64,000 nucleotides of DNA, taken from Phycisphaerales bacterium (GTDB taxonomy: Bacteria > Planctomycetota > Phycisphaerae > Tepidisphaerales > Tepidisphaeraceae). This document shows positions 1 through 64,000 of this stretch, one piece after another. Position numbers and translations under genes: made by a program. The notes beneath the pieces were generated by a model. The model saw only the letters and a program-made list of their open reading frames with translations. It had not been told where the DNA came from and ran no database searches. Numbering within the stretch: position 1 is the first letter of the stretch; each line of letters starts with the position of its first letter. The stretch is from positions 1 to 64,000 of the forward strand of contig JADYZN010000034.1 in NCBI GenBank assembly GCA_020853095.1. The letters are read 5' to 3'.

Positions 1-74
1 CAGTATGTCCAGACGATCCCGTTCCTTTGACGACATTCGAAGTTCTCCCATGTGGCCACGGTATAACGGCCCAA

Positions 75-120
75 GGGGTGACACTTCTATTTCGGCTATG
101 GGGTGACATTTCTACTCCGG
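75..120. repeat. Two direct 21-bp repeats, IS21-like end remnant
   Basis: GGGGTGACACTTCTATTTCGG (75-95) is repeated at 100-120 with three substitutions and a 25-bp period. Tandem copies of a GGGTGACATTTCTA core are typical of the multiple terminal repeats of IS21-family elements. No transposase is visible inside the window, so the rest of the element, if it exists, lies to the left. Bases 1-74 show no gene I can support. Confidence 0.4.
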
Positions 121-188
121 TACAACAGGCTATTGCGGAAACCATGATCTGGTCTATAGGATACATTGAATAATCCTTTGGAGGGAAG

Positions 189-773
189 ATGAAAATTCAG
201 ACGGTATTGGGTTTGGCGGCCGCGTTGCTGGCAACACAGGCGGTGTTTGGTGACACCACGATCGGTTCGCTGAACGACACGACCAATTCTTCTTCAGGTC
301 ATACCTACCTGGGTCAGACTTTTACGGCCCCCACCGGGGTCGCGTTTATCAATTCGGTCAGCATGGTGTTGCATGGCCCCCAAGAGGGCGGCAGCAACGG
401 GAATTGGGAAATCTATAACTACGATGCGGGGGCAAACACATTGGGCACGCTGCTGGATACAGCGCCGGTCTCCGTTTACAGCGAAAGCCCGGTTTTGCCT
501 TATACGCAGGCATTCAATACGCCGGTGACCCCGGGAAATCATTACGCATTACTTGTCAATTGGGGCAACACCGACACCGCAGGCGGGTATTTCAGCAGTA
601 ACAGCTATTATTCGGGCGGGACGACAATTTTAAGCACCGATGGCAGCACTCCCGTGGTTTTCAACAATTACGACATGGCGTTCGAGGTCACCTTTGCGCA
701 GGTTCCTGAACCGGCTCTGCTGGGTGTGATTGCGCCGTTGATGCTGCTGGTTCGCCGGCGGCGGGCATCGTAG
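189..773 (+). CDS. PEP-CTERM sorting-domain surface protein
   Basis: A 194-residue exported protein. It has an N-terminal signal peptide (about residues 1-22, hydrophobic LGLAAALLATQAVFG) and a body rich in Gly, Ser, Thr and Asn with beta character. The C-terminus is a classical PEP-CTERM anchor: VPEPALLG, a hydrophobic helix, then RRRR. In this family an exosortase cleaves near the PEP motif and releases or anchors the protein at the outer surface or in exopolysaccharide. A strong ribosome site (GGAGGG, 180-185) precedes the ATG at 189. The last 86 bases are antisense to the end of the convergent rlmN gene. Its ligand is unknown; the body resembles the choice-of-anchor type of planctomycete PEP-CTERM proteins. 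Confidence 0.85.
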   Translation: MKIQTVLGLAAALLATQAVFGDTTIGSLNDTTNSSSGHTYLGQTFTAPTGVAFINSVSMVLHGPQEGGSNGNWEIYNYDAGANTLGTLLDTAPVSVYSESPVLPYTQAFNTPVTPGNHYALLVNWGNTDTAGGYFSSNSYYSGGTTILSTDGSTPVVFNNYDMAFEVTFAQVPEPALLGVIAPLMLLVRRRRAS

Positions 774-1833
774 GGAGGGTTTGCCGGCGAAGTTGGCCGC
801 AGGCGGCATTGATCTGGTCGCCGCGGGGCTGGCGGATGTGGGTGACGACCGAGTAGTCGCGAAGGATTTGCACGAATTGTTCGAGCCGTCGTGGGGTGGG
901 ACGCTGATAGGTGATGCCGCTGAGGGCGGGGCCGATGGGGTTGTAGGGGATGATGTTGACGTGGGCGCGAAAGCCTTCCATCAGGCTTGCGAGCCGGCGG
1001 GCGTGGTCGGCCGAATCATTCACTTCATTCAACAGGCAATACTCGATGTTGACGAACCGGCCGGTGCGCAACTGGTAGCGTTTGGCGGCGGCCATGATCA
1101 AGTCGATGCCGTAGCGCCGATTCATCGGAACCAGGCGGGCGCGGGTTTCATCATCGGGCGCGTGCAATGAAAGGGCGAGTTGGACCTTGTGGCCGCAATC
1201 GGCCAGGGCGTCGATGCCCGGGACGATGCCGACCGTGGAGACGGTGATCCGGCCGGCGCCGAGGTTGCCCATGGATGGGTGGGTCATGCGGGCGATGGAT
1301 TCGATGACGGCCGGCAGATTGAGCATCGGTTCGCCCATGCCCATGAAGACGACCGTTTGCAACCGTCGGCCAATCGCGGCGGCGTAATGTCGCAGATGGA
1401 GAAACTGGTCGATGATCTGGCCGGCGGAAAGATTGGCGACGAATCCATCGCGGGTTGAGGCGCAAAAATCACACCCCATGGCGCATCCAACCTGCGATGA
1501 GATGCACCCGGCGGCGACGCCAGGGCGGTGGCCGGGCATGAGGACGGATTCAACCGTCCCGCCTTCGCAGGCCAAAAGGAGTTTTTGCGTGCCATCGGCG
1601 CTGGTGTGGGTGGTGATCAGACGCGAGGGGCGGGTGGAAAGTTCATCGTTCAGCCGCCGCATGAGGGATCGGCTGATGGGCAGCGCGGACCAGTCGGGCT
1701 GTCCATGGGTCTGGTAATGGGCGCGAAGAATCCTTGGCGCGTGGCTGGGCGGCTCGTTCCATTGGGTGAGCCGAAGCGACAGGGATTCGAGACTGTGATC
1801 GCACAGGGAGGGCATGGCCAAAGACCTCACCAT
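688..1833 (-). CDS. rlmN: 23S rRNA (adenine-2503-C2) methyltransferase RlmN
   Basis: Radical-SAM enzyme that methylates A2503 of 23S rRNA, and in many bacteria A37 of some tRNAs. The [4Fe-4S] motif CAMGCDFCAST is visible at about residue 118. VFMGMGEPMLN is the family signature, and the catalytic C-terminal Cys lies in INAACGQL. At 381 residues it is slightly longer than usual because of a low-complexity, Pro/Ala-rich tail that overlaps the end of the convergent PEP-CTERM gene. The ATG at 1833 overlaps the hisH stop by 7 bases, so translation is probably coupled. An internal ATG at 1815 is a possible alternative start. Confidence 0.95.
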   Translation of the reverse strand: MVRSLAMPSLCDHSLESLSLRLTQWNEPPSHAPRILRAHYQTHGQPDWSALPISRSLMRRLNDELSTRPSRLITTHTSADGTQKLLLACEGGTVESVLMPGHRPGVAAGCISSQVGCAMGCDFCASTRDGFVANLSAGQIIDQFLHLRHYAAAIGRRLQTVVFMGMGEPMLNLPAVIESIARMTHPSMGNLGAGRITVSTVGIVPGIDALADCGHKVQLALSLHAPDDETRARLVPMNRRYGIDLIMAAAKRYQLRTGRFVNIEYCLLNEVNDSADHARRLASLMEGFRAHVNIIPYNPIGPALSGITYQRPTPRRLEQFVQILRDYSVVTHIRQPRGDQINAACGQLRRQTLPTMPAAGEPAASTAQSHPAEPVQEPAQR

Positions 1834-2447
1834 CGGGCGAAGTTTTGCAGGATTTTCAGGCCGACGCTCTGGCTCTTTTCGGGGTGAAACTGGGTGGCGA
1901 CGACGTTGTCGCGCCAGATGCTGCTGACAAAAGACCGGCCGTAGTCGGTGGTGGTGGCGATGATCGAAGGATCATCCGGGACGACGTGGTAGCTGTGGAC
2001 GAAATAGACGTTTGGCCGGTCGGCCAGGCCGCCAAACAGCGGGGAATCGGCCTTTTTATCAAGCTGATTCCATCCCATGTGGGGAACTTTCAGGCCCATC
2101 GTCCGGTCCACGTCAAAGCGGATGCAACGCCCGGCCAGGACGCCCAGGCCGTCGTGTTCGCCATCTTCAAACCCCTTGTCGAACAGCATTTGCAAGCCAA
2201 GGCAGATGCCCAAAAAAGGCTTGCCCTGACGAACGTGTTGAAGGATCGGCTGGTCGAGGCAGGTGGATCGGAGCGTGGCGACGGCGTCTTTGAACGCGCC
2301 GACGCCGGGGAGGACGATCTTGTCGAACGATTCCACCTGTTCGGGCCGGGAGATGATCTGCGCGGCGAAACCCTCGTGCTCGAAGGCTTTCTGGACCGAG
2401 CGCAGGTTGGCCATGCCGTAGTCGATGATGGCGATGGAACTGGGCAC
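1827..2447 (-). CDS. hisH: Imidazole glycerol phosphate synthase glutaminase subunit HisH
   Basis: Glutaminase subunit that feeds ammonia to HisF in histidine biosynthesis. It opens with IAIIDYGMANLRSV, typical of HisH. The nucleophile Cys is in GICLGLQ and the His-Glu pair is in FHPEKS, so the class I glutamine amidotransferase triad is complete. I chose the GTG at 2447, one base after the upstream lipoprotein gene's stop, because the longer reading frame adds about 24 residues with no counterpart in the family. HisF is not in the window, and the gene sits inside a mixed housekeeping operon rather than a his operon. Confidence 0.92.
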   Translation of the reverse strand: MPSSIAIIDYGMANLRSVQKAFEHEGFAAQIISRPEQVESFDKIVLPGVGAFKDAVATLRSTCLDQPILQHVRQGKPFLGICLGLQMLFDKGFEDGEHDGLGVLAGRCIRFDVDRTMGLKVPHMGWNQLDKKADSPLFGGLADRPNVYFVHSYHVVPDDPSIIATTTDYGRSFVSSIWRDNVVATQFHPEKSQSVGLKILQNFARW

Positions 2448-2448
2448 G

Positions 2449-3111
2449 TTATTTGGTGGCGACGACGATCTCCACGCGGCGGCTGGCCTGTTTGCTCCCC
2501 TTGGCCTGGTTGGGACCAAAGGCGCGGACGGCCATTTGTTTTTCGCTGATTCCCTTGGCGGCCATGTAATTCATGACGGCCTTGGCGCGGGCGTAGGAGA
2601 GGTCAAAGTTGTCCTTCCATTTGTCGGCCGTGCGCTTGATTGGATCGGTATCGGTGTGGCCATCGACGAAAATGCGTTTGCCGGAATAGTCCTTTTTGAT
2701 GGCGGCGGCGATTTTATCCAGCGTGGCCTGGGCGGATTGTTTGAGCGTGGCGTCGCCCGGGCCAAACAGAACGTCGCCGGGAAGATTGACCGTGACGTTG
2801 CCGGATTTGGGATCGTAGGTGGCGTCGATGCCTTCGAGGCCCGGCTCGTTCTGGCCGGCGGGCGGCTGGCGAAGGCTTTCCTGGAGCCGGGCGATTTCGG
2901 CGTCGCGCTTGGCGATCTCATCTCGCATGGACTGGAGTTGCGAGGGATCGGGGGCTGTTTTCAGCCGCGAATCCATCTCGGCGTTCTGGGCGCGCAATTC
3001 GCGGTTTTCCTTCCAGAGCGCCTGGTTTTCATCGTACAGTTTGTTCTGGCAACCCAGGGAGAGAAACGCCCCCAACAAGACGGCCGGCACGGCCCAGCGA
3101 TTCATGCGCAT
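2449..3111 (-). CDS. OmpA/Pal-type peptidoglycan-binding lipoprotein
   Basis: A 220-residue outer-membrane lipoprotein. A signal peptide ends in a lipobox (LSLGC, Cys at about residue 20). A coiled-coil stretch follows at about 24-70 (heptad-like ENQALWKENRELRAQNAE). The C-terminal OmpA domain (about 100-220) carries the peptidoglycan-binding signature FVDGHTDTDPIK and later SYARAKAVMNYM. It is expected to tether the outer membrane to the cell wall. The ATG at 3111 is preceded by a good ribosome site (CGGAG, 5-base spacing); longer versions of this reading frame run into the LapA-like gene and are rejected. Planctomycete Pal-like proteins often have this coiled-coil spacer. Confidence 0.88.
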   Translation of the reverse strand: MRMNRWAVPAVLLGAFLSLGCQNKLYDENQALWKENRELRAQNAEMDSRLKTAPDPSQLQSMRDEIAKRDAEIARLQESLRQPPAGQNEPGLEGIDATYDPKSGNVTVNLPGDVLFGPGDATLKQSAQATLDKIAAAIKKDYSGKRIFVDGHTDTDPIKRTADKWKDNFDLSYARAKAVMNYMAAKGISEKQMAVRAFGPNQAKGSKQASRRVEIVVATK

Positions 3112-3161
3112 GGTCACTCCGTTGTTAGACAGGGGAAAATGTAAGGCAAATGGGCAGGGCG

Positions 3162-3521
3162 TCAAGAAGGCGAGCCGGGAGTGGTCGAATCGGGGCGGGT
3201 TTTGAGCATGGAGGCTTTGGCGGTTCGGTCGGCTTCGGCACGCTGGAGCTTGTCCAGGGCCGATCGCCGGCGCAGCTCGCCCAGTTGGCGGATGGTGCGG
3301 AAGATGGTGCGGAACAGCCACCAGCCGAAGATGCTCACCGCGGCCGTGATCAGCAGCACCGTCAGGATGCCGGCGCGTTCGAATTTGACCACGACCAGGT
3401 TCAACGCCGGCTCGACGGTCGCGTTGCGGTTGGTGAAGATGAACAACAGGACAAAGAGGATCACCAGAAAGGTGACGACGATCTTGGTCCAGACTTTGAT
3501 CTTGAGCCAGAGGGTGTTCAT
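3162..3521 (-). CDS. LapA-domain (DUF1049-like) small inner-membrane protein
   Basis: A 119-residue protein with two transmembrane segments (about residues 11-30 and 50-72), separated by a short loop containing NRNATVEPALNLVVVKFE. A charged C-terminal helix follows (QLGELRRRSALDKLQRAEADR). This architecture fits the lipopolysaccharide assembly protein A domain (DUF1049) family, which scaffolds LPS assembly in enterobacteria. The role in planctomycetes is not established. The gene lies between the prepilin peptidase and the Pal-like lipoprotein on the same strand, within a probable envelope operon. Confidence 0.65.
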   Translation of the reverse strand: MNTLWLKIKVWTKIVVTFLVILFVLLFIFTNRNATVEPALNLVVVKFERAGILTVLLITAAVSIFGWWLFRTIFRTIRQLGELRRRSALDKLQRAEADRTAKASMLKTRPDSTTPGSPS

Positions 3522-3585
3522 GATTCAATGAGCATTATCGGCAAATCGCACGAAGATGCGATGGGAAATTTCCGTCGCCGGCCGT

Positions 3586-4848
3586 TTATCCCCCCAGGCC
3601 GCGACCTTGAATCAACGAGGCGAGCACCTGCATCCCCGGCCGCAGATATTCGGCGATGGGGCAATAAACCAGCAGCACAAACGCGGTGGCGGCGCTGAGA
3701 TACGGCCCATAGGGCAGTTCCCGTCGGGATCGGGTGATCAGGGCGTATAACGCGAAAAGGATGCCAAAAAACGGGGCGATGAAGAAGGCGACGGCAGCCG
3801 GGCCGGCGCCGACGACCGCGCCGACGCCGAACATCAGGTGGACATCCCCCAGCCCCATCGCCACCCGTCCAAAGGCCAGCGTGCCGAGGATTCGCGTCAA
3901 CCAGACGCACAGGCCGCCGATCAGGGCACCGAGGATGGAACCGAGCAACCCGCCGATCCAGTGGGCGCTGACCAGCGATTGCCATCCATCGTGCAATGGG
4001 CCGGGGCGAAGGGTCAGGTAAGTCCAGATGAAGGCGCCCAGCAGCGGCGGCAGCAAAAAGAGCATCTCGTGACGCATCTCGGATCGAATCTGCGCCGGGG
4101 TGTATTCGGGGGGAAGCTGTGGCGGCGGCTGGCCCTTGGCATTGGCCTCCTTGATTTGCGCCTCGATCAGGTCACGGTCCACCTCCAGCGCCGGCTCGCC
4201 GGCGGCGAAACTGGTCGGGATCCAGCCGAAGGCCCACCCCACCAGGCTCACAAGCAACCCCACCCCCCCGCCGGCGGCCAATGCGGCGGCCGATGGGGAG
4301 ACGATCAAGGAACCCGCCAGGTCCGGAGCGTCGATCAGGGGATGAGCGATGAACCCCACCAGGGCCATCAGCCAGGGGATGGAGATGGGGATGATGAACA
4401 GTTCGGCGTCGATCAGGCTGGCGGCCAGAAGGCTGAGGATCAGGAACATGTACAGGGCGTAGATCGGCCAATCCGTTGCGAACACCAGAAGATGGGGCGT
4501 AATGAACCCCAGTTCGTTGACGGCCGGCGCGCCGGGCGGGCAGGGGCCGACCTGAAAGATGAAAAACATCAGGTAATAAAAGACCAGAAGCAGCGCGGAG
4601 ACCAGTTCCACCAGCGGATAGCGGATGGAAATGGGCTTTTGACAATATCGACAGCGGCCGCGCAGGAACAACCAGCCGAAGATCGGCACGTTGTCGTACC
4701 AGGCCAGGGCGGTGTCGCATTGGGGACAGTGCGACGGGGGTGATACCAGCGATTCACCCCGCGGCAATCGCCAGACGACGACGTTCAGGAAGCTGCCGAT
4801 GCAGGCGCCCAGCGCGAAGACGAAGAGAATGAGGACAAGGTCAAACAA
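3586..4848 (-). CDS. Type IV prepilin peptidase / methyltransferase (A24 family)
   Basis: Polytopic membrane aspartic protease that cleaves and N-methylates type IV prepilins and type II pseudopilins. The N-terminus has the conserved [16 protein letters not shown] and a four-Cys zinc site (CPQC ... CRYC). The two catalytic aspartates are seen in [11 protein letters not shown] and GLGDVHLM. At 420 residues it is much longer than the usual 250-290, mainly because of a central hydrophilic insertion (about residues 205-265). No ATG lies in frame near the N-terminus; the best start is the TTG at 4848, 11 bases after the aroK stop. A likely substrate class is encoded in this window at 42179-42940. 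Confidence 0.92.
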
Positions 4849-4859
4849 GGGTCCACATG

Positions 4860-5375
4860 CTATAGCAGCCGAACGATGTACACCACCGCATCATCAATCG
4901 ACAGGTGGGTGACTTCCAGTTCCGCGCTCATGACCTGTCGATACCAGGGTTCGCGCTGGGCGAGAATGGCCTTGATTTCGTCGAGGTTGCCGCCGGAAGG
5001 GGTCAGCGCGGGACGGTTGGCGGCGGTGGCCGGATCAGCGGCGATGCGCTGATGGAGCGTGGCCGGATCGCAGCGGAGATAGATCACCCGATGCCCCGAA
5101 TCCTGGATCAGTTTGCGATTTTGTTCGCGGATGACCGCCCCGCCGCCCAGTGAGATAACGTGGTCCTTGAGGGCCAGCGCCTGTCGCAGGGCCTCGGTTT
5201 CCAGATCACGGAAGGATTCTTCGCCGGCGTCGGCGAAAATCTCGCGGATGGACCTGCCGGCGGCGCGGACGATCAGGTCATCGGTATCGACAAACGGCTG
5301 CCAGAGTCGGTCGGCCAGCTTTTTGCCGATGCTGGTCTTGCCGCTGCCGCGATAGCCGACGAGGAGGATGCTCAT
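4860..5375 (-). CDS. aroK: Shikimate kinase
   Basis: Phosphorylates shikimate in aromatic amino acid synthesis. It is a 171-residue P-loop enzyme with Walker [12 protein letters not shown] at residues 7-17, the shikimate-binding DTDDLI segment, and ISLGGGAVI with the conserved Gly-rich loop. It is the first gene of the leftward run to rlmN, diverging from pyrH across a 70-base gap. Length and motif order are normal for AroK. Confidence 0.93.
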
Positions 5376-5408
5376 GGTGTGATATATCGGTTGGGGTTCA
5401 GGTTTGCC

Positions 5409-5436
5409 TTTCGCATCGGACGGCCGCTGTTATAAT
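5409..5436 (+). promoter_or_regulatory. Promoter of pyrH, possibly leaderless
   Basis: A perfect TATAAT (5431-5436) lies 16 bases downstream of a weak -35 (TTTCGC, 5409-5414). The predicted start of transcription is about 5443, only about 3 bases before the pyrH ATG at 5446, leaving no room for a ribosome-binding site. Confidence 0.55.
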
Positions 5437-5445
5437 GCCACGTCT

Positions 5446-6165
5446 ATGCCGGCACCCAAGTATAAGCGCGTCCTGTTGAAAATCAGCGGGGAGGGGTTTT
5501 GTCATGAGGGGGGATTTGGTCTGGAAGGAGAAGACCTTGCCCTGATCGCCCGACAATGCGTCGAGGTGGCCAAGCTGGGGGTGCAGTTGGCGATTGTCGT
5601 CGGGGGCGGAAATTTCATCCGCGGGGCGACGTTCGCCGAGGATGGGCAGATCCCGCGGGCGACGGCCGACTACATGGGGATGCTGGCGACGGTCATCAAC
5701 GCCCTGGCATTGCAGGAGACGATGGAGTCGTTGGGCCAGCCGACGAGGGTGTTGTCGGCCATCAGCGTATACAGCGTGTGCGAGCCGTTCATCCGCCGGC
5801 GCGCGGTGCGGCATCTGGAAAAAAACCGGACGATCATCCTGGCGGCCGGAACGGGCAACCCGTTTTTCACCACCGACACCTGCGCGGCGCTGCGGGCGAC
5901 CGAAATCAATGCGAACGTGCTCTTGAAGGCGACCAAGGTGGATGGAATTTATTCGGCGGACCCCAAAAAAGACCCTTCCGCAAAGCTCTATCACGACATC
6001 ACTTACGAGCAGGTGTTGAAGGAGCAATTGAAGGTGATGGATCGAACGGCCATCACGTTGAGCATGGAACGACAGATTCCGCTGGTAATTTTCAATCTGA
6101 AAAAGCCGGGGAACATCATGCGCGTGGTCATGGGAGAGGATGTGGGGACGCGGGTTCACGCGTGA
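5446..6165 (+). CDS. pyrH: UMP kinase
   Basis: Phosphorylates UMP to UDP in pyrimidine synthesis; a hexameric amino-acid-kinase-fold enzyme. The 239-residue protein begins MPAPKYKRVLLKISGE. It shows the glycine-rich VVGGGNFIRG loop, GTGNPFFTTD, and the Lys/Asp-rich KATKVDGIYSADPKKDP typical of PyrH. The frame also runs upstream to 5404, but the family start and the promoter at 5431-5436 place the start at 5446. It is followed by frr, the usual bacterial order. Confidence 0.95.
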   Translation: MPAPKYKRVLLKISGEGFCHEGGFGLEGEDLALIARQCVEVAKLGVQLAIVVGGGNFIRGATFAEDGQIPRATADYMGMLATVINALALQETMESLGQPTRVLSAISVYSVCEPFIRRRAVRHLEKNRTIILAAGTGNPFFTTDTCAALRATEINANVLLKATKVDGIYSADPKKDPSAKLYHDITYEQVLKEQLKVMDRTAITLSMERQIPLVIFNLKKPGNIMRVVMGEDVGTRVHA

Positions 6166-6200
6166 TTTTTTGAACTTATTTTTCAGTCAGCGAGGCCGTT

Positions 6201-6761
6201 ATGCCGGTGGATGATATTTTGCTGGATTGTGAAGAACACATGGAAAAGGCCGCCGAGCATCTGCGGCACGAATTGCGGGGAATCCGGACCGGCCGGGCCT
6301 CGCCGGCGCTGGTGGAGAACATCCGGGTGGAATATTACGGCACGCCGACCGAACTGCGGTCGATCGCGTCGATCTCCGTGCCGGAGGCGACGCAGTTGCT
6401 GATCAAGCCGTTCAGTCCGGGGGACATGAAGGCGATTGAAAAGGCGATCAACGACAGCAAGATCGGCCTGACGCCGCACAGCGACGGCAAGCAACTGAGG
6501 TTGTCGCTGCCGCCGATGTCGCAGGAAACCCGCCAGCGCATGGTCAACCAGTGCAAGCAGCATGGAGAGACCGCCAAGATCGCCATCCGCAACGCCCGCC
6601 GGGATGCCAACAAGCTGATCGACACCGAGGAAAAAGGGGGAATCATCGCCGAGGATGACGCGAAAAAAGGGCGCGAGCAGATTCAGGACCTGACCAAGAG
6701 TTACGAGACGAAGGTGGATGAAGTCCTGGAACACAAGCGCAAAGAGGTGATGGAAGTGTAA
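6201..6761 (+). CDS. frr: Ribosome recycling factor
   Basis: Splits post-termination ribosomes together with EF-G. The 186-residue, mostly helical protein has the standard size. It carries the recognisable ELRGIRTGRASPALVENI segment near the N-terminus, YYGTPTELRSIASISVPE in the middle, and a charged C-terminal helix (KSYETKVDEVLEHKRKEVMEV). It is 35 bases downstream of pyrH, presumably co-transcribed. Confidence 0.96.
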   Translation: MPVDDILLDCEEHMEKAAEHLRHELRGIRTGRASPALVENIRVEYYGTPTELRSIASISVPEATQLLIKPFSPGDMKAIEKAINDSKIGLTPHSDGKQLRLSLPPMSQETRQRMVNQCKQHGETAKIAIRNARRDANKLIDTEEKGGIIAEDDAKKGREQIQDLTKSYETKVDEVLEHKRKEVMEV

Positions 6762-6798
6762 ACCCTTTGGGGACTTCGGGGGCAAGCTGGACTTGATC

Positions 6799-7587
6799 AT
6801 GTTTCAATTGACCCGCGAGGTGCGGTTTGCCGTTAACGATGAGGCGGAGGATCCCGGCGAGCGGCCAACCAATGGATTCGGTGGGTTTCCGACGTTGCGG
6901 GGGATGGGGCGGTATCTGGAATTGCGGGTGACGTTGCGGGGGGCGCTGGACTCGCAAAGCGGGTACTTGTGCAACATCCGTCAAATCGATTCGGTGGTGC
7001 GGCAGCGCGCCATCCCGCTGGTGCGGCGGGAGTTGCAAGGCGGTCGGGCGACGGGCGAGGCGATGGTGGCGCTGTGGGCCGGTGAACTGGCCGGAGCGTG
7101 GCCACAGGCGACGTTGTCGCGGCTGAGCCTGCGTTTAAGCCCTTATTACAGCGTCGATGCGGTCCTTTCGGAGTTGCCGATGATTCAAGTGAGCCAGATG
7201 TTTGAATTTTCCGCCGCCCATCGGCTGCACAATCCGGCGTTAAGCCCTGAAGAAAATCTGCGCCTGTACGGCAAGTGCAACAACCCGCACGGGCATGGGC
7301 ACAATTATGAGGTCAAGGTGACGTTGCGCGGCGAGCCGGATGAAAACGGACGGTTGATCGACCTGTCGCATTTTGAACGGCTGGTGCGGCAAAGCGTGAT
7401 CGACAAATTCGATCACAAGCACCTGAACGTCGAAGTGAATGAATTTCTGAATTTAATTCCAACGGTTGAAAACATCGCGAAAGTGGTTTATCAACTGCTG
7501 CGGCCGGCGTTCGCGGGCCAAGGGGCACGTTTGTCATCGGTGACGGTCTGGGAGACGCCCAAGACGTGGTGCGAGTATTCGGAGTGA
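6799..7587 (+). CDS. 6-pyruvoyl-tetrahydropterin synthase / QueD family, tandem domains
   Basis: Two consecutive PTPS-fold domains. The C-terminal one (about residues 133-262) has all catalytic features: zinc ligands in FEFSAAHRL and NNPHGHGHNY, the Cys in YGKCNNPHGHGH, and the FDHKHLN stretch. It should convert dihydroneopterin triphosphate to 6-carboxy-tetrahydropterin in queuosine synthesis, or act as a pterin synthase. The N-terminal half (about 1-130) aligns by eye (REVRFAVNDEA; RYLELRVTLRGALD) but lacks the zinc histidines and is degenerate. The frame begins at a TTG (6793); I take the ATG at 6799. Confidence 0.85.
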   Translation: MFQLTREVRFAVNDEAEDPGERPTNGFGGFPTLRGMGRYLELRVTLRGALDSQSGYLCNIRQIDSVVRQRAIPLVRRELQGGRATGEAMVALWAGELAGAWPQATLSRLSLRLSPYYSVDAVLSELPMIQVSQMFEFSAAHRLHNPALSPEENLRLYGKCNNPHGHGHNYEVKVTLRGEPDENGRLIDLSHFERLVRQSVIDKFDHKHLNVEVNEFLNLIPTVENIAKVVYQLLRPAFAGQGARLSSVTVWETPKTWCEYSE

Positions 7588-7588
7588 A

Positions 7589-10249
7589 ATGGTTTTGACC
7601 AAGGGCGAGACACAACTGAGCGGCGACAGGCGGATTTTCATTCGCCAATTGTTGAATTGCATTCTGCTCGCGCTGGTCGCATGGGGGGTTTTTGGCACGG
7701 CTTTGGGCATGGGGGTCGCATCGGCGGCCGAGGAACACGAACACATCAAGCTGCGCACCGGTTTGCTGCCGATCACCGGAGACAACAACCCGGTGGCCCA
7801 GGCGGAACGGCAGGTCATCGCGCTGTTCCGGGCGAAATTTCCATGGATCGAGCCGGTGTCGGCGACCGGGTTGCAACTGCCCGGCGGGCAGACGATGGAC
7901 ATGGTTCCATTCATGCAGATCGCCGGCGACATGGCGCCAGACCTGATGTACGTCAACTTTCGCCAGTCGCAGACGTACATCAGCATGAAACTGCTCTACC
8001 CGCTGGATGAGTACGTGGAGGCGGCGGCGAAGGTGCATCCGGCCGACGGTTCGGCATTGACCACCGAACAATATCGCAAAATGCTGGAAAAAGGGGCGGG
8101 TTGGCCGGAGCTGTCCAAGCGATTGGCCGAGCAGACCTGGGAGGTGATGCGGCGGGCATGTCCTTATGGCCAGGATTGCCCTTATCGCCAGAAATTGGGA
8201 CAGGCTCCGCTGGCGAAGCATTGGCACGTGTTTACGTTTCCGGTGCAGCCGCTGGTCATCGCGATGGTCTATGACAAGGGGCTGATCGCGGAATACGCCA
8301 AGCAGGGGGTCAAGCTGCGCACCCCCCAAAACTGGGATGAATTGATCCGTTGGGCGAAGATCATGACCAACCCGCCATTTGAATACGGCATGGCGTGGGC
8401 GACCAACATGGCCTCGTGGCAGTTTTTGTCATTTTTGTATTCGGCCGGCGGATACGTGGTGAAACAGGATGACAATGGGGATTGGCGCTGCGTGATCGAC
8501 AGCGACGAGGCGGCCGAGGCGGCGTGGTTTTACGCGCGGCTGCGGCTGGAAAAGGTGGTTCGCGGCGGGCGGACGTATCGGGGCGTGGTGGTTAACGAGG
8601 AAAACATCGATCCGAGCATCCGGTTCGCCTATTCGTACACCTACCTGGACTCGCAGTTTTTCTCGCAGGCGGGGGATTTGAGCAGCAAAGGGGTGGGCGC
8701 GGTGCCGGCGGGGCCGACCGGGCTTTCTCGCAGCGAGTTCAACGCCCGGATGGTGGGGATTTTTTCGGGTTTGCGGGACAACCCCCAGCGCCGGGATGCG
8801 GCCTGGGACTACGCATGGTTTTACGATGGCCCCGAGGCGCGCAAGATTCGCATGGAGTACATGGTGGAGATGGGGATGGGCCGGTTCGTTCGGCCGGAAA
8901 TCCTGCGGGATTTCAACGTAGACGGCCGTTACGACGACGTGATCCGCCAGATTCCCAAAGAACTCAACGAAACCTACCGCATCGCCATGCAGGGGGGCGT
9001 GCCCGAACCGTACGGCAAGAACTGCCAGTACATCTACTTTGAATTGAACAAGCCGCTGGGGGAGATCATCCAGAACCCCGAGATCATCGCGGCGGTGGAT
9101 GCGGGGGACAAGGTCAGGGGCAAGGCGGTCATCCGCGGAATTCTCAAACGCAGCCAGGAGTCGATCAACCAGCGGCTGCTGGGGATTTTGCCGCCGAAGG
9201 TACAAAAACAGCGGCAGATCGTGTCGTGGGTGGTCATCGCGGCGGTGACGTTGATTTTCGTGTGGGTGTTCAAACGGGTCTATCGCACGTTCCGCCCGCC
9301 CGAGGGGATCGAGGCGGGGGCATGGCAGTTCGGCAAATACCGTTTCGCCTACATCCTGCTGCTGCCGGCGATTCTGACCATCGGGATGTGGATGTACTGG
9401 CCGCTGGCAAAGGGCACGCTGATCGCGTTTCAGGATTACAGCGTGCTGGGAGACAGCCAGTGGGTGGGGTCGTCGCAGTTCGCATCCGTGTTGTTCGACG
9501 CCGAGTTCTGGCATTCGATGTGGCTGTCGCTGCTGTACGCGTTGATGTACATGTTTTTCGGGTTCTGGGTGCCGATCGCGCTGGCGTTTTTGCTGGTTGA
9601 AGTGCCGCGGGGCAAGGCGTTTTTCAGAACGATTTATTACCTGCCGGCGGTGTTGAGCGGCGCGGTGGTGATTTTCCTGTGGCGGAGCTTTTACAACGGC
9701 GACGGCCTGATCAACCAGGTGATCAACGGGCCGATCGTGGCGATCAACGCGATCTTCGGAACGCACCTCCAGATGGTGCACCAGGACTGGCTGAACAATC
9801 CGGCGGCGGCGCTGCTGTGCGTGCTGCTGCCGACGATCTGGGTGGGGATGGGGCCGGGATGCCTGATATACCTGGCGGCGCTCAAGACGGTCCCCGATGA
9901 GATTTACGAGGCGGCCGACCTCGACGGGGCGGGCATCTGGTCCAAGGTATTCCGCATCGCCATTCCGTCGATCAAGGCGCTGGTGATGATCAACTTCATC
10001 GGGGCGATGATCGGCGCGGTGCGCGGATCGTCCGCGTTCGTGCTGGCGATGACCGGCGGCGGCCCCTACAACGAGGCGGGCGGGGCGACCGAGGTGATCG
10101 GCCTGCACATTTTTTACGTCACGTTCGGCTATTTGAAATTCGGCACCGGCGCGGCGATGGCCTGGGTGCTGGGGGCGATGTTGATCGGATTCACCGTGGT
10201 CCAGTTGCAACGCCTCAGCCAACTGGAATTCAAGACGGCCAAGACCTGA
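7589..10249 (+). CDS. Fused sugar-binding protein and MalF-type ABC permease
   Basis: An 886-residue fusion. After an N-terminal hydrophobic segment (about 23-45), residues about 55-540 form an extracellular solute-binding domain of the carbohydrate type 1 kind (PFMQIAGDMAPDLMYVNF; AYSYTYLDSQFF). A transmembrane segment (about 550-570) leads to a MalF/UgpA-like permease (about 585-880) with GKYRFAYILLLPA, RTIYYLPAVLSG and the EAA loop EIYEAADLDGAGIWSKVFRIAIP that docks on an ATPase. The start is one base after the upstream stop. It probably pairs with the next gene as the second permease. No ATPase is encoded nearby, so a shared MsmX/UgpC-like ATPase elsewhere is inferred. Confidence 0.85.
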   Translation: MVLTKGETQLSGDRRIFIRQLLNCILLALVAWGVFGTALGMGVASAAEEHEHIKLRTGLLPITGDNNPVAQAERQVIALFRAKFPWIEPVSATGLQLPGGQTMDMVPFMQIAGDMAPDLMYVNFRQSQTYISMKLLYPLDEYVEAAAKVHPADGSALTTEQYRKMLEKGAGWPELSKRLAEQTWEVMRRACPYGQDCPYRQKLGQAPLAKHWHVFTFPVQPLVIAMVYDKGLIAEYAKQGVKLRTPQNWDELIRWAKIMTNPPFEYGMAWATNMASWQFLSFLYSAGGYVVKQDDNGDWRCVIDSDEAAEAAWFYARLRLEKVVRGGRTYRGVVVNEENIDPSIRFAYSYTYLDSQFFSQAGDLSSKGVGAVPAGPTGLSRSEFNARMVGIFSGLRDNPQRRDAAWDYAWFYDGPEARKIRMEYMVEMGMGRFVRPEILRDFNVDGRYDDVIRQIPKELNETYRIAMQGGVPEPYGKNCQYIYFELNKPLGEIIQNPEIIAAVDAGDKVRGKAVIRGILKRSQESINQRLLGILPPKVQKQRQIVSWVVIAAVTLIFVWVFKRVYRTFRPPEGIEAGAWQFGKYRFAYILLLPAILTIGMWMYWPLAKGTLIAFQDYSVLGDSQWVGSSQFASVLFDAEFWHSMWLSLLYALMYMFFGFWVPIALAFLLVEVPRGKAFFRTIYYLPAVLSGAVVIFLWRSFYNGDGLINQVINGPIVAINAIFGTHLQMVHQDWLNNPAAALLCVLLPTIWVGMGPGCLIYLAALKTVPDEIYEAADLDGAGIWSKVFRIAIPSIKALVMINFIGAMIGAVRGSSAFVLAMTGGGPYNEAGGATEVIGLHIFYVTFGYLKFGTGAAMAWVLGAMLIGFTVVQLQRLSQLEFKTAKT

Positions 10250-10272
10250 TTTCGGCCCAAGGAACGCACGCG

Positions 10273-12294
10273 ATGCCCATTATCAGCCAGGTTGGCGGCC
10301 GCTCACTGAAGGTCAGGATGACCTATGGCGCGCTGTTCCTGATTCTGATCCTGGGGGGCGTCTCGATGATCTACCCGATGATGCTGATGGTCTCCGGGTC
10401 GGTGCAAAGCCAGGTGGATTATCCGAGGCTGTCGGTGCTGCCGGAATTTTTGTGGAACGATTCGCTGCTGTGGGGCAAATACATCCAGTCCAAATATGGC
10501 GTGATGGAATATGCCGATCGGTTTTTGAAATCCAGCCTCGGCGACTGGCGAAACATCAAACCACTTGATCATGTGGACCCCAACGCCGAGGCATTCATCG
10601 AGTATCGCGACAGCACCCCATGGCCCCGAGAATGGGCCTTGCCCGGACACTGGGAGTCGTCCAAGGTCATCGCCAAGAACGGCCGGCGATACCGCGACAT
10701 GCTGCGCCAGGCGGCCGGGGATGACATCCAGTCGGTGAACGAAGCAACCGGCCTGTTTTACGCCGACTGGACCAGCGTGAACCTCCCCTCGGCGCGATTC
10801 TGGTCGCGCCGATTCAACTTTCCACAGACGGTGGATTACAAGGTTTTATACGAATTGACGGCCACCGCGCCCCACGCCGACTGGGTCATCGTCGATCCGG
10901 ATGGGGTGTTTTTATACGATTATCTGCGGCCGCAATGGGGGGATGTGCAGTCGTACAACCAGGCTCACGGAACACAGTACGAGAAGTATGACCAGGTTCT
11001 GCTGGCCACCCATCCGCCCGAAAATCCCAGCGAACGAACGGACTGGGAAAAATTCGTCCGCACTGAACTGAACATCGCCTTCATCCGCATCAACCCGGCC
11101 GCGACGGGGGGTTGGCGGGAATTCCTGCGACAACGGTACAGCGGCAAAATTCAGAACCTGAACCGCGAATGGAAATCCCAATGGCCTGGCTTTGACGCGA
11201 TCTCGCTGCCCGAAGGATTGCCCCGGGAAAACGCCATCCAAAGCGACCTGGGGGCGTTTGTGAAGGATGCGGCAAACTGCCCGCTGGACGCCCTTTCCAT
11301 CTACGGCCCCCGACAGGGATTTGAACAGTACGTCGCCAAGCAGAAAAACGTGGAGGTTTCACAGGTCGCCCCGCTGCCGATTCCCACCGAATCGGTCGAT
11401 TATCTGGACTTTCAAAAGAACAAGGGGTCCTTGCGCTGGGAATTCGTCAAGCGCAACTACATCGCGGTGATGGATTATCTGCTGGTGCATGGCAACGGCA
11501 TCCGCAACACGGTGATCTTCTGCTTTTTGATGGTGATGACCAACCTGCTGGTCAACCCGCTGGCGGCCTATGCGCTGAGCCGATACCGCCCCCCCAGCAC
11601 CTACACCATCCTGCTGTTCTGCATGGCGACGATGGCCTTCCCGGCGGAAGTGACGATGATCCCGTCGTTTCTGTTGTTGAAACGCTTTCCCCTCTATGGG
11701 TTGTTGGTCGGAACGGTCGCCACACTATTAGTGGGGTGGTTGTTGAGTCGCTGGCGGCCAAACTGGCCATCCTTGCTGTCGGGGATGGTGGCGGTGGTGG
11801 TGGGAATCGCCGCGGGATGGTGGTTGACGCCGCTGGTGGCGCAGGAGATTTTTGGCCGGGAGCATGGGACGATCAGCCTGTTGAACACGTTCTGGGCCTT
11901 GGTGCTGCCGGGGATGGCCAATGGGTACAGCATCTTCCTGTTGAAGGGGTTTTTTGATTCGCTGCCCAAGGAACTGTACGAGGCCTCCGACATCGACGGG
12001 GCCAGCGAATGGACCAAGTTCTGGATGATCACGATGAGCCTCTCCAAGCCGATCCTGGCGGTTTTGGCGTTGGCGGCGTTCACAACGGCGTACAGCGAGT
12101 TCATGATGGCCCTGGTCATCATCCCGGATCAGGATATGTGGACGATCATGGTCTGGCTGTTCCAGTTACAAAGCCGATCGCACCCGACGTTGGTTTATGC
12201 CAGCCTCGTCATCGCGGCGATCCCGACGTTGATCATATTCCTGTTCTGTCAAAATCTGATCATTCGCGGTATTGTGGTGCCATCGGAAAAATAG
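10273..12294 (+). CDS. MalG-type ABC permease with large repeat-containing periplasmic insert
   Basis: A 673-residue permease, versus about 280 for MalG relatives. The first transmembrane helix (about 17-40) and the remaining core (from about 412) are separated by about 370 predicted periplasmic residues. In this insert a degenerate module recurs about every 70 residues near 67, 140, 214, 281 and 350 (for example YDYLRPQWGDVQSYN; WREFLRQRYSGKIQNLN). The EAA loop ELYEASDIDGASEWTKFWMI is intact. A second insertion of about 75 residues adds two helices before LNTFWALVLPG. It forms the partner of the upstream fused permease; the insert probably binds substrate or glycan, by inference. Confidence 0.85.
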   Translation: MPIISQVGGRSLKVRMTYGALFLILILGGVSMIYPMMLMVSGSVQSQVDYPRLSVLPEFLWNDSLLWGKYIQSKYGVMEYADRFLKSSLGDWRNIKPLDHVDPNAEAFIEYRDSTPWPREWALPGHWESSKVIAKNGRRYRDMLRQAAGDDIQSVNEATGLFYADWTSVNLPSARFWSRRFNFPQTVDYKVLYELTATAPHADWVIVDPDGVFLYDYLRPQWGDVQSYNQAHGTQYEKYDQVLLATHPPENPSERTDWEKFVRTELNIAFIRINPAATGGWREFLRQRYSGKIQNLNREWKSQWPGFDAISLPEGLPRENAIQSDLGAFVKDAANCPLDALSIYGPRQGFEQYVAKQKNVEVSQVAPLPIPTESVDYLDFQKNKGSLRWEFVKRNYIAVMDYLLVHGNGIRNTVIFCFLMVMTNLLVNPLAAYALSRYRPPSTYTILLFCMATMAFPAEVTMIPSFLLLKRFPLYGLLVGTVATLLVGWLLSRWRPNWPSLLSGMVAVVVGIAAGWWLTPLVAQEIFGREHGTISLLNTFWALVLPGMANGYSIFLLKGFFDSLPKELYEASDIDGASEWTKFWMITMSLSKPILAVLALAAFTTAYSEFMMALVIIPDQDMWTIMVWLFQLQSRSHPTLVYASLVIAAIPTLIIFLFCQNLIIRGIVVPSEK

Positions 12295-12344
12295 CGCCGG
12301 CCCGACCGGCGAACCAGGCACAACCGTTTTGACGGAGCAACACC

Positions 12345-13187
12345 ATGATAAAGACGATCAGTTACTGGTCGGTTCAGGGGGGATTGGAAGGGACAAGGCC
12401 GATCAATGAGGCGCTGGCCGATGCCAAGTCGGCCGGATTTGCGGGGTTGGAACTGGCGATCGCCGCCAGCGGCGTATTGACCCCCCAGACGGACCAGGCC
12501 ACCTGTCAGCGTTATCGCCAGGAGGCCGAACGCCAGGGGGTGATCGTGCAGACGCTGGCCAACGGGATGACCTGGGGGGGCAGCCCCACCGATCCGGATG
12601 AATCCGTGCGAAAAAAGGCGGTGGCGGACGCCAAGGCATCGCTGCAACGGGCGGCGTGGCTGGGTTGTCAGGCGATGCTGTACGTTCCGGGCGCGGTGAA
12701 AATCCCATGGGAACCCAAATATGGCCCGGTTCGTTACGATCTGGCGCACAAATGGGCCTTGGAGGGTGCCAGGGAGCTGGCGGAGGCGGCCGAGAAGTTC
12801 AGCGTGGACCTGTGCGTGGAGAACGTATGGAATGGCCTGATGTATTCGCCGCTAGAACTGGCGAAATTCATCGACGACATCGGCTCCAGACGGGTGGGCG
12901 TCTATTTTGACGTGGGCAACATGATGGGCCTGCACCAGCACCCGCCGGACTGGATCAAGATCCTGGGCGATCGTATCAAGCGGATTCACATCAAGGACTT
13001 CGATTCGGCCAAACCGGGAATGGCGGGTTTCGTGGACCTGCTGGCCGGCAACGTCCCGTGGGCGCAGGTGATGAAGGAATTGCGGGCATTGAAATATGAC
13101 AAGACGATCGTGGCGGAGATGATGCCATACGATCCGACGTTGTTGCAGCGCACCAGCACGGCGATGGACAAGATTCTGGCGATGTGA
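12345..13187 (+). CDS. Sugar phosphate isomerase/epimerase (TIM barrel), copy 1
   Basis: A 280-residue xylose-isomerase-like TIM barrel. Putative metal ligands are seen in order: Glu in LCVENVWNG, Asp in GVYFDVGNMM, His in RIHIKDFD and Glu in VAEMMPYD, as in hydroxypyruvate isomerases and L-xylulose or tagatose 3-epimerases. It is 50 bases after the permease gene and followed by a second, divergent copy. The pair most likely interconverts keto-sugars or inositol derivatives imported by the upstream transporter. The exact substrate cannot be read from sequence. Confidence 0.8.
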   Translation: MIKTISYWSVQGGLEGTRPINEALADAKSAGFAGLELAIAASGVLTPQTDQATCQRYRQEAERQGVIVQTLANGMTWGGSPTDPDESVRKKAVADAKASLQRAAWLGCQAMLYVPGAVKIPWEPKYGPVRYDLAHKWALEGARELAEAAEKFSVDLCVENVWNGLMYSPLELAKFIDDIGSRRVGVYFDVGNMMGLHQHPPDWIKILGDRIKRIHIKDFDSAKPGMAGFVDLLAGNVPWAQVMKELRALKYDKTIVAEMMPYDPTLLQRTSTAMDKILAM

Positions 13188-13211
13188 AAAACATCATTAT
13201 TTGGAATAAAC

Positions 13212-14060
13212 ATGAACGGCAACTGGTTGAAGGAACATCTTGGGATTTGCAGTTGGTCATTGCACGCCACCGATGCCGATGACCTGGTGAAGCAGCTTTC
13301 GGCGGTGGGGCTGGCCAGGGTGCAACTGGCGCTTGGCCCGCTTCGCGATGAGCCGGACAAGTGGAAGGGTGTGGATCGCAAGCTCGCGGATGCGGGGATG
13401 AAAATCGTCTCCGGCATGGTGGGGACGGTGGGAGAGGATTACAGCACGATCGCCGCGATCCGCCGCACCGGCGGGCTGGTGCCGGATGACACCTGGCCGC
13501 AGTCGCTGGAGGTCATGAAAAGATCGGCGCCGGTCGCGGCCGGCCTGGGCGTCAGAATGGTGAGCTTTCATGCGGGGTTCATCCCCGCGGGCAAGGATGA
13601 TCCGGCGTTCAACAAGGTGGTCGACCGGCTGGGAAAGGTGGCGGACATCTTCAAGGAAGTCGGCTGCACGATTTTTCTGGAGACCGGCCAGGAGGCCGCG
13701 ACGACGTTGCAGCGATGCCTTAAAACGTTGAACCGTCCGGATGTGGGGGTGAACTTCGACCCGGCCAACATGCTGCTGTACCGCAGCGGCGACCCCATCG
13801 AGGCGATGAAACTGCTGCTGCCGCACATCGTGCAGTTTCACGTCAAGGATGCGATCCGCAGCGATGCTGACGGCAAGTGGGGCGAGGAAGTGGCGGTCGG
13901 CACGGGCGAGGTGGACTGGGCGGGATTTTTCGGTGTCCTGAAGGAGAACAACTGGAACAGGGGCAACCTGGTGATCGAGCGCGAGGCGGGCGATCAGCGC
14001 GTGGCCGACATTCGCCAGGCGCAGAATTTTCTTCACGGCGTATTTGGAAAGGCGGATTAG
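13212..14060 (+). CDS. Sugar phosphate isomerase/epimerase (TIM barrel), copy 2
   Basis: A 282-residue member of the same superfamily as the preceding gene, but clearly diverged (not a recent duplicate). Putative metal ligands lie in IFLETGQE, GVNFDPANML, QFHVKDAI and LVIEREAGD. Two such proteins next to a Gfo/Idh/MocA dehydrogenase is a recurrent arrangement in inositol- or rare-sugar-degrading loci of planctomycetes. The ATG at 13212 is 24 bases after the previous stop; the gene ends 4 bases before the dehydrogenase. Confidence 0.8.
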   Translation: MNGNWLKEHLGICSWSLHATDADDLVKQLSAVGLARVQLALGPLRDEPDKWKGVDRKLADAGMKIVSGMVGTVGEDYSTIAAIRRTGGLVPDDTWPQSLEVMKRSAPVAAGLGVRMVSFHAGFIPAGKDDPAFNKVVDRLGKVADIFKEVGCTIFLETGQEAATTLQRCLKTLNRPDVGVNFDPANMLLYRSGDPIEAMKLLLPHIVQFHVKDAIRSDADGKWGEEVAVGTGEVDWAGFFGVLKENNWNRGNLVIEREAGDQRVADIRQAQNFLHGVFGKAD

Positions 14061-14064
14061 GCTT

Positions 14065-15072
14065 ATGTTGAAAGTGGGAATCATCGGTCTGGGGATGATG
14101 GGCCGGACGCATTACGAGGCGTATCAGAAGATCGAGGGCGTGGAAGTCGTCGCCATCGCCGACACCGATCCCAAGCGCGCCGCCGGAGACCTGACCGGAA
14201 CCGGCGGCAATCTCCTGCAAGGTGGGTTGTCGCGCCTGCCCATGGACAAGATCAAGGGATTGGGTGATTACCGCCAGTTGCTGGCGATCAAGGACCTGGA
14301 CATCGTTGACATCTGCTCGCGCACGCCGATGCACGCCGAGATGACGGCCGCGGCGCTGGAGTCCGGCAAGCACGTGATGTGCGAAAAACCGCTGGGGCGA
14401 ACCGTGGCCGAAGCACAAAAAATCGCGGACGCCGCGGCCAAAGCAAAGGGTTTGTTCATGCCGGCGATGTGCATCCGGTTCTGGCCGGAATGGGCCTGGG
14501 CCAAGGAAGCGGTCAAGAGCGGCCGCTATGGCAGGGTGCTGGGGGCGCATTTCCGCCGGGTCGCCTCGTTTCCCGGCGGGTGGTACAAGGATGGGGACGC
14601 CAGCGGCGGCGCGATCCTCGACCTGCACATTCACGATTCGGATTTTGTCTATTATCTGTTCGGCATGCCCAGGGGGGTTTTCAGCCGCGGATTCAGCAAG
14701 CCGACCAACCAGATCGATCACCTGGTCACGCAATATCTGTATGACGATGTGCCGGTCGTCATGGCCGAAGGGTCGTGGGCGCAGGCGGATGGGTATGGGT
14801 TTACCATGCGTTACACGATCACCTTTGAGAACGCCACGGCCGATTATGATCTGGGGCGTTCGGACACCCTGCTGCTGTACCAGGGCGGCAAGGCCGAGCC
14901 GATCCGCACCCAAGGGGGCACCGGATACGAGGCGGAGCTGGGGTATTTCGTGAATTGCATCAAAAAAGGCGAAAAACCTTCCGTGGTCAACGCCTCCGAC
15001 GCGGTGCCGGGATTGAAAATCGTCGAGGCCGAGGGAAAGAGCATCCGCGAAGGGAAAGTGGTTTCGCTGTAA
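14065..15072 (+). CDS. Gfo/Idh/MocA-family NAD(P)-dependent oxidoreductase
   Basis: A 335-residue dehydrogenase acting on a sugar or cyclitol. It has an N-terminal Rossmann fold (VGIIGLGMMGRTHYEAY), the family motif CEKPLGR at about residue 110, and the C-terminal GFO_IDH_MocA barrel domain (AILDLHIHDSDFVYYLFG). I chose the ATG at 14065, 4 bases after the upstream stop, because it places the Rossmann strand at the N-terminus. It presumably oxidises a product of the two upstream isomerases. Confidence 0.88.
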   Translation: MLKVGIIGLGMMGRTHYEAYQKIEGVEVVAIADTDPKRAAGDLTGTGGNLLQGGLSRLPMDKIKGLGDYRQLLAIKDLDIVDICSRTPMHAEMTAAALESGKHVMCEKPLGRTVAEAQKIADAAAKAKGLFMPAMCIRFWPEWAWAKEAVKSGRYGRVLGAHFRRVASFPGGWYKDGDASGGAILDLHIHDSDFVYYLFGMPRGVFSRGFSKPTNQIDHLVTQYLYDDVPVVMAEGSWAQADGYGFTMRYTITFENATADYDLGRSDTLLLYQGGKAEPIRTQGGTGYEAELGYFVNCIKKGEKPSVVNASDAVPGLKIVEAEGKSIREGKVVSL

Positions 15073-15105
15073 TTTTCAGCGACACCCGATCGCACAGGCG
15101 CCCAG

Positions 15106-16215
15106 ATGCCGGCAACGAGCATTGCGTTGATCGAACAGGGCATCGCCCAGGGGTTGCACCCCGGCGCGCAACTGTACGTCAGCCGGGCCGGTCGGGTGAT
15201 CGTGGATGTCGGCATCGGCCAGTCGAGGCCGGGCGTGGCGATGGAAGCCGACACCTCCATGGCCTGGCAGTCGGCGGGCAAACCACTGACGGCGGTCGCG
15301 ATTGGGAAATTGTGGGAAACCGGCCGGTTGCACCTGGACGATCCGGTTAGGCGGTTCATCCCGGAATTCGGCGTCAACGGCAAAGAGCCGATCACGATCC
15401 GACATCTGTTGACCCACACCGCCGGCATCCGGTGGGCCAACTTCTCAACTGGTGAGGATTGGGATCGGGTGATCGAGGCGATCAACACGGTTCGGCCCGA
15501 ACCGCGCTGGACGGCCGGCCAAAAGGCGGGGTATCACGCGCTGACAAGCTGGTATGTTCTGGGGGAGATCATCGCAAGATTGACTGGCCGGGATTTTGAA
15601 TCCGCGTTGCAAACGCTGGTGCTGGAACCGGCCGGAATGAACCGGACGACCTGCTTTTTGTCGGCCGACGAACTGCAAAACAACCCACGCCACAGCGGCC
15701 TGTACAACACCAAGGATGAACCGATGAGCGAGGATCGATCCACCATCGGTCTATGCTCACCGGGATCGAGCCTGCGCGGGCCGGTGCGGGAATTGGGACG
15801 GTTTTACGAGATGCTGCTGAGGCAGTTGAGAACCGATGCGCCAGGTTCAGACGCTGCAATCCGGCCGCAGACGATTGAAGCGTTGACGGCCCGCCACCGG
15901 GTGGGGATGTTCGATCACACCTTCAAGCGCGTGCTCGACTGGGGACTGGGATTCATCGTCAACAGCCGATATCTGGGCGGGGAGATTCCATATGGATTTG
16001 GGGATCACGCCTCGATGCGCGCCTTCGGCCATGGCGGCCGACAATCCTCCATCGCCTTTGCCGACCCGGAACATCAACTGGTCGTCGCGCTGGCGTTCAA
16101 CGGGATGCCGGGTGAAAAACAAAACGACCAGCGCGCCCGCCCGATCCTGACGGCGCTGTACGAGGAATTGGGTCTGGCCAACCCGGAGCAACCAGCCGAT
16201 CATCCAAGTCGCTGA
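15106..16215 (+). CDS. Serine hydrolase, class C beta-lactamase-like
   Basis: A 369-residue alpha/beta hydrolase of the penicillin-binding/beta-lactamase superfamily (Pfam Beta-lactamase). The Ser-x-x-Lys catalytic tetrad appears in WQSAGKPLTAVAIGKLWE; the conserved ITIRHLLTHTAGI motif and a C-terminal FGHGGRQSSIAFADPE (HxG-like) follow. There is no signal peptide, so it is probably cytoplasmic and more likely an esterase or transesterase than a drug-resistance enzyme. It is the last gene of the carbohydrate locus, 33 bases after the dehydrogenase, and may remove acyl groups from the substrate. Confidence 0.82.
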   Translation: MPATSIALIEQGIAQGLHPGAQLYVSRAGRVIVDVGIGQSRPGVAMEADTSMAWQSAGKPLTAVAIGKLWETGRLHLDDPVRRFIPEFGVNGKEPITIRHLLTHTAGIRWANFSTGEDWDRVIEAINTVRPEPRWTAGQKAGYHALTSWYVLGEIIARLTGRDFESALQTLVLEPAGMNRTTCFLSADELQNNPRHSGLYNTKDEPMSEDRSTIGLCSPGSSLRGPVRELGRFYEMLLRQLRTDAPGSDAAIRPQTIEALTARHRVGMFDHTFKRVLDWGLGFIVNSRYLGGEIPYGFGDHASMRAFGHGGRQSSIAFADPEHQLVVALAFNGMPGEKQNDQRARPILTALYEELGLANPEQPADHPSR

Positions 16216-16229
16216 CCAGGCTCGTCACA

Positions 16230-17042
16230 TCAACCGGCAGCGGCCTGTAAATCGCTGCCTGACTCGACCCTCTCGGTCCTGCGACGGCGATGTAACATCG
16301 TCGCGCCGGCGACCAGTGATATGCCCGCGATCGCCGTCGGTTCGGGCACGCTCGACAGATAAATGCCCGGCTGGCGGCTATCAAACGCATACGGGACACC
16401 CATGTTGTGTTCTGGAACCAGTGCGCTGTACGCATGGGTGTCATAGGTGCGCAACATCCGTGCTGTGGGACTCGATACATTGCGTCCCAACCAATAGTGC
16501 TGTTTTGTTGCCCAGCGATTCGAGCCAACCTGGGTGATGGTCACGAACAGCAGATAGGACTTGGCGGTGTCCATCGAAACGACGCCGCCGGGTGTGAAGT
16601 CGAATGTTGCCCAGTGCCTGCCACCGGTCAACCCCGTAACGGTGGCCGTATCCAGCAGTGAATAGGATGCGATGGTCTGAGATGTCGGATAGGTATTGGC
16701 CGCCGGAATGGCCGGCACCTCGTACAACTCCATGCGCAGATCCCCGGGAGCACCGATATCCAGTGGAATTTGCGCATGCGTCAGCGTGCCGGCGGCCGTC
16801 GGAGAAAGATACATGCCGTACGCCCATTCCCCCATGGTGGTGGTGTATTGACTGCCGGTATCGCCAAATGCACCGACATATACCGTCCCCACTTTGAGTG
16901 ATACCAAAGTGCTGATGTCCGTGATCTGCGGCGTGACATTTGAATAGAGTATCGCCGCCGTCGCTTCACCTGACGCCAGGACGCCCGCGAACACGGCCGC
17001 GGCTGCAACCACACAACGATACCTCCCGACAATGCGCATCAT
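16230..17042 (-). CDS. PEP-CTERM sorting-domain surface protein
   Basis: A 270-residue exported protein. It has a signal peptide (about 8-30: VVAAAAVFAGVLASGEATAA), a beta-rich body, and a C-terminal anchor SSVPEPTAIAGISL followed by HRRRRTER. The tail continues about 15 residues past the basic cluster, longer than typical. Two ATGs (17042 and 17039) follow a GAGGG ribosome site. It converges with the serine hydrolase gene with 14 bases between them. The ligand is unknown. Confidence 0.8.
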   Translation of the reverse strand: MMRIVGRYRCVVAAAAVFAGVLASGEATAAILYSNVTPQITDISTLVSLKVGTVYVGAFGDTGSQYTTTMGEWAYGMYLSPTAAGTLTHAQIPLDIGAPGDLRMELYEVPAIPAANTYPTSQTIASYSLLDTATVTGLTGGRHWATFDFTPGGVVSMDTAKSYLLFVTITQVGSNRWATKQHYWLGRNVSSPTARMLRTYDTHAYSALVPEHNMGVPYAFDSRQPGIYLSSVPEPTAIAGISLVAGATMLHRRRRTERVESGSDLQAAAG

Positions 17043-17327
17043 TCTTCCCTCGAAAAATAATCACTTACAAACCCATGCAAACCCTGAATCACAACCCAAT
17101 GGGCTTTTGCGTAAACCTTGGCAATACTGATTGTCATCATACCCCAAGCAATCGGAATGAAGACGCCGAAAACATTGCCATTGAGAAGTACCGGCGGCAA
17201 ATCGGCAAGATTCTCGGTAAATTTTTACGATTACGCCATTTATGTCGAGACAAGATGTGAACGATGAACATCCCCCGGACCGGGATGAAGGGCTGATTCA
17301 ATCATTATTGGACGATTGCCCAAAATG
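17043..17327. other. Intergenic stretch without recognisable gene
   Basis: AT-richer than its surroundings. I see no reading frame with family features and no convincing RNA. It separates the PEP-CTERM gene's start from the 3' end of the vapC relic. Confidence 0.4.
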
Positions 17328-17698
17328 TCATGCGAGGCGAAGGCCCACGGATTGGAAAAAAGAAAAGTCCTGTGTGTTTGCCGTCGCCAAAACGGCATCC
17401 AAGCGAAGGCAAAGAGCAGCAATCAAACAATCGGCAAGGCTGCCGCGACGACGGCCGGTCTTATTAAAAAGACCAACACCAGCCTCCGCATCCTGTTTCA
17501 ATAATGGATAAAAGTCGGAAAACAGTTCATCGGCAATTGCCTGATCTTGTTCATTCAGGGCCCGCAGCAAAATTCAGCCCATGCAATCGCACTGATGCCG
17601 ATCTTCTCACCTCGATTGATCCATTCATGCAGACAAAGATTCTGCGGTGTATTCGCCTTCAGGGCATAAATAACATAATTGGTATCCAGAAGGATCAT
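17328..17698 (-). pseudogene. vapC: VapC-type PIN-domain toxin, frameshifted
   Basis: Reading from an ATG at 17698 gives MILLDTNYVIYALKANT and then GISAIAWAEFCCGP before a TGA at 17557-17555. The rest of the PIN domain continues one frame back (ALNEQDQAIADELF ... ADCLIAALCLRLDAVLATANTQDF) to 17328. Joined by a -1 shift, the two parts make a full VapC of about 123 residues. The acidic active-site residues (Asp in LDTN, Glu in AEF, Asp in ADCL, Asp in TQDF) are all preserved. Its ATG overlaps the antitoxin's TGA (ATGA), the usual VapBC arrangement. It is probably a recently inactivated gene; a sequencing error or programmed slippage at GGGCCC is less likely. Confidence 0.75.
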
Positions 17699-17943
17699 TC
17701 CTGTGGACCGAGATGTTCACGGTTATTTCGGGCGGTGTTAATCCATTGATCTATCTGTTGATCGGTCAGGTTTAGATTATTTTGGAGTTGTTTCAAGGCG
17801 GCGAGCTTGCCGGCAATGGAAGGTTGTTATCCTTCAAGCAATACAATGACTTCAGCCCGTTCACCTTCCTTCAATTCCGGTGAACGCACTTCAACCAAAC
17901 CGTCCGATTGAATTGTAACGCTTTGACGAATGGCTGACACCAT
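17695..17943 (-). pseudogene. vapB: VapB-type antitoxin, interrupted by in-frame stop
   Basis: The ATG at 17943 starts MVSAIRQSVTIQSDGLVEV, an AbrB-like N-terminus (swapped-hairpin type). It reads EGERAEVIVLLEG and meets a TAA at 17829-17827. The same frame then resumes with QPSIAGKLAALKQLQ and IDQWINTARNNREHLG, ending at 17695, as expected for the toxin-binding tail. The full product would be about 82 residues. The downstream toxin relic overlaps by four bases. Confidence 0.65.
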
Positions 17944-17963
17944 GTCCACATTATACCATGCAT

Positions 17964-18152
17964 AGAGCCTATCCGAATAAATAATGACCCCGCGACGGAC
18001 GATTTTGGTCTGCCATCAAGGAGCGACGACAAGGCGACTCTAAACGAGTCTCGGAGGAGGAGCGACGCCGAGGGCGGGCTAAAAGCGTCTCGCCCTTCGG
18101 GTGGGCCGAAAAAAAGGCCCATCGCGGGGTCATTTGTCGTTCGGATAGGCTC

Positions 18153-18153
<1 letters not shown>
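17964..18153. mobile_element. 190-bp MITE-like element with 32-bp terminal inverted repeats
   Basis: The left end AGAGCCTATCCGAA (from 17964) and the right end (inverted, from 18153) match at 28 of 32 positions: 14 identical bases, a 5-base variable patch, then AATGACCCCGCGA. No transposase is encoded. The interior has further short palindromes. The right tip overlaps the TAA stop of atpD, and the left tip abuts the vapB relic. The size and inverted ends fit a non-autonomous insertion element. A clear target duplication is not visible. Confidence 0.7.
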
Positions 18154-19604
<1,451 letters not shown>

Positions 19605-19632
19605 TTATCCAAAGACGAAAGATTGTACCATT

Positions 19633-19660
19633 TTGTCACAATCTCACAATAGTCTATAGT
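19633..19660 (+). promoter_or_regulatory. Promoter upstream of the AsnC-like two-domain gene
   Basis: TTGTCA (19633-19638), a 16-base spacer and TATAGT (19655-19660) form a good sigma-70-type promoter. Transcription would begin near 19667, next to candidate starts GTG 19669 and ATG 19678, so the message has at most a very short leader. Confidence 0.55.
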
Positions 19661-19677
19661 GGTTTGCGGTGAATACA

Positions 19678-20841
19678 ATGACAAGCATGGCCAGCGCCAA
19701 CCTACCGATCACCCTGACCGATCCAATCAATGCTGCCATTCTGGCAGTATCAGAAGACCGCATTCAGGGATTCAACCCGGACCCGATTCGGCAGATCGCC
19801 CTTCAGAGCGGGATCGACCTGCCAACAGTTCATCAACGCATCGCGGCGATGTTGCGCGGCGGGACGATCCGTCGTGTGCGACAAACCCTTATGGCGACAA
19901 ATCTTGCGCGCGGTGCACTGGTGGCGTGGGTGGTGCCGGAGGAGAAACTATCGGCCGCCTTTGAGTGGATGAACGAGAAAGACCCCTTTTCGGGGCACAT
20001 CGTCATCCGGTCCACCGATCAGGCGATCACCGGGTCGCATTATCGACTCTGGACGACGTTGAAAGTCCCGCAGGGATATTCACTGGAAAAACATTGCCAG
20101 TTGCTGTGCAAGCTGACCGGGGCGACGAAATTCAAATTGTTGCCGGCCAACAAGCTGTTCGCCCTGGGCGTGGGGCACATCCGACGAAAAGGGATGGAGC
20201 CTGGGTCGCATTCGCCCGAACTGGCAGAGGTCGTGGGAACGCAGATCGTCGAGCTGTCCGACATGGATTGGCGGGTGCTGACGGCGTTGAAACGTGAATT
20301 TTCGCCTGAAGAAATCGAGGCGGCGGCCACTCGGCCGGATGCGACGTTCTGGGATGGCCGGGCGGCCGAGGCCGGTGTTGATCCGGAGGCGTTTTGCACG
20401 GTGGCCCGCTCGTTAAATGAACGGGGCGTCATCGGCCGGTTTTCCACGTTCCTGGAACACGTCAAGCCGCTGGCCACCGGCGAACGGGTAACCAAGTTCA
20501 ACGCGCTGTTCCACTGGGCTGTGCCGCGGGGGTCTGAACTGGAAGCCGGCCGACAGGTTGGCCGATTTCACATCATGACCCATGCCTATTGGCGCGAGGC
20601 CGGCGAAGAATTCGGCAACGTCAACATCATGGGGGTCGCCCACGGGACCGACAAACAGCTACTCCTGGCACATAAGGCCGCCATTGACAAGCACTTGGAA
20701 TCGGTCGGCATTCCGGTTCATTACACCAATATTTTCTGGGGCGGGCGCAGCGAGATCAAACCAAGCGAAATCTCCCCCTTCGCATACGAGGATTTTTGCC
20801 GCGAACATGGCATCGATCCGCAGTCGATGCGACAACCGTAA
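19678..20841 (+). CDS. Two-domain Lrp/AsnC-like protein, siroheme decarboxylase (AhbA/AhbB) related
   Basis: About 387 residues with two winged-helix plus AsnC-ligand-like halves. Half one (about 10-180) reads IRQIALQSGIDLPTVHQRIAAML, then GGTIRRVRQTLMATNLARGALVAW. Half two (about 190-380) reads LSDMDWRVLTALKREF and SLNERGVIGRFSTFLEHV, then FNALFHWAVP. The RRVRQTL and GRFSTFLEH elements resemble the segment of AhbA/AhbB and NirD/G/H/L that removes siroheme acetate groups; those are usually separate polypeptides of about 150 residues. A plain DNA-binding regulator is the alternative. The ATG at 19678 is preferred; GTG 19669 is possible. Confidence 0.6.
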   Translation: MTSMASANLPITLTDPINAAILAVSEDRIQGFNPDPIRQIALQSGIDLPTVHQRIAAMLRGGTIRRVRQTLMATNLARGALVAWVVPEEKLSAAFEWMNEKDPFSGHIVIRSTDQAITGSHYRLWTTLKVPQGYSLEKHCQLLCKLTGATKFKLLPANKLFALGVGHIRRKGMEPGSHSPELAEVVGTQIVELSDMDWRVLTALKREFSPEEIEAAATRPDATFWDGRAAEAGVDPEAFCTVARSLNERGVIGRFSTFLEHVKPLATGERVTKFNALFHWAVPRGSELEAGRQVGRFHIMTHAYWREAGEEFGNVNIMGVAHGTDKQLLLAHKAAIDKHLESVGIPVHYTNIFWGGRSEIKPSEISPFAYEDFCREHGIDPQSMRQP

Positions 20842-20852
20842 CGATGGGTGGA

Positions 20853-21344
20853 TCAGTATCGAAATCCGTTGCCGCGCAGATGGGTGAATGATGCGCCTTC
20901 GTGAAGAATCGCCCCGTCGATCACCTCCCCCACCATCAACAGATGATCGGCCTGAAGGCCGCACACCTGTTTTAGCTGGCATTCCATGTAGGCCAGGGCA
21001 TCGGTCAGAATCGGTGCGCCATTGCTGGAAGGGCGATGATTGACACCCGCCAGCGCCTCCGGCCCCGGCGAAACACCCCGGACAAAACGTTTCATCAGGG
21101 CCGATTGATGTTCGCCGATCACCGACAGGACAAAATGGCGTTCCCGATGGATGATCGGCACCAGCGGACGGTCGGCCGCGATGGCCACGGTCAACAGCGG
21201 CGGTTGAAAACTCGCCTGCTGAACCCAACTGGCCAGCATCGCGCCGGACTGATCACCCGTGCCGGCGGTTAAAATGAACAGCCCGCTGGGGATTCGACCC
21301 AATGCCTTGCCAATGGTGTTTTTTCGCGTGTCGGCCGGTTGCAT
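20853..21344 (-). CDS. Flavin reductase-like domain protein
   Basis: A 163-residue FMN-binding split-barrel protein. It starts IGKALGRIPSGLFILTAGTGDQSGAMLASWVQQASFQPPLL (the family's SG...T...G...SWV pattern) and contains RHFVLSVIGEHQ, as in NAD(P)H:flavin reductases or diflavin flavoproteins. It probably reduces flavin for another enzyme or acts as an FMN electron carrier. It converges with the AsnC-like gene (11 bases apart); pairing of a flavin protein with a heme-pathway enzyme would be sensible but is only suggestive. Confidence 0.8.
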   Translation of the reverse strand: MQPADTRKNTIGKALGRIPSGLFILTAGTGDQSGAMLASWVQQASFQPPLLTVAIAADRPLVPIIHRERHFVLSVIGEHQSALMKRFVRGVSPGPEALAGVNHRPSSNGAPILTDALAYMECQLKQVCGLQADHLLMVGEVIDGAILHEGASFTHLRGNGFRY

Positions 21345-21362
21345 GGAGAACCGTTGTAGCCG

Positions 21363-21746
21363 ATGAGACGGGGGCGTGCTACGGTGATGCGGATGGATGA
21401 GCAGTCGGCTGAACTGGATGGGGTGCGGATTCGTCAGCTAGCGGCCGGCCGGCGGGCGGCGATCCGGTTGCGCACCTATCTGCTGGTGGGGATGATCGGC
21501 TGCCTGGTGTCGGCGGCACAATCCATCATTTTGGCGATTTTGGCCGTCCGGATCGGCGATTGGCTCAAAACGGCTTTGTGGATTGCACTGGCGATCCCGC
21601 TGTTGTGTGCGGCCTGCTGGCTTCTGAGAAAGCAGCGGCATCTGGCTCAACAGCTTCATCCGCCGGCATCATCAACACCCCTGCCGCCGCCGGATTTTGG
21701 GCCGTTGAGCGATGGCAGCCAGCACTGGAAAAACCTGGAGCGGTAG
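21363..21746 (+). CDS. Small two-helix membrane protein, unknown function
   Basis: A 127-residue protein, or about 117 from the ATG at 21387. Two hydrophobic helices (about 42-64 and 69-90: YLLVGMIGCLVSAAQSIILA and TALWIALAIPLLCAACWLL) are followed by a Pro-rich soluble tail ending in a Gln/Trp/Lys-rich stretch. I do not recognise a family. It diverges from the flavin reductase gene with an 18-base gap. Confidence 0.45.
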   Translation: MRRGRATVMRMDEQSAELDGVRIRQLAAGRRAAIRLRTYLLVGMIGCLVSAAQSIILAILAVRIGDWLKTALWIALAIPLLCAACWLLRKQRHLAQQLHPPASSTPLPPPDFGPLSDGSQHWKNLER

Positions 21747-21816
21747 CAGCGCGAATCGTGCCCATCATCCGGCGATAAAAAATCCACGACAAATCGATCC
21801 TGGTCCGGTCAGGCGA

Positions 21817-22332
21817 TTACCTGGCCGAATGATCGGGGATTTCGCCGCGGATGTGTTTTTCGGCCAGCTCGACGTAATGGCTGGCCAGCCAGGACATGTA
21901 TTTCAAATCCGCCTCGCTGACCGGCCGGACGATTTTTCCCGGCACGCCCATCACCAGGCTGCGATCGGGGATTTCCATGTCCGGCGGGACGACCGCGCCG
22001 GCGGCGATGAGGCATTGACGGCCGACTTTGGTGCGGCTGAGCAACGTGGCGCCCATGCCGACCAGCGAGCCGGCCCCCACGAACACGCCGTGGACGATCG
22101 CGCCGTGGCCGATGACCACATCCTCCTCGATCACGTTGGGAAAATCGGTGTCGCAATGGACGACCGCGCCATCCTGCACGTTGGTGCGGGCGCCGATGGT
22201 GATGGGGGCGACGTCGCCGCGCACCACCGCGTTGAACCAGAAGCTGGCCTTGGGGGCGATTTTCAGGTCGCCGGTGAGGGTGGCGTTGCGCGCGATAAAA
22301 TATCCGCCGGGGGATTGGATCATCAGTGACAT
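21817..22332 (-). CDS. Gamma-class carbonic anhydrase family protein (YrdA/PaaY-like)
   Basis: A 171-residue left-handed beta-helix of hexapeptide repeats (ITIGARTNVQDGAVVHC; VVIGHGAIVHGVFVGAGSLVG). Zinc ligands match gamma carbonic anhydrase-like proteins: His in VVHCDTD, and the two His in GHGAIVHG. It lacks the long acidic loop of archaeal Cam, so it belongs to the YrdA/CaiE/PaaY branch whose anhydrase activity is variable. The C-terminal helix is complete. It stands alone. Confidence 0.88.
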   Translation of the reverse strand: MSLMIQSPGGYFIARNATLTGDLKIAPKASFWFNAVVRGDVAPITIGARTNVQDGAVVHCDTDFPNVIEEDVVIGHGAIVHGVFVGAGSLVGMGATLLSRTKVGRQCLIAAGAVVPPDMEIPDRSLVMGVPGKIVRPVSEADLKYMSWLASHYVELAEKHIRGEIPDHSAR

Positions 22333-22372
22333 GGTGAGGTTATAACGCGCCGGGGCCGATGGTACACGCCGT

Positions 22373-22391
22373 TAAGAGCCTATCCGGATAG
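22373..22391. repeat. Short palindrome sharing the MITE tip sequence
   Basis: AAGAGCCTATCCGGATAG contains the 12-base tip AGAGCCTATCCG of the element at 17964-18153. It also contains a perfect 12-bp palindrome, CTATCCGGATAG (22380-22391). It lies four bases beyond the stop of the permease gene, so it could be a solo end of the same element family or act as a weak terminator. Confidence 0.35.
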
Positions 22392-22394
22392 ACA

Positions 22395-23225
22395 CTAACC
22401 CTTGACCGCGCCCAGTTGGATGCCGGAGACGAAAAATCGCTGGCCCAGCACGAAGACCGCCAGCATGGGGATCAGCATGATGACCGAGCCGGCCATCAAC
22501 AGCGTCCATTGGACGCCGTGCAATTCCTGAAACTGACTGAGGGCCACCGGCGCGGTGACCATGTTCTGGCTCTGGCAGACGATCAACGGCCACATGAAAC
22601 TTCGCCAGCTCCCCATGAAGACCAGGATGCCCAGCGCCGCGATGGCGGGCTTGGCCAGCGGCAACACGACGTTCCAGTAGATCCCCCAGCTCGTGCAGCC
22701 GTCGATGACGGCCGCTTCCTCCAGTTCGCGGGGGATGGAGAGGAAAAACTGCCGAAGCATGAACGTGCCATAGGCGCTGAAGGCGGCCGGCAGGATCAGC
22801 GCCCAGTAGGTGTCGATCCACCCCATCGCGCGCAGCAGGATGAAGACCGGGATCATCGTCACCACGTCCGGAACCATCATGGTGGACAGATACCCCATGA
22901 AAATCGCGTTTCGTCCCCTGAACCGCAGCCGGGCGAACGCATACGCCGCCAGCGAGCTGGTGAACAGCTGCGCCACGGTGACGCAGACGGTCACCAGGGC
23001 GCTGTTGTAAACCGCGCGGGCGAAATTCGTGCCCGACCAGATGCGCTGATAGTTGCGCCATTCCAACGCCCCGTGCAGCAGCGAGCGCAGGTCCATCACG
23101 TCCGCGCCGGGTTTTTGGAAACTGGTGGAGAGCATCCAGACCAGCGGAAAGACCATCGACACGCCGATGACGATCAGCAGCGGATAGGTCATCGCCCGGG
23201 CGAAAAGGTTTTGTTTGCGTTCCAT
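22395..23225 (-). CDS. Carbohydrate ABC transporter permease (MalG/UgpE type)
   Basis: A 276-residue inner-membrane permease with six predicted helices. MVFPLVWMLSTSFQKPGADV is near the N-terminus. The EAA loop ELEEAAVIDGCTSWGIYWNVVLPLAKP docks the ATPase. The last of three genes in a leftward transport operon (binding protein, MalF-type, MalG-type), starting 10 bases after the upstream permease. No ATPase gene follows. Confidence 0.92.
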   Translation of the reverse strand: MERKQNLFARAMTYPLLIVIGVSMVFPLVWMLSTSFQKPGADVMDLRSLLHGALEWRNYQRIWSGTNFARAVYNSALVTVCVTVAQLFTSSLAAYAFARLRFRGRNAIFMGYLSTMMVPDVVTMIPVFILLRAMGWIDTYWALILPAAFSAYGTFMLRQFFLSIPRELEEAAVIDGCTSWGIYWNVVLPLAKPAIAALGILVFMGSWRSFMWPLIVCQSQNMVTAPVALSQFQELHGVQWTLLMAGSVIMLIPMLAVFVLGQRFFVSGIQLGAVKG

Positions 23226-23235
23226 CGGTTGATTC

Positions 23236-24138
23236 TCACTCGGTGGCGCCGCGCCCGAAGCGCCAGCTCAGGATCGTCACGAACAACACCAGCGCGAACA
23301 ACACCAGCGACAACGCCGCCGCGTAACCCATGTTGAAATACTCGAAGGCGTGGTTGTAGATGTAATAGCTGATCGTGGTGGTGGCCCCGTCCGGGCCGCC
23401 GTTGGTCAGGATGTAGGCCATGTCAAAGCCCCCCTGAAAACCACCGATGACGGCGGTGATGAAGATGAAAAACGTCGTGGGGGCCAGCATCGGGATGGTG
23501 ATGTGGCGAAATTGATGCAGCACGTTGGCCCCGTCCATCTCGGCCGCCTCGTACAGTTCCGGCGGGATCCCCTGCAAACCGGCCAGGTACAGGATCATGC
23601 CCGTCCCCCCCATGCCGCCCCAGATCATGATGATCATCAAGGCGGGCTTGGACCAGTTGTAACTGTTCAGCCAGTCCGGACCGGTGATGCCCACCCACGC
23701 CAGCAGGTGATTGATCAATCCGAAATCGTTGTTGTAAAGAAATTTCCAGAGCAGCAGCAACCCCACCCCCGCGCAGATGCTCGGCAGGTAAAAAACCGCG
23801 CGGAAGAACATCCGGCCTGGAATTTTCTGGTTCAACAGCACCGCCAGCACCAGCGAGCAGAACATGGTGATCGGAATCGCCAGCATCAGGTAGAGCGTGT
23901 TGTAGAGATATTTCCAGAAGCTGGCGTCGTTGAACACCAACGCCCCCTCGGCGTCGTGCCGCCAACCGAGCAGGTCGCTGAAATTTTGCAGCCCCACGAA
24001 TTTGGGCGGGTGGAACAAATCCCACCGGAAAAAACTCAACGCCATCGCCGCCGCCACCGGAATCAACACGAATATCGCGAACCCCGTCAGGTTGGGCAGC
24101 AGATACAGCAGCGGCGTGAGTCGATGATGGTGTCGCAT
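23236..24138 (-). CDS. Carbohydrate ABC transporter permease (MalF/UgpA type)
   Basis: A 300-residue permease. It begins LTPLLYLLPNLTGFAIFVLIP, typical of the UgpA/MsmF group, with AVFYLPSICAGVGLLLLWKFLY in the middle and the EAA loop ELYEAAEMDGANVLHQFRHIT. Six transmembrane helices are expected. It starts 7 bases after the binding-protein gene's stop and pairs with the next permease. Confidence 0.92.
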   Translation of the reverse strand: MRHHHRLTPLLYLLPNLTGFAIFVLIPVAAAMALSFFRWDLFHPPKFVGLQNFSDLLGWRHDAEGALVFNDASFWKYLYNTLYLMLAIPITMFCSLVLAVLLNQKIPGRMFFRAVFYLPSICAGVGLLLLWKFLYNNDFGLINHLLAWVGITGPDWLNSYNWSKPALMIIMIWGGMGGTGMILYLAGLQGIPPELYEAAEMDGANVLHQFRHITIPMLAPTTFFIFITAVIGGFQGGFDMAYILTNGGPDGATTTISYYIYNHAFEYFNMGYAAALSLVLFALVLFVTILSWRFGRGATE

Positions 24139-24145
24139 GAAACGT

Positions 24146-25435
24146 TCACTCCTGGCGCTGCCGGTGTCGTTCGATCAGCCAGTTGATCTGCCGCTGGGCG
24201 CGTTCCATCGCCTGCGCGGGCGTGGCGGTTCCCATCCAGACGGTGTCGCAGGCATCGACGAACGGCCTGAACAATTCGGTCACGTTGGCGATGCGGGGCT
24301 TGGCGTACAGAAAATCCCGCGCCTTGATCAACACCCGCAGATTCGCCGGCTTGCGGGTGTTTTCCGCCACCATCCGGCGCGCGACGCTGAGATTGGGGGG
24401 CAGCCCCCCCTTTTCGCACATGCGCAACTGGAAATCTCCGCTTAGAAACATCCTGTTCAATTCCCAGGCCTCCTGGGGGTGGTGAGTGCGGGAAGAAATC
24501 AATATGGCGGCGCTGGACGCCCACTGGCCGCGTTGGCGCACTTTCGGGTTCAGCGTGATGTCCCAATCCATGTCCGCGCATTGTTCCCGCAAAAAGGGCA
24601 TATCCCAGGTGTACGCCCTGAGCATCGCCGCCTTGCCCTGTCGAAAGATCGTGTAGACATCCGACCCCGCCCCGTTGATCTGCTGGGGCGACGGCGCAAC
24701 GTGATAGCGGGCGAACAGATCGCGGTTGGTTTGAAGATAATCCAGCATCTGCGGCGTGTCGCAGGTGGCATGGGTTCCATCGTTGGAGATGAACTGCGCG
24801 CCGAACAGGCTGGAGTCCAACTGGCCGTAAAAACCCAGTTGATCCACGCGGCCATCCCCATCGCGGTCCACCGTCAGTTTTTGCGCATCGGTCAGAAATT
24901 CCTCATACTCCCAGTCATCCAGCGGATAGGGCAGCCCGGCCTCGTCAAACGCCTTTTTGTTGTAGATGATGAACTGCACGTCGATCAGAAAGGGCGCCCC
25001 CAGTTGCCGGCCGTTGATGCGATACCATTGCAACGCCTGCGGCAGGAAATCCGAGGTGTCGATGTCCCGCTCCAGACGATCGCCGACGTCCATGAACGCC
25101 CCCCGGCTGGCGAATTCGGCGAACCCCTCCCCCATCCATACCAGGTCCGGCGGCATCCCCGAAGCCATCATAATCAGCAGTTTTTGGTAATAGTTCCCTG
25201 AGATCGACCGAAACTCCACCGCGATGTGGGGATGTTCTGCCTCGAAGCGGGTGATGACCCGCCGATAATGCACCTCATCCGACTGGCTGGCCGGCACCGC
25301 CAGCACCAGCTTGAGCGGCCGGTTCGGATCGGCCGGCGGGTCGGCCCCCGGCCCCACCACGAACCATCCGCCGATCAACGCGGCGACGATCGCCGCCAAC
25401 AGCCAACTCAGGCCTCGCGGATCCTCATCAGCCAT
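24146..25435 (-). CDS. Carbohydrate ABC transporter substrate-binding protein
   Basis: About 429 residues. An N-terminal membrane anchor (LLAAIVAALIGGWFVV), without a lipobox Cys, is followed by a type 1 solute-binding domain. Key stretches are HYRRVITRFEAEHPHIAVEF, MASGMPPDLVWMGEGFAEFA and IIYNKKAFDEAGLPYP. DRDGDGRVDQLGF looks like an EF-hand-type calcium loop, a common feature of these proteins. A GTG at 25459 would add 8 residues; I prefer the ATG at 25435. It heads a three-gene uptake operon for an unknown sugar or oligosaccharide. Confidence 0.9.
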   Translation of the reverse strand: MADEDPRGLSWLLAAIVAALIGGWFVVGPGADPPADPNRPLKLVLAVPASQSDEVHYRRVITRFEAEHPHIAVEFRSISGNYYQKLLIMMASGMPPDLVWMGEGFAEFASRGAFMDVGDRLERDIDTSDFLPQALQWYRINGRQLGAPFLIDVQFIIYNKKAFDEAGLPYPLDDWEYEEFLTDAQKLTVDRDGDGRVDQLGFYGQLDSSLFGAQFISNDGTHATCDTPQMLDYLQTNRDLFARYHVAPSPQQINGAGSDVYTIFRQGKAAMLRAYTWDMPFLREQCADMDWDITLNPKVRQRGQWASSAAILISSRTHHPQEAWELNRMFLSGDFQLRMCEKGGLPPNLSVARRMVAENTRKPANLRVLIKARDFLYAKPRIANVTELFRPFVDACDTVWMGTATPAQAMERAQRQINWLIERHRQRQE

Positions 25436-25592
25436 CGCTCGTGAGCCATTGTTCGTCACCGTGCGGGCCGCAAGTATACAAACATCGGGTAAACTTTCAT
25501 TAATAATTTATCCCCCCATCCCGCGATCCATCAGTTGTTGTAATCCGGATGAATCTGAACCTTTTTTGTACGAACCAGCCATTTTCCATTGA

Positions 25593-25706
25593 TTTTTGGC
25601 GCGAACCGCAAAGGTCGTCTTGAGCGCCGGCCGCGACGATCCCGTCTGGACCTCCAAACTCCCTGATGGCTACATCCAGGTTGACACCATCACCTTGCAG
25701 GGTTAA
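25593..25706 (+). pseudogene. Open fragment ending in DGYIQVDTITLQG, unknown
   Basis: A 37-codon open stretch begins right after an in-frame TGA and ends at a TAA (25704-25706), 12 bases before ino1. Its end reads DDPVWTSKLPDGYIQVDTI, which looks like the C-terminus of a larger protein rather than random sequence. It has no ATG. It could be the leftover tail of a deleted gene. Bases 25436-25592 hold no other recognisable feature apart from the start region of the binding-protein gene. Confidence 0.2.
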
Positions 25707-25718
25707 TTCCGTTGCTTT

Positions 25719-26798
25719 ATGTCCGGCAAAAGAATCCGTGTCGCCCTCGTCGGCGTGGGGAATTGCGCTTCATCGCTCGTTCAAGGGGTGTCGTTTTACC
25801 GTGAAATTCGCGATCCGGGCCGGCCGGTGGCGGGGTTGATGCACGTTGATCTTGGGGGGTATTTCATCGACGACATCGAATTTTCGGCCGCGTTTGATAT
25901 CAGTGCCGCCAAAGTCGGCCAGGACCTGTCCGAAGCGATCTTCGCCCCGCCGAACAACACGCTTCGTTTTGGCGATGTGCCGCAGTTGAACGTTCCGGTG
26001 CGCCGGGGGCCGACGCTGGATGGATTGGGGCAATATCTTCAGCCGGTCATCGCCGAATCCCCGGTTCCGGCGGTTAATGTGGCCGATGTGCTAAAAGAGA
26101 CCGGGACGGATGTGATGGTCTGTTATCTGCCGGTGGGATCGCAAAAGGCGGCCGAATGGTACGCCGAACAGGCGCTGGAAGCCGGTTGCGCGATGGTCAA
26201 CTGCATCCCGGTCTTCATCGCCTCCCGGCCCGAATGGGCCATGCGGTTTGAACAGAAAAAGCTGCCGATCATCGGCGATGACGTCAAATCGCAGGTGGGG
26301 GCGACGATTGTTCACCGCGTGCTGGCCGATTTGTTTCGCCGGCGCGGGGTACGGCTGGAGCGGACCTATCAGCTCAACGTCGGCGGCAACGCGGATTTCA
26401 TGAACATGCTGGAACGTTCGCGGCTGGAATCGAAGAAAATCTCCAAAACCCAGGCCGTCACCAGCCAGTTGGACCATGATCTGTCCGATGCCGATGCCCA
26501 CGTCGGCCCCAGCGATTACGTGCCGTGGCTCAAAGACCGTAAGTTCTGCCACATCCGCATGGAGGGGACCGCATTCGGCGGCGCGCCGCTGACGTGCGAG
26601 GTGAAATTGGAAGTGTGGGATTCACCCAACAGCGCCGGCGTGGTGATCGACGCGGTGCGCTGCGCGAAACTGGCGCTGGACCGGGGCATCGGCGGGGCGC
26701 TGCAAGGCCCCTGCGGCTACTTCATGAAATCACCCCCAAGACAATTCACCGATGCCGAAGCCCATCAACAAACCGAGGATTTCATCCGCGGACGGTAG
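25719..26798 (+). CDS. ino1: Inositol-3-phosphate synthase
   Basis: Converts glucose 6-phosphate to 1L-myo-inositol 1-phosphate, NAD-dependent. The 359-residue, short prokaryotic form has the N-terminal Rossmann segment [19 protein letters not shown]. It also has [45 protein letters not shown] and [16 protein letters not shown], hallmarks of the actinobacterial/archaeal Ino1 type. It may supply inositol lipids or compatible solutes. The gene stands alone; the ATG at 25719 has no strong ribosome site. Confidence 0.93.
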
Positions 26799-26860
26799 AA
26801 GGAATAGTTCCATCCCGTGCATGGAAATCGGGTGATCCTCATTCCCCGGACATGGCATTC

Positions 26861-27130
26861 TCAGGCGACGCGCAGCGGAGCAAGTTCACCAATGGGCAGT
26901 TCCGGTTGCTGAAGTTGCCTCAGAATGCCATTGACCCGGTCCGCGGAAACGGCGCCAGGATTTATGATCTCCAGGCCGATGACTCGCCCATCGGCGGAAC
27001 GATCAATCACCAAACTGTCTTCAACGGGTTCACTGCTTGCCGTCCGATCTCCCTCGCGGCGAGGAAGATAAAGATACGCGGCCAGTGGTTTGCCCCGACG
27101 AAATGTCACTTCCAAGTAGGGAGCGTTCAT
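26861..27130 (-). CDS. DUF2283 domain protein
   Basis: An 89-residue protein. YLEVTFRRGKPLAAYLYLPRR and SLVIDRSADGRVIGLEIINPG match the layout of DUF2283 (a short beta-meander ending in G-x-V-x-G-I/L-E-I). DUF2283 genes commonly sit beside DUF4258 genes, in pairs suspected to be toxin-antitoxin-like. Here the ATG overlaps, as ATGA, the stop of just such a partner, which is truncated. Confidence 0.6.
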   Translation of the reverse strand: MNAPYLEVTFRRGKPLAAYLYLPRREGDRTASSEPVEDSLVIDRSADGRVIGLEIINPGAVSADRVNGILRQLQQPELPIGELAPLRVA

Positions 27131-27273
27131 GGTTCGTCCTTTCGATAGGCAGTTATGATGAGCAACAACTGTGCCTGTTCATCCGGTTCAACAACGATCT
27201 CCCAATCGCAGTTCCCATGTCCACCATGATGGAGAATGCTTTTGCATGGACGTTCTCCTCCAACCTGATGCGA
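27127..27273 (-). pseudogene. DUF4258-like partner, N-terminally truncated
   Basis: Forty-eight sense codons follow an in-frame TGA (27276-27274). They include GHGNCDWEIVVEPDEQ and end AQLLLIITAYRKDEP, resembling the C-terminal half of DUF4258 proteins (W-E-I ... I-T-A-Y). No start codon is present in frame. A small ORF with a good ribosome site (GGAGG, then ATG at 27248) reads MQKHSPSWWTWELRLGD in another frame and may be the old N-terminus displaced by a frameshift. It overlaps the DUF2283 start by four bases. Confidence 0.45.
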
Positions 27274-27280
27274 TCAAACA

Positions 27281-27323
27281 AAAATCCGGGACCGGCGGAT
27301 CGAACCGCCGGGTCCCGGATTTT
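27281..27323. terminator. Strong bidirectional hairpin terminator
   Basis: AAAATCCGGGACCGGCGG pairs with CCGCCGGGTCCCGGATTT across a 6-base loop (ATCGAA), with one bulged C and A/T tails on both sides. It closes the leftward gene at 27352-27897. Confidence 0.75.
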
Positions 27324-27351
27324 GATTGCTTGGGAACAATCCGCCGATTGA

Positions 27352-27897
27352 TTACGGAACCACCGGCTCGATCTCTTTGGAATCGCCGTCGGGGCAATTG
27401 ATCTTGGTCACGGCCTGCGCTTTCTGGAAGTCGGACATCTTGACCCAGGCGGTGTCGGGCGCGCCGGCGGGTTTGACTTCCATGCCGCTGAAGGTGAGAT
27501 CGCCCATCATCGGTCCGGGCGGGGGCATCGGCGGGCCGCCTTTGCCATCCTTGGACGCCGGCATGGCCTGTCGCATCTTTTCGATCTGGGCCTTGGCTTC
27601 GGGGGAGTAGCGTTCCAGGTGGCCGACAAATGCCTTGCCTCCCTTGCATCTGAACACCACCGCCCGCACCGCCTGCTTGCCCTCATGATCGAATGGCGGC
27701 AGTTTCTTGATGTCATCAGCGAACCACGTCGCCCCGTTGTCAACGGTGAAAAACGCCTGCGTGGGGATCGACCCGCGCGAATTGCCGCCAACAAGCTGCC
27801 AGATGATGAAAATCAAGGCCAGCACGATGACGCCAACCGTCACGCCAGTGGTGACTCCCTGATTCTGATTGAGTTTCTCGCGTATGCCCACGGTCAT
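27352..27897 (-). CDS. Membrane-anchored protein of unknown function
   Basis: A 181-residue protein with one transmembrane helix (about 16-37: TTGVTVGVIVLALIFIIWQLV) and an exported domain of about 140 residues. That domain contains FFTVDNGATWFADD, a CKGGKAFVGHLERYSPEAK segment, a Pro-rich stretch (GGPPMPPPGPMMGD) and a single C-terminal Cys. Similar small anchored proteins occur in Phycisphaerae, possibly linked to pseudopilin systems, but I cannot assign a function. It is transcribed alone and ended by the hairpin at 27281-27323. Confidence 0.6.
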   Translation of the reverse strand: MTVGIREKLNQNQGVTTGVTVGVIVLALIFIIWQLVGGNSRGSIPTQAFFTVDNGATWFADDIKKLPPFDHEGKQAVRAVVFRCKGGKAFVGHLERYSPEAKAQIEKMRQAMPASKDGKGGPPMPPPGPMMGDLTFSGMEVKPAGAPDTAWVKMSDFQKAQAVTKINCPDGDSKEIEPVVP

Positions 27898-28137
27898 CTC
27901 CTGTGGTTGAAGTGGTCGATCGATCCGTTTCGATCTTCGGGCGTTCGCATTTATGAAATGTGCGACGCCTCATCCATAAAATAATGAACTCCGTTCCTTC
28001 TGACAAGTCAATCATCGGTTCGGAACATGACAAAAATAGATGGATTTTCAGCGCTGCCTCATTTTTCGACTCCACTTACAGTGGATCCTGGCGTCATCGT
28101 ACGGATGATGACGCAACCCAAAAGAAAGGAGTTTGAT

Positions 28138-28392
28138 ATGAGCCGGATCAATGAAATGCCCCCCGAACAGGGCAAAGGCGAACCCAGCGCCGGCGAGCAT
28201 CTTCGACAGGCCGCCTCACAGGTCGGCGAACAGATTCGAGACCGGGCGGGCCATTATTACGAAGAAGGCCGGCAACGCGCCCGGGAATGGGAGCAACATC
28301 TTGAAAATTACGTCGTGGATCGACCGATCAAGTCGTTGCTCATCGCCGCGGGCATCGGCCTGGCGGTCGGTTTCCTGATGCGCAGGTCATGA
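28138..28392 (+). CDS. DUF883/ElaB-YqjD-like ribosome- or membrane-stress protein
   Basis: An 84-residue protein. It has an amphipathic helical region (about 20-60: EHLRQAASQVGEQIRDRAGH, then EEGRQRAREWEQHLENYV) and a C-terminal membrane helix (SLLIAAGIGLAVGFLMRR). This is the DUF883 layout of ElaB/YqjD, tail-anchored proteins that tether stationary-phase ribosomes to the membrane in E. coli. A strong ribosome site (AAAGGAG, 28125-28131) fixes the ATG at 28138. First of three genes that parallel the yqjD-yqjE-yqjK cluster. Confidence 0.7.
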   Translation: MSRINEMPPEQGKGEPSAGEHLRQAASQVGEQIRDRAGHYYEEGRQRAREWEQHLENYVVDRPIKSLLIAAGIGLAVGFLMRRS

Positions 28393-28473
28393 TACCTCCT
28401 CCGACGCAATCGGCTGGCGATGGGCGATGTTTTGCCCTCCCGCCGGCCGATTGCAACTTTTGAAGTTGCCAAG

Positions 28474-28956
28474 ATGCCATATTCAAGCGATCAAAGTCGC
28501 GATTTTGATCCTCAAGCGACTGCGGAGGATGACCGCGATGGCCAGGCCGACGGCGTCGGCCGGTTGGTTGGCGAGTTGAAGGAATTCGCCTCCTATTTCA
28601 TCTCCGCCAAGTGGGATGGCATCAAACTGTCCATCCGGCAGGTGGTCCTTTACTCGATTCTGATCCTGCTGGGTTTAATCATCGTCGCGGCGTTTGTGGT
28701 CATGGGCGTGGTGCTGCTGCTCGATGGCATGGCCGATGGGCTGGGGGTGCTGTTTGGGGGAAGGCCATGGCTGGGCAATCTGGTCGCCGGCGGCGTGTTG
28801 CTGGGGTTGCTGGCCTGCGGAACGATCCTGGGCATGAAGCGGTTCATGGCCAAGTCCAAACAAAAAACGGTCGAAAAATATGAATTCCGAAAAGATCAAC
28901 AACGCGCCCGATTCGGCCGGGATGTCAGGCATCGATCCGGCGAAGCAACCCGCTGA
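28474..28956 (+). CDS. Phage-holin-like (DUF1469/YqjE) membrane protein
   Basis: About 160 residues from the ATG at 28474; the frame is open from 28420. An acidic N-terminus precedes VGELKEFASYFISAKWDGIKL. Two membrane helices follow (YSILILLGLIIVAAFVVMGV and NLVAGGVLLGLLACGTILG) with a short loop, as in YqjE/DUF1469. The basic C-terminal tail (KSKQKTVEKYEFRKDQQRAR) overlaps the start of the next gene by 77 bases in another frame. It is part of the small membrane-stress cluster. Confidence 0.65.
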   Translation: MPYSSDQSRDFDPQATAEDDRDGQADGVGRLVGELKEFASYFISAKWDGIKLSIRQVVLYSILILLGLIIVAAFVVMGVVLLLDGMADGLGVLFGGRPWLGNLVAGGVLLGLLACGTILGMKRFMAKSKQKTVEKYEFRKDQQRARFGRDVRHRSGEATR

Positions 28957-29398
28957 ACCCCCGGATGCCCTGCCGCCCCGCTCTGAATCGCAGTTTCTGG
29001 CCGAACAGGCCCAGTTGGCCAGGGAAGCGATCGCTCGCACCTGGTCGGAGGTGAAAAATGATGTTTCCCGTCTGGCCGACCCGCGCAAGTTGACCCGGAA
29101 ACACCCGTGGAGCGCCTTGGGGATGGCCGCGGCGGCGGGGTTCGCGGCCGCCTGGCTTTCGGTGCCGACCAAGGAGGATCAGGCGATCCGCAGACTGGCC
29201 CGGATCGAACGGGCAATGAACCCAAGACCCGACCATTCCATTTTCAGGGGATTGGGGTCCGAAGCCCTGAAAATCCTCCGGCCGGCAATCATCTCGGCAT
29301 TGACGGCCGGATTGACCTCCATGACCTCCGATTCGAAATGTCAGGATGAATCGCCGGCCGATGACACCCCGGCCAGTGACCCCGGCGACGCCTCATAG
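28880..29398 (+). CDS. DUF883/YqjD-like protein with long soluble regions
   Basis: A 172-residue protein. A disordered Pro-rich N-terminus is followed by a helix (FLAEQAQLAREAIARTWSEV) and HPWSALGMAAAAGFAAAWL, a glycine/alanine-rich membrane segment typical of the DUF883 tail. It then continues about 80 residues further (IRRLARIERAMNPRP and ALKILRPAIISALTAGL), which is unusual because DUF883 proteins normally end at the helix. It overlaps the preceding gene by 77 bases, implying coupled translation. Confidence 0.55.
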   Translation: MNSEKINNAPDSAGMSGIDPAKQPAEPPDALPPRSESQFLAEQAQLAREAIARTWSEVKNDVSRLADPRKLTRKHPWSALGMAAAAGFAAAWLSVPTKEDQAIRRLARIERAMNPRPDHSIFRGLGSEALKILRPAIISALTAGLTSMTSDSKCQDESPADDTPASDPGDAS

Positions 29399-29536
29399 CC
29401 GTTGTGGATTTCCCCAATTTCCACATATCGGCCAAAAGCGATGTCGCGCATGAATTATTCGGTTGGCGATTTGACCCACGCGGGGTACTCTTCGTGATGA
29501 GCGTTGGTGTGCCTTCTTTTAGCCAGTGGGTGCCTC

Positions 29537-29734
29537 ATGTTGGTTCGTGTTGTTCGAGGATTGATGCTGGTCTGTTTCCTGGCCGGTTCATGGTCGGCGA
29601 CGCCGGCGCCCAAGGCATTGCCCACCGGCGAACAACCCCAGGCCCACGGCCTGCCTGAAGTTCGACTTCGCAAACTCCACTTGGTCCGCCCGGATTTGAT
29701 TCCCTATCCGATTGCGACGGAAGTCTATTGCTAA
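29537..29734 (+). CDS. Small secreted protein ending LHLVRPDLIPYPIATEVYC
   Basis: A 65-residue protein. It has a signal peptide (LVRVVRGLMLVCFLAGSWSA), a short Pro/Gly-rich linker, and a conspicuous C-terminus LHLVRPDLIPYPIATEVYC with a terminal Cys. The tail looks like a conserved motif rather than random sequence, and I believe similar tails occur on small planctomycete proteins, though I cannot check that here. The reading frame is open further upstream; the ATG at 29537 places the signal peptide at the N-terminus. Confidence 0.45.
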   Translation: MLVRVVRGLMLVCFLAGSWSATPAPKALPTGEQPQAHGLPEVRLRKLHLVRPDLIPYPIATEVYC

Positions 29735-29788
29735 CAATCATTTATAGATAATTCGCATCTGATTCGACAGAATCCAACATAAAAACAA

Positions 29789-29817
29789 TTGACGTATGAA
29801 GGGGAATGTGGAACAAT
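29789..29817 (+). promoter_or_regulatory. Promoter of the coiled-coil gene
   Basis: TTGACG (29789-29794), a 17-base spacer and AACAAT (29812-29817). It lies in an AT-rich stretch and points to the structured leader and gene at 29930. Confidence 0.45.
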
Positions 29818-29824
29818 TTGGCCA

Positions 29825-29929
29825 ACATGCCCATTGAATTGAGGCATGTCGGGCAAATCTGCCGAAGACACAGGATGTAAGGCGCGGTTGTTTCGCGCCA
29901 GGCAACTCTTACCGGAAAGGAGTCCGGAC
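29825..29929 (+). promoter_or_regulatory. Structured 5' leader with hairpins around the ribosome site
   Basis: Four potential hairpins lie in series: ACATGCC/GGCATGT (29825-29849), GGCA/TGCC (29852-29863), GGCGCG/CGCGCC with a 7-base loop (29881-29899), and CCGG/CCGG (29912-29927). The last one's loop is AAAGGAGT, the ribosome-binding site itself. The arrangement suggests translational control. I do not match it to a known riboswitch class. Confidence 0.4.
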
Positions 29930-30229
29930 ATGGCCAACGACACGGCATCACGCGAATCATCCCCAGCGGTGGCATTGTTTCAAAAAGCGCATCAGAAGAT
30001 GGTGACGTTGCAGCGGCTCGATGAGCAATTGGCCGCCCTGCTCGACCAGCGTAAAAAGCTTCAGGAAGAGCTGCGGGATGTGCAAAGCAACATCAACGAG
30101 GAGTTTGAGCGGGTGATGGCCGTCGCCGCCGAAGCCCCGATCAAGCTGCTGCAGGGCATCGCTCCCGAATCCCAGAACCATGGCAACAACGGTCGCACCC
30201 GGCTGAACCACGCCGAAGCCGCCGCCTGA
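29930..30229 (+). CDS. Small coiled-coil protein, unknown function
   Basis: A 99-residue soluble protein. Most of it (about 15-65) is a predicted coiled coil: FQKAHQKMVTLQRLDEQLAA, then QRKKLQEELRDVQSNINEEF. A low-complexity tail with Asn, His and Ala follows. The ribosome site AAAGGAG (29916-29922) fixes the ATG at 29930; the open frame from 29846 is leader sequence. It converges with the BMC-T gene. It may be a structural or adaptor protein. Confidence 0.6.
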   Translation: MANDTASRESSPAVALFQKAHQKMVTLQRLDEQLAALLDQRKKLQEELRDVQSNINEEFERVMAVAAEAPIKLLQGIAPESQNHGNNGRTRLNHAEAAA

Positions 30230-30269
30230 TTTGGACGGGATATTTTCCCCCACCCGATTCTCTCCGATC

Positions 30270-30295
30270 CCCTCTCCCGGCACGCCGGGGGAGGG
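30270..30295. repeat. REP-like palindrome between convergent genes
   Basis: CCCTCTCCCGGC (30270-30281) pairs with GCCGGGGGAGGG (30284-30295). Related CTCTCCC/GGGAGAGGG units occur at 34054-34148. It probably belongs to a dispersed palindromic repeat family and may also act as a terminator for both flanking genes. Confidence 0.5.
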
Positions 30296-30318
30296 CCAGG
30301 GAGGGGGCGTAAATTGAT

Positions 30319-30945
30319 TTACTTCGGCAGCAACCCCAGCACCCCTTCGCTGGGGCGGGCGATGATGTGGGCGGCGATCAGTTTGCCCAGGCCATCCACG
30401 CGGGATTTGCCGGCTTCGATGGCGGCTTTGACGGCCGCCACATCCCCCTTGATGATGACGGTGACGTAGCCGCCGCCGAGTTTTTCGCGGCCGACGACTT
30501 CGACCGACGCGGCTTTGCAGGCGGCGTCGATGGCTTCAAGCACCGCGGTCAGACCTTGTGTTTCGATCAAGCCCAGGGCGAACGATCCATTGCCATTCAC
30601 AGGTTTCTCCGTTGATGCCAAAGAGGGTTTCTTCGGCGAAAAGACGACATTGCATTCCATCAGGGGACTGAATTCCGGCGGCGCTTCGATCACCTTCCAC
30701 GCCTTTTGGTCCGGCGACAACAGCGCCTTGGCCACGCACGAGGCTTTGAGCCGGTGGGCCATTTCGATGGCGGCCGACACCGAGGTGTTGACCGCCGCCG
30801 AATCGCCGCGCAGTTTCATGCACGCACCCAGCAGGTCGTTCAATTCGACCTGTTCCAACACGACGTCGGCGGCTTTTTCGGCGGCATCCAGCACCGCCAT
30901 CGACGCCGCCCAGCCGTGAACTTCGATCAGTGCCAGGGATTGCAT
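30319..30945 (-). CDS. Bacterial microcompartment shell protein with two BMC domains (BMC-T)
   Basis: A 208-residue tandem-domain shell protein that would form pseudohexameric trimers in a microcompartment facet. Domain 2 (about 120-205) is a textbook BMC domain: ALGLIETQGLTAVLEAIDA, KLGGGYVTVIIKGDVAAVKA, and IIARPSEGVL at the end. Domain 1 (about 1-85: SLALIEVHGWAASMAVLDAA, KLRGDSAAVNTSVSAA) is more diverged. Its SPDQKAWKV insert leads to a linker of about 35 residues. No other shell genes (BMC-H or BMC-P) are nearby. It is directly downstream (19 bases) of an aldolase gene with a possible targeting peptide. Confidence 0.9.
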   Translation of the reverse strand: MQSLALIEVHGWAASMAVLDAAEKAADVVLEQVELNDLLGACMKLRGDSAAVNTSVSAAIEMAHRLKASCVAKALLSPDQKAWKVIEAPPEFSPLMECNVVFSPKKPSLASTEKPVNGNGSFALGLIETQGLTAVLEAIDAACKAASVEVVGREKLGGGYVTVIIKGDVAAVKAAIEAGKSRVDGLGKLIAAHIIARPSEGVLGLLPK

Positions 30946-30963
30946 GGGAATGGGTGAAGAAAA

Positions 30964-31977
30964 TTAAAAAACGCCTTTTTCACGCAATTGCCGCATGACC
31001 GCCTCGGCCACCTGGGCGACGCGGTCGCGCTGGATGTTTCCGGTCCGCAGGGCACATCCTTCTTCGGGGGAATCGGCATAACCCCAGTCGGCCAGGATGC
31101 ATTGCAGAACACCCTGCAATGCGTCGATGTCGATGCGCTGCGATTCGCTCATGGGTTGGCGGCTGTTGCCAAAATCAAAGCCGCGCAACTGGACCGCCGC
31201 ACGGAATCCTTCGGGGAAGTCGGCCGAGTAAAGCATCGTGTCGAACAACTCCAGCAATCGAAGCTGGATGGCGCGGGCCTGATCGAGCTGGCCGGATTTG
31301 GTCAAATCCCACATCTTGCGGGTGACTTCGGGGACGATACCACTGGTTGCGTTGGTTCCGCCATCGACCCCCATGATGAGCATGGGAACCAGCACCGCTT
31401 CCCAGCCGGTGAGGAAGGAAAAGTCCGGCCGGGCCGGCAGCACGGATGCCATCATCCGCAGCATGAAGCCCATGTCGCCCGAAGAATCCTTGATCCCGAT
31501 GACGCGCGGAAATTCCGCCAGTCGGCGGATCGTCGGGACATCGATCGGGCTGGCGAACATCGGGATGTTGTAGAGCGTGACGTCGATCGGGCTGTTGAGG
31601 GCGATTTCGCGGAAATAGGCGTAAACGCTGTCGGGCGAGAGGCGGTAGTAAAACGGGCTGACGATGGCCACGGCGCGGGCGCCATATTCGTAATAGGCTT
31701 CGCAGGCGGCGATGGTCTCCTTGACGTTGGCCTCGGCCGCCCCGGCCAGGATCGGCACGCGACCGCGGGTCTGATCGCAGACAATGCGGATGATCCGACG
31801 GCGTTCCTCGGCCGTAAAACGGGTGAATTCGCCGGTGGAACCGTTGGGATACAGCCCATGAACCCCCTTGGCGATCAACCAGTCGATGTATCGTCGAAAT
31901 TCGGTTTCGTTGATCTGGCCGCGACTGTCCAGCGGCACGAGATTGGGGGTGAAAATGCCTTGTAATTTGCTCGCCAT
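30964..31977 (-). CDS. DapA/NanA-family class I aldolase with C-terminal helical extension
   Basis: A 337-residue TIM-barrel lyase or synthase of the dihydrodipicolinate synthase/N-acetylneuraminate lyase superfamily. It has the substrate motif NGSTGEF, the catalytic Tyr in LYNIPMF and the Schiff-base Lys in [10 protein letters not shown]. Family members usually end near residue 300. Here a linker of about 20 residues and an amphipathic helix, [18 protein letters not shown], are added, resembling BMC encapsulation peptides. The ATG at 31977 gives the normal N-terminus. Its place directly before a BMC-T gene supports packaging. The substrate is unknown; a housekeeping DapA role is possible. 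Confidence 0.85.
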
Positions 31978-32075
31978 GGAACAAATTACAGTACAAAGTT
32001 CGCGGCTTATCCGCAAATATGAGCCGGATTGCGGATCGCTTTGTTTTTCGATTCCCTTGGCGTACTGTAAATCCG

Positions 32076-33182
32076 ATGAACGTGAAGCTATTGGACCTTG
32101 TGCCGCAGTACGCCCCGTTGCGGGAGGAGATCCGCCGGGCGATGGACCAGGTGTGCGATGAGCAGTCGCTGATTCTCGGTCCCCACGTTGAGCGGTTTGA
32201 GAAGAAACTGGCGGATTATTGTCAGACCCGGCACGCCATCGGCGTTTCCAGCGGGACCGACGCGATTTTGTGCGCGTTGATGGCGCTGGGCATTGGCGGC
32301 GGCGATGAGGTCATCTGTCCGAGTTTCACGTTTTTCGCGACGGCCGGCTGCATCGCCCGGCTGGGGGCCAGGCCGGTCTTCGCGGAGATCGACCCACGGA
32401 CGTTCAACATCGACCCGGCCGACATCGAACGGCGGATCACGCCGCGCACCAAGGCGATTTTGCCGGTTCATCTGTTCGGGCAGATGGCGGACATGGAGCG
32501 GATCAACGAGATTGCCCGTCGGCACAACCTGGCGGTGATCGAAGACGCCGCGCAGGCGATCGGCGCCCGCCGTCAAAACCGCGCCGCCTGTTCGTGGGGA
32601 TTGGCCGGATGCCTGAGTTTTTATCCCACCAAAAATCTGGGTGCGTTTGGGGATGCCGGGGCGATCTGCACCAATGATGATGATCTGGCGGCGCGATGCC
32701 GCAAGTTGCGCGTGCATGGGTCGGGCCACACCTATTACCACGAAATGATCGGCGGGATGTTCCGGCTGGCGGCGATCCAGGCGGCGGTGCTGGAGGTCAA
32801 ACTCAAATATCTCGATGACTGGCACGAACAGCGCCGGCGCAACGCGGCCTTGTATGACCAGTTGCTGGCCGGCAGCGCCATCGCCACCCCCGCCATCGAG
32901 CCTGGAAACGTCAGCATTTACAACCAGTATTGCATCCGAATCGCCAACCGCGACCACATCAAACAGAAACTGGCGGACAAAGGCGTCGGCAGCGCGATTT
33001 ATTATCCCCTGCCGCTGCATTTGCAGCCCTGTTTCGCTTATCTGAGTGGCCGGGAAGGGGACCTGCCGGTGACGGAACAAACCTGTCGGGAAATCCTGGC
33101 GCTGCCGATCTATCCGGAGCTGCCCCAAGAGCAATTGCGATACGTCGCCGGGGCGTTGCTGGAGGCCGTCAACGTCCGATAA
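32076..33182 (+). CDS. DegT/DnrJ/EryC1/StrS aminotransferase, sugar-nucleotide type
   Basis: A 368-residue PLP enzyme. The N-terminus is [47 protein letters not shown] and [10 protein letters not shown] are family motifs, and the PLP Lys lies in [15 protein letters not shown]. Such enzymes transaminate 3- or 4-keto sugar nucleotides for surface polysaccharide. The frame is open upstream, but the ATG at 32076 matches the family start. It diverges from the aldolase gene; no sugar-nucleotide dehydratase is adjacent. Confidence 0.9.
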
Positions 33183-33240
33183 AGACCACCGCGACAGAAC
33201 AGTTCGGTTCGATCAAGCGTCGGGCCATCTTGCGCCGATA

Positions 33241-34077
33241 GTGGATCAGGTGAGTGAGTCCCCATCGCAAATTTCAACCCTTGAAGCGGCCATCACCGAC
33301 CAGCTCGCGGCGGCACAGGAACAACTGGACGATCTTCGCCAGCAACTGACCGAATCCCAACGGCTGGCAACCATCGGCACGATCGCGGCCGTCATCGCGC
33401 ACGAATTCAACAACCTGCTGACGCCCATCGTCAGCTATTCGCAATTCGCCCTGCAAAGCGCCCAAAGCGAGTCGCCCGATCTGGAACTGATCAAGAAGGC
33501 ACTTTCCAAAGCATTCCAGAGTTCGTCAAAAGCAGGCAAAATCTGTCAGTCGATGCTGGGGCTGGCGCGGGGGGAGTGCAGCGTCGGCGTGGTCCCGGTG
33601 CAGAAGATCATCGACGAGGTTCTGCTGGTGATGGCGCGCGACCCGCAAAAGGATGGCGTTGCGCTGCGCGTGCAGGTGCAGCCGGATTTGATGATCAACG
33701 GCGATGGGGTGCAACTGGAACAGGTACTGCTGAATCTGCTGATCAACGCCCGGCAGGCAATGCTGGGACGGGGAGGATCGTTGACGATCAAGGCATCGTT
33801 GAACGAATCGGCCGACGAGGTGCGGCTTCAGGTGATCGACACCGGGCCGGGAATTCCTGAAAAGCTGCTGACGAAAATTTTTGAGCCGTTTTTCACCACC
33901 AAGGGAACCGCCCGCCGGGGCGAACCCAAGGGGACGGGGCTGGGGCTGTCGATCTGCAAGGAGATCGTCGAACGCCACAACGGCCGGATCGACGTTGCCA
34001 GCGAGGTGGGCAAGGGGACGACGTTTACGCTCAATTTTCCCGCGGCACTTGCCACCTCACCTTCGGGGAGAGGGTAG
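33241..34077 (+). CDS. Soluble NtrB-type sensor histidine kinase
   Basis: A 278-residue kinase without membrane helices or a recognisable PAS domain. A coiled-coil N-terminus (LAAAQEQLDDLRQQLTESQR) leads to the H-box IAHEFNNLLTPIVSY with the phosphorylated His. The N-box (NLLINARQAML), G1 (DTGPGIP), F-box (FEPFFTTK) and G2 (GTGLGLSICKEIV) are complete. No response regulator is adjacent, so it is an orphan here. The start is GTG at 33241. The last residues (ATSPSGRG) derive from a REP-like repeat unit. Confidence 0.9.
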   Translation: MDQVSESPSQISTLEAAITDQLAAAQEQLDDLRQQLTESQRLATIGTIAAVIAHEFNNLLTPIVSYSQFALQSAQSESPDLELIKKALSKAFQSSSKAGKICQSMLGLARGECSVGVVPVQKIIDEVLLVMARDPQKDGVALRVQVQPDLMINGDGVQLEQVLLNLLINARQAMLGRGGSLTIKASLNESADEVRLQVIDTGPGIPEKLLTKIFEPFFTTKGTARRGEPKGTGLGLSICKEIVERHNGRIDVASEVGKGTTFTLNFPAALATSPSGRG

Positions 34078-34148
34078 GCATGGCATCCATTATCGATTCG
34101 TAAAACAACAGACCCTCACCCCATCACTCTCCCGGCGGGAGAGGGTGT
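34054..34148. repeat. REP-like CTCTCCC/GGGAGAGGG repeat cluster at convergent gene ends
   Basis: One unit (CCTCACCTTCGGGGAGAGGG, 34055-34074) ends the kinase gene. A second, a CTCACCCCATCACTCTCCC arm facing GGGAGAGGGTG (34116-34147), forms the end of the opposite gene. Together they provide stop codons and tails for both genes and probably a shared terminator. Confidence 0.5.
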
Positions 34149-35363
34149 GGCGGCCACTTTTCGGATCGCCTTCACGTAATCGCCGGCATCATCCTTCGTG
34201 AACCCTTCGTGCAGCGACAGGCGGATGCTGGTTCGCAGCACCTTTTCGGCATTGGGGCAGGAGACCTTGCGGTAGTCGTATTCGCGGCCGGAAAGTTTTT
34301 CGGCAGGCCAGACGCCGCCGCCGAAGAAGTTGCGGTTGGCGAAGACCGGCTCCTGGTAGATCGGGCGTTCGATGTAACCGGCCCCGGCGGCGATCCCTTC
34401 CAGATTGAGCCGGCGGACAAATTCATCCCGGTCGATGCCCAGTTTCTGCTCATCGACGCGGATCATGTAAAACCAGTAGCTGCTCTGGCCTCCATCGACG
34501 ATCTTCGGGGGCAAAATGCCGGGAATCGTCGACAGTTGTTCGTTGAGCCAGTTGCCCAGCGTGTTGCGGGTTTTGACGATTCCTTCCAGTCGGTCGAACT
34601 GCGCCAGCCCAACCGCCCCCTGCAGCTCGGTCATGCGATAGTTGGGGCAGAGCATCGTCAGCCGGTCGCCCTGGTTGAGGCGGTCATAACACTTGTCCGC
34701 GTAATTGTGCGCCCGGCCGTACAGTTTTTGGTCGTTGGTCACGACGATGCCGCCGTCGCCGGTGCTCAGGTGCTTGTATTCGTTGAAGCTGAAGCAACCG
34801 AGGTCGCCGAAGCCGCCGACGTGCCGGCTTTGATATCGACAGCCAAACGACTGGGCGCAATCTTCGATCAGCTTGATGTTTTTGGCTTTGCAAAGCTGTG
34901 CGATCTCGTCGATGGGGCAGGGCGCGCCGGCCAGATGCACCGCGATGACCGCCTGGGTGCGGGGGGTAATGGCCGCTTCGATGGATTGGGCCGTCAGGTT
35001 GTAGGTCCGATCGTCCACGTCCGCGAAGACGGGGATGGCGTTCTGATACAGGATGCCGATCAGAGAACCCATGTCGGTGATGGGGCTGGTGATGACCTCG
35101 GCGCCGACCTCGACGCCGGCCGCGCCGACGGCGGCGTGCAGGGCGGCCGAGCCGCTGGAGGCCGACAGGGCGTATTTCGACCCGAAGACCTCTTTGGCCC
35201 GCTGAAGCATTCGCGACACCAGCCCATCGGGTTGGGTGTAAAACAAATTGTTGCGCGACAGGGCTTCCTTGAGATATTCCAGTTCGCGGCCATCATACCT
35301 TTTGGACATGGCGGGCATGGGCTTTGTGCGGATGGGGGATTGTTTGTCGGCGGCGGTGGTCAT
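34116..35363 (-). CDS. DegT/DnrJ/EryC1/StrS aminotransferase
   Basis: A 415-residue PLP enzyme of the same superfamily as 32076-33182 but a different branch. It has SASSGSAALHAAVGAAGVEV, IEDCAQSFGCRY and the PLP Lys in FSFNEYKHLSTGDGG. Its relatives include scyllo-inosose and dTDP-keto-sugar aminotransferases. The ATG at 35363 follows an AAAGG site; longer starts at 35384 and 35408 are less likely. The C-terminal TPSPAGRVMG is repeat-derived. It follows the beta-helix protein gene on the same strand after 103 bases and may belong to that locus. Confidence 0.88.
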   Translation of the reverse strand: MTTAADKQSPIRTKPMPAMSKRYDGRELEYLKEALSRNNLFYTQPDGLVSRMLQRAKEVFGSKYALSASSGSAALHAAVGAAGVEVGAEVITSPITDMGSLIGILYQNAIPVFADVDDRTYNLTAQSIEAAITPRTQAVIAVHLAGAPCPIDEIAQLCKAKNIKLIEDCAQSFGCRYQSRHVGGFGDLGCFSFNEYKHLSTGDGGIVVTNDQKLYGRAHNYADKCYDRLNQGDRLTMLCPNYRMTELQGAVGLAQFDRLEGIVKTRNTLGNWLNEQLSTIPGILPPKIVDGGQSSYWFYMIRVDEQKLGIDRDEFVRRLNLEGIAAGAGYIERPIYQEPVFANRNFFGGGVWPAEKLSGREYDYRKVSCPNAEKVLRTSIRLSLHEGFTKDDAGDYVKAIRKVAATPSPAGRVMG

Positions 35364-35466
35364 TTGATTCGATCCTTTGTGCATGGATGCTTCTGAATTT
35401 CTTCTCATTGATCAGAACGTCCAACAACCATCATTGTATCCACGCCGGTTGGCCCTGGGTACTCAA

Positions 35467-36927
35467 TCACGTCATCACCAGGTCGCAGGAGGTCCATTTT
35501 AGTTCAGAACCGCTGGACAGCGCGTTCACCAACGGTTTGGCGCCGGATGAATTGCCCGAGGCGCTGCAGACGACCCGGCTGTCGTTGTGAACGACGATGA
35601 GCTTGCCGGCGTCGTCGATGTCCTGTCGAAGGATGGGGCATTTTTCATGGTTGGGCAGGTCGGCTTCGGACAACGGGCTGGCGGACGCCGCCGGGAACGA
35701 GCAGTTGTGGATCGACAGGATCAATTCCCGGTTGGCCGAGTCGCGGTCGATGTTCAGCAGCGTGCCGCGCGGGTTGGTGAAGGTGCAGCCGTTGATCGAG
35801 ACATCCCGCATGTTGCCCATGAGATTGACCAGCACCTGCGGATTGACGCCGGCGATTTTGCAGTTGTTGACGCTGATGTTCCACGTCGTCGAATTCGGCT
35901 CGGTTCCAGGATAGAAGTTGCGGTGGACGCCATAGATCGTGCGGTAATACCATTCCGGAACGATGAAGTTGGCGATGATGTTGCCGGACTTCTCGAAGGT
36001 GCAATTCTCGAAGGTCACGTTGTAGACGTTGGTTTGATAAAAATCGCACGGCTGGATGTATCGCCATGCGATTTTGTCGTCGCCGGTGATGATGCCGGCA
36101 TCATGGGTCGGCGGCTGTTTGCCGATGGCGAGAAAGCCGGCGTCGTTGTTTGACTGATACAGCCGGCCGCGATGCACGCAGAAATCGCCGGCGCCGTACT
36201 CATTGCCATCGGCATATTCGGCCCATGAGCCGGTGTAAATCAGGCAGGTTCGCCCGAAGATGTTTTTGTACTGGCGGTCGATGACGTTGCGATAGGTGAC
36301 GTTGTACACGTCGCCGACTTCCAGAAGGGTGGAGGGGTAGTCAGTCCCGCACAACGAGGTTCCATCGTCGTAGGTCGTCAGGTCGAGGTTTTCGATCAGG
36401 GCGTTGTGGCCGTTGTTGAGTTTGATCCCATCCTTGTCGCCGGCGAGGCGGACGTTTTCGATCCGCAGGTTGGACCAGGTGACGATGTAGATCAGGTACT
36501 GATTCTCTTTGCCGTCGATGCAGGTGAAATTTCGCAGGGTGAGGTTTTTGACGTAGAAAAATCCGAGCTGGGCGCGCAGGCCGTACACCAGTGTCGGGAA
36601 GGCTTCATAACCGTTGACGGAGATTTCCAACCCTTCGATGGTGATGTTCCGGTTGTATTGTTTGGTCAGCGCTCCTCGGTTGATCAGCACGTTGCAGTAA
36701 GGCGTGACCTTGCGAAAGACCACGCCCGGCGCGCACAGCAGGTGGGTGTCCGAATCGAGCAGGATCGTGGCGTTGAGGTCATAGACGCCGGGTACGTCGA
36801 TGATGATCCGGCCGCCCCCGTCGAGGGCGCGTTGCAATGCCGCGACGTTGACGGATGCCTCCGCCGAGGGGGAGAATCCGAAATCCGAGGGGCGTTTTTC
36901 CGTGGTTGCCGATTGATTCATTTTCAT
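35467..36927 (-). CDS. Right-handed parallel beta-helix (pectate-lyase-like) protein
   Basis: A 486-residue protein with many short beta-helix coils (ITIEGLEISVNGYE; NLTLRNFTCIDGKENQ; NLRIENVRLAGDKDGIKLNN; YNVTFENCTFEKSG). It resembles GH28/pectate-lyase-type polysaccharide enzymes. The DKDGIKLNNGHN coil resembles a GH28-like DDG-type active-site region. The N-terminus (IIIDVPGVYDLNATILLDSDTHLL) is typical of such proteins. No signal peptide is seen, so intracellular or non-classical export is possible. The start at 36927 overlaps the upstream gene's stop as ATGA, indicating translational coupling. Confidence 0.8.
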   Translation of the reverse strand: MKMNQSATTEKRPSDFGFSPSAEASVNVAALQRALDGGGRIIIDVPGVYDLNATILLDSDTHLLCAPGVVFRKVTPYCNVLINRGALTKQYNRNITIEGLEISVNGYEAFPTLVYGLRAQLGFFYVKNLTLRNFTCIDGKENQYLIYIVTWSNLRIENVRLAGDKDGIKLNNGHNALIENLDLTTYDDGTSLCGTDYPSTLLEVGDVYNVTYRNVIDRQYKNIFGRTCLIYTGSWAEYADGNEYGAGDFCVHRGRLYQSNNDAGFLAIGKQPPTHDAGIITGDDKIAWRYIQPCDFYQTNVYNVTFENCTFEKSGNIIANFIVPEWYYRTIYGVHRNFYPGTEPNSTTWNISVNNCKIAGVNPQVLVNLMGNMRDVSINGCTFTNPRGTLLNIDRDSANRELILSIHNCSFPAASASPLSEADLPNHEKCPILRQDIDDAGKLIVVHNDSRVVCSASGNSSGAKPLVNALSSGSELKWTSCDLVMT

Positions 36928-39026
36928 GGTTTTGATTCCAGTGCCTTCCATTGCCCTTGCGAGCGCAGGCGTTCGGGATTGTCGGTCAGGATGATCATCG
37001 ACGCGGCCCCGTGACGGGGGATTTTCACCCGCACGGACCGGTCTTCCCTCATCGCCGGCGTTTGGATCACGTGCCCATCATAATCGACGCCAAGGATCAC
37101 CGCGTGATTTAATTTGGCGGCGTCGGGGACCTTGACGTCGATCGTCAGCGGGACAAATTGCGATGGCAGCACCATCCCCTTGGGCAACGCCAGCACGACG
37201 ACGGCGTAGTCGCCCCAGGCGGTGCGGAAGATGTTGGCGCGGATGGATTCATTGAGGTTCAGCATCGACGACTTGTAGGCGTTGTCGAAATGCGCCTCCA
37301 CCTTGAGGGGGTTGGGGTCGTAGACCATCTTTCGGCCTTCGAGCAGGTTCAACAGCGGCTGATAGGCCGCGAACAATTTGACCGCATCCTCCGGCAGTTC
37401 CTCGGTGGTCGGGTAACGATAATAAGGGGAAACATGCATCCACGAGCCGTGGAACAGGGCGTGTTGAAAGGCGTTTTCACCTTCGGCCAGGCAGACCAGC
37501 GGGCGTTCGGGGCTGATCAGCGAAAACCGCCCGAGCGTTTCGGGGTCCCCTTCGGACATGGCGCCGTCGATGTATTCCATCAACTGCCAGCGCATGATGC
37601 CGTTGCCCAGGCCGACGATGCGCGGGCGGGGCAGTCGGCGGCGAATCTCCGCAAACGCCCGCAGGTACATGTTGCCCAGGTTGTAGGCGGGTTTGTTGTT
37701 CAGGAACGTGACGCCGTCAAAATGGGCCGTGTCGATCCAGCCGTAACAGACCTGATCGAAAAACAGCCCGTCGATGCCGGGGCAGCGTTTGAGCAGTTTT
37801 TCGTATTGCGTGACCACAAAGTCGAAATACGGATACTGCGGGTCCCCGTTCATCACCACGTTGTGGTTTTTGCCATCGTAATAAACCCAGCAGACCATCT
37901 CCCGATTGTCGTAAAATTTGGCGACCGATTCGGGAAAGCGCTTGTGGGCAATGTTCGATTCGCATTCGGAGATGTTGAAATAGGGCATCACCTTGACGTT
38001 GTGCCGGTGGCAGGTGTCGATGTAGCGGTTGATGTCGTCGTAGGTCAGGTTATCGGCCGTCCAGTGGGGGTTGGCCGGCGTCTGGAAATGGTTGGCGTTG
38101 AACGGCTCATCGGGAAAATAATCGCCGAAGTTGCGAAAATAAAACAGCTCGTTCCAGCGCAGATGCATCTTGTCCGACCAGTCGGCGATGCGCTTTTCGT
38201 TGATGGGAATGGTGTAGGCCATGTTCCCATCGAGCTTTTCCTGTCCTTCCACCGGACCCAGAAGCTGGGGGAAACGGTTGCGCACCCAACCCATGGCCGG
38301 CCGCCAATCGCCGGCGTGGCTGAAACACCAGAGCCGAAGGTTGATCGATTTCCCGTTTTGCAACCCCAGATGTTTGAAGGTGATGTGGGTCAGCCAGTTT
38401 CGCTGGTCGACCTCAAAATCGACATACCCCGTCTGATCCGGCGGCAGGAGACAGGAAAACCCAAGATTCACACTGGCGTTGGCGTCAAACAGCGAGATCA
38501 GCGGCAACGGCACATCCGTCTTTTCATCCAGACACTGGCTGAAATGGACTTTCCGCAGCCCGTAATCCGCTCCAAGCGATTGCTGGGCGATCGGCAGCCA
38601 CAGGTCCCACTTGCTGTGGCCCGACCCCATCCCGCCGGGATAAATCGGATGAGGCAGCGACAACGTGACCCACAACTCCCGCTCCTGGCCTTCCAAACCG
38701 TCGATTTGTAGCGTCCATTCCCAATAATCCTCATGGGCCGACCAATTCTGAACCGCCCGCCACGGACGCGAAAAGGGCGCATGATGGCGGAAACTGTGGC
38801 TCTGGTGGGTCAGCCGGTCAACAATGACGCAATCGCCCCGAGCCTGTGGATCGAAATGCTCGGCCGGCAGATCAATTTTGCCCACGTTGTCATCGGCGAT
38901 CGCCCCGATCGGCCGGACCTGCCCGGCCGCCAACGCGCCCGCCGGCGCGATCCGGTCCACGCATCCGCGCGGGTTGATGTTCATCGTAAAACGCGGATCT
39001 CTCAACAGGTTCCCTGAATCGGCCAT
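36924..39026 (-). CDS. Putative TIM-barrel glycoside hydrolase, 700 residues
   Basis: A large cytoplasmic-looking protein with no signal peptide. An N-terminal beta-sandwich (about 1-260) is followed by a TIM barrel (about 270-560) and a C-terminal beta domain. Barrel motifs such as VKVMPYFNISECE and GIDGLFFDQVCYGW place acidic residues at strand ends as in GH-D/GH36-like or GH13-like hydrolases. The Asp in FFDQ is a nucleophile candidate. I cannot assign a GH family number. It is flanked by a larger hydrolase and a beta-helix protein, so a polysaccharide-degradation role is inferred. Confidence 0.65.
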   Translation of the reverse strand: MADSGNLLRDPRFTMNINPRGCVDRIAPAGALAAGQVRPIGAIADDNVGKIDLPAEHFDPQARGDCVIVDRLTHQSHSFRHHAPFSRPWRAVQNWSAHEDYWEWTLQIDGLEGQERELWVTLSLPHPIYPGGMGSGHSKWDLWLPIAQQSLGADYGLRKVHFSQCLDEKTDVPLPLISLFDANASVNLGFSCLLPPDQTGYVDFEVDQRNWLTHITFKHLGLQNGKSINLRLWCFSHAGDWRPAMGWVRNRFPQLLGPVEGQEKLDGNMAYTIPINEKRIADWSDKMHLRWNELFYFRNFGDYFPDEPFNANHFQTPANPHWTADNLTYDDINRYIDTCHRHNVKVMPYFNISECESNIAHKRFPESVAKFYDNREMVCWVYYDGKNHNVVMNGDPQYPYFDFVVTQYEKLLKRCPGIDGLFFDQVCYGWIDTAHFDGVTFLNNKPAYNLGNMYLRAFAEIRRRLPRPRIVGLGNGIMRWQLMEYIDGAMSEGDPETLGRFSLISPERPLVCLAEGENAFQHALFHGSWMHVSPYYRYPTTEELPEDAVKLFAAYQPLLNLLEGRKMVYDPNPLKVEAHFDNAYKSSMLNLNESIRANIFRTAWGDYAVVVLALPKGMVLPSQFVPLTIDVKVPDAAKLNHAVILGVDYDGHVIQTPAMREDRSVRVKIPRHGAASMIILTDNPERLRSQGQWKALESKP

Positions 39027-39068
39027 GATTTGAAAACGGCTCCAATCACAAAGTTAAAAGTCATTCCA

Positions 39069-42000
39069 TTATCGACGGATCAATGCCACCGCGTACCCTT
39101 CGGGGATGCGAACCTCGGCGAACCGTTTGCCATCCCGCTCGATTTTCGGGATCTTGACCTGCTCGGTCCGATTGCCCCGATCATCGAAAACCACGATATC
39201 AAAATCGCTGCGATCATCCCAACCGAAATACCCGCTGGTGTTGGTCAGGATGCGCTCCTTGCCGATGAGGTATCCATGGCCGAGGTTGATCGGCGTGATG
39301 GGGAACATGAAACTGGTCAGCGTCGGGTGGGTGACGTCGATTTCCGTGTGATACCAGTAATAGACCGCGCCATAATCCAACCCGCGCACCATGTTCCTGT
39401 AGCAATCGACCTGGTTGCGTTCGGTCAGATGATCGCCCAGCGCGATCGGCGTGTACAACTGTGAGTAGGCCAGGTTGGTGATGGCGGCGGTCTCGACAAA
39501 ACGCGGGAAATGCAGTTTGCCGAAACTGCGCGTCATCGGCGCGCCGTTGCCCAGCAACGACCCGCGCTCCAGCAACGTCCGGGCCATGCGCAGCCGCCAG
39601 GGCTGGCTGGCCAGCGTCACGTTGGTGAATTTTCGCAACAGCCGATGGGTGGTCAGGTCGATCTCTCCGGAGACGCCATCCCAGTGGTTGGGGTTGTAGT
39701 CGTACTTGTAGGCGCTGTATTCAAGTTCATCCCAGAAATAACCATCCGCTCTGGTCGCCTTGACGCGATAGTCCAGCAGTTTTTCCATGGCGCTGCCCCA
39801 GGCCGATCCTTCGGTCGGCAGAAACAGCGGCATCTGAGGGTTGGAATAATCGGCTGCGCTCCCATCGGGCCGCTGAATCACGTCCGCCGCGAAGGTCTGT
39901 TTTTCCCACTGGGCGGTGTCCGGAAACAGCGCCCAGTCGCGCGGGTCCTGATAACCGGCAAAGCAGTGGAAATAGACCACGTTTTGCACGTCCGGACAGA
40001 CCGCCTTGACGCGGTCGATCATCTTCTGTTTGCCGACGTTCACCGGCGTCAATTCGGTGGGCCGGCCGTCAAAATTGAAGTTCCAGATGGTGTTGATCGC
40101 ATATTTGGCGCTGCGATTGCGGAGATTGGCGATCAACAACTCATCGGTCATCTCGGTGTTCATCACCTGGCCGTAGGAACTGATCATCGATTCACTGCCG
40201 TCAATGGTGAAATTAACATCCCAGTTGCGGCGGATGCGGTTGATGAACTCGAACCGGTCGGGCGAATCAATGGGATAAACGGAATATTCCAGCTCGATGG
40301 TTTTGCCTTTCGCGACGACGAGGTTGTCATCGCGGATGCCGATCAGATCATTGTCGGCGAAGTTCAGGCACTGGGCGCGCATCACATCGTCCTCGGCGAC
40401 CATGCCGATGCCGTGGTCCTTCATCATCATCAACGTCGTGGGGACCGCGCCGTTCATGGAACTTAGCACCGGTTGTGGAATCGGCAGCCCGCCCAGATAA
40501 AGCGTGCCATCGGATCGATTCACGCGGGTCTGATGGCGAAACAGAACCGGCAGGTCATCCCCGGTCGTGTTGGTGATGCGGTCGATAACCTGAATTCGGT
40601 CATCATGGCGGATGATCTCACGATGCAGCTCAAATTCGCCGGTTGTGCCGGACAATTTTGCGCCCTCAAGCCGCAACGTCTTCCATTGCGAGGCAGCTTG
40701 CGTGCCTTCACCGAGGTTCGCCCAGCCGGGCGCGCGGGTGGAATAGTCCGATTCGATGATCCAGCGATGGTTCGCCATGCGGACTTCGATCGCGCCGCCA
40801 GGCAGTTGGCGGGACGTGTAATTCGGTTTGGCGCTGGTATAGGGGATGATCGTCGGTATCTCGCCGGTGGGGGCGGGTTTCAATTCCGGCTCGGTCATTT
40901 TGGCGGACAGGCGCTGGCTGATGCCGACCTCGACGACCAGCGGATGCTCCAGCGTCGAGATGTTCTCCAGCTCGATGACGTTCCCGCCGGCGGGTTTCCA
41001 GACGTCGCCGATGTCGAAGCGCAGCTCGAAGGGATTCACCCCCGGCGTGGCGTAATCGGAAAATTCAGGTATCGGATCGTAGTTGGGGGCGTAGAGGATA
41101 AACCACGCGCTGTTGCCCTGGAGGAACGTCGCCTGCTGGCGGTTGCCCAGGTCCATCCGCATCAGGCGGTTGCGCACGCGGTCAAAGGTCATCAACGTGC
41201 CGTTGACGCGGATGGCCAGCATCGGGTTGCCGCCGGCGACGGTCGGGAAATCGATGCGGGCGCGAACGACCAGCTCTCTGGCCGCCACCTTGTCGGCCGA
41301 GGCGGCGTCGACGTTGATTTTGGTGCTTTGCGGAATCCGAATGCCGGAGCGAATCAATTCAAAGGGGGATTTGATCAACGAACGGTCAATCTTCCCTTCG
41401 GCCGTCGCCAGCACCCCTTCCACCAGCCGGCCGGGATTGCGCAAATCCCACGGGCTGGTCAAAAGGCTCATGACCTTGTCCTGGTCCGGGTCGGCGGCGC
41501 TGTCGGAATCGCTGAGCATCACATCATAGCCGATCCTCATGCCGCGATGCGCCTCCGGAATGCCCAGGGCGCTCCACGGAATGGCCGTTTCGATCTGGTA
41601 TCCATTGGGGGTTCGGCGGGCCGCGATTTTCGCTTCGGCCAGGAAATGCGGCACCTGCGTCCACTGATACACCTCCGGCGCGATGACGCCGGGGCCGGTG
41701 ATGAGGTTGCCGGGACTGAGGCCGATCTGGATGATCTTCTTCTTCTGGCGCGTCCCCTCCTGTCTCGGCACATCCAGCAGCAGGATGAGGTGATCCCCCT
41801 TCCACAGCATCTCGCCGGACAAAGTTTGCACGATCGCATTGTCACGGATGCGGGCGGCGACGTAGAGATTGTTGACATCCCAGCCGACCACCACGCTGCC
41901 GGACAGATCGCTTGCGTTCTTCCACTTGTTGGCGCCGAAGACGACGTTCGCCGGCGCTTCGATCCGGGTCCAACCGACCAGTTTTCCCAGCCGTTCGAGG

Positions 42001-42152
42001 TCGCCGTTGATCGCCGGCGGCGGATCGGAGACCTGCGCGATGCCGAGAATCCGTTCCTCAGGCGCATCGGCTCCGTGCGCCTCGGGCACGATGCAATGTG
42101 CCAACACCATCCCCGTCAACGCCATCCATCCACACCACAGGCGATGCTTCAT
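39069..42152 (-). CDS. Secreted multidomain protein: CBM9-like domain plus TIM-barrel hydrolase-like region
   Basis: A 1027-residue exported protein with a signal peptide (about 1-28: WMALTGMVLAHCIVPEAHGA). A DOMON/CBM9-like module lies at about 35-250: SVVVGWDVNNLYVAARIRD, WKGDHLILLLDVPRQ and GYQIETAIPWSALGI. Further beta domains follow, then a barrel-like region at about 640-900 containing ADGYFWDELEYSAYKYDYN, whose acidic residues suggest a catalytic role. The C-terminus is a small beta domain. Probably a glycan-active enzyme for a plant or algal polymer; the family is not determined. It lies 26 bases after the pseudopilin gene. Confidence 0.7.
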   Translation of the reverse strand: MKHRLWCGWMALTGMVLAHCIVPEAHGADAPEERILGIAQVSDPPPAINGDLERLGKLVGWTRIEAPANVVFGANKWKNASDLSGSVVVGWDVNNLYVAARIRDNAIVQTLSGEMLWKGDHLILLLDVPRQEGTRQKKKIIQIGLSPGNLITGPGVIAPEVYQWTQVPHFLAEAKIAARRTPNGYQIETAIPWSALGIPEAHRGMRIGYDVMLSDSDSAADPDQDKVMSLLTSPWDLRNPGRLVEGVLATAEGKIDRSLIKSPFELIRSGIRIPQSTKINVDAASADKVAARELVVRARIDFPTVAGGNPMLAIRVNGTLMTFDRVRNRLMRMDLGNRQQATFLQGNSAWFILYAPNYDPIPEFSDYATPGVNPFELRFDIGDVWKPAGGNVIELENISTLEHPLVVEVGISQRLSAKMTEPELKPAPTGEIPTIIPYTSAKPNYTSRQLPGGAIEVRMANHRWIIESDYSTRAPGWANLGEGTQAASQWKTLRLEGAKLSGTTGEFELHREIIRHDDRIQVIDRITNTTGDDLPVLFRHQTRVNRSDGTLYLGGLPIPQPVLSSMNGAVPTTLMMMKDHGIGMVAEDDVMRAQCLNFADNDLIGIRDDNLVVAKGKTIELEYSVYPIDSPDRFEFINRIRRNWDVNFTIDGSESMISSYGQVMNTEMTDELLIANLRNRSAKYAINTIWNFNFDGRPTELTPVNVGKQKMIDRVKAVCPDVQNVVYFHCFAGYQDPRDWALFPDTAQWEKQTFAADVIQRPDGSAADYSNPQMPLFLPTEGSAWGSAMEKLLDYRVKATRADGYFWDELEYSAYKYDYNPNHWDGVSGEIDLTTHRLLRKFTNVTLASQPWRLRMARTLLERGSLLGNGAPMTRSFGKLHFPRFVETAAITNLAYSQLYTPIALGDHLTERNQVDCYRNMVRGLDYGAVYYWYHTEIDVTHPTLTSFMFPITPINLGHGYLIGKERILTNTSGYFGWDDRSDFDIVVFDDRGNRTEQVKIPKIERDGKRFAEVRIPEGYAVALIRR

Positions 42153-42178
42153 GACCGGACTCCTTTGTTGTTCAACGT

Positions 42179-42940
42179 TTAATTCAAATCCCAGTGATTG
42201 GGCGCAATCAGCCCATCGGTCAGCGCGCCGGCCGTGAAGGGGTTGTTCGGGTCGTCACACCGGACGGCCGTGACGTGTCCATCGGCCCACAACACGTTCA
42301 CGCTCGGACCCGGATGGCGGACATCCGGCCCGTAATAGATCGCATTGATTGCTTCCGGTTCCACGATGTAATACCCCCGCCAGGGAACCCATTTGGCCAG
42401 CGAATCGACCAGCACGATCGTCTCGGTCGGCTGTTTCACCTTCCACGCCTTGGCCGGCTCATATCGGCGTACACCGCTCAGCGATCCATCCCAGAGGCTG
42501 GTCCCCAGATATTTATAGTTGTAACCATAATCGACGTATACGAACGGCCCTTCCTCAACATCCGACGTGGGGGAACCGGCGTTCTGATAATCCTTGGGAA
42601 ACGAATTCATATCGATTTCATTGGGGGGCTTGGCGGCGCATTGATAGACCCTGGCGTTGGTCAGGTAGTTGCCGTTCCACAGCGTCCGCGCCCAGGCGAT
42701 GCGGAAGATGTTGGGATACCACGTCACCAGGATGTGGGTGTCCCACATCGGAAAGGAACCTTTGTTGGCGTTCTGATACATCGTCATGGCCTGTCCGATC
42801 TGTCTCATGTTGCTCTGGCAGGCGACACTGTAGGCCGACTGGCGGGCGCGATTCAGCGCCGGCAGCAAGATACTGATCAGAAGAGCTATGATGCCGATGA
42901 CCACCAGCAGCTCGACCAGCGTAAACGCTTTTTTCTTCAT
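42179..42940 (-). CDS. Type II/IV pseudopilin with H-X9-DG-type C-terminus
   Basis: A 253-residue protein. The N-terminus MKKKAFTLVELLVVIGIIAL is a prepilin leader with the cleavage site before Phe, Glu at +5, and a hydrophobic helix. The C-terminus (VNVLWADGHVTAV) matches the H-X9-DG pattern found in planctomycete pseudopilin-like proteins (DUF1559 relatives). It is a substrate type for the prepilin peptidase at 3586-4848. Planctomycetes encode many of these; their roles in secretion or glycan uptake are unsettled. The longer upstream frame overlaps the PEP-CTERM gene and is rejected. Confidence 0.9.
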   Translation of the reverse strand: MKKKAFTLVELLVVIGIIALLISILLPALNRARQSAYSVACQSNMRQIGQAMTMYQNANKGSFPMWDTHILVTWYPNIFRIAWARTLWNGNYLTNARVYQCAAKPPNEIDMNSFPKDYQNAGSPTSDVEEGPFVYVDYGYNYKYLGTSLWDGSLSGVRRYEPAKAWKVKQPTETIVLVDSLAKWVPWRGYYIVEPEAINAIYYGPDVRHPGPSVNVLWADGHVTAVRCDDPNNPFTAGALTDGLIAPNHWDLN

Positions 42941-43028
42941 GATGAGGCTCCTTGCAATACGATGCGTGAACACAAAAGCCTCCGCCCGCGGCCCGAACAT
43001 CAGGCCGCGGGCGGACAATCAATCTCTC

Positions 43029-43850
43029 TTATCGCCGGCGCCGCATCACCAGCGCTCCCAACCCCAGCCCAAGCAACGACAACGATGCCGGTTCGGGGAC
43101 GGCGATCATCTCGACGCTGAAGTTGTCGATGTATCCGCTGGTGTTGGCATAATTTCCGGCGCTGCTTGTCGTGCGAAACGTGATGTCGTTCAATCCCGGA
43201 ACCGGATAACCGACGCTGTCATACCAGAACGGAACGTTGCTGGCCGTGCCGGTATACGTGCCATCGGTCACGCTGACATCGTAGGTCTTGTCGGCAAAGG
43301 ACAGGTCGATGGTGAACGAGTACCAGAAATTTGGCTTGCTGCTGATGCCGGAGATGGTGTTGTTGCCATCCCCGTTGAGTCGGAATTTATATGAAGCCAA
43401 CCCGCCACCGTTATAGGCCATCCCTTCAACAAAGGCCGCTATGTAGCCGGTGCCGAAATTATCCCCGATCATGACCCAAGGCGTCGCGTAGTAATAATCA
43501 TCAAGTGTCCCGTAGATGTCGTACTTCACCCGCATGATTTGCGTGGTGCTGGTGTTGTTCGGCGCGGAAATAGCCCGATAGACCTGGCTTGTGCCATCGG
43601 CGTTATCAATAAAAAGCGATGTTCCACGGCCGCTGCCGGTGCCGTCGTTGATGATCTGAGCGCCGGTGCCGCCATTGGCGGATATTCCCTGCCAACCCTG
43701 CTGCCCGACGATGTTCGCGTTATTGGTGTACGGCGGCACGTCAAAACTGTCGGGGCCGATGATGTAGGTGGCGTTAGCCATCGGAGCCAAACCCCAAAGC
43801 ATCAAAAAGCCGGATGCCGCGGCAACCACTGACGACTTGAACATGGACAT
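43029..43850 (-). CDS. PEP-CTERM sorting-domain protein, lectin-like beta sandwich
   Basis: A 273-residue exported protein. The ATG at 43850 gives a signal peptide (FKSSVVAAASGFLMLWGLAPMANA). The body has the look of a concanavalin-like/LamG jelly roll (DSFDVPPYTNNANIVGQQGW, then RAISAPNNTSTTQIMRVKYD). The end is VPEPASLSLLGLGLGALVMR followed by RRR, a complete PEP-CTERM anchor. It is the first gene after the GntR regulator, 97 bases downstream on the same strand, and probably a surface glycan-binding component of the locus. Confidence 0.85.
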   Translation of the reverse strand: MSMFKSSVVAAASGFLMLWGLAPMANATYIIGPDSFDVPPYTNNANIVGQQGWQGISANGGTGAQIINDGTGSGRGTSLFIDNADGTSQVYRAISAPNNTSTTQIMRVKYDIYGTLDDYYYATPWVMIGDNFGTGYIAAFVEGMAYNGGGLASYKFRLNGDGNNTISGISSKPNFWYSFTIDLSFADKTYDVSVTDGTYTGTASNVPFWYDSVGYPVPGLNDITFRTTSSAGNYANTSGYIDNFSVEMIAVPEPASLSLLGLGLGALVMRRRR

Positions 43851-43947
43851 GATCCATCTCCTCTCGAAATATGACCTTCCCCCTGAACATTTTCTCAATC
43901 CCACTGGAACGCCCGGACGGGTTTGAACGCATCCATCTCCTGACACA

Positions 43948-45081
43948 TCAACGAAAAACCGCTTCATGCGATGCCAAAGGATTTGCCGCCGACGCCGTGG
44001 ATTCTTCCAGCTTCAACAAGACCTGCGGTCGAGCGACCGGCCGGCCATCAATCAACTGGTCCAGCATCCACACACCCTGCCGTGCCATCTCCTCAAGATT
44101 CACTTCATAGCGCACCGCCGGCAGTGCCAGCGAAAGGGGGCTTCCACGGTTCCACATCGTGATCAGCCGCAGATCCTCCGGCACGCGCACCCCCCGGCCG
44201 GACAAGGCGCGGGTGAATCCCATCGCGATGATGTCGTCCGCGATGATGGCCCCATCGTAAGCCGACAGATCCAATCCCCGCCCCAATTGCAATCCTCGTT
44301 CGACCCAGTTGTCCTGCCAGGTGACCTTCACATCCGCAGCGCTCAGAGACAAACCATTCGCCCCGGCGATTTTGATCAGATCATCAACATGAATGCCTTC
44401 AACGTCGGTGGAGAACCCAACCAGCGCCACCCGATGACAACCCTCTTTGACCATTCTCCTCATCGAGCGATGGGTGAAATCCTCATAATCGATCCAGACC
44501 ACGTTGGCGGCCGCGTGGGGAGTCACCACCCCCACCACCGGAATCGACACCTGTTCGGCCAGATCGACCAGCTCCCGCGGCATCCGGCACAGCGTGATGA
44601 CCCCCGCCACCCGCCGTTCCTCCAGATCCCGCCGCAGGTCGGCAAACCCCTTGGTCTTGTTCCCCCAGGGTTCAGGCGCGTAATACACGCGCATCTCCCG
44701 CGCTTCCTCGTGCAACTGGCAGGAGAGATGATGGGCCATGAGGGATGCGAAGGGGGAAGCCTGCGGATCAAAGACCGATTCGGAGCAATACACCGCCACC
44801 ACCCGCGGCATCAGCGCCTTGCGGACGAACGTTCCCTTGCTTTTATGCCGCACCACCAGGCCGCGATCGGCCAACGCCTTCATCGCCCGCTGCACGGTCT
44901 CGTAACTGATGCTCAATGAGGCCGATATCTGGTGATTGGTCGGGAGTTTTTCGCCCGGCGACAACCGATGGGCCTGAATCTTCTCGCGGATCTGACGTTG
45001 AAGCTGCAAATGAAGCTGCTCGGAACTGGATGAATCCAGCTTTAATTCGGAAAGAACGGTTGAAGTGCTTTGGGAACGCAT
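43948..45081 (-). CDS. GntR-type transcriptional regulator with LacI-like sensor domain
   Basis: A 377-residue repressor of the AraR type. The N-terminal winged helix (about 18-90: LHLQLQRQIREKIQAHRLSP, then TNHQISASLSISYETVQRAM) is GntR-like. The C-terminal about 280 residues are a periplasmic-binding-protein/LacI-like ligand domain (MPRVVAVYCSESVF; RVALVGFSTDVEGIH). It lies upstream of, and in line with, the glycan-degradation genes, so it probably controls them and itself. Two direct repeats just upstream (45085-45119) are candidate operators. Confidence 0.9.
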   Translation of the reverse strand: MRSQSTSTVLSELKLDSSSSEQLHLQLQRQIREKIQAHRLSPGEKLPTNHQISASLSISYETVQRAMKALADRGLVVRHKSKGTFVRKALMPRVVAVYCSESVFDPQASPFASLMAHHLSCQLHEEAREMRVYYAPEPWGNKTKGFADLRRDLEERRVAGVITLCRMPRELVDLAEQVSIPVVGVVTPHAAANVVWIDYEDFTHRSMRRMVKEGCHRVALVGFSTDVEGIHVDDLIKIAGANGLSLSAADVKVTWQDNWVERGLQLGRGLDLSAYDGAIIADDIIAMGFTRALSGRGVRVPEDLRLITMWNRGSPLSLALPAVRYEVNLEEMARQGVWMLDQLIDGRPVARPQVLLKLEESTASAANPLASHEAVFR

Positions 45082-45084
45082 GTC

Positions 45085-45119
45085 TTTATATGCTTTGTCG
45101 TTCTATTTATCTGCTTTGT
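45085..45119. promoter_or_regulatory. Candidate GntR operator: two 14-bp direct repeats
   Basis: TTTATATGCTTTGT (45085-45098) and TTTATCTGCTTTGT (45106-45119) differ at one base and lie 21 bp apart, about two helical turns. They sit directly upstream of the gntR start codon (45081). Confidence 0.5.
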
Positions 45120-45240
45120 ATGCCGTGAAAGTATATCACCGTTTGCCGAACGGTCAATCTTTTTTTGCCACGGCCATTTATTTTCATAAATACTTATTCA
45201 ACAATTAGTTACGACAAACAACGGTCGGTCGGACCCAATA

Positions 45241-45286
45241 AAAAAAACGGAGACATCCAGAATATTCTGGACATCTCCGTTTTTTT
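45241..45286. terminator. Bidirectional hairpin terminator
   Basis: A 23-base arm on each side (AAAAAAACGGAGA ... TCTCCGTTTTTTT, centre AATATT) pairs with only a two-base mismatch. It ends the leftward dehydrogenase gene and isolates it from the gntR promoter region. Confidence 0.85.
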
Positions 45287-45319
45287 GGCTCCTGGCCGCC
45301 ATTGAAAGGCGGAGAGTTG

Positions 45320-46462
45320 TTATATCGTCACGGTCGTCGATTCCTTGTGGCTTTTGAGTGCCGCGGTGAAGAGGCGATGGCTGAGGGCGGCCTCTTGCGG
45401 GGTGACACAGCCAGCGAATTTTTTCAGGGGTTTGCCGTGGATCAATTCATACATGAACGCGGCCCACATTTGTTGGATCGAATCGGAAAAGCCGAACTCG
45501 AAATTGGGGCCGGTGATGGATTTGAACGCCGATTCGTAGCCGGTTTGGACCTGCTGCCAGGTCTGGTCGCCGCCGGTGTAATCCATGACTTCCAGGATTT
45601 TGGGGTTCAGCGAGGACCAGCGGGCGGACTTTTTCGTGCCCCAGATTTCGCTGTACCAGGTGTTTTTCTGGCCCGGCGCGATGCGATGGGTTCGCAACGT
45701 CAGGGGAAAGCCGTTGCCGTCGGCCGGATTGATCGCATCGCACAGCAGCGTGGCGTTGTCCCAGGTCAGACAGGGGGCCATGCCCCCTTTGCCATCCGGC
45801 CGTTCGGAGACGATTTTGGACAGGACCGCGCGCACGGTTTTGGGCGTCCAGCCGGCCCGGAAGGGAACATGGCAGACGTGCAGGCCCAGGTCTCCCATGC
45901 ACCCGTATTCGCCATTGAACTGGATCATGCGTTTCCAGTTGATGGGCTTGTTGGGGTCCAGGTCGCTGCAATGCAGAAACCCGCCGTGTGCTTCGATGAT
46001 CCGGCCGAAGGCGTTGGCTTCGATCATCTCGCCGATGCGCTGCATGGCGGGGAAAAAGGGAAATTCCGACGAGCTGCGAACCAGCACGTTGGGGTGTTCG
46101 GCGATGCACTGGTTGATGGCGTCGTTGGCTTTTTTGTCGATCCCGAAGGGTTTTTCGCCCATCAGGTGTTTGCCGGCCCGGATGACGGCGCAATAAATCT
46201 CCTCGTGCAGATTGTGCGGCACGGCGACGTACACCGCATGCACCTTGGGATTGGCCAGCATGGCCTTGTAATCGTCGGTGATCTGCTCAACGGAAGGGAA
46301 ATTGTCCTTGTACCAGGGATAGAGCGCCGGATTTTTATCGCACAACGCCACGATTTGCGGGCGGCCGTCAAAATCCAGCAGATGCGCCCAGCGGGCGACC
46401 GCCGAGGCGAACTCGCGCCCCATCAACCCGCCGCCGATGATCCCAAAACCGATGGTTTTCAT
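45320..46462 (-). CDS. Gfo/Idh/MocA-family oxidoreductase
   Basis: A 380-residue NAD(P)-dependent dehydrogenase with Rossmann motif TIGFGIIGGGLMGREFA and GEKPFGIDKKA, then a C-terminal substrate domain (GCMGDLGLHVCHVPF). It belongs to a larger-than-average branch (about 380 versus 335 residues for the copy at 14065). It is the last gene of the DeoR-controlled leftward run, separated from the aminotransferase by a palindromic repeat and followed by a strong terminator. Confidence 0.88.
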   Translation of the reverse strand: MKTIGFGIIGGGLMGREFASAVARWAHLLDFDGRPQIVALCDKNPALYPWYKDNFPSVEQITDDYKAMLANPKVHAVYVAVPHNLHEEIYCAVIRAGKHLMGEKPFGIDKKANDAINQCIAEHPNVLVRSSSEFPFFPAMQRIGEMIEANAFGRIIEAHGGFLHCSDLDPNKPINWKRMIQFNGEYGCMGDLGLHVCHVPFRAGWTPKTVRAVLSKIVSERPDGKGGMAPCLTWDNATLLCDAINPADGNGFPLTLRTHRIAPGQKNTWYSEIWGTKKSARWSSLNPKILEVMDYTGGDQTWQQVQTGYESAFKSITGPNFEFGFSDSIQQMWAAFMYELIHGKPLKKFAGCVTPQEAALSHRLFTAALKSHKESTTVTI

Positions 46463-46473
46463 GTTCAATACCG

Positions 46474-46527
46474 GTAGGGCGGGCCTTGGCCCACCAGTTC
46501 AAGTCGGTGGGCCAAGGCCCACCCTAC
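46474..46527. repeat. 22-bp-arm palindromic intergenic repeat
   Basis: GTAGGGCGGGCCTTGGCCCA begins an arm that pairs with the arm at 46506-46527 across a 10-base loop, with a single mismatch in 22. Very similar GTAGGG...GGCCTTGGCCCACC palindromes are dispersed in many bacterial genomes. It lies between the aminotransferase and dehydrogenase genes, so it may shape the shared transcript. Confidence 0.65.
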
Positions 46528-46532
46528 TCCAA

Positions 46533-47906
46533 TCAATATCCCAGCTCTTTGGCGGTTTCGCCGATCGCTTCGTCGATCATGTCCAGACCTTTGAGCAGGA
46601 CTTCATCTTCCATGATGACCGGCGGGCTCATGCGCAGGATGTGCCCGGCCGGAATCCACGCCAGACCCCTGGCGAACGCCTTCTTGTAGACCAGCTCGCC
46701 GGCCTTGTCGAAGGGTTCCTTGGTCTTGCGATCCTTGACCAGCTCGATGCCCATCAGGCAGCCCTTGGCCCGGACATCGCCGACGATCTTGTGGGTCTGC
46801 TTCATCTTTTCCATGCGTTTGAGCGCCAACTCGCCGAGGTGCGTTGATCGCTCCAGGAGGTTTTCCTGCTCGATGACCTCGGTGCTGGCCAGCGCCGCGG
46901 CGCAGGCCATCGGGTTGCCGCCGTAGCTGCTGGAGGCGCTGATCTTCTCGAACGATTCCTTGAACGGCTCGCGGACCGCCACCGCCGTCACCGGGAAGCC
47001 GTTGCCGAACCCTTTGCCGATGGAGACGACATCCGGCACGATGCCCCAGTGTTCGCAGCACAGCCATTTGCCGGTGCGCGCCCAGCTTGTCAGCACCTCG
47101 TCGGCCATCAGCAGAATCTTGTGGTCATCGCAGAATTTCCGGAGCTTGGGGAAGAAATCATCCGGCGGAATGACCGACCCGCCCCACCCCTGGATCGGCT
47201 CCAACACAAATGCCGCCACGTCATGGACGGTCGCCCGCTGGATGTACTCCTCGTAAAACTCGATGTACTTGTCGGTGTCGATCGTGCCATCGGGTTTGGT
47301 CCAGATCGGCCGGTACGGATTGGGCCGCGGAACCATGTGCATGCCCGGGGCGCGCACGCGGCCATAAACCGGCGAGCGAATCTCCGCCAGCGACACCGCA
47401 CCGTAGGTTTTGCCGTGAAAATCATAAAAGCCGGAGATCATCTCGTTGCGGCCGGTCCCGGCGCGCAACACCCGCTGCCCCGCCTCCACCGCGGCCGTGC
47501 CGCAGTCGTAAAACTGGAACCCGTTCAAATCGCCCGGCAGCACCTCGGCGAGCTTCTCGACCAGTTTGGTCTTGATCGGCGTGGTGAAATCGTGAGCGTT
47601 CATCAACTGGCCGGCGTGTTTGGCCACCGCTTCGCTGACCTTGGGGTGACAATGCCCCAGCGTCGTGACGTAAATGCCGGACGAAAAGTCGATGTACTGA
47701 TTGCCATCCACATCCGTCAACGTGCAGCCGTGACCCGATTCAAACGCCACGGGGAACAGCTTGACCTGTCCGCTGAGGCCCTTGAAATATTTCGTGCAGC
47801 GGTCGTGCAGGGATTTGCTCTTTGGCCCCGGTGCCGCCGTCACCATCTTCGGAACTTTTTTGAGGTCCACATGCGCCCAATCGCTTTTTTTCATTGTCGT
47901 GCTCAT
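46533..47906 (-). CDS. Class III (ornithine/GABA-type) aminotransferase
   Basis: A 457-residue PLP aminotransferase. Motifs: DGNQYIDFSSGIYVTTLGHCHP, YDCGTAAVEAGQRVLRAGTG, the Asp in LLMADEVLTSWARTG and the PLP Lys in SIGKGFGNGFPV. Relatives act on 4-aminobutyrate, acetylornithine, taurine or beta-amino acids and on amino-sugar derivatives. The ATG at 47906 is chosen over an in-frame TTG three bases upstream. It lies between the isomerase-like gene and the dehydrogenase; an amino-polyol or amino-acid catabolic step is inferred. Confidence 0.88.
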   Translation of the reverse strand: MSTTMKKSDWAHVDLKKVPKMVTAAPGPKSKSLHDRCTKYFKGLSGQVKLFPVAFESGHGCTLTDVDGNQYIDFSSGIYVTTLGHCHPKVSEAVAKHAGQLMNAHDFTTPIKTKLVEKLAEVLPGDLNGFQFYDCGTAAVEAGQRVLRAGTGRNEMISGFYDFHGKTYGAVSLAEIRSPVYGRVRAPGMHMVPRPNPYRPIWTKPDGTIDTDKYIEFYEEYIQRATVHDVAAFVLEPIQGWGGSVIPPDDFFPKLRKFCDDHKILLMADEVLTSWARTGKWLCCEHWGIVPDVVSIGKGFGNGFPVTAVAVREPFKESFEKISASSSYGGNPMACAAALASTEVIEQENLLERSTHLGELALKRMEKMKQTHKIVGDVRAKGCLMGIELVKDRKTKEPFDKAGELVYKKAFARGLAWIPAGHILRMSPPVIMEDEVLLKGLDMIDEAIGETAKELGY

Positions 47907-47959
47907 CAAATTTACGGCGAGTTATTTCGTCGCCATACTCCTGTAAAAACCATTGACAA

Positions 47960-48676
47960 TCATTTGCGACGGTCCCACGCCTGGCGAACCGCACGCACCA
48001 TTCGTTCCAACATATCCGCCGGATCCGCCGATGCCAGCACGCCACTGGTCGATCCTGTGCCATCCGCACCGGCCTCAATGACCGCCGCCGCATCGTCCGG
48101 CGTACGGATGCCGGCGCTGTTCAGCACCAGGATTTCCGGGTTGACCCCGCGCACCGATTCAACCGATCGCGCGATGAATTCCGCCTGCACCTGCGCCACC
48201 GACCGGTTGCCGCCGATCAGGTCCGGCGGTTCCGCCAGGATGATGTTCGGCCCCAGGTGCGCCAGTGCCGCCGCTTCATCCGGCGAATCCGCGCAAACCA
48301 CCGTGATCAGACCGCTCTGGTCACACCGACGGATCGACCGGGCGATCTGACCCAGGCCCATCGGACGCTCCGAATGATTCAACAGCGCCCCTGCGACGCC
48401 CGCCTCCCGCAGCGCTTCCGGCAGGATGCATCCGCTGGTACTGCCCCGACCCGGCATCACCGCATCCACCTGCGGCGACAGCACCAGCAGTTCGTCGCGC
48501 ATCTGCGCCGCGATGGCCGCCACGTCCACCAGCCCGGCGGTGTACAAGATCGTCACACCCTGTTCGCGGCCGATCCGGGCCGCCACGCGCGCCAGCTCCA
48601 GTGCGACCCGGCCCCACAAATATCCTTTAAGCCCCAGCTCAAAGACCGGCGGACGCAATGTTGCCAGCGAATGCAT
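47960..48676 (-). CDS. Triosephosphate isomerase-like protein, archaeal type
   Basis: A 238-residue TIM barrel of the short, archaeal TpiA type. ALREAGVAGALLNHSERPM holds the catalytic His, NIILAEPPDLIGGN the catalytic Glu, and a Gly-rich phosphate loop follows (GADGTGSTSGVL). A housekeeping bacterial TpiA is normally about 250 residues and sits in a glycolytic operon. Here it lies in a regulated catabolic run, so it may isomerise a related three- or four-carbon phosphate. It starts 2 bases after the YjbQ stop. Confidence 0.82.
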   Translation of the reverse strand: MHSLATLRPPVFELGLKGYLWGRVALELARVAARIGREQGVTILYTAGLVDVAAIAAQMRDELLVLSPQVDAVMPGRGSTSGCILPEALREAGVAGALLNHSERPMGLGQIARSIRRCDQSGLITVVCADSPDEAAALAHLGPNIILAEPPDLIGGNRSVAQVQAEFIARSVESVRGVNPEILVLNSAGIRTPDDAAAVIEAGADGTGSTSGVLASADPADMLERMVRAVRQAWDRRK

Positions 48677-48678
48677 TG

Positions 48679-49176
48679 CTATTCTCCAACAATCTGGATG
48701 CGCAGGTTCCGCCGCCGATTCCGCACCTGGTCAAAGTCAATGAAATATACCTGCCCGAACTCCCCCAGTTCCATTTTGCCGTTCACCAGCGGGATCGTCT
48801 CCGACCGCCCCATCAACGCCGAGCGCAGGTGAGCGTCCGTATTGAGGCTCCACGACGCCTCCTCGCCAAGGTTTTTTGTCGCATGGTCGATGTGCTGCGG
48901 TCCTGGATGCAGATATTGACCTTCGTGCCGACAGGTCGGGGACACCTTCTCCAGCAGGTTGACCATATCCTGCAGAAGAAATTTGGTCCCGTGATAGGTC
49001 TGATCATGCGATTCCTCCTGCAACATCACCGAGCAGGTCGTGTGCTGCGAATAAACCACCACCAGCCCGTTGAGCAGCCTGGATGCCGCCACCGCCTCCT
49101 GAACCTTCGCGGTCACTTCATGAAAATGCACACCCGCACCACTGTGCAGCTCAAAACATGCGTGATAAACACCCAT
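48679..49176 (-). CDS. yjbQ: YjbQ-family (UPF0047) protein
   Basis: A 165-residue protein of the secondary thiamine-phosphate synthase / YjbQ fold. Hallmarks are VVYSQHTTCSVMLQEE near residue 45, NTDAHLRSALMGRSETIPL, and FGQVYFIDFDQVRNRR at the end. The conserved His and Glu residues form a metal site. The true cellular reaction of the family is unclear. The ATG at 49176 avoids overlap with the DeoR gene. It is the second gene of the regulated run, directly before the isomerase. Confidence 0.88.
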   Translation of the reverse strand: MGVYHACFELHSGAGVHFHEVTAKVQEAVAASRLLNGLVVVYSQHTTCSVMLQEESHDQTYHGTKFLLQDMVNLLEKVSPTCRHEGQYLHPGPQHIDHATKNLGEEASWSLNTDAHLRSALMGRSETIPLVNGKMELGEFGQVYFIDFDQVRNRRRNLRIQIVGE

Positions 49177-49189
49177 GATCCAACTCCTG

Positions 49190-49972
49190 TTAACCCACAC
49201 CGTTTGATTGATCGGCCCGCATCACCGCAACCCCGGCACGGCGAAGCGATTGATAGACGTTCCTGTCCGCTTCCCCGGCCGTGATCAACCCCTGCCACCG
49301 CTGCGCCTCGCCGAACCGTGCCAGCGCCGTGCGGCCCAGCTTGGAGGCATCCGCAACCACATAAACCCTCTTCGCGGCCGTAACCATCCGCGTCAGCATC
49401 CGCGCGATTTCAAGCGATTCATTGTAAACAACGCCTTTGAGATCGATCCCATCGGCCCCCACGAACGCCACGTCCGCCCGAAGACCTTCCAGATTGGATT
49501 CGGTCAACGCCCCGGCCAGGTCGGGCGTTCCCCGCCGCAGATAGCCGCCGAGCAGCAACACCTGAATCTGTCCCCGATCCTGCAAGGCCGCGGCGATCGG
49601 CAGCGAGGTCGTGATGACCGTCAACGACTGGCGTTGTCGAAGCTGTTGGGCCAGCGCCAGCGTGGTCGTGCCCGAATCGAGCATGACCGATTCGCCTTCG
49701 CGGACCAGTTCGGCCGCCGCCGTCGCGATGGCGTGCTTGGCGGGTTCGTTTTCCCTGACGCGGGAGAGAAACTGAAATTCAAAGCTCACCTGCTGGGTCG
49801 CCACCGCCCCGCCGTGGGTGCGGACGATTTTTCCCTCCTCCGCCAGAGCCTGCAAATCACGCCGGATGGTCATCCCGCTGACGCCGAATCGTTCGGCCAA
49901 CCGATCCACCGAAAGCTCCCCATCGCTGTGGACCAGCTCGGTGATTTGAAGTTGTCGGGCGTTGAGATTCAT
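49190..49972 (-). CDS. DeoR/GlpR-family transcriptional repressor
   Basis: A 260-residue regulator with an N-terminal helix-turn-helix (VDRLAERFGVSGMTIRRDLQ) and a sugar-phosphate-sensing DeoR C domain (VMLDSGTTTLALAQQL; VAFVGADGIDLKGVVYNE). DeoR proteins typically respond to phosphorylated intermediates of the pathway they repress. This fits its place at the head of the YjbQ-isomerase-aminotransferase-dehydrogenase run. The start is the ATG at 49972; the preceding GTG is also in frame. Three regularly spaced hexamers upstream are candidate binding sites. Confidence 0.92.
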   Translation of the reverse strand: MNLNARQLQITELVHSDGELSVDRLAERFGVSGMTIRRDLQALAEEGKIVRTHGGAVATQQVSFEFQFLSRVRENEPAKHAIATAAAELVREGESVMLDSGTTTLALAQQLRQRQSLTVITTSLPIAAALQDRGQIQVLLLGGYLRRGTPDLAGALTESNLEGLRADVAFVGADGIDLKGVVYNESLEIARMLTRMVTAAKRVYVVADASKLGRTALARFGEAQRWQGLITAGEADRNVYQSLRRAGVAVMRADQSNGVG

Positions 49973-49982
49973 CACAATCCAA

Positions 49983-50008
49983 TGTTCATAATTGTTTAAC
50001 TTTGTTCA
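49983..50008. promoter_or_regulatory. Candidate DeoR operator: three TGTTYA boxes at 10-bp steps
   Basis: TGTTCA (49983-49988), TGTTTA (49993-49998) and TGTTCA (50003-50008) recur exactly every 10 bp on one helix face, 11 bases before the deoR-family start codon. The rest of the gap to 50236 shows no gene. Confidence 0.45.
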
Positions 50009-50236
50009 ATATAAACATCTCGCCCGCGATGTCAAGTTTCATCTCGTTTTCTACATGGAGGCGAAAATATTATCGGAACTCATCGTAAGTGTTGTGTTTT
50101 CAGTCACTTATCAACCTGTCGTCAGCGCATTGCGTATTTGGAGTGGAATTGACGATAATGTTGGGACGCTTTCGCGGTGCGGGGCACCTCGTGGTCCGCC
50201 CGAAAAGCGTAGCTCGTACGAGGCTGTCCTGGCCAG

Positions 50237-52006
50237 ATGGTGACCAGGGCACGAAGTACCGTGGGTTACTTGGCGTACATCCGGCAGGTCCTCCGCCCTC
50301 ACAAGCGACGTTTGATCATCGCGATCATTGCCATGCTTGGCGTGACGCTGGTGGGGCTTATGTCGCCGTTGTTGATTGCGTTGATCATCGACAAGGTTGT
50401 CGGCCAGGGCCGTTACGACCTGTTGTTCCCCATCGCATTGATCCTTCTGTCGCTGCCGCTGCTGAATGGCGTGTTCCAGGCCGTCAGCGATTACACCGTC
50501 ACCTTATTGGGCCAACGACTGGTTTTTGACATTCGTCTGGACCTGTATGAACGGGTGCATCGACTCAGTTGCCGGTACATGCAGAACGCCACCACCGGCA
50601 AGCTGATGGAGCGGCTGCGGGGGGATGTGCAGCAGGTTCAAAACCTGATGACCAACCAGACCCTGTCGCTGGTGGTGCAACTGGTCTGCGCGCTGCTGTC
50701 GCTGGGTTTGATGGCCTATTTGAGCATCCCGATCACCTCGCTGGTGCTGGTGGCGGCGGGATTGTACGTCCTGAATTACAAATTCTTCATCAAACGCATC
50801 CGCCGGGTGCAGCGTCGATACCGTTATAAGATGGACCACCTTTCCAGCCGTGCCCAGGAGCGGCTGACCGGCAGCATCGTGGTCAAAACCTTCGGCCACG
50901 AACGTCAGGAAAGCCGGGCCTTCATCCGGCGTAATTTCGTCGCCGAACGCATTTTTCATCGTTATCGGATGTTGAACCTCGGATACGGCCTGTGCGCCTC
51001 GGGCGTCGCCTGGGGGTGCTACCTGGCGGTGTTGCTGCTGGGAACCCGTGCGGCGGTGATGGGGACGTTGACCTATGGGGCGGTCACGGCCCTGGCGGCG
51101 TACATGTGGCGATTGCTGCAACCGGCGATCCAGTTGGCGGAACTGTCCAACCAGATTCAGCAGGCCAAGGTCTCGATGGACCGCATTTTTGAACTGATGC
51201 TGGCCGAGCCGGATGCCATTGGCCGCCCCGGCAAACGCCTGCCGCGTCTGAGCGGCGAAGTGGCGTTCCAAAACGTCTGCTTCCAGTATGAACCGGGCAA
51301 GCCGGTGTTGAAACACCTGAATCTGTACGTTCAGCCGGGGCAGACCGTCGCGCTGGTCGGCCACACCGGCTGCGGCAAAAGCACGATCGGCAACCTGCTG
51401 TACCGTTATTACGAGCCGCAGGCGGGGCATCTGGAGATCGACGGCCACGACATCTCGACGCTGGACACGCGCTGGTATCGCCGGCATCTGGCGCTGGTGC
51501 CGCAGGATCCGATCGTCTTCGACACGACGATTTATCACAACATCGCCTATGGCCGGGCCGAGGCAACCCGCCAGGAGATCGAACAGGCCGCCCGCGCCGC
51601 CGAACTGGGGCCGCTGCTGGACAACCTGCCGCAGGGCCTGGACACGCCACTGGGCGAATATGGCATCACGTTGTCGGTGGGCGAACGCCAGCGGATGTGC
51701 CTGGCGCGGGCGATCCTGGCCGACCCGGCCATTTTGATCCTCGACGAGGCCACCAGCAGCCTCGACACGCAAAGCGAAACCGCCATTCAACTGGCGATGA
51801 AACGGCTGATGACCAACCGGACCTGCTTTGTCATCGCCCATCGCCTGAGCACGATCGTCAACGCCGATCAGATCGTGGTGATGGACGCCGGCCGGATCAT
51901 GGAAATGGGCACGCACCACCAACTGATGGCCAGAACCGACAGTTATTATCGTCACCTGTTCCTCACGCAAAGTTCGCCGGGGCCGAAGGTCAAGGTGGCG
52001 TCATGA
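50237..52006 (+). CDS. ABC exporter half-transporter 1 (MsbA-like)
   Basis: A 589-residue protein with a six-helix ABC membrane domain (about 1-320) and a nucleotide-binding domain. Walker A is GHTGCGKST, the Q-loop is LVPQDPIVFD and Walker B is ILILDEATSSLD with the catalytic Glu, followed by the H-loop His in VIAHRLST. The signature loop is LSVGERQRM instead of LSGGQ, a degenerate form. It pairs with the next gene (ATGA overlap) as a heterodimer. Substrate unknown; the HlyD gene downstream indicates export across both membranes. Confidence 0.92.
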   Translation: MVTRARSTVGYLAYIRQVLRPHKRRLIIAIIAMLGVTLVGLMSPLLIALIIDKVVGQGRYDLLFPIALILLSLPLLNGVFQAVSDYTVTLLGQRLVFDIRLDLYERVHRLSCRYMQNATTGKLMERLRGDVQQVQNLMTNQTLSLVVQLVCALLSLGLMAYLSIPITSLVLVAAGLYVLNYKFFIKRIRRVQRRYRYKMDHLSSRAQERLTGSIVVKTFGHERQESRAFIRRNFVAERIFHRYRMLNLGYGLCASGVAWGCYLAVLLLGTRAAVMGTLTYGAVTALAAYMWRLLQPAIQLAELSNQIQQAKVSMDRIFELMLAEPDAIGRPGKRLPRLSGEVAFQNVCFQYEPGKPVLKHLNLYVQPGQTVALVGHTGCGKSTIGNLLYRYYEPQAGHLEIDGHDISTLDTRWYRRHLALVPQDPIVFDTTIYHNIAYGRAEATRQEIEQAARAAELGPLLDNLPQGLDTPLGEYGITLSVGERQRMCLARAILADPAILILDEATSSLDTQSETAIQLAMKRLMTNRTCFVIAHRLSTIVNADQIVVMDAGRIMEMGTHHQLMARTDSYYRHLFLTQSSPGPKVKVAS

Positions 52007-53988
52007 TGTGGAAACACGCCCTCAACGCCTGGAAACTGGTCAACGAGCCGCGCATCAGGCCGGTGGATCACGATAAAATCCACGGCCGGCCCCTGCGGAA
52101 ATTGCTCCGGCGTTATTACTGGAATCCGTTCCGGTTCCGCGTGATCGCGACCATCGTGTTGTCGATGAGCTGCGGCCTGTGGGTCTTCGCCTATGCCTGG
52201 TCGGGCAAAATCCTGGCCGATGGCGTGGTCGAGGTTCAACTGACCGAGAACAAGCCGTCGGCGGCGCAACAGGCGGATCTGACCCAACCCTCCGCCCACC
52301 AGCGGTTCGCCCTGGAAGACAACACGCCGCATCAGTCTCTTGAACGGTCCATCGAACAAAAGCCCGGCAAGACCACCGAGCAGAAACTGCGCCTGCTGGG
52401 ATGGGTCGCCTTGATCATGCTGGGCACTGAGATTTACCGGCACGTGTCCTGGTACGCCGTCGTGGGGTCGATGGTGACGATGAACCAGCGGTTCCAGTTT
52501 CGTCTGCGGCAGAACCTGCACGACAAGCTGCATTCGCTGCCGATGAGCTATCACGATCATCACTCCCCCGGCCGGCTGTTGACGCACCTGTTTTCGGATG
52601 TCTCCACGCTGGAAGGCGGCATGTCAACGCTGTTCATCCACGTCCCCTCCTACTTCATGAACCTGCTGGCGGGATTGATCATCGTCTTCAGCGTCGACTC
52701 GAAACTCGCGATGCTGGTTCTGCTGGCCTTGCCGGGATACGCCATCAGCTACCGCTGGTTTCACGACCGGCTGGGGACGGTGCATGAAAATCTGCGGGAA
52801 CGCGAAGGAACGCTCAACGGCCACATCGCCAACCGGCTGGCGAATTTTCAGGTCGTCAAATCGTTCGTCCGCGAATCGACCGAATCGGTCGATTTTCTCC
52901 GGCGCACGCGGCCGATCATCCGCAATTATCTGGCGGCCACCGTGTTGGGGACGGGATTTTCCGTGGTCTGCGGGTTGATCAGCGGAACCTGCACCACACT
53001 CCTGTTGTGGTTTGGCACGTTGCAGGTGCGGGATGGCCGGCTGACGCTGGGCGATGTGCTGATGTTCTTCACGGCGGCGGCCAACCTGTTCACGCCCATC
53101 GCGGCCATCACGAACCTGACCAGCATGTTTCAACGCATGCGCGCGGTCGCGGGCAAGGTGATGCGGGTATTGGATGAACCCAACCAGTTGATCGACGCCG
53201 CCGAGCCGTCGCCCGTGCCGCCGCGCCCGTGCGAAATCAAGCTGGACCAGGTGACGCTGCATTACGACCCCGCCCGCCCGGCGGCGCTGCGCGAGGTGAG
53301 CTTTGTCCTGCCGGCCGGCAAACGGCTGTGCATCATGGGCCCCAGCGGCAGCGGCAAGACGACGCTGGCCAAGGTGCTGGCGCGGCTGTACGACCCCAGC
53401 GGCGGAGCGGTGCGATTTGACGGGCTGGACATCCGCGAATTTCCGCTGGCGGATTTGCGTAAATACATCGGGTTCGTCTCGCAGGAACCGGTCGTCTTCC
53501 GCGGCACCATCGCCGACAACATCCGCTATGGATCGGGGCAGGCGTCGATGCACAACGTCGTCGCCGCCGCCCAGCACGCGCAGATACACGAATTCATCGA
53601 ACGCCTGCCGAGCCGATACGAAACGATCACCCACGAGCGCGGATTGACCTTGTCGGGCGGACAAAAGCAACGTGTCAACCTGGCGCGGGCGCTGCTGTAC
53701 GACCCAAAGGTGCTGGTGCTGGACGATTGCACCTCGGCGCTGGACGCCGACACCGAGGCCAAGCTGGTGCGCGGATTTGAACAGGCGTTGCGGGATCGCA
53801 CGGTGGTGCTGGTCTCCCACCGGGTGTCGATCGCGCTGGGGTGCGACCTGGTGTTGATGCTGGACAAGGGGAAAGTCGTTCAATTCGGGCCGCCCGATGA
53901 ATTGGCGCAGGCGGATGGGCCGTTTGGCGATCTGTATCGCGAACAGCTCTCCCGCGCCCGGTCGGCCGGCCCGGCGCTGGTCAACTAG
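52003..53988 (+). CDS. ABC exporter half-transporter 2 (MsbA-like, degenerate Walker B)
   Basis: A 661-residue protein. The first and second membrane helices are separated by an insertion of about 60 residues (QLTENKPSAAQQADLTQPSA...) predicted periplasmic. The nucleotide-binding domain has Walker A GPSGSGKTT, a canonical signature LSGGQKQRV and Walker B VLVLDDCTSALD, where Asp replaces the catalytic Glu. This is the mark of the degenerate ATP site in heterodimeric exporters such as TM287/288. The ATG at 52003 overlaps the previous stop; the frame open further upstream is the other gene read out of frame. Confidence 0.92.
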   Translation: MMWKHALNAWKLVNEPRIRPVDHDKIHGRPLRKLLRRYYWNPFRFRVIATIVLSMSCGLWVFAYAWSGKILADGVVEVQLTENKPSAAQQADLTQPSAHQRFALEDNTPHQSLERSIEQKPGKTTEQKLRLLGWVALIMLGTEIYRHVSWYAVVGSMVTMNQRFQFRLRQNLHDKLHSLPMSYHDHHSPGRLLTHLFSDVSTLEGGMSTLFIHVPSYFMNLLAGLIIVFSVDSKLAMLVLLALPGYAISYRWFHDRLGTVHENLREREGTLNGHIANRLANFQVVKSFVRESTESVDFLRRTRPIIRNYLAATVLGTGFSVVCGLISGTCTTLLLWFGTLQVRDGRLTLGDVLMFFTAAANLFTPIAAITNLTSMFQRMRAVAGKVMRVLDEPNQLIDAAEPSPVPPRPCEIKLDQVTLHYDPARPAALREVSFVLPAGKRLCIMGPSGSGKTTLAKVLARLYDPSGGAVRFDGLDIREFPLADLRKYIGFVSQEPVVFRGTIADNIRYGSGQASMHNVVAAAQHAQIHEFIERLPSRYETITHERGLTLSGGQKQRVNLARALLYDPKVLVLDDCTSALDADTEAKLVRGFEQALRDRTVVLVSHRVSIALGCDLVLMLDKGKVVQFGPPDELAQADGPFGDLYREQLSRARSAGPALVN

Positions 53989-54039
53989 CGGCCGCCGCAT
54001 GGGATGTGGGGCCGCAACCGAACCGATGGAGTTTTGATC

Positions 54040-55083
54040 ATGATTCGTGCCGCAGAGGATGCTCCGGATAAGACCGCCAAGTCGCGGCCGCCGAGGATGA
54101 TTCGCCGCCGCCGGCCCATTCGATGGATGCTGCTGATCGGGACCGGGTCGGTGGTTCTGCTGGTTGCGCTGTGCGCGATCCTGCCCACCACGCGATGGGC
54201 CGGTGGATCGGGATACCTGACCACCGACCACGAGGCCGAGCTGCGCCCATCCGTTGAAGGCCCCATCGCGCAATGGCTGGTCGGCACGGGCCAGAAAGTC
54301 GAGCAGGGACAGCTCATCATCCAGCTCAACAACGCCGTTCAGAAGGCGGATTATCAACAGGCGGACGTGGAGCTGAAAAGCAAGCAGGCGCAGCTCGATC
54401 AACTGCTGGCCGCCCAGCAGTTGGATCGCGCCCAGCGCAAGGAACAGATCGAGCGGGCGCAAAAGAATCTGCAACTGGCCGAGTTGATGTATCAGCGCAT
54501 GTCCGGCGGCGGATTTTCCCCCCGCGAGGTGGAGGAAGCCCGCCTGCACGTGGAAGTGGCCAAAAGCGAATTGGCCGAGTTGCAACTGCCGCGCGACACG
54601 GTGATGGACAACCAGGTGGCGGTGATGAAGGAGCAGGTCGAGGTCGCCCGCAAAGCCGTGACGGCGCAGGAGGCCCAGTTGCAGCTGCGCGAGGTGCGAT
54701 CGCCACTGGCCGGCATCGTGCAGCTCAACCGCTTTGAACCGGGCGAAGTCGTCAAGCCCGAACACGTGTTGGGACAGGTCTTTGATCCGGGGGCATGGGT
54801 CGTCAAGTTCACCCTGGCCGAGGAATCGCTGCCATACGTGCAGGTCGGCCAGCCGGTCAAGGTGGCGATCTCGGCCTATCCGCATCTGCGGTATGGATAT
54901 TTCGACGCGGTCGTGTCACGCATCACGCCGGTCGTCACCCCCCGCCAAACCGGCAACGGCGTCTACCTCGTCGAAGCCGCCCTGACGCCACCCTCCAACC
55001 TGACCATCCAACCCGGCATGACCACCACCGCCTACGTCAACGCCGGCCGGACAACGTGGCTTCGCCGATTGATCGGATGGTAA
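54040..55083 (+). CDS. HlyD-family membrane-fusion (periplasmic adaptor) protein
   Basis: A 347-residue adaptor. It has one N-terminal membrane helix (about 30-52), then a biotinyl-lipoyl-like segment (LRPSVEGPIAQWLVGTGQKVEQGQ). A coiled-coil hairpin follows (about 105-210: DVELKSKQAQLDQLLAAQQL, then LHVEVAKSELAELQL), and then VRSPLAGIVQLNRFEPGEVV, a beta-barrel region. It would link the ABC heterodimer to an outer-membrane channel. The ATG at 54040 has a GGAG site 8 bases upstream; the frame from 54004 is extra. It closes the exporter operon. Confidence 0.9.
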   Translation: MIRAAEDAPDKTAKSRPPRMIRRRRPIRWMLLIGTGSVVLLVALCAILPTTRWAGGSGYLTTDHEAELRPSVEGPIAQWLVGTGQKVEQGQLIIQLNNAVQKADYQQADVELKSKQAQLDQLLAAQQLDRAQRKEQIERAQKNLQLAELMYQRMSGGGFSPREVEEARLHVEVAKSELAELQLPRDTVMDNQVAVMKEQVEVARKAVTAQEAQLQLREVRSPLAGIVQLNRFEPGEVVKPEHVLGQVFDPGAWVVKFTLAEESLPYVQVGQPVKVAISAYPHLRYGYFDAVVSRITPVVTPRQTGNGVYLVEAALTPPSNLTIQPGMTTTAYVNAGRTTWLRRLIGW

Positions 55084-55202
55084 ACCGTCGACGGATCACC
55101 CGCGATAAAAGCTCCCCATGACTTCCTTTTGTCGGCAATGTCCGTTCGCCGGATGGGGTGCGGAGGATATTATCGCAATCAACGCAATCAACAGGTGACA
55201 CC

Positions 55203-55417
55203 ATGACCATACAGACTGTGGAGTTGGGGGTAGGAAATTCGTGATCGTGCCGGAAAAGGATTACCGTGAATTGAAGGCGAAGGCTGATGCCCGACCGGCG
55301 AGAAAGACACGGCGGTTGACGGCGCAAGACAAGGGGGATATCGCCGAGGCCAAACGACGGGAGAATGAATCGGCTCGTCCGTATGCCGAACTTCGCAAGG
55401 AACTGGGGTTGGAATGA
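55203..55417 (+). pseudogene. RelB/Phd-like antitoxin, frameshifted
   Basis: The ATG at 55203 reads MTIQTVELGVGNS and stops. Shifting back by one base at a run of five G continues into GGRKFVIVPEKDYRELKAKA, then ENESARPYAELRKELGLE to a TGA at 55415-55417. The joined product (about 71 residues) looks like common type II antitoxins with an RKFVI-PEKDY N-terminus. Loss of one G in the homopolymer would explain it. The end overlaps the toxin's ATG as ATGA. Confidence 0.65.
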
Positions 55418-55677
55418 AATACACCATCCAATTCCGGGCATCGGTCAAGCGGGATTAGCGCCGATAGGATCGCCAAACCGCCCGGCGTGTGGATGCGGCA
55501 ATCATGGCGCTGGCCGACGATCCGCGTACGGCGGGTTCGGTGAAACTGTCGGGAGCGTCGGGCTTGTGGCGCATCCGTGTAGGGGATTATCGGGTGATTT
55601 ACGAGATACGGGATCGGCAATTGATCGTGCTGGTGGTGATCATTGCCCAGCGGCGGGAAGTGTATCGGGGTTTGTAG
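55414..55677 (+). pseudogene. RelE/ParE-type toxin with two in-frame amber codons
   Basis: From the ATG at 55414 the frame reads MKYTIQFRASVKRD, TAG (55456), RR, TAG (55465), DRQTARRVDAAIMALADDPR. It then ends with GLWRIRVGDYRVIYEI and RREVYRGL, the RelE core. Both stops lie where relatives usually have a leucine or isoleucine, so each could be a single-base change from TTG. The frame is otherwise intact over 87 codons. A truncated protein could still start at GTG 55489. Other genes here use TAG as a normal stop, so readthrough is not expected. Confidence 0.75.
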
Positions 55678-55732
55678 GAGGTTGCCTTACACCTCACCCA
55701 TGGCCTGCCATGAGCAAGCGCGGCAAATCGAT

Positions 55733-56090
55733 TGGAGGCGGGGGGAATCGAACCCCCGTCCCGAGATCACTTCAGAGGCGGCCTCTACATGCGTAGTCGT
55801 TTGTTTAATCTCGAAGCCGACGGCGAAAAACGACACCCTTCGCCGGCTTCCAGTCATCTGTTTCTCATTCATCGGCCAATGACCGAACCGATGAACCAGC
55901 CCGCTGTTTTCAGCCGATGTGTCGCGGACTCCACATCGTGCCGAGGTTGCCTAATTATTAGGCAGCCATGCGATACTCAAAACCGCTGTTATTGGCAGTT
56001 ATGATTTTGCTCGAATGATTAACCAGGCCAATCGAGCGTCCTGGGCATGCCACCGCCACCGTTGTCATCCGGTCGAAACCAGTCGCCCCC
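55733..56090 (-). ncRNA. ssrA: Transfer-messenger RNA (tmRNA)
   Basis: A one-piece tmRNA of 358 bases that rescues stalled ribosomes. The 5' end GGGGGCGACTGGTTTCGAC (from 56090) and the 3' end ACGGGGGTTCGATTCCCCCC followed by GCCTCCA (to 55733) form the tRNA-like domain. The acceptor arms GGGGGCG/CGCCTCC pair, with one G-U. CCA is not encoded. The tag frame (55996 to 55961) reads ANNSGFEYRMAA followed by TAATAA. The usual TAAC/TAGTC-like context precedes the resume codon GCC. The tag ends in MAA rather than the common LAA. Confidence 0.93.
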
Positions 56091-56134
56091 GGTGGTTGAA
56101 TTGTCAAAGATCCCGCAATTCAATCTACGCCCCT

Positions 56135-56163
56135 ATTTTACGATTGTTCTTGAATTCAGGCAA
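56135..56163 (-). promoter_or_regulatory. Promoter of ssrA
   Basis: On the minus strand, TTGCCT (56163-56158), a 17-base spacer and TAAAAT (56140-56135) precede ssrA. Transcription would begin near 56128, giving a 5' leader of about 38 bases to be removed by RNase P. Confidence 0.55.
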
Positions 56164-56180
56164 CTTTATTTCGCCGTATT

Positions 56181-56867
56181 TCATGGGGCCAGCCGGCGTA
56201 TAGCCCAGTGCCCTTTTTGGCGGATGTATTCCAGCCGATCGTGCAACCGCCCCGGCCGGCCCTGCCAGAACTCGATCCGGCCGGGAACCAGTTGATACCC
56301 GCCCCAACAGTCCGGCAGAGGGATCGGCCCTTCTCCAAAACGCTTTGCCAGCTCGGCATCGCGCTTTTCCAATTCCTGCCGGGAAGCGATCACCTGGCTT
56401 TGATCGGATGCCCACGCGCCGATCTGCGACTCGCGCGGCCGGGTATGGAAATACGCCTCGCTCTGGCCCCGGCCGATGCGGCGAACACGCCCCTCGATGC
56501 GCAATTGCCGCTCCAGAACGGGCCAGAAAAACGTCAACGACGCCCGCGGATTGGCCTCGATCTGTCTCCCTTTTCGGCTGGTGTAGTTGGTGTAAAAAAC
56601 AAACCCGCCCGCATCGGCCTCTTTTAATAACACCACGCGCCCCGACGGCGCCCCACGGCCATCGGCCGTGGACAAAACCATCGCGTTCGGCTCGATTTCA
56701 CCGGCCCGCCGGGCCTGCTTGAACCATCGCGCAAACTGCTCCATCGGATCGGCCGCGACGTCGGCCTCCCGCAATTGGGCACGTCGGTAATTTCGCCGAA
56801 GTCCCTGAAGATTCTGTTGGCCGCCGTGCTTTGCGGGAGAATTTTTCCGTGGTGATTTTTTATTCAT
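56181..56867 (-). CDS. pdxH: Pyridoxamine/pyridoxine 5'-phosphate oxidase
   Basis: FMN enzyme making pyridoxal 5'-phosphate. A basic N-terminal extension of about 30 residues precedes NLQGLRRNYRRAQLREADVA. Core motifs: PNAMVLSTADGRGAPSGRVV, FVFYTNYTSRKGRQIEANP, SRQELEKRDAELAKRF, and the C-terminal LHDRLEYIR with the PLP-binding Arg. 228 residues is normal apart from the N-terminus. It ends just before the ssrA promoter. PLP demand is high here, with three PLP aminotransferases in the window. Confidence 0.95.
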   Translation of the reverse strand: MNKKSPRKNSPAKHGGQQNLQGLRRNYRRAQLREADVAADPMEQFARWFKQARRAGEIEPNAMVLSTADGRGAPSGRVVLLKEADAGGFVFYTNYTSRKGRQIEANPRASLTFFWPVLERQLRIEGRVRRIGRGQSEAYFHTRPRESQIGAWASDQSQVIASRQELEKRDAELAKRFGEGPIPLPDCWGGYQLVPGRIEFWQGRPGRLHDRLEYIRQKGHWAIRRLAP

Positions 56868-57172
56868 CTCAATCTTTGGATCGTAGCCATTCCATGGATG
56901 CTTGCGAAGATCAATACGATATTTTCCACAAACTGTCGTACTTCAAATACGACAAACCTGACATATTGACGTGGCTTTGTTCATCGAATCGAAAAAAATA
57001 CAGTGCCAGAGATTTTCATGTAAATATTTATATAATAACGATTTATATTCATTCCAATGCGACGATTCCTTCCTTGTTGGGTCGTCATGGCATTTGGCTT
57101 GTTATCAATCCAACCGTCCGGCCGCGTCTTTTGGACGGATCGGACAATTGACAATTAACCCATTCTTCCCCC
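56868..57172. other. AT-rich intergenic region without recognised gene
   Basis: Distinctly AT-rich compared with the flanks. It contains a perfect TATAAT (57031-57036) without a good -35 and a TTGACA (57148-57153) without a -10. I see no credible protein. It leads into the candidate small RNA at 57173. Confidence 0.4.
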
Positions 57173-57259
57173 GATGGAAGGATTTCTCACTCCCACAACC
57201 CGAAGAAATCCTTCATCTGCCCCATTCGAGAGCCGTCCTTGCCCGGGACGGCTTTTTTT
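57173..57259 (+). ncRNA. Candidate small RNA: long C-rich-loop hairpin plus terminator
   Basis: GATGGAAGGATTTCT (57173-57187) pairs with AGAAATCCTTCATC (57204-57217), a 14-bp stem with one bulged G. The 16-base loop CACTCCCACAACCCGA is rich in C. A second hairpin with a U-run follows (57231-57259). The layout resembles small regulatory RNAs whose C-rich loops pair with G-rich ribosome sites. Without a firm promoter it could instead be the 5' leader of, or an attenuator before, the ROK gene. Confidence 0.45.
57231..57259 (+). terminator. Rho-independent terminator
   Basis: AGCCGTCC (57231-57238), loop TTGCCCG and GGACGGCT (57246-57253) are followed by a run of seven T. It lies 67 bases upstream of the ROK start, so it ends an upstream transcript or attenuates one. 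Confidence 0.85.
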
Positions 57260-57325
57260 ATCGGGATTGATTTCACCGCTTCTTTTTATTCACTTCCTTG
57301 TTCGATCCCGATAAATTATCACCCG

Positions 57326-58450
57326 ATGCAACTGGTACCCCGTCAACGCAATCTGCTGCGCGCGATCTGGCGTGCCGGGCAGCTTTCCCGTCGCGACTTA
57401 CACGAGGCAACCGGCGTTCGCCCCAACACCGTGGGCAGCGATGTGGCCGTGCTGTTGGCGCAGCACATCCTGCGCGAATGCCGATCCACCATCAGCGGAC
57501 GCGGCCGGCCGCAGGTTCCGCTTGAAATTGATCCCAACCATCGCCACGTCGTCGGGCTGGCCATCCGGCCCGGATACATCGAAACCGGCCAGCTCAATCT
57601 TCTGGGCCAGCTTTCATCCCAGAACCGATTGAAAACCCCCGCCGAGCCGGCCGAGATGATCAACACCCTGCGCGAATCGCTGCGAAAAAGCGTCAGCGAT
57701 CTCACGCTGGCGATCGGCGTCAGCTCTCCGGGGTTTGTCGATTCCAATCGCGGGGCGTTGCTGAGCGGTTCGGCCGTCGCCGGCAGCGGCCCATTGAACC
57801 TGCAAGCCGCCTACAAGGCCGCCGGCACGGTGCCGATCCTTCTGGAAAACGACATGCACGCCCTGGCCGCCCGGTGGTTGCTGGCCCATCAGGCCGAGCC
57901 GCACGAGGATGTCCTGCTGGTCTATTTCGAGGATGGACAGTTGGGTTCCGCTTTGCTTATCAATGGCCGGCCCAACCGCGGCTGCGTCGTGGGGGCCAAT
58001 GAACTGGGGCATAACCGCTTTCCGATCGAGACCGACATCTGTTTTTGCGGGCACATGGGTTGCCTTGAACGCATCTGTTCCACGCCCTTTTTATTGCGAA
58101 GCTCGCGCGCCCTGGGATCGCTGGCGGAGCGTGCCGCCCGTTTCAACGGCACGGACACCGCGATGAAACGGATGCTCGACCTGCTGGCGATGGGGTTTGC
58201 CAACGCCGTCAATTTCACACGCGTCAATCGGCTGGTGCTGGTCAGCGAATTCAACCGCCACGCCCAGTTCGTCCAATACCTCACCACCGCGATCCGCGCC
58301 CACGTCCTGGGCGAGATCAAGGAACGGGTGAGGCTGGATTTCTGGGATCAGCCCGCCGCCCGCTCGGCCGAAACCGCCGGCTGGCTGGCGCTGGCCTCCT
58401 TTTATTATGAAGGCTGGAACGACCCCGCCGCCACGGAGCCGCCGCAATAA
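57326..58450 (+). CDS. ROK-family transcriptional repressor
   Basis: A 374-residue protein with an N-terminal winged helix (about 5-60: RQRNLLRAIWRAGQLSRRDL, TGVRPNTVGSDVAVLL) and a ROK sugar-kinase-like domain. The sugar-binding NELGHN and the zinc motif CFCGHMGCLE are intact, so it can still bind a sugar; the ATP-binding DxGxT pattern is not evident, as in NagC/XylR-type repressors. The ATG at 57326 matches the HTH start; the upstream open frame lies in the terminator region. Its targets are probably distant. Confidence 0.88.
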   Translation: MQLVPRQRNLLRAIWRAGQLSRRDLHEATGVRPNTVGSDVAVLLAQHILRECRSTISGRGRPQVPLEIDPNHRHVVGLAIRPGYIETGQLNLLGQLSSQNRLKTPAEPAEMINTLRESLRKSVSDLTLAIGVSSPGFVDSNRGALLSGSAVAGSGPLNLQAAYKAAGTVPILLENDMHALAARWLLAHQAEPHEDVLLVYFEDGQLGSALLINGRPNRGCVVGANELGHNRFPIETDICFCGHMGCLERICSTPFLLRSSRALGSLAERAARFNGTDTAMKRMLDLLAMGFANAVNFTRVNRLVLVSEFNRHAQFVQYLTTAIRAHVLGEIKERVRLDFWDQPAARSAETAGWLALASFYYEGWNDPAATEPPQ

Positions 58451-58456
58451 CCGGCA

Positions 58457-58765
58457 TCAGATTTCACTCCAAAACCCATCCTCGGTGGCTTGCGCGCAAT
58501 CCTTGTCCTGATCCCGCGGATCGCCCGGCGGATAGTCGGCCACGTATGTGAAAACCGATCGGACGTATTCCACGCATGGCAGTTTTTTCAGCTCGTGCAG
58601 GTGTTTGGATTCGATGCTCCCCTCAACCACTCCGTTGTCCTGATCGGACGATCGGATCTGCATCCCCGCGCCACGCAGCATCTGCTCGGCTTCTTCCTGT
58701 CGCTCGGCGTATTGTCCCTTGAGCACCACCACCAGGTCGCTGATTTCGGCGTCGCAATGATTCAT
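58457..58765 (-). CDS. Small acidic protein, unknown function
   Basis: A 102-residue soluble protein. It starts NHCDAEISDLVVVLKGQYAE and has an alpha-beta pattern reminiscent of a small ferredoxin-like fold: VVVLKGQY, QMLRGAGMQIRSSDQDNGVV, LKKLPCVEYVRSVFTYVADY. It ends in a charged low-complexity tail. I do not recognise a family; a peptidase-inhibitor I9-like fold is a possibility. The ATG at 58765 avoids overlap with the divergent gene at 58839. It converges with the ROK gene, six bases apart. Confidence 0.55.
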   Translation of the reverse strand: MNHCDAEISDLVVVLKGQYAERQEEAEQMLRGAGMQIRSSDQDNGVVEGSIESKHLHELKKLPCVEYVRSVFTYVADYPPGDPRDQDKDCAQATEDGFWSEI

Positions 58766-58838
58766 TCCTATTTTGTATCCCAATCGGCTCGATACGGGAA
58801 TACAATGTTTAATCAATTGACCTGCCAAGGGAGCGTAG

Positions 58839-59873
58839 ATGCTCGAATTTTGCGGTATCCTGCTGAGCCTGCTCGCCACATTGGCTTCCACATCCGCCAC
58901 CCGGCCCGCCACGGCCCCGGCGGATCGCCAATTCCTCGCTCACGGCACGATTTCCTACGCCCCGCCGCCCGGCTGGCAACGCCAGGGCACGCAGGACAAT
59001 CCCAACGCCTCCAGTTATCGCCGCGATGATCAGACCGCGACGATTCTGATCATCAACACGCCGCAGGAAATTGCTCTGACCGATTCGATTCGCATTAAAC
59101 TGGCCCAGGCCATCGGCAAAAAAATCCGCGACGATCTGAAATCCAACGGCCATGAATCTCTGATACCCCCACGCATCGAAGAAGACCCGGAGTTGTTTCT
59201 TCGCATACACGACCGCTTTGTTTCCGAAGGAAAACAAATCGACCGCCTGCACCTCTATCGATCCCTGGGATTGAACCTGCTGATGGTGTCGATCTCCACC
59301 TGGTCCGATTCACCGCAAGCCAACGCGGAGGCATTTGAAGCCGCCCGCGAGATGGCACTGGACGCTCAAATTCAATCCCCTCAAACCCCGGCCACCCAAC
59401 CCGCCGAACCGGCGTCGTTGCCCAAGGCTCGTCTGCGCGTGATTCCTCCATCCGGATGGGTCGCCCAATGGAACGATGCCCCCGATGGGATCGTCGCCAC
59501 GTTCCACGATCCGCATGTTGCCGATAACAATATCTTGCTGCTCGCCTGTCCGATCCCCGAAGACATTCGCCACAATTCCGATGCCCGGGCGAAGCTGATT
59601 GATGAGCTGGACCAGCGTGCCCAGAACATCTACCGGCCTGAATCGGCCCGTTCAGGCACACCCCAACAGATCAACGACCGGCGATTCATCCGAAAGACCA
59701 TCACCCAGCACCATCTGGCCGATGGCCGGGTTGAAGTCGCCTGCCGGATGGTCCGCGCCGACCAGGTGCTGGTCGAGGTGATTTCCATCTCCCGCTCCGA
59801 ACAATCCCGCCTGGTGATGAAACTGGCCGATGAATTGGCCTTGGATGTCCTCCCCATGGAGGATCAACCGTAA
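58839..59873 (+). CDS. Exported protein with two DcrB/LpqN-like domains
   Basis: A 344-residue protein with a signal peptide (about 1-20: LEFCGILLSLLATLASTSAT). Two similar domains follow. The first (about 35-180) starts ISYAPPPGWQRQ and has TATILIINTPQEIAL. The second (about 200-340) starts LRVIPPSGWVAQ and has HVADNNILLLACPIPED, with RMVRADQVLVEVISI. The P-x-GW opening and layout match the PsbP/DcrB/LpqN fold. A Pro/Thr-rich linker (SPQTPATQPAEPAS) separates them. The role is unknown; the fold is often envelope-associated. Confidence 0.6.
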   Translation: MLEFCGILLSLLATLASTSATRPATAPADRQFLAHGTISYAPPPGWQRQGTQDNPNASSYRRDDQTATILIINTPQEIALTDSIRIKLAQAIGKKIRDDLKSNGHESLIPPRIEEDPELFLRIHDRFVSEGKQIDRLHLYRSLGLNLLMVSISTWSDSPQANAEAFEAAREMALDAQIQSPQTPATQPAEPASLPKARLRVIPPSGWVAQWNDAPDGIVATFHDPHVADNNILLLACPIPEDIRHNSDARAKLIDELDQRAQNIYRPESARSGTPQQINDRRFIRKTITQHHLADGRVEVACRMVRADQVLVEVISISRSEQSRLVMKLADELALDVLPMEDQP

Positions 59874-60002
59874 AGTTGCAGAAACAACTCTCACAATCAC
59901 TCTTGCCAAGGGTGTCCGCCCTTCATATCCTTTGCGCTCTTTATCCGGGAACGTGATGCGCCGCTCCGGTGAGCCGCGGACTTTCCGGGAGTTTGGTTGA
60001 AC

Positions 60003-60890
60003 ATGCTGGCTTTACCGCTCAGTGTCCTTGGGGCCGCCTCATCGGCCGCGCCGTTGACGATTCTGGCATTGTGCATTGCCGCCGGGATCGGCACCGTATT
60101 GCTGTTGCCCTCGCGCAAAGAGGCCTCGATCCGCAAAATCGGCGGGGCGCTGCTGCTGGTGGTACTGCTGTTGGGGATCGCGCTCCTGGTCCGACAGGCC
60201 GCCCAATCGACTCTTTGGGGCGGAATGGGGCTGTATTTCTGGATTTTTTCGGTTCTTGCGATCATCGGCGCGATTCGGGTGGTGACCCATCCCCGACCGG
60301 TCTATTCGGCGTTGTATTTTGTCCTGACGGTGATGGCCAGCGCGGGGCTGTTCATCTTGATGTATGCCGAATTCATGGCTGCGGCACTGGTGATCATCTA
60401 TGCCGGGGCGATTCTGATCACTTACGTCTTTGTCATCATGCTGGCGGCCCAGGCAGTTCCATCGGACAAGCCGTTGGCGGGTCTGGCCGAGTACGATGTC
60501 GTCAGCCGCGAGCCGGTATTGGCTTGTGCGGTGGGATTTACGTTGATGGGGGTGCTCCTCTTTTTGATCTTTGATCAAGGCCAGCGAATCGTCGCGGTCC
60601 CCACTCCGCCGCCGGCCAATGTCATCGCGGCATCCGAAGGACCGACGCAACAGCTTGGCAGATATCTATTTACGAACCAACTGGTCAATTTGGAACTGGC
60701 CGGGCTGATTTTGACCATGAGCATGGTGGGCGCGATCATCATCGCCCGCCGTCGGGTGGTGGATGCGGTGGTGGTCGAAAGCGATGAGGAAGTGGTGATC
60801 GCCGCCGCCACGCCGGTGGATGACAATCCGCACAGCATCCCCGTAACCGGCACCGACAACCCTCGACAAAAGGCCTATCCGGAAACGTAA
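60003..60890 (+). CDS. nuoJ: NADH-quinone oxidoreductase subunit J
   Basis: Membrane subunit of complex I, with five predicted helices. RVVTHPRPVYSALYFVLTVM and AALVIIYAGAILITYVFVIM are conserved NuoJ segments. The protein is about 295 residues, longer than the usual 170-200, with an extra N-terminal helical region and a hydrophilic C-terminal tail. An in-frame TTG at 59997 has the better ribosome-site spacing (GGGAG, 59987-59991), so the start may be there. First of four nuo genes in the window; nuoA-I and nuoN are not here. Confidence 0.92.
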   Translation: MLALPLSVLGAASSAAPLTILALCIAAGIGTVLLLPSRKEASIRKIGGALLLVVLLLGIALLVRQAAQSTLWGGMGLYFWIFSVLAIIGAIRVVTHPRPVYSALYFVLTVMASAGLFILMYAEFMAAALVIIYAGAILITYVFVIMLAAQAVPSDKPLAGLAEYDVVSREPVLACAVGFTLMGVLLFLIFDQGQRIVAVPTPPPANVIAASEGPTQQLGRYLFTNQLVNLELAGLILTMSMVGAIIIARRRVVDAVVVESDEEVVIAAATPVDDNPHSIPVTGTDNPRQKAYPET

Positions 60891-60894
60891 CCCT

Positions 60895-61203
60895 ATGACA
60901 GAGCTTGCGTTACAACACTATCTGGGGGTGGGCGCGATTCTTTTTGTGATCGGCCTGATCGGGTTTATGACCCGTCGCAATTTGATTGTGATGTTTTTGT
61001 GTACCGAACTGATGTTTCAGGGGGTGGCGATCAATCTGATCGCGTTTGGGCGGTATCATCAAAATCTTGCGGGTCAGGCGTTTACGGTTTTCGTGTTGGT
61101 GATTGCCGCCGCCGAGGCGTCGTTGGCGCTGGGGTTGGTGGTGCTGCTGTTCCGCCAGAAGAACACGCTGGATGCGGATGCGTGGCGGGAGCTGCGGGGA
61201 TAA
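60895..61203 (+). CDS. nuoK: NADH-quinone oxidoreductase subunit K
   Basis: 102 residues, three helices, homologous to Mrp antiporter MnhC. The conserved Glu residues of the proton channel lie in FLCTELMFQGVAINLI and IAAAEASLALGLVVLLF. Length is normal. It starts 4 bases after nuoJ. Confidence 0.96.
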   Translation: MTELALQHYLGVGAILFVIGLIGFMTRRNLIVMFLCTELMFQGVAINLIAFGRYHQNLAGQAFTVFVLVIAAAEASLALGLVVLLFRQKNTLDADAWRELRG

Positions 61204-61222
61204 TTGAGCAACGGGCAATTCC

Positions 61223-63361
61223 ATGCAATTTGTGGTTGAGCATTCGTATCTGATACCGCTGCTGCCGCTGATCGGGGCGGCCATTGCGGGATTGTTCGGC
61301 GCGCGAGGGCTGAAACAACAGTCGCACTGGCCGATCTGGCTGGGCGTGGGGGCCAGCGCGGTGCTGGCGATTATTCTGCTGGTGGGGATGGCTCAGATTC
61401 ATCCGGCAGAAGGGGCGCACGCGGCGGGGATCTGGTTTCACAAGCACCTTTACACCTGGATTCAGGCCGGCAATTTCAGGGCGGATGCGGGATTTTTCCT
61501 GGATCCGCTGTCGGCGACGATGCTGTGCGTGATCTGCGGCATCGGGTTTTTCATCACCGTTTTCGCCAAGGGGTACATGGCGGGGGAAAGCGGGTATTTC
61601 CGATTTTTCGCCTACCTGGGGCTGTTCATCTTCTCGATGACGATCCTGGTGATGGGCGACAATTTCATCATGCTCTACCTGGGGTGGGAAGGGGTGGGGC
61701 TGTGTTCGTACCTGCTGATTGGCTATTTCTACGAAAAACCCTCAGCGCGTGAGGCGGCCAAAAAGGCGTTTATCGTCAACCGCGTCGGCGATTTCGGATT
61801 CGGGATCGGCATCATGCTGATCTTCCTGGCGTTTGGGTCGGTCAGTTATTTTGGCAATGGTCCGGGGACGCATTCGGGGGTTTTCGAGCTGGCCCAGGGT
61901 AATCTTAACTCGTTTCAACAGCACGCCTTACAGTGGATCCCGTTCTGGCTGATGATCGGGGCGTTCGGCAAATCGGCCCAGTTTCCGTTGTATGTGTGGT
62001 TGCCCGACGCGATGGAAGGCCCCACGCCTGTGTCGGCGTTGATTCATGCCGCGACGATGGTGACGGCCGGCATCTACATGATCGCCCGTTGCGGCACGAT
62101 GTTCATCGGCAACTCGGCGGCTATGGCGACGGTCGCGGCCATCGGGGCGTTCACGGCACTGCTGGCCGCGACGATCGCGGTGCGGCAATTCGACCTGAAA
62201 AAGGTCTTCGCCTATTCGACCATCAGCCAGCTTGGGTTCATGTTCGTGGGCGTGGGGGTGCTGGCGCCGGTGGCGGCGATGTTTCACCTGATCACGCACG
62301 CCTTCTTCAAGGCGTTGTTGTTCCTCTCATCGGGCGTGGTGATGCACGCGATGATGGGCGAGCTGGATATGCGGAAGATGAGCGGGCTGCGGCGGGTGTT
62401 GCCCAAGACGCGGATATTCATGCTGGTGGGTTGCGCGGCGCTGGCGGGTTTCCCGCTGATGAGCGGATTTTTCTCCAAGGATGAGATCGTGGCCGCCTCC
62501 TGGGCGCAGAGCAAAATCCTGGGCGTGTGGATGTTGTTCACGGCTTTCCTGACGGCCTATTACACGTTTCGGCTTTATTTCCGGGTGTTTGAAGGGCCGG
62601 AGGTGATTCCGGCGGCCGGGCCGGCAGCGCATGGCGATCACGATCATGCGGACGATCACGCCGGCACGACGCATGGACACGATCACGGGCATGATCACAG
62701 TCATGGCCACGATCATTCGCACGGCCACGACCATGGCCATCACAACCACGAGCCGCTGAGCATGACGATCCCGCTGGCGGTGTTGGCGATCGGCGCGATT
62801 GTGTCGGGATTTTTGCTCTACTGGAACCATTCGCTGGGACATTTCCTGGGTCAAAGCCCCTCGTTGCAACAGACCGCGCAGGTGGCGATGGCGAAATACG
62901 GTTCGGCCGAGATCAGCCCGCCGATGCTGGGAATGCACGATTTTCGCCCGCACGAGGTGGTGGAGCGGGAGCATTCAGCGCACCTGTACATGATGATCAT
63001 CAGCGGGGCGATCGCGCTGCTGGGCATCTGGCTGGCGTACATGCTGCACCTGAAAAACCGCACGGCCGGCGAACGGCTGGCGGAACGGTTTCCGGGGGTT
63101 ACGCGGCTGCTGGAAGCCAAGTATTGGGTGGATGAGATTTATCAGGCGGCGATCGTGGATCGGCTACGGGGGCTTGGCCGCGCGTTTTTCATGGTGGATC
63201 GGTTCGTGGTGGATGGCATTGTCTGGCTGGTGGGCTTTGTGCCCCAGTTGTCGGGCTTTGCGTTGAAACTGACGACCCAGCGGGGCTATCTGCAAGGATA
63301 TGCCGTGACGATGCTGTTCGGCATCGCGGTGGTGCTGCTGCTGGTGTTCAAGATTTTCTAA
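61223..63361 (+). CDS. nuoL: NADH-quinone oxidoreductase subunit L with His-rich loop
   Basis: 712-residue antiporter-like proton-pumping subunit. Typical stretches: FFLDPLSATMLCVICGIGFF, FIMLYLGWEGVGLCSYLLIG (channel Glu), QFPLYVWLPDAMEGPTPVSALIHAATMVTAG, and KKVFAYSTISQLGFMFVG. The C-terminal lateral helix region is present. At about residues 470-511 there is an insertion of about 42 residues with about 18 histidines (HDHGHDHSHGHDHSHGHDH-type), which is not a normal NuoL feature. Complex I otherwise appears complete in its motifs. Confidence 0.95.
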   Translation: MQFVVEHSYLIPLLPLIGAAIAGLFGARGLKQQSHWPIWLGVGASAVLAIILLVGMAQIHPAEGAHAAGIWFHKHLYTWIQAGNFRADAGFFLDPLSATMLCVICGIGFFITVFAKGYMAGESGYFRFFAYLGLFIFSMTILVMGDNFIMLYLGWEGVGLCSYLLIGYFYEKPSAREAAKKAFIVNRVGDFGFGIGIMLIFLAFGSVSYFGNGPGTHSGVFELAQGNLNSFQQHALQWIPFWLMIGAFGKSAQFPLYVWLPDAMEGPTPVSALIHAATMVTAGIYMIARCGTMFIGNSAAMATVAAIGAFTALLAATIAVRQFDLKKVFAYSTISQLGFMFVGVGVLAPVAAMFHLITHAFFKALLFLSSGVVMHAMMGELDMRKMSGLRRVLPKTRIFMLVGCAALAGFPLMSGFFSKDEIVAASWAQSKILGVWMLFTAFLTAYYTFRLYFRVFEGPEVIPAAGPAAHGDHDHADDHAGTTHGHDHGHDHSHGHDHSHGHDHGHHNHEPLSMTIPLAVLAIGAIVSGFLLYWNHSLGHFLGQSPSLQQTAQVAMAKYGSAEISPPMLGMHDFRPHEVVEREHSAHLYMMIISGAIALLGIWLAYMLHLKNRTAGERLAERFPGVTRLLEAKYWVDEIYQAAIVDRLRGLGRAFFMVDRFVVDGIVWLVGFVPQLSGFALKLTTQRGYLQGYAVTMLFGIAVVLLLVFKIF

Positions 63362-63371
63362 GTGACGCACG

Positions 63372-64000
63372 ATGCATTATTCGATTGTCCTGTTGCTGGC
63401 GGTTCCGATCGTGGGGGCGATCGTCGGGGCGTTGTTGCCCAATGCGCGCAGCGCCAAATGGTGGGCGCTGCTGGTCAGCGTGGCGACGGCGCTGGTGGGC
63501 GTGTGGATGGCGGCGCAGTTCGACTGGAACCAGGATTTGTCGGCCGTGCCGACGTCCGACCGGCTGGCCAGGTCGGTGCAGATCGCCTTTACGCCCGGAT
63601 TTGACAGCCCGCTGCATCTTCAGGCGATCCAGTTCAGCTTCAGCCTGGGGGTGGATTCGATCAGTTTGTGGCTGGTGCTGATGACCGTGCTGCTGATGCC
63701 GGTGTCGATCCTGGCCAGTTTCACCTACATCAAGGAACGGCAAAAGGAATTTTATGCGTGGATGCAGGCGTTGCTGGCTTTCATGCTGGGGGTGTTTGTC
63801 GCGCGGGACCTGCTGCTGTTTTACGTCTGTTTTGAACTGACGCTGATTCCGATGTTTTTCATCATCGGCATCTGGGGCGGTTCCGAGCGGCGATACGCGG
63901 CCGGAAAATTCTTCCTGTTCACCTTTTCGGGCAGCGTTTTCACGCTCGCGGTGGTCATTTTCCTGGGGCTGGCGGCGGGAAGTTTCGACCTGGCCACGGT
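63372..64000 (+). CDS. nuoM: NADH-quinone oxidoreductase subunit M (partial, runs off the window)
   Basis: The first about 209 residues of NuoM: helices from HYSIVLLLAVPIVGAIVGAL, then FSLGVDSISLWLVLMTVLL and DLLLFYVCFELTLIPMFFII with the channel Glu, and GGSERRYAAGKFFLFTF. The ATG at 63372 is 10 bases after nuoL. The 3' end lies beyond 64000. Confidence 0.94.
   Translation, partial: MHYSIVLLLAVPIVGAIVGALLPNARSAKWWALLVSVATALVGVWMAAQFDWNQDLSAVPTSDRLARSVQIAFTPGFDSPLHLQAIQFSFSLGVDSISLWLVLMTVLLMPVSILASFTYIKERQKEFYAWMQALLAFMLGVFVARDLLLFYVCFELTLIPMFFIIGIWGGSERRYAAGKFFLFTFSGSVFTLAVVIFLGLAAGSFDLAT

Follow-up and report, generated by a model that had tools for sequence, protein, structure and literature searches.

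A tandem array of GH42-like modules in periplasmic loop P1 of a MalG-type ABC permease from a Phycisphaerales bacterium

The window analysed here, a 64,000 nt stretch of a Phycisphaerales bacterium contig (JADYZN010000034.1, assembly GCA_020853095.1), carries at 10273-12294 (+) a gene for a 673 aa ABC permease of the MalG/UgpE type with a modular periplasmic arm. Its product matches Pfam BPD_transp_1 (1.4e-8), the NCBIfam models UgpE (1.4e-19) and MalG (4.1e-18), both under their curated cut-offs, and MalG in the PDB (7.9e-14); Foldseek, given a full-length structural model, likewise retrieved MalG, its matches being solely to the transmembrane (TM) domains of ABC permeases. The gene adjoining it directly upstream, at 7589-10249 (+), encodes a partner subunit, a UgpA/MalF-type permease preceded in the same chain by a solute-binding domain and a TM helix (Pfam SBP_bac_1, 1.2e-12, residues 97-394; NCBIfam UgpA, 3.2e-22), as the initial annotation had recognised. 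The solute-binding domain, identified by the SBP_bac_1 match, occupies residues ~55-530 (7751-9178, +), and hydropathy places the linking helix at residues 541-566 (9209-9286, +). The locus hence encodes the MalG domain, the UgpA-type permease and the SBP_bac_1 protein typical of a CUT1/MalFG-type type I importer. One OB_MalK gene, found on another contig of the same genome, makes available a MalK/MsmX-type ATPase that may serve this importer. Downstream lie sugar-metabolism genes (12345-15072, +), comprising two xylose-isomerase-like TIM barrels and a Gfo/Idh/MocA oxidoreductase by Pfam, and judging from these neighbours the importer would move a carbohydrate. A second CUT1 importer, at 22395-25459 (-), is of the ordinary sort, its MalG, MalF and binding protein each being encoded by a gene of its own; it offers a helpful comparison for the fused importer.

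In the MalG-type subunit, TM1 spans residues 12-42 (10306-10398, +), according to both AlphaFold2 and hydropathy, and TM2 spans residues 407-438 in the AlphaFold2 model. Approximately 360 extra residues separate TM1 from a conserved R-N-Y motif preceding TM2, a position that corresponds to loop P1 of MalG; AlphaFold2, both for the full-length protein and for the insert alone, modelled them as a periplasmic arm at residues 45-405 (10405-11487, +). The earlier observation that MalG lacks such an insert is borne out, and Pfam assigned no family to the insert of the window protein itself. The remainder, residues 406-673 (11488-12291, +), is a MalG-type membrane domain with an EAA loop, as identified by Pfam and Foldseek. 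A second insert, overlooked by the initial annotation, lies between TM3 and TM4 at residues 473-534 (11689-11874, +); AlphaFold2 models it as an extra hydrophobic helical hairpin, which is found in 32 of 74 relatives and missing from the rest. With this hairpin, the TM helices of the subunit probably number eight.

The arm comprises five modules, all on the forward strand: module 1 at residues 57-126 (10441-10650), module 2 at residues 131-205 (10663-10887), module 3, the most conserved, at residues 206-272 (10888-11088), module 4 at residues 273-343 (11089-11301) and module 5, truncated in this protein, at residues 344-384 (11302-11424). AlphaFold2 predicted the structure with high confidence (pLDDT 89 for the full protein; pLDDT 95.2 and pTM 0.91 for the insert alone), and both models contain the same recurring unit, consisting of helix A (~13 residues), helix B (~8), a 3/10 turn, helix C (~11) and a short strand. 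The A helices start at residues 63, 135, 209, 275 and 346. In module 5, helix B is eroded and the chain runs on into a helix leading towards TM2. The five motif strings on which the repeat was originally proposed are all found in the translation where they had been placed, inside or a few residues from the predicted helices, and a single helical unit, rather than unrelated folds, recurs at the five positions. The suggested 70-residue period holds approximately, the unit being ~65-75 residues; it needed correction in that helix C and the strand belong to the module and the fifth copy is incomplete.

Likeness between the modules is weak when single sequences are considered, and it is profiles built from 74 aligned relatives sharing the insert that decide the matter. 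When the five modules were compared pairwise using hhalign, all 10 pairs were matched with probabilities of 95.4-99.5 and scores of 40-103, whereas column-shuffled controls had a mean score of ~10 and a maximum of 23. When modules were matched against unrelated segments, taken from the partner or the TM domain, none of 70 comparisons exceeded a score of 14.6 or a probability of 3.8. Chance periodicity can thus be rejected on the basis of the shuffled-column, reversed and unrelated-segment controls, and the degenerate tandem modules of the initial annotation are mutually homologous above chance. The most conserved positions of the arm, N229, W258, P249, N297 and D325, are those that define the repeat. 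Using Foldseek, no match to the whole array was found among solved structures (best E value 0.24), so a whole-fold relative in the PDB was discounted.

The suspected resemblance to GH42 beta-galactosidases extends to every module. Pfam GH42 was matched by six of the first ten relatives examined (best 3e-10) and by further relatives, mostly at profile positions ~137-210 of 376 and in at most three stretches per protein. A GH42 comparison profile of 379 columns was made from relatives of the class; hhalign aligned all five modules to one segment of it, columns 172-245, with probabilities of 92-97.6 and scores of 42-71 against a shuffled maximum of 18, module 4 being the closest (probability 97.6). 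When the module 4 profile (A3) was compared with all PDB chains, the top match was the GH42 enzyme 1kwg_A (4.7e-8, residues 154-218); further glycosidases, such as agarases, a GH167 enzyme and beta-amylases, came after it, so that a profile of one module selects clan-A glycosidases from the entire PDB. Outside the window, clear matches to the module profiles in the same genome were solely to GH42-type enzymes. The best local Foldseek matches of the insert were also glycosidases of GH42 type, all of them weak (E of 0.24 or above), so that structure searching concurs locally and not at E <= 0.001. Taken at the level of sequence profiles, all five modules are homologues of the helical stretch following strand beta4 in GH42-type TIM barrels.

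The complete GH42 TIM barrel, with its acid/base and nucleophile glutamates, is absent; as only a partial segment is present, an active GH42 domain in the permease was ruled out. The segment matched by the modules begins just past the acid/base Glu, and the catalytic residues fall outside the repeated stretch. In GH42, a Trp at the tip of a loop contacts the sugar (PMC10688820), and from residue numbering and the F-W-S-Q motif in the alignment this tip can be read as lying within the module-matched segment; the modules themselves do not have it. This bears on the idea that the arm binds glycans, with several low-affinity sites inherited from GH42 holding oligosaccharides beside the binding domain and so raising the local substrate concentration. 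Such a function would accord with the homology of the modules to a glycosidase segment, with the sugar-metabolism genes adjoining the window copy and some others, and with a variable repeat number, which would suit multivalency. It nevertheless seems unlikely, because the very tip that touches sugar in GH42 has been deleted; the position of the matched segment beyond the acid/base Glu also counts against it, as do the most conserved positions, which look like core residues and not like an exposed aromatic platform. Of the two roles initially suggested for the insert, glycan binding or docking, the latter is the more plausible.

Related stretches numbered at least 438 in a genome scan. The 80 best were retained, and their labels are mostly Phycisphaerae, Lentisphaerae, Kiritimatiellae and Verrucomicrobia, other phyla contributing single labels. 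The insert is present in 22 of 392 Planctomycetota genomes, and can occur more than once in a genome: about ten copies occur in one Phycisphaeraceae genome and four in one Victivallis genome. A search for a plasmid location produced no match to the insert. Five modules were counted in 64 of the 74 aligned relatives and, outside the set used for building the profiles, six in L217, seven in L209, L210 and L213 and seven to eight in L212, although these counts depend on the profile threshold and could be in error by one. One further locus, L218, is the same as L073 of the profile-building set. Across module numbers from 5 to 7-8, the fusion still adjoins the permease. Two irregular copies were also seen: a 1050 aa ORF, measured stop to stop, with a C-terminal permease and just three detected modules (L216:2616-5765), and a modular permease split over two frames near its N-terminus, through either a frameshift or an assembly error (L028:6695-6925).

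Arm and fusion are closely linked. A partner-like ORF lies directly upstream in 60 of 73 relatives; SBP and UgpA parts were both found in 56 of these ORFs, and the remaining four are short. Among the other 13 relatives, several start near the end of a contig or adjoin a truncated partner, and two loci, L051 and L084, have no adjacent partner despite available sequence. Among 61 related genomes, the SBP part of the partner family and the modular permease co-occur in the same nine. At the partner position of one relative is a 1497 aa ORF (stop to stop; L029:2806-7296) with a terminal UgpA-type domain and no other Pfam match. By contrast, the wider neighbourhood is too diverse to be a clue to the substrate: in a Pfam tally of 95 neighbours no family occurred in more than three, and no conserved third gene was recognised. 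These data weigh on the possibility that the array spans the periplasm as a spacer or anchor and tethers the importer to another component, which might be an outer-membrane channel, peptidoglycan or a periplasmic enzyme. A confidently predicted array without a whole-fold PDB match, in versions of 5 to ~8 modules as expected of a length-tuned spacer, would fit this; yet with no recognisable third gene conserved, and with linkage instead to the SBP fusion, we consider it improbable.

The dependence is not reciprocal. In four Phycisphaerae loci (L200, L201, L204 and L205), a long UgpA-type protein, with an SBP domain confirmed by Pfam for L200, is followed by a MalG-type gene as in the window, but the MalGs, of ordinary size (~280-340 aa), had no module match. 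Since such fusions exist alongside ordinary MalG, the fusion does not require the arm. In two further Phycisphaerae loci, L202:2755-4476 and L203:1222-3066, the MalGs adjoin long UgpA-type partners and have their P1 site occupied by different, non-module inserts of ~200-280 residues; this site seems to be a hot spot for insertions. The array could, on another account, chiefly stabilise or gate the MalG subunit and have no partner of its own. Its continuity with TM2, and the inserts of other sequence at the same site, are compatible with this; however, ordinary MalGs function without an array, and five or more intact modules have been kept over several phyla at ~25-40% identity, making this explanation very unlikely.

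For the E. coli maltose importer, contacts of MalE with loop P2 of MalF and loop P1 of MalG have been reported (Daus 2007, cited by title in PMC3150292). The favoured reading of the window system, which we judge evenly balanced between right and wrong, is that the array may be a docking and positioning arm for the tethered binding domain. It is the best available because the arm is located in P1, its linkage to the SBP-UgpA fusion is near-strict and there is weak residual covariation of evolutionary rates. In a mirror-tree analysis controlling for the TM domains, this covariation was small between insert and SBP (0.26) and no larger than between insert and UgpA (0.335); as proof of contact, the mirror-tree was not discriminating.

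According to this docking proposal, the locus would encode a two-gene CUT1 carbohydrate importer with a periplasmic gain in each subunit: a binding protein on a TM-helix tether in the partner and a rigid five-module array in P1 of the MalG-type subunit. An ancestor probably captured one GH42-type segment into P1, which would then have been duplicated, an order suggested because module number still varies among relatives. The array would hold the tethered binding domain above the translocation pore, and the helix connecting module 5 to TM2 could relay the open or closed state of that domain to the membrane domain; an array in the P1 loop of MalG would thus fill the role of the large P2 loop of E. 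coli MalF. Several observations sit awkwardly with a docking arm: ordinary MalGs beside SBP-UgpA fusions imply that a tethered domain can dock without one, a changing module number fits oddly with a single fixed docking geometry, and L051 and L084 have no adjacent partner. More tentatively, a hydrolase segment reaching into the sugar site of a neighbouring subunit may have been captured and multiplied into a length-variable arm for both docking and gating; were this true, a type I importer and its binding protein would here be coupled by a new route.

The transporter is of a known kind, whereas an enzyme-derived, length-variable repeat arm on a MalG-type subunit is new; no description of such an arm was found in the open papers searched. 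It represents an enzyme fragment made into a repeat protein within a membrane transporter, in bacterial groups whose sugar uptake has been little studied, several of which degrade polysaccharides. Should the arm dock the tethered binding protein, the relatives with five to ~eight modules would form a natural arm-length series for testing the coupling of binding protein and pore. The homology of the modules to a GH42 segment also explains why many such permeases bear Pfam GH42 labels, a likely source of wrong enzyme annotation.

Among known systems, GlnPQ and OpuA differ from the window importer in transporting other substrate classes, and neither is known to carry a repeat array on a second permease subunit. 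Both have a binding domain covalently joined to the membrane subunit, as in the window partner (PMC8025302, PMC11065425). Each module resembles residues 154-218 of the GH42 beta-galactosidase 1kwg in sequence, and weakly in local predicted fold, through the shared pattern F-x-x-[FW]L-x(3)-Y-g-x-[IL]-x-x-LN ... [SD]-[FW]-x-x-I-x-x-P ... D-[WF]-x-x-F; unlike the enzyme, with its barrel, catalytic Glu pair and Trp tip, the arm repeats this segment in tandem within a membrane protein. The CUT1 type I importer MalFGK2-MalE of E. coli similarly has a MalG-type domain with an EAA loop, and one of its permease subunits likewise bears a large periplasmic addition, MalF-P2, which contacts the binding protein. 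There, however, the addition is on MalF and the binding protein is free, whereas in the window importer it is the MalG-type subunit that bears the addition, in the form of GH42-derived repeats, and the partner subunit that carries the binding protein as a fusion.

Follow-up and report, generated by a model that had tools for sequence, protein, structure and literature searches.

A candidate tagged class I aldolase and a two-domain shell protein gene as a probable satellite of a PVM-type microcompartment

The 64,000-nucleotide stretch of Phycisphaerales bacterium DNA analysed here (the window) carries a two-gene unit that would form a satellite locus of the PVM-type microcompartment encoded elsewhere in the same genome. 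The first gene specifies a class I aldolase which, at a probability of about 0.72, is both cargo of the PVM organelle and an enzyme that cleaves 2-keto-3-deoxy sugar acids; the second specifies a BMC-T shell protein. Short terminal address tags send enzymes into a protein-shelled organelle, and encapsulation of the aldolase in the PVM organelle appears well supported by the comparisons of protein ends and genomes set out below. The features of the unit are as follows.

30964..31977, minus strand: DHDPS/NAL-family class I aldolase with C-terminal extension, 337 aa (open reading frame and PF00701 match)
31977 and 30964-30966, minus strand: ATG and stop codon of the aldolase, respectively (reading of the open frame)
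31036..31086, minus strand: aldolase linker, residues 298-314 (coil between model helices 278-297 and 315-333)
30979..31035, minus strand: presumed encapsulation peptide, helix residues 315-333 (predicted helix and tail-profile match to PVM cargo tags)
30946..30963, no strand: 18-base gap from the aldolase stop to the BMC-T start (sequence)
30319..30945, minus strand: BMC-T two-domain shell protein, 208 aa (two PF00936 stretches and a two-domain model)

The unit and the main PVM locus

An earlier, sequence-only reading of this DNA had placed a BMC-T gene 19 bases downstream of the aldolase; the arrangement stands, and the spacing is corrected to 18 bases. As that reading also held, the window has no further shell genes, and the BMC-H and BMC-P genes lie on contigs C2 and C58 instead. 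The immediate neighbours of the unit, two DegT-type aminotransferase-like genes and a histidine kinase (33241-34077, 1.3 kb from the aldolase start), give no functional hint. Of 88 compared loci, 28 have a histidine kinase gene near the aldolase and 25 have an HTH gene, in most cases upstream, and a gene of the myo-inositol-1-phosphate synthase family is found at window positions 25719-26798.

The genome comprises 77 contigs and is 96% complete, with the window on contig C34 and the main locus on C2 and C58. These two contigs hold three BMC-H and three BMC-P genes, with a partial BMC-H at the end of C2, and because their ends overlap by exactly 127 bases the gene order was read as one: PduL, BMC-H, BMC-H, AckA, BMC-H, BMC-P, AldDH, BMC-P, a gene with a weak ribose-isomerase match, BMC-P and class II aldolase. 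With its Pfam families Aldolase_II, Aldedh, Acetate_kinase and PTAC beside the BMC genes, this locus has the PVM layout. Among 22 other hand-picked regions, 13 hold PduL, AckA, AldDH, class II aldolase and three BMC-P types, and none has a full-length BMC-T inside the PVM cluster. A DeoR regulator and a lactate/malate-type dehydrogenase, seen in the L175 locus, were not seen at the locus of this genome, where C58 ends 150 bases past the class II aldolase.

The whole-genome search thus places the missing BMC-H and BMC-P genes where they had been expected, in a separate locus without BMC-T. The proposal that came with that expectation, a compartment based on the class I aldolase, is not supported in view of a PVM locus with AldDH, PduL, AckA and class II aldolase. 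Because the same genome has this PVM locus with its class II aldolase, the class I enzyme is regarded as an additional cargo, and so the aldolase and BMC-T are a satellite of the PVM locus, adding a second aldolase and the genome's only BMC-T. No upstream motif shared between the aldolase and the main locus was found across 14 genomes, the best 18-base match averaging 14.1 within the same genome and 13.9 with other genomes.

The described PVM microcompartment (PMC4207490, PMC8217296) is matched by the shell, AldDH, PTAC, kinase and class II aldolase genes of this genome, and its cargo tags resemble the tail of the window aldolase. The signature enzyme in the available parts of those papers is the class II aldolase, whereas the window offers a class I PF00701 enzyme in a satellite locus with BMC-T.

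Identity and substrate of the aldolase

Residues 5-281 of the aldolase match Pfam PF00701 (DHDPS) with 201.3 bits against a cut-off of 22.1. K163 and Y136, presumably the Schiff-base lysine and the catalytic tyrosine, align with the corresponding DHDPS/NAL family residues and are invariant in an alignment of 40 rows, which were picked for having the tail and served both for conservation and as model input. Since the protein falls below the NCBIfam equivalog cut-offs for dapA (155 bits against 206.15) and nanA (141.8 against 382), has a Phe at the place where the aligned DapA has an Arg after the YNxP motif (an Arg taken to be a functional residue of DapA), and shares its genome with a separate gene that clears the DapA cut-off (348.7 bits against 206.15), it is probably not DapA or NanA. 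Its candidacy as the cell's own DapA was rejected on the same score, the same substitution and the same other gene.

By sequence and fold, one of the nearest solved structures, and the first by Foldseek, is that of YagE, which bears the title of a probable 2-keto-3-deoxy-galactonate aldolase; the nearest structures are 22-30% identical to the aldolase and include many DapA and NAL entries. The window enzyme appears to be a 2-keto-3-deoxy-acid aldolase, and it would quite probably use a Schiff base on Lys163 to split a 2-keto-3-deoxy sugar acid into pyruvate and an aldehyde. This cleavage step is drawn from the family and the conserved residues, and the naming of lactaldehyde from the neighbours of the gene in relatives.

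That the aldehyde would be L-lactaldehyde, from 2-keto-3-deoxy-L-fuconate or -rhamnonate, is a tentative assignment at a little under even odds. L-2-keto-3-deoxyfuconate aldolases are members of the DHDPS/NAL family. In the nonphosphorylating L-fucose route, as laid out in the available part of PMC11199699, the aldolase splits L-KDF into pyruvate and L-lactaldehyde; the L-2-keto-3-deoxyfuconate aldolase of that account has the same presumed products, that part of the paper mentions no BMC tag, and the likeness lies in the described reaction. The aldehyde assigned to PVM organelles in the accessible portions of PMC4207490 and PMC8857213 is likewise lactaldehyde. The window aldolase would give the PVM organelle a second source of this compound, which the main-locus AldDH would convert to lactyl-CoA, a step known from the phosphorylated route.

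The neighbours in question are clearest at locus L072, where a tailed aldolase is accompanied by genes for an alpha-L-fucosidase, an Ldh_2 dehydrogenase, a GntR regulator, an amidohydrolase and an SDR, the fuconolactonase-like and SDR genes standing directly upstream of the aldolase. The sole NCBIfam match of this amidohydrolase is L-fucono-1,5-lactonase, at 258 bits against a cut-off of 400, and the top over-cut-off match of the SDR is a glucose 1-dehydrogenase subfamily, with L-fucose dehydrogenase at 203 bits against a cut-off of 300. A similar amidohydrolase directly precedes the aldolase and BMC-T at L066, another is separated from the aldolase by a CoA-transferase at L065, and genome G083 has a lactonase match at a distance of about 1 kb from BMC-T. 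Across the 101 relatives the lactonase is not significantly commoner with the aldolase (5/13 against 20/88, p 0.3). The genome under study has no fuconolactonase match at E<=1e-25 and has ten MR_MLE_C matches, a superfamily that presumably includes the dehydratases of the pathway.

The last-mentioned lack of a fuconolactonase match, together with YagE, can be turned in favour of another substrate, in which case the aldolase, still a PVM cargo, would act on 2-keto-3-deoxy-D-gluconate or -galactonate from uronic acids and yield pyruvate and D-glyceraldehyde. At L171 (L171:3637-6926) a BMC-T of the window family stands beside a glucuronate isomerase and an SDR gene, and because of L171 a uronate-derived substrate stays among the candidates. 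L171 is a single case, however, with its aldolase on a different stretch, the low identity and mixed company of the nearest structures weaken the argument from YagE, and the published PVM aldehyde is lactaldehyde; the D-gluconate or D-galactonate derivative is an unlikely substrate beside the sugar acids that would yield L-lactaldehyde.

The C-terminal tail and its genomic company

In the predicted structure the barrel and its last helix end at about residue 297, a linker spans residues 298-314 and a separate, amphipathic helix residues 315-333, with pLDDT of 61-66 in the model blocks from residue 311 onward. The longer C-terminus noticed in the sequence-only reading is thus real, extending about 40 residues past the barrel, and it is no peculiarity of this genome: the aldolase (E<=1e-60) occurs in 13 of 101 related genomes and has the tail in 12, the G061 homologue ending before it. 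Among the best 80 of 572 confirmed matches the tail is present in 65 of 79 scorable named homologues and absent from 14, a share that is biased upward because the ranking query included the tail, and in a set that contains several near-identical genomes; L140, cut by a contig end, was left out. Tail class was assigned from the length past the last core motif and the C-terminal pattern, with 17 rows without the motif judged by eye, borderline L138 scored as tailless, and distant L143 and L145 scored as tailed. These named homologues come from Planctomycetota, Acidobacteriota and Verrucomicrobiota.

The linker varies in length and sequence among homologues, and in the helix V327 and L331 are each conserved in 93% of the 40 tailed rows. 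Within the linker a P-x-x-G-C motif (window 31054-31066, residues 304-308) is conserved over the same rows, with P304 at 82%, G307 at 70% and C308 at 75%. Hydrophobic-moment p-values were set aside as overly favourable, the best window having been compared with shuffles of that same window. Several of the tailless aldolases L101, L111, L114, L119, L124 and L131 have long branches, 0.5-1.1 changes per column where the median is 0.13, as though loss of the tail had come with a change of function.

A profile of 17 columns, built from 59 distinct tails, was scored on both protein ends in 19 PVM-type loci, with the 95% level of 400 background ends as the threshold and the main loci picked by hand. 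It exceeded that level at 32 of 50 tag-bearing PVM cargo ends and at 1 of 50 opposite ends, the hits comprising 12 of 16 AldDH N-termini (opposite ends 0/16), 12 of 17 PduL N-termini (0/17) and 8 of 17 class II aldolase C-termini (1/17). A point against specificity is that 10 of 18 BMC-P1 N-termini are also above the 95% level, but none is above the 99% level. Of the N-terminal ends counted as background, the seven with the top scores all come from the gene that separates the second from the third BMC-P in PVM loci (L173:12583-13260, L178:13727, L179:5370, L181:5366, L182:13376, L184:13597 and L185:7922); by its profile score this gene is evidently another candidate tagged cargo. One of its copies has no Pfam match, and the copy in the genome under study weakly matches a ribose/galactose isomerase. 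None of 100 column-permuted profiles equalled the real one, at 44 of 59 cargo ends, a comparison that is partly circular because eight ends of this hypothetical gene were moved from background to cargo after the first scoring.

The separate model helix and the profile match to PVM cargo tags uphold the proposal that the tail resembles an encapsulation peptide, and on this evidence it very likely is one; with high confidence, the C-terminal helix would carry the aldolase into the PVM organelle. A survey of 244 Planctomycetota genomes (at least 90% completeness requested, aldolase presence counted regardless of tail) found BMC-P (PF03319) in 38 of 39 genomes with the aldolase against 57 of 205 others (p 3e-17), where this test, like that on the tail below, ignores shared descent and the association is far from independent because 35 of the 39 aldolase genomes fall in two families. 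PF03319 is present in 95 of the 244, one of these, without the aldolase, being under the cut-off, and the lone aldolase genome without BMC-P, G373, has the match that diverges most, in an open frame of 303 codons. Among the 101 relatives the corresponding counts are 12 of 13 and 28 of 88.

The tail itself follows the same trend. Among the best 80 of 572 matches, the genomes that hold the named loci carry PF00936 in 35 of 39 and 33 of 41 cases, and at least one BMC gene is present in 63 of the 65 tailed genomes as compared with 7 of the 14 tailless ones (Fisher p 4e-5). Three of the five tailed genomes without PF00936 have PF03319, and the seven tailless genomes without PF00936 also lack PF03319; against the trend, seven tailless homologues of this set are in BMC-bearing genomes. 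Genomes with a tailed homologue but no BMC genes, named earlier as a case that would speak against a tag, do occur, but rarely: the drafts L094 (G128) and L100 (G134) have neither PF00936 nor PF03319, and the tailed draft G002 gave no BMC-T-like match and no PF03319. The suggestion that the tail might be confined to neighbours of BMC-T did not hold, 65 homologues being tailed against 15 of 80 loci with BMC-T in the flank (best 80 of 572, where 10 of the 65 loci without BMC-T have less than 1500 bases of downstream flank). It is the PVM shell genes, rather than BMC-T, that the tail seems to accompany.

A quick tree built from 79 barrels requires seven changes of the tail label. A pair test, with BMC presence taken as PF00936 alone, gave five usable pairs on supported branches, of which 3.4 agree on average and none disagrees (p >= 0.125), short of significance because the pairs are too few. 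This result, the concentration of the association in two families, the few tailed homologues without BMC genes found, and the conserved linker P-x-x-G-C, needless in a plain spacer, are what would be expected if the tail served oligomerisation or cytosolic protein contacts and its link to BMC genes reflected shared descent. Such a role in place of a cargo tag is improbable, given that the profile is selective for the tagged ends of three PVM enzymes and of a fourth cargo gene, that the homologues span three phyla, and that BMC-T is adjacent in 14 of 80 loci (the last two among the best 80 of 572).

The BMC-T tile and comparable systems

A full-length relative of the window BMC-T occurs in 7 of the 101 relatives, all with the aldolase, adjacent to it in six and 3.5 kb away in G083. 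Among the best 80 of 572 matches it lies in the fetched flank of 15 of 80 loci, within 170 bases in 14, and it is missing from the fetched flanks, some of them short, of all 14 tailless loci. Ten other genomes have BMC-T elsewhere: nine of these hand-picked regions have no gene of the main PVM locus, and in one it lies about 2.8 kb beyond that locus. Because BMC-T varies between aldolase-adjacent, lone and near-main-locus positions, it appears to be a mobile accessory tile of PVM shells, frequently found together with the aldolase.

The single-chain model of BMC-T shows two BMC domains with about 35 residues between them, partly at very low confidence. Its best structural match is 6ner (Z 23.4, rmsd 1.5 over 176 residues), which is also the top BMC-T match by sequence profile. 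6ner is a synthetic tandem BMC-H fusion, whereas the window protein is natural and, as modelled, has the stretch of about 35 residues between its domains; among the natural BMC-T compared, PduT and the Haliangium BMC-T align poorly with the model by Foldseek (TM about 0.4). It is possible rather than probable that BMC-T would serve as a shell tile of the PVM organelle and alter its permeability for these compounds. That aldolase and BMC-T form a reduced structure of their own, apart from the PVM organelle, is highly improbable: a shell gene does stand beside a tagged enzyme here and in 14 of 80 loci (best 80 of 572), and in the Actinomycetota locus L143/L191 a distant tailed DHDPS-family gene is followed directly by BMC-H, but this genome has one set of BMC-H and BMC-P genes, most tailed homologues among the best 80 of 572 have no adjacent BMC-T, and in ten other genomes BMC-T is alone or near the main locus.

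A parallel to the satellite of the PVM locus is offered by the satellite "EUT modules" with BMC-T beside HO, SPU3 and SPU6 loci, described in the available part of PMC8217296. There, as in the window, a distant locus combines an alternative signature enzyme with a BMC-T that possibly admits the substrate; the EUT modules differ in their enzyme and in their host compartment, and the satellite section of that paper, in its accessible text, is silent on PVM. The main texts of PMC4207490 and PMC8217296 contain neither dihydrodipicolinate nor PF00701, and literature on microcompartments with DHDPS/NAL-type or deoxy-acid aldolases, mostly in titles and abstracts, yielded no description of such a cargo. 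The tagged class I aldolase is apparently a conserved, undescribed accessory of the PVM organelle.

If this is true, the PVM organelle handles aldehydes from two entry enzymes, beyond those from fucose and rhamnose phosphates, which would change the prediction of substrate range for bacteria that degrade algal and plant polysaccharides. As engineering parts, the unit would supply a class I aldolase with a natural tag and an unusual shell tile of two domains. For Planctopirus limnophila, the available part of PMC11958385 describes the deletion of genes and an expression system, taken from the pvm cluster, that responds to rhamnose.

Outside the three phyla, DHDPS-family genes with 34-35% identity and elongated tails that look helical are present at L143/L191 (Actinomycetota) and L145 (Humimicrobium), at L143/L191 with the BMC-H gene directly after, which looks like a separate recruitment of a DHDPS-family enzyme. 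A wider generalization, somewhat doubtful as it stands, would be that a tagged class I 2-keto-3-deoxy-acid aldolase serves as second signature enzyme of PVM organelles across at least three phyla. Through it a nonphosphorylating sugar-acid route would enter the organelle, which would then run two chemistries, and the enzyme would sometimes be accompanied by a natural tandem-BMC-H-like tile that sets permeability. On the same view, Actinomycetota would likewise have recruited a distant DHDPS-family enzyme to another compartment. The L191 genome also has a separate contig, L190, with a class II aldolase, an RnfC-like gene and BMC genes.
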